This document shows, piece after piece, positions 1 through 6,236 of a DNA stretch of 6,236 nucleotides. Position 1 is the stretch's first letter; every line of letters starts with the position of its first letter. Under the pieces are notes generated by a model, which ran no database searches, was not told where the DNA came from, and was given only the letters and a program-made list of their open reading frames with translations. A program made the translations under genes and the position numbers. The DNA is from Microcaldota archaeon (GTDB lineage Archaea > Micrarchaeota > Micrarchaeia > Micrarchaeales > Micrarchaeaceae), in NCBI GenBank assembly GCA_021828345.1, contig JAJZJI010000072.1, forward strand, positions 1 to 6,236, in the 5' to 3' direction.

Positions 1-99
1 ATGCTAGAGAATAATCTTGGTGAAGATGGAACTATTACTGTGCCTAAACCTCTTGCAGATATAAGTGGTATAAATGAAATTAAAAAGTCAGCTGATTAG
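1..99 (+). CDS. serS: Probable seryl-tRNA synthetase, C-terminal end (partial)
   Basis: The reading frame is open from the first base and ends at TAG 97-99, giving 32 residues of a protein whose main part lies outside the window. The stretch LENNLGEDGTITVPKPLAD resembles the last segment of seryl-tRNA synthetase, where a run of the type 'ENxQxEDGxxxIPExL' follows motif 3 of the class II catalytic domain. If so, the enzyme charges tRNA-Ser with serine in the cytoplasm. The ATG at base 1 is probably an internal methionine, not the start. The identification rests on one short stretch, so the function is moderately supported, while the existence of a coding end here is more secure. Confidence 0.6.
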   Translation: MLENNLGEDGTITVPKPLADISGINEIKKSAD

Positions 100-331
100 T
101 GGGTTGCAAATCAATTGATTATAAAGAGGAAATAATTGATGTTATAATGTTAATTAGCAAAAAATCCGGGATAGGTGATGTTTGGTTTCAAGGGAATTGG
201 GTCATTGGCACGGAAACGGAGCGATGCACGCAAAACATATTGTTGCACTAGGACTGGGTTTAATATTTCAGTGCAGCGATTACGAACTTTTTGATGAATT
301 GGGCATAAAAATAATATTGTTTAGAGTTTAA
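99..331 (+). pseudogene. Possible small broken gene in two overlapping frames
   Basis: I do not recognise this gene. One frame opens with a GTG at 99 that overlaps the preceding TAG stop and runs 50 codons to TAG 249-251; it includes KKSGIGDVWFQGNWVIGT. A second frame, shifted by -1, is open from 179 (possible TTG at 182) to TAA 329-331 and reads in part GAMHAKHIVALGLGLIFQCS followed by an acidic and then a hydrophobic stretch. Both halves look more protein-like than chance AT-rich translation, and one shift between 179 and 251 would join them into a protein of about 75 residues. No good ribosome binding site precedes the GTG. It may be a decayed gene, a sequencing or assembly error, or two coincidental frames. 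The GC content is higher than in the flanks, so a structured RNA is also possible (see the hairpin at 242-277). Confidence 0.3.
242..277 (+). other. 8-bp hairpin inside the unexplained upstream region
   Basis: GTTGCACT at 242-249 pairs with AGTGCAGC at 270-277 across a 20-base loop, with one G-T pair. It lies in the moderately GC-rich stretch 165-300 of an otherwise AT-rich spacer. It could be part of a structured RNA or chance within coding sequence. Confidence 0.3.
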
Positions 332-405
332 ATTCGATTCTCGTCTTTATAAATTTTCATTAAACTGCCTAGTTTTTGGTATTTAACAAAAAAGAGAATT
401 ATACT

Positions 406-423
406 CAACTAGCTTGTTAGTTG
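406..423. repeat. Short inverted repeat upstream of the psmA promoter
   Basis: CAACTA (406-411) and TAGTTG (418-423) are perfect inverted halves separated by six bases. The element sits about 12 bases upstream of a strong TATA box, where archaeal regulators often bind. Operator function is inference; a 6-base arm can arise by chance. Confidence 0.35.
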
Positions 424-434
424 CAATAAATGAC

Positions 435-447
435 AAATATTTATAAA
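435..447 (+). promoter_or_regulatory. TATA box for the psmA operon leader
   Basis: The sequence AAATATTTATAAA matches an archaeal BRE/TATA element well. Transcription would begin about 25 bases downstream, near 470, giving a leader of roughly 110 bases before psmA. Identical 8-base direct repeats TTGCAATA lie on each side, at 421-428 and 455-462. The downstream copy falls between TATA box and expected start site, a position where a bound protein could block initiation. Confidence 0.5.
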
Positions 448-484
448 CCTTAAATTGCAATAGTATCTGTAGAAGAGTAATAGC

Positions 485-543
485 GAGGTGGCAGTTTGCG
501 ACCAAATGTGCGTTATAGCATATATGGGCATGTTGCAGGCTAA
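485..543 (+). CDS. Mini-ORF (15 codons) in the psmA leader, with strong RBS
   Basis: GAGGTGG at 485-491 is the closest match in the window to the archaeal Shine-Dalgarno sequence, and it sits five bases before a TTG at 496-498. The frame reads MRPNVRYSIYGHVAG and stops at TAA 541-543, 35 bases before the psmA start. It falls just after the transcription start predicted from the TATA box at 435-447. I see no similarity to a known protein. It could be a leader peptide that tunes psmA translation, the head of a destroyed gene, or a chance frame. An ATG-started alternative (506-550, 14 codons) overlaps it in another frame but lacks the good spacing. Confidence 0.3.
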
Positions 544-550
544 TCCTTAG

Positions 551-574
551 TTTTTATAATATTAATATTGGTGA
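551..574 (+). promoter_or_regulatory. psmA proximal TATA-like element and ribosome binding site
   Basis: TTTTTATAAT at 551-560 resembles a TATA box, and GGTGA at 570-574 is a Shine-Dalgarno sequence four bases before the psmA ATG. The two conflict as a single unit: initiation about 25 bases after this TATA would fall on the start codon and remove the binding site. Either this is a second, leaderless start or, more likely, the upstream TATA at 435-447 drives the gene and the AT-rich run is incidental. Confidence 0.4.
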
Positions 575-578
575 AAAT

Positions 579-1274
579 ATGTATCCGAATATACAGGCGT
601 ATGATAGGGGAGTAATGTTCAGTCCTGATGGAAGGCTGTTTCAAGTTGAATATGCAAAGGAGGCTGTTAGAAAAGGGGCTACGGCAATAGGAATGGTTGC
701 AGATACTGGTGTGGTATTCGTTGCACATAAAAATATTACAGAGCAACTTGCAATTCCAAGTTCATTACATAAAATATTTAGAGTGGATTCATATATAGGA
801 GCAACCTATTCTGGGATGACATCTGATGGACTTCGCGTTATAAATTTGATGCGTGGGAAGACACAGACGCATAGAATGATTTATGACGAGACACAGTCGG
901 TTGAGAATGTTGCCCGTGATATATCAGAAGAGATGCAGATGGCGACGCAGTATGGAGGCATAAGGCCATATGCAATATCGCTTTTAGTTGGAGGTATAGA
1001 TACAGAGCCGCGATTATATGAGGTTGACCCTGGCGCTGCATTTATGGGTTATAAGGCTGATGCGATAGGTGTTGGTAAGAAAATAGCGGAAGATATGCTA
1101 ATAAAGGATTATAAAGATAATATAAGTATCGATGATGCAATATCACTTGGTATTAAAATAATAACAAAAGCAACAGAAAAGAAATCGGAGAGCGATAATT
1201 TAGAGGTATCTGTTATAGACAAGAAGAATGGATATGTGTTATACGATACAAAACAGGTAGATAAGTATCTATAG
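579..1274 (+). CDS. psmA: 20S proteasome alpha subunit
   Basis: This 231-residue protein is an archaeal proteasome alpha subunit, which forms the outer heptameric rings and gates entry of unfolded substrates to the beta-subunit chamber in the cytoplasm. The hallmark N-terminal signature [13 protein letters not shown] spans residues 14-26, preceded by the gate motif YDR at 8-10. [18 protein letters not shown] at 124-141 is the conserved central strand region. Lys51 in HKN lies near the pocket lysine that anchors the C-termini of regulatory ATPases. The length is normal for the family (about 230-260). The start is supported by GGTGA four bases upstream. The loop between YDR and FSPDG appears one residue shorter than the usual [12 protein letters not shown]. 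It is the first gene of a tightly spaced operon; no beta subunit lies in the window. Confidence 0.96.
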   Translation: [231 protein letters not shown]

Positions 1275-1296
1275 AAGCACAATATACGGTAATAAA

Positions 1297-1980
1297 ATGT
1301 CAGATAAAGCGATAATCATTAAGTATACGAAGAATGGAGATATATTTGAGGTCTTTATAGACCCAAATCTCGCATACGAATATATAACAGGAAAGCGAAG
1401 CGATCCAGTCCAGGTTCTTGACGTTGAGACAATATTCAAGGATGCAAGAAAAGGGGAGCGCCAAAGCGAAGAGAAAATAAAGAAGGCCTTCGGTACTAAT
1501 GACATTGCAAAAATAGCAGAGACAATATTAAAAAATAGTGATATACCGCTTACTACAGAGCAGAAGCGCAAGCTAACTGAGGAGAAGAGAAAGCAGATAA
1601 TAAACATAATAGCAACAAACTCGATAGATCCAAGAACAAATGCGCCAAATCCCCCTCTTAGGATAGAGAATGCGATGAATGAATCACGTATCTCAATAGA
1701 TCCAATGAAAAGCGCAACAGAACAGGTTGATTCAATAGTAAAAAAAATTAGTCTGCTTTTGCCTATAAAGTTTACAACGGCAAAGATACAGGTGACTATT
1801 CCGGCGGATGCTGCAAATAGGTGCTATGGCATAATAAAGCGTTATGGGCTCAAGTCAGAGGAGTGGCTCTCTAACGGAAATTTGCGCGTTGTTGTTGAAT
1901 TTCCTGCAGGGTTGCAGAATGAGTTTTTTGATAGAATAAATAAGGCAACAGAAGGAAGGGCTGAAACAACAATTTTATAA
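1297..1980 (+). CDS. SBDS family ribosome maturation protein (Sdo1)
   Basis: This 227-residue protein is the archaeal homologue of SBDS/Sdo1. In eukaryotes that factor acts with the GTPase EFL1 to release the anti-association factor eIF6 from the large ribosomal subunit; the archaeal protein is thought to act on the large subunit too. The three-domain family layout is visible: an N-terminal domain with YTKNGDIFEVFIDPNLAYEY (residues 10-29), a middle helical domain with LTTEQKRKLTEEKRKQII (85-102) and IDPRTNAPNPPLRIENAM (110-127), and a C-terminal ferredoxin-like domain from about 160. The length is normal. The ATG follows GGTAAT, 22 bases after psmA. Its place between the proteasome and exosome genes is the typical euryarchaeal arrangement. 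Confidence 0.95.
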   Translation: MSDKAIIIKYTKNGDIFEVFIDPNLAYEYITGKRSDPVQVLDVETIFKDARKGERQSEEKIKKAFGTNDIAKIAETILKNSDIPLTTEQKRKLTEEKRKQIINIIATNSIDPRTNAPNPPLRIENAMNESRISIDPMKSATEQVDSIVKKISLLLPIKFTTAKIQVTIPADAANRCYGIIKRYGLKSEEWLSNGNLRVVVEFPAGLQNEFFDRINKATEGRAETTIL

Positions 1981-1994
1981 GGAGATGTATTTTT

Positions 1995-2666
1995 ATGAAG
2001 AAGATTGCAATACCAGGAGATGAAATATCAAGTATACCAAAAAGGGTTAATGGAACATATATAGATAAGGGGAAAACATATGCATCAACAATAACGATGG
2101 TGGATAGTGATACTGGACATCTATTGCCTTTGGAGGGCGCCTGGTCGCCGCGGTTGAATGATACTGTTGTAGGCGTTGTAACAATGGTAAAGAACCATGT
2201 GTACGAGGTTGATCTGTCACATTTTGGTCGTGGTTTAATAATAGAAGGAAAATTTGATAAACTATCATTAAGCGTTGGAGATATAGTGGATGCAAGGGTT
2301 AGGGATATAGAGGATAGGAAGACCGTAATACTTGAAAATCCAAGAAAACTATATGGAGGTATACTTGTTAGTATAAAGCCTGCAAAGGTGCCGCGTGTAA
2401 TAGGTAAAGAGAACACAATGGTTAAAACTATATCTAGCATAACTGGTTCACGACTTGCCGTTGGCTATAATGGTACTATATGGATAAGCGGTGGGGATCA
2501 GAGTGCGGCTCTTATTGCAATAGAGGTTATAGAAAATGAGGCTCATACATCAGGTCTTACAGAGCGTGTGCGTATTATGCTTGAGAAGATTGTAAAACCT
2601 GAATTCAAAGAGCTCCAAAAGCAGCGCGAGAAAAATGAGCGCGATAATAAAACTGATTGGGAATAA
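1995..2666 (+). CDS. rrp4: Exosome complex RNA-binding protein Rrp4
   Basis: This 223-residue protein is the Rrp4 cap subunit of the archaeal exosome. Three copies sit on top of the Rrp41-Rrp42 ring and bind and guide RNA into the pore. The domain order is an N-terminal beta domain (about 1-48, starting with the conserved PGDEI at 7-11), an S1 domain (about 52-118), and a KH domain (about 130-185) with VPRVIGKENTMV at 132-143 where the GxxG-type loop lies. The C-terminus is highly charged (Lys/Glu-rich after residue 200) and may be flexible. The start follows GGAGATG, 14 bases after the SBDS stop. The length matches the family. Confidence 0.95.
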   Translation: MKKIAIPGDEISSIPKRVNGTYIDKGKTYASTITMVDSDTGHLLPLEGAWSPRLNDTVVGVVTMVKNHVYEVDLSHFGRGLIIEGKFDKLSLSVGDIVDARVRDIEDRKTVILENPRKLYGGILVSIKPAKVPRVIGKENTMVKTISSITGSRLAVGYNGTIWISGGDQSAALIAIEVIENEAHTSGLTERVRIMLEKIVKPEFKELQKQREKNERDNKTDWE

Positions 2667-2694
2667 TGTTAATATTTTATAAAAAGGTAATGTA

Positions 2695-3441
2695 ATGGGA
2701 TCATCATCAAATAAACCAGAACTTTTAAAAAATGGAAAAAGGTTGGACGGACGAGATTTTAATGAATTAAGAGAGCTTAAGATAGAGGCTGGCATACTAA
2801 AGAATGCTGACGGTTCGGCATATTTGGAGTGGGGCAATAATAAAGTTCTTGCTGCAGTTTATGGACCAAAAGAGGCTGTTCCAAAACATTTTGCAGATCC
2901 AACAAAGGCTGTTATAAAATGCAGATATGCAATGGCGCCATTCTCATCACTTGAGGATCACGGGCGAACTGGCCCTAATAGGCGCGCTATAGAGATTTCA
3001 AAGGTTGCAAAAGAGGCATTTGAGAATGTTATAATATTAAATGATTATCCTGGAGCACAGATAGATATCTTTATGGAGATTTTACAAAGTGATGGCGGGA
3101 CACGCGCCGCAGGAATAACTGCTGCCGCAGTTGCGCTTGCAAATGCCGGTATACATATGCGTGATCTAATATACTCTGTGTCTGTTGGGAGAATAGGTGA
3201 GCATATGGCAATAGATGTTAACAAAATAGAGGATAATTATTCTGATGCTGATATGCCTGTTGCAATATCACCAAGAAATAATGAGCTATTACTTCTTCAG
3301 ATGGATGGAGGATTGACAAAAAAACAGTATGAGGAATCCATGGTAATGATATTAGAGGCGGGAAAGAAGATACATGAAGTGCAGAGAAAAGCATTGGAGG
3401 ATTACTATTCAATAAATAAAAAGAATACAGAACAAGAATGA
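2695..3441 (+). CDS. rrp41: Exosome catalytic RNase PH subunit Rrp41
   Basis: This 248-residue RNase PH-fold protein is the catalytic subunit of the exosome, which degrades RNA 3'-to-5' using phosphate and can also add tails. The family opening GKRLDGRDFNELRELKIEAG is at residues 14-33. The RNA- and phosphate-binding residues are present: NRR at 95-97, QSDGGTR at 131-137. The catalytic acidic pair is seen as Asp180 and Asp186 in IEDNYSDADMPVA (178-190). All of these argue that it is active. Rrp41 pairs with Rrp42, encoded next, to form a hexameric ring. An AAAAGGTAAT binding site precedes the ATG, 28 bases after rrp4. The stop is TGA, showing that TGA is a stop codon in this genome. Confidence 0.96.
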   Translation: MGSSSNKPELLKNGKRLDGRDFNELRELKIEAGILKNADGSAYLEWGNNKVLAAVYGPKEAVPKHFADPTKAVIKCRYAMAPFSSLEDHGRTGPNRRAIEISKVAKEAFENVIILNDYPGAQIDIFMEILQSDGGTRAAGITAAAVALANAGIHMRDLIYSVSVGRIGEHMAIDVNKIEDNYSDADMPVAISPRNNELLLLQMDGGLTKKQYEESMVMILEAGKKIHEVQRKALEDYYSINKKNTEQE

Positions 3442-3450
3442 GATGATTAT

Positions 3451-4227
3451 ATGGAGATAATAAATACATTAAAAGGAGAGCATATTAAGGAATTGTTGAA
3501 AAACAATAGAAGAATAGACACAAGGGCATTTATGGAGATGCGACATGTTAAAGTAAAACGCGGCGTTCTTCCACAAGCGGAAGGATCAGCACAGGTGGAC
3601 TTGGGTACTACAAAGGTTTTAGTAGGTATTAAATTAATGCCTGATGATCCAATGCCAGATACTCCAAATCAGGGTAATCTTATAACGAGCGCAGAGCTTT
3701 TGCCGCTTGCACATCCTGAATATGAGACTGGCCCTCCATCTAGCGAATCTATAGAGCTTGCCCGTGTTGTCGATAGGGGCATACGTGCAGGTAATTGCAT
3801 AGATTTAGAGAGTTTGGTGCTTGAGGATAAGAAGGTATGGAGCGTATATATCGATTTGTATATTTTAAATTTTGGTGGCAATCTTTTTGATGCAAGTACA
3901 ATGGCTGCAATGGCAGCGCTTTTAGATACAAAGATACCAAAGTATGAGAATGGGATTGTAGTAAGAGAGGAAAGGGTTAAAAGCCTTAAGATTGATAATA
4001 TTGTGTCATCAACTACGTTCGGCAAGATAGATAATTATATGCTTCTTGATATGAATGACAACGAGGAGGGCATGGCTGATGCAAGAGTGACTATATGCAC
4101 GGATGGCACAAGCATTCGGGCAATGCAGAAGGGTCTGAGCGGCTCATTTAAGCCAGAAGAGATTGGATCGCTCATTGATGTTTCATTAAATGAGCATGAG
4201 AAGATTAAAAGAATACTAGAGAAGTAA
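3451..4227 (+). CDS. rrp42: Exosome RNase PH-like subunit Rrp42
   Basis: This 258-residue protein is the second RNase PH-fold subunit of the archaeal exosome ring. Family marks are RRIDTRAFMEMRHV (20-33), GSAQVDLGTTKVLVGIK (45-61), the LLPLAHPEYETGPPSSES segment (83-100) and NLFDASTMAAMAALLDTKIPK (144-164). The position where Rrp41 has its catalytic DxxxED...AD arrangement instead reads DMNDNEEGMADARVTI (200-215), as is usual for the non-catalytic Rrp42, which shapes the active site at the Rrp41 interface and binds RNA. The start follows GAGATGA, only 9 bases after the rrp41 stop, so the two subunits are likely translated in step. The length is normal. Confidence 0.95.
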   Translation: MEIINTLKGEHIKELLKNNRRIDTRAFMEMRHVKVKRGVLPQAEGSAQVDLGTTKVLVGIKLMPDDPMPDTPNQGNLITSAELLPLAHPEYETGPPSSESIELARVVDRGIRAGNCIDLESLVLEDKKVWSVYIDLYILNFGGNLFDASTMAAMAALLDTKIPKYENGIVVREERVKSLKIDNIVSSTTFGKIDNYMLLDMNDNEEGMADARVTICTDGTSIRAMQKGLSGSFKPEEIGSLIDVSLNEHEKIKRILEK

Positions 4228-4240
4228 ATGGTGTATTTTT

Positions 4241-4477
4241 ATGGTAAATTCAAGTGTTAGATACGGAGCAAGAATAAGAAAGCAATTTTCCGCAGTCAAG
4301 AAGGATAAAATTGCATTGTATAAATGCCCTTCATGCGGCAAGATTTCGGTAGAGCATATAAGCACCGGAATATGGAAATGCAGACGTTGCGAGCGTACTT
4401 TTGCTGGTGGCGCATATACACTTACAACACCTAGCGGAGAGGCATCAAAGCGCCTAATCGAAGGTATAAAGGATTAA
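4241..4477 (+). CDS. rpl37ae: 50S ribosomal protein L37Ae (eL43)
   Basis: This 78-residue zinc ribbon protein belongs to the L37Ae/eL43 family of the large ribosomal subunit. It has the family opening VRYGARIRKQ (6-15). The four zinc ligands are Cys29 and Cys32 (CPSC) and Cys47 and Cys50 (CRRC), followed by ERTFAGGAYTLTTPSG (51-66), the conserved C-terminal segment. It lies 13 bases after rrp42 behind a GGTG binding site and is probably in the same transcript. The length is slightly short of many archaeal homologues but includes all conserved parts. Confidence 0.94.
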   Translation: MVNSSVRYGARIRKQFSAVKKDKIALYKCPSCGKISVEHISTGIWKCRRCERTFAGGAYTLTTPSGEASKRLIEGIKD

Positions 4478-4493
4478 TGGTTAATAGGTGCAT

Positions 4494-4853
4494 TTGATAA
4501 AAATATCAGTATCTCCTGTCCAGGAGCTAATAATACACGAAGTAGTAGAGGTTGATTATAATGATCTGCTTCGCGAGCGCATAACGCCTGCGGGCAACAT
4601 GCCATTATATTGGTGTGATAGTATACTCTTTAGTTTTTCATCTCTGCCGATGAGCGATGAGGTGGTTAAAGATTATATGAATGGGAAGATACACTGGATG
4701 GAGGTGCATTATACCCCAATGAATAATTATATACCAATACTTGAGCTAGTTGATAATGATCTTAAATCAACATTCAAAATAAGAAATATTGATACTTCAA
4801 AGTCAAAACTTCATAAAGAGTTCATAAAGTGGTTAAAGTCAAGAAAGGAGTAG
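4494..4853 (+). CDS. Unrecognised 119-residue protein between rpl37ae and rpoP
   Basis: I do not recognise this protein. It is soluble, with no signal peptide or membrane segment. It has an N-terminal strand-rich part (IKISVSPVQELIIHEVVEVD), then ITPAGNMPLYWCDSILFSFS, then KIHWMEVHYTPMNNYIPILE, and a Lys-rich helical tail ending in KWLKSRKE. The balanced composition and long open frame in a tight operon argue for a real gene. The start is not ATG: AGGTG at 4486-4490 places a TTG at 4494 at good spacing; a GTG at 4488 would add two residues but overlaps the binding site. Many archaea have rpoP and the KEOPS subunit gene pcc1 after rpl37ae. This protein does not look like Pcc1, which is shorter and built differently. 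Confidence 0.75.
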   Translation: MIKISVSPVQELIIHEVVEVDYNDLLRERITPAGNMPLYWCDSILFSFSSLPMSDEVVKDYMNGKIHWMEVHYTPMNNYIPILELVDNDLKSTFKIRNIDTSKSKLHKEFIKWLKSRKE

Positions 4854-4865
4854 GAGTTAATAAGA

Positions 4866-4877
4866 TTTATATATTTA
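4866..4877 (+). promoter_or_regulatory. TATA box of rpoP
   Basis: TTTATATATTTA is a near-ideal archaeal TATA box. Initiation about 25 bases downstream would fall near 4897, giving a leader of only a few bases. GTGAT at 4894-4898 could still serve as binding site if transcription starts slightly earlier or comes from upstream. This gives rpoP a promoter separate from the long operon. Confidence 0.6.
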
Positions 4878-4901
4878 AAGTTGATTAATTAGAGTGATAT
4901 A

Positions 4902-5033
4902 ATGCCATATACTTGTGCTAATTGCGGAAAAAAGATTAAAGATTTTGCCGGATTTGTTAGATGCCCCTATTGCGGTTCTAAGATATTTACAAAGAGCAGG
5001 CCTAACATAACAAGGGAAGTCTCAACAGATTGA
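4902..5033 (+). CDS. rpoP: RNA polymerase subunit P (Rpo12/RpoP)
   Basis: This 43-residue zinc ribbon protein is the small RNA polymerase subunit P, equivalent to eukaryotic Rpb12, which helps hold the Rpo3-Rpo10-Rpo11 assembly platform. It is too short for most ORF cut-offs but complete. The two zinc-binding pairs are Cys5/Cys8 (CANC) and Cys21/Cys24 (CPYC). The family pattern RCPYCGSKIFTKSRP (20-34) is unmistakable. Its position downstream of rpl37ae matches other archaea, although one unrecognised gene separates the two here. It ends in TGA. Confidence 0.9.
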   Translation: MPYTCANCGKKIKDFAGFVRCPYCGSKIFTKSRPNITREVSTD

Positions 5034-5180
5034 TAAATATTAAATTTATTGATTTAAAGCGCATCTGATTTAAATCTTAAAACCTATGCTATTGATGATA
5101 ACATACATGTGTGTTACGCAGCAAAACTTAACTAATTTGTAATAAGGCAGATAGGCGAATAAGTAAATTTGGTATTTTGT
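5034..5180. other. AT-rich spacer after rpoP, no gene seen
   Basis: This 147-base spacer breaks the tight spacing seen upstream. It has two copies of TGATTTAAA (5050-5058 and 5067-5075). An 18-codon frame (MLLMITYMCVTQQNLTNL) has no binding site and is not convincing. I see no tRNA or convincing box C/D RNA. Confidence 0.4.
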
Positions 5181-5390
5181 ATGTTCGAGGATATGACTAA
5201 TATACGGACAATCGCAAGAAAATTTGCTATTAAAAATGCATTAGATTATGGCAAAGCTGGTGTCGGTATAGTTCTAAATAAACTTTTTGAGGATCCTGAT
5301 GTTAGAGGATTTGATATAAATAAATTAAAGGAAATTGTAAATAATGTTGTAAAAGTTGATTTGGCGAATTGGTTTGGAGAAGAAGATTAG
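5181..5390 (+). CDS. Truncated or stand-alone glutamyl-tRNA synthetase N-terminal domain
   Basis: The 69-residue product resembles only the helical N-terminal domain of archaeal/eukaryotic-type glutamyl-tRNA synthetase. Characteristic runs are IARKFAIKNALDYGKAGVG (residues 11-29), VLNKLFEDPDVRG (31-43) and LKEIVNNVVKVD (49-60), matching the family pattern ALxNAxxYGKAxxGxVLxKxxxxPxLR...IVxxVxxVN. The catalytic domain that should follow, with its HIGH-type motif, is absent: the frame stops at TAG 5388-5390, and no frame downstream shows that motif before the radical SAM gene. ATG 5181 is preferred over an upstream TTG at 5169, since GGT lies about seven bases ahead; an ATG at 5193 is also possible. 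It may be a leftover cut by a rearrangement, or a free-standing domain. It cannot charge tRNA by itself. Confidence 0.6.
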   Translation: MFEDMTNIRTIARKFAIKNALDYGKAGVGIVLNKLFEDPDVRGFDINKLKEIVNNVVKVDLANWFGEED

Positions 5391-5392
5391 GG

Positions 5393-5417
5393 ACTTCGCT
5401 ATTCAAAGTGGCGAGGT
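5393..5417 (+). terminator. Hairpin after the synthetase fragment, possible terminator
   Basis: ACTTCGC (5393-5399) pairs with GCGAGGT (5411-5417), extended by a T-G pair, around a 9-base loop, three bases after the stop codon. It is followed by AT-rich DNA but not by a clean T-run, so it may be a processing signal or chance rather than a terminator. Confidence 0.3.
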
Positions 5418-5456
5418 TAAATATTTAAATGTTTTCAGCGAGCTTTTATTGGTGAT
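5418..5456 (+). promoter_or_regulatory. Promoter and RBS of the peptide/radical SAM cassette
   Basis: TAAATATTTAAAT at 5418-5430 is a good archaeal TATA box. Its expected start site, about 25 bases downstream, is near 5450, and GGTGAT at 5451-5456 is a strong Shine-Dalgarno sequence. The pair points to a dedicated promoter for the following peptide and enzyme, with a very short leader. Confidence 0.5.
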
Positions 5457-5459
5457 AAT

Positions 5460-5636
5460 GTGGATGGAAGCGGTTATATGGTAACGAGTGGTGTAAATTT
5501 GATAACAATAGATAACTTTGGTCGAGTAAAACTAAATGGAATTGAATTTAAAGGAAAGCCTGATGTATTTGTTGCGGAGGAAACGGGGTGTCACAATTCT
5601 CAATGTTCTTGCAAACCTGCTAATAATCATTGTTGA
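5460..5636 (+). CDS. Candidate RiPP precursor: small peptide with Cys-rich tail
   Basis: This frame encodes 58 residues from GTG 5460, or 52 from ATG 5478, ending at TGA 5634-5636. The GTG lies three bases after GGTGAT; the ATG lies 21 bases after it, so the GTG is a serious candidate. From the ATG, residues 1-36 form a leader-like part without cysteine that includes LITIDNFGRVKLNGIEFKGK (9-28). The tail is GCHNSQCSCKPANNHC with Cys38, Cys43, Cys45 and Cys52, a CX4C-CXC-CX6C pattern. A conserved-type leader with a short Cys-rich C-terminal core, encoded 46 bases before a radical SAM/SPASM-type enzyme, is the layout of sactipeptide or ranthipeptide precursors, in which the enzyme makes thioether links from cysteine. 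I recognise no known family member. Alternatives are a metal-binding peptide or part of a broken upstream end of the enzyme gene. Confidence 0.55.
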   Translation: MDGSGYMVTSGVNLITIDNFGRVKLNGIEFKGKPDVFVAEETGCHNSQCSCKPANNHC

Positions 5637-5682
5637 AGATGAAAAATTGTTTAATATTGATGTATTGTGTATTTGTGATTGA

Positions 5683-6236
5683 TTGTCAAGTTTCTTAGAA
5701 AATTATGCTTCTAATAATGTTCTTGATTTAATAATATTACCTACAGAAGGGTGTAATTTTAGGTGTGATTATTGTTATGAAAACTTTAAAATCGGCAGGA
5801 TGAAGTCTGAAGTAGTAGAGAGTATAAAGAAGCTGATTTCAAATAGAGCTAAGGATTTAGAATATATTTCACTTTCTTGGTTTGGAGGAGAACCACTTTT
5901 GGCCAGTGATATAATAATCGATATTATGTTATATATAAAAGAAATTCAAATGCAGAATAAAAAATTAATTGTAGCGTCAAGAATTACAACAAATGGGTAT
6001 CTGTTATCTTATAATTTATTTACAAAATTGGTTAATTTAGGGGTAAATGAATTTCAGATAACTTTTGACGGCTATAAAAATGAACATGATAAATTAAGGC
6101 ATTTAGCTAATGGTGGGCCATCATTTGATAAAATATGGAATAATCTTAGAACAATACATATGTCAAATTTGAATTTTTTGATTACTATACGCGTCCACGC
6201 AAACAGCAATAATTTTAATAGTATACTTAATCTATT
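5683..6236 (+). CDS. Radical SAM peptide-maturase-like enzyme (partial)
   Basis: The 184 visible residues are the N-terminal part of a radical SAM enzyme that continues past the window. The [4Fe-4S]/SAM motif is Cys24-X3-Cys28-X2-Cys31 in TEGCNFRCDYCYE (21-33). SWFGGEPLL (65-73) is the SAM-amino-group GGE motif. ITTNGYLLS (101-109) and FQITFDGYKNEHDKLRH (124-140), then FDKIWNNL, are typical of the SPASM/twitch subgroup that modifies peptides or proteins, including thioether-forming maturases and sulfatase-maturase relatives. The start must be after the in-frame TGA at 5680-5682; TTG 5683 follows directly, with GTGAT at 5675-5679 as binding site. This leaves only 23 residues before the first cysteine, shorter than in many maturases that carry an N-terminal peptide-recognition domain. 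GC in sampled lines is about 22-28%, well below the operon. The C-terminal SPASM cysteines are not in view. Confidence 0.85.
   Translation, partial: MSSFLENYASNNVLDLIILPTEGCNFRCDYCYENFKIGRMKSEVVESIKKLISNRAKDLEYISLSWFGGEPLLASDIIIDIMLYIKEIQMQNKKLIVASRITTNGYLLSYNLFTKLVNLGVNEFQITFDGYKNEHDKLRHLANGGPSFDKIWNNLRTIHMSNLNFLITIRVHANSNNFNSILNL

Follow-up and report, generated by a model that had tools for sequence, protein, structure and literature searches.

A candidate radical SAM peptide cassette with NxxC core units on a probable micrarchaeal contig

In streptococci, the radical SAM enzyme NxxcB joins Cys23 of the precursor NxxcA to the beta-carbon of Asn20, and the proposed mechanisms include either abstraction of the Cβ hydrogen followed by thiolate addition or a thiolate bound to the auxiliary cluster (PMC8326336, PMC13361665). 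This ranthipeptide system, subfamily NxxC of the streptococcal RaS-RiPPs, resembles the cassette described here in its NxxC core, short precursor and radical SAM maturase. NxxcB is described as SPASM-containing, whereas the cassette enzyme has a three-Cys, twitch-like end, and the hosts differ; the two systems are likened by motif and description and not by leader or enzyme sequence. By this analogy the cassette may work like an NxxC ranthipeptide system, and we do not claim orthology to NxxcB. The freyrasin system PapA/PapB, also a ranthipeptide, offers a second parallel, a Cys-to-Cβ thioether between near neighbours in a Cys-rich core (the bond in the cassette being predicted), but PapB links Cys to a later Asp or Glu (CX3D) and is discussed as RRE-guided (PMC9413430). 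SkfB, the maturase of sporulation killing factor, has a twitch-type end with one auxiliary cluster, as predicted for the cassette enzyme, three ligands being visible in SkfB, but it has an RRE and makes a Cα thioether to Met.

RiPP clusters, ranthipeptides and sactipeptides among them, have been reported from archaea, DPANN included, by genome mining in a 2025 study, which counts two lanthipeptides as the only predicted archaeal RiPP pathways to have been validated earlier (PMC12144867). DPANN genomes of acid mine drainage are reported to hold 9 RiPP-related clusters (PMC12153355). Our literature search returned no paper combining NxxC, radical SAM and archaea, and among open-access titles and abstracts there was no class with this leader or enzyme; a description in subscription papers is possible.

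We analyzed a 6,236-nt stretch of DNA, hereafter the window, whose features are collected in Table 1. Proteasome alpha, SBDS, exosome proteins, L37Ae and an RpoP-like ribbon were all present, in line with the archaeal contig on which an earlier note on this DNA had placed a precursor-maturase pair. We take the names Rrp4 and Rrp42 in part from gene order. The 73-aa ORF, which matched no model of Pfam at E 0.1 and none of NCBIfam at E 0.01, presumably resembles the separate-gene N-terminal piece of archaeal glutamyl-tRNA synthetase. There were at least 120 proteasome relatives; among the matches listed, 8 were named (66-77% identity), four of them "Candidatus Marsarchaeota archaeon" and four Micrarchaeaceae, Micrarchaeota or Micrarchaeia, and these labels lend no support to the methanogen hint of the earlier note. 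As the labels conflict, we assign the host with moderate confidence to a Micrarchaeota-like (DPANN) archaeon. Marsarchaeota and Micrarchaeota labels were intermingled among the close relatives P0130, P0139, P0152 and P0210, which suggests misnamed public genomes. NCBI taxonomy places Micrarchaeota (there Microcaldota) under Nanobdellati. The G+C content was 38.0% at 1-4500, 32.4% at 4500-5450 and 29.2% at 5450-6236; this drop would fit a recent arrival of the cassette, but composition gives no more than a hint of horizontal transfer.

Table 1. Positions of genes, motifs and candidate signals in the window.
Feature	Position	Strand	Basis or remark
Proteasome alpha	579-1274	+	archaeal housekeeping run
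SBDS	1297-1980	+	archaeal housekeeping run
Rrp4-like exosome protein	1995-2666	+	weak model match
Rrp41	2695-3441	+	archaeal housekeeping run
Rrp42-like protein	3451-4227	+	archaeal housekeeping run
L37Ae	4241-4477	+	archaeal housekeeping run
RpoP-like zinc ribbon	4902-5033	+	weak model match
73-aa ORF	5169-5390		between RpoP-like ribbon and 58-aa peptide ORF
TATA-box-like AAATATTTAAAT	5419-5430	+	sequence; upstream of precursor ORF
Shine-Dalgarno-like GGTGAT	5451-5456	+	3 nt before GTG 5460, 21 nt before ATG 5478
Candidate precursor peptide	5460-5636	+	58 aa with the GTG start, 52 aa with a start at ATG 5478
Leader motif ITIDNFGRVKL	5502-5534	+	common to precursors beside homologous enzymes
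Cys-rich C-terminal core GCHNSQCSCKPANNHC	5586-5633	+	sequence; such a tail can arise by chance
NxxC motif 1, N46-S-Q-C49	5595-5606	+	sequence
NxxC motif 2, N55-N-H-C58	5622-5633	+	sequence
Candidate radical SAM maturase	5683-6236	+	TTG start; first 184 aa, runs off window end
CNFRCDYC, CX3CX2C ligands of SAM-binding iron-sulfur cluster	5752-5775	+	sequence
FGGEP	5881-5895	+	sequence

The enzyme frame matched Pfam Radical_SAM at 78.7 bits, and the CX3CX2C, GGE and FQITFDG...HDKLR segments that had led to its recognition were all found in it. The three Cys of CX3CX2C were present in 116 of 116 aligned sequences (116 rows from the 120 matches listed, with P0055, P0077, P0094 and P0103 omitted). 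The window enzyme is incomplete, and statements on its C-terminal features therefore rest on P0003, a full-length relative of 321 aa that is 90% identical to it. P0003 is compact and has six Cys, three of them in CX3CX2C and three more in a twitch-like end (C252, C271 and C315, a CX18C...C pattern with Gly before the second Cys, known from sequence alone), and each of the C-terminal three occurs in at least 114 of the 116 aligned sequences. They would apparently hold a single three-Cys auxiliary cluster of the twitch-like, truncated SPASM kind. The SPASM maturase of the earlier note was not borne out by the P0003 family, with its three conserved C-terminal Cys and twitch-like end, and a full SPASM maturase is ruled out by that number. 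There was also no room for an RRE within the enzyme, where the first CX3CX2C Cys is residue 24 and only a single short helix lies ahead of the first strand; this result covers the enzyme's own N-terminus, and a free-standing RRE past 6236 is possible. To judge from these residues, leader recognition must differ from that of systems with an RRE in the enzyme, provided that no separate RRE is encoded beyond 6236.

The family models nearest to P0003 are those of named peptide maturases, TIGR04463 (135.1 bits), TIGR04334 (Clo7bot, 126.7 bits) and NF038107 (CefB, 107.9 bits), and its match to them starts at model position 79-86, with about 80 N-terminal positions missing. These scores, and the 90.6 bits against NF047865, lie below the curated cut-offs of 525, 600, 600 and 340, respectively, far enough to rule out membership in TIGR04463, TIGR04334, CefB or PapB. 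No Pfam or NCBIfam model names this class. The enzyme tree did not settle the position of P0003 within a small set of deep branches that includes the one with Vulcanisaeta P0068. Among solved folds, CteB, the SCIFF maturase that acts on CteA, came top by Z (24.9), tied with anSME, in a ranking that leaves open families absent from the comparison. CteB makes thioethers and has an auxiliary cluster with an open site, features that we predict for the cassette enzyme as well; anSME, first by Foldseek, makes formylglycine and not a thioether.

Upstream of the enzyme, the coordinates 5460-5636 and 5683 confirmed the small peptide ending in GCHNSQCSCKPANNHC, the gap of 46 nt and the radical SAM gene after it. 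The promoter and strong binding site claimed for this peptide stood only in part: TATA-like and Shine-Dalgarno-like sequences are there, but "strong" is unsupported because GGTGAT is only 3 nt from the GTG start codon and the window has 9 occurrences of TTTAAA. Two copies of GGTGAT lie on the + strand of the window, and the in-frame ATG at 5478 is the first codon of the database protein P0002. A search with the peptide sequence found its own sequence only, as P0001 (58 aa) and P0002 (52 aa), and no Pfam or NCBIfam model matched it. A tail of this kind, with four Cys among the final 16 codons of a frame, occurred at 4 places in the window and at least once in 128 of 300 shuffled windows, within chance, so the Cys tail alone is no evidence. 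Both the commonness of such tails and the lack of any database relative other than itself favor the view that the small ORF is not the substrate, being a chance ORF or an unrelated small protein while the enzyme acts elsewhere. Since the precursor search returned only the peptide itself, we examined the neighbors of homologous enzymes instead.

Homologue neighborhoods were drawn from plasmids (66 records), viral contigs (37 loci) and genomes from the phylum to which G001, a Sedimentisphaerales record, belongs; eight plasmid loci were read, plus one duplicate. Within that phylum, a search at E 1e-40 matched 3 of 294 genomes, two with the compact family, and one at E 1e-60 matched 3 of 101, two of them new; further genome scans there gave no new loci. 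A genome-contig scan using the truncated window enzyme gave 2 distant loci only, a phage collection gave 17 records, all below 60% identity, and a viral scan with P0003 alone was unproductive. Two additional viral scans and two genome searches across a class added no loci that could have served as a held-out test.

The compact family comprised 23 non-duplicate loci including the window, by a cut chosen after the peptides were known. L021 (the same as L020) and L057 (the same as L015) were left out, and L042 was retained although the end of its contig truncates the enzyme (87 bits). L028 (570 aa, 206 bits versus 188 for L016) was placed among the controls on account of its longer, more Cys-rich end; the controls were 31 other radical SAM loci, with a second match at L051 omitted. 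We observed an adjacent small ORF with an ITIDNFGRVKL-like leader and then cysteines at 16 of the 23 loci (15 of 22 without the window), a different Cys-tailed small ORF at 4, and none at 3 (L013, L014 and L022). The small ORFs at L023, L024, L025 and L042 appeared signal-peptide-like by eye and had Cys-rich ends, with CG[IV]xC tails in L023, L024 and L042 and a longer Cys-rich stretch in L025; they are perhaps a second precursor type. We also applied a strict pattern, designed after the peptides were known, of an 11-residue leader and then at least 2 Cys that include a C-x(0-4)-C pair; the ORF had to be 25-160 aa long and to lie at most 1 kb away on the enzyme's strand. This pattern was found at 11 of 23 family loci versus 0 of 31 control radical SAM loci, at 0.35% per locus on shuffled flanks, and at 0 of 23 on the reverse strand. 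The by-eye additions to the strict set were L016 (an annotated CDS), L055, L058, L059 and L019, where the candidate precursor is a downstream ORF at 6039-6257 with a looser leader.

The earlier note had held that its reading would fall if homologous enzymes lacked an adjacent Cys-rich ORF. Such ORFs lie beside the enzyme at most loci and share a leader, and the objection therefore fails. What is expected of a RiPP pair, namely a short precursor, a conserved leader, a variable core and an adjoining enzyme, recurs in several genomes, and we regard the cassette as very probably a real one.

The leader, unlike the Cys tail, exceeds chance in the window. A score matrix built from the leaders of 15 relatives, with the window excluded, put ITIDNFGRVKLNGIEF in the precursor ORF first of 5290 window places at 15.5 bits; the runner-up scored 8.1 bits. 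This score was equaled in 0 of 300 shuffled windows and, when residues 7-42 of the peptide itself were shuffled, in 1 of 20000 trials, and leave-one-out scores of the 15 relatives' leaders ranged from -7.4 to 37.3. An HMMER profile of the same leaders also placed the precursor ORF first, of 242 frames, but its 4.0 bits were no better than the scores of shuffled windows, which had a median of 3.8 and a maximum of 11.6 bits. That low score again favors a small ORF that is not the substrate, but the leader match lies in the correct frame, on the correct strand and in the correct place, and the same arrangement stands at those 15 of 22 other family loci, so that we consider an unrelated ORF highly improbable. 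The predicted model of the 52-aa form contained a weak beta-hairpin with a pLDDT of 74 at residues 11-20 and of 57 overall, the latter too weak for the model to count as support; a beta-hairpin around DNFGRV may dock on the enzyme.

At L019, a MazE/AbrB-domain ORF (4690-4875, 30.8 bits) with an NCTC tail lies just 5' of the family enzyme and carries a sequence motif like the RiPP leader. An AbrB/MazE origin of the leader, which this ORF had prompted, was dropped because a downstream ORF is the better precursor candidate at L019 and Pfam gave no match for the window peptide.

We counted N-x-x-C units in 22 cores, that of the window and 21 from the loci of 18 relatives, with core limits set by eye after the peptides were known; the L059 core (which would add two Cys without NxxC) and the second L042 precursor were left out. 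Asn preceded Cys by three residues at 32 of 71 Cys, compared with 9.8-9.9 expected when the non-Cys residues were shuffled inside each core, and at least one NxxC was present in 20 of the 22 cores. Neither the count of 32 nor that of 20 cores was matched in 5000 shuffles. The 16 cores outside L018, L019, L020 and the window gave 16 units versus 4.9 expected, spread over 14 cores (0 of 5000 shuffles). Asn at -3 had a z of 8.2, the largest among 174 residue-offset pairs and followed by Asn at -4 with a z of 4.0, and 0 of 4000 shuffles produced any pair as extreme. NxxC was absent from L016, L058 and the uncounted L059 core. The core feature of the NxxC subfamily is present in the window as two units, NSQC and NNHC, which take up 2 of 4 Cys and are not significant alone (p 0.17); the other two Cys have no Asn at -3. 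Conservation of the four cysteines, which had been expected of relatives, did not hold in the literal sense, as Cys number and spacing vary among them. The N-x-x-C unit does recur, but in the window it takes in just two of the four Cys.

Its i, i+3 spacing, together with the CteB-like fold and the apparent three-Cys auxiliary site, makes a Cys-Asn thioether the likeliest reaction. With no RRE of its own, the enzyme would recognize the leader, probably through a small beta-hairpin formed around DNFGRV. A 5'-deoxyadenosyl radical formed at the CX3CX2C cluster would take a hydrogen from the Asn of the core N-x-x-C units, and the Asn carbon, most likely Cβ as for NxxcB, would be joined to the sulfur of the Cys three residues later. 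A single three-Cys auxiliary cluster could bind the thiolate or accept the electron. In the window peptide the expected links would be Asn46-Cys49 and Asn55-Cys58, and the product would likely be a secreted signaling or antagonistic peptide. The pair, its family, the common leader, the NxxC bias and the six-Cys enzyme with its predicted fold are results of this analysis, and from them we infer the Cys-Asn bond, its carbon, docking of the hairpin, the auxiliary cluster, export and function. Taken as a whole, a RiPP pair making Cys-Asn thioethers in NxxC units is the best explanation and one we think fairly probable.

The same pair could make another thioether, from sulfur to the Cα of Asn or of another residue (a sactionine). 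Sequence does not discriminate between Cα and Cβ, but Asn at -3 is the spacing of NxxcA, which is bridged at Cβ, and we hold the Cα version to be unlikely. It is also conceivable that the enzyme of such a pair carries out non-thioether chemistry, such as epimerisation or formation of a C-C bond, with the Cys serving for metal or disulfides. EpeE ranked well below CteB and anSME in the fold comparison, and the NxxC spacing is fixed relative to the Cys, both of which speak against non-thioether chemistry, a reading we find quite improbable.

We tentatively suggest, stopping a little short of calling it probable, that these loci form a widespread RiPP class, unnamed in the libraries searched, whose marks are NxxC cores, a leader of the form I-x-x-D-x-x-G-R-V-x-I that resembles a hairpin, and a compact enzyme with three plus three Cys and no RRE. 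If this class is true, Cys-Asn beta-thioether chemistry, described from streptococci in the papers cited above, would span bacterial phyla and small-celled DPANN archaea, and leader recognition would be independent of an RRE. A minimal thioether maker of about 320 aa and six Cys could reveal the need for the auxiliary cluster, and the proposal would give a concrete bond prediction, Asn to Cys from i to i+3, for an archaeal peptide. The leader plus NxxC pattern is a search key for other genomes.

Several other features of the family loci were observed. At both L018 and L020 the enzyme is accompanied by two precursors, each with as many as six Cys and five NxxC units in its core; those of L018 flank the enzyme on either side, and both of those at L020 lie downstream. 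The plasmids L009, L010, L015 and L016 were typed as conjugative and the other four of the eight as non-mobilizable, and other family copies lie on contigs classed as viral (IMG/VR); the cassette may therefore travel on mobile elements. Exporter genes included a C39-peptidase ABC transporter at L019 and MacB/FtsX-like permeases at L020, and L010 had a gene for an outer-membrane efflux protein. On the Deinococcus plasmid of L014 (1-3764), lantibiotic dehydratase genes lie near the family enzyme, which is directly preceded by an oxidoreductase gene.
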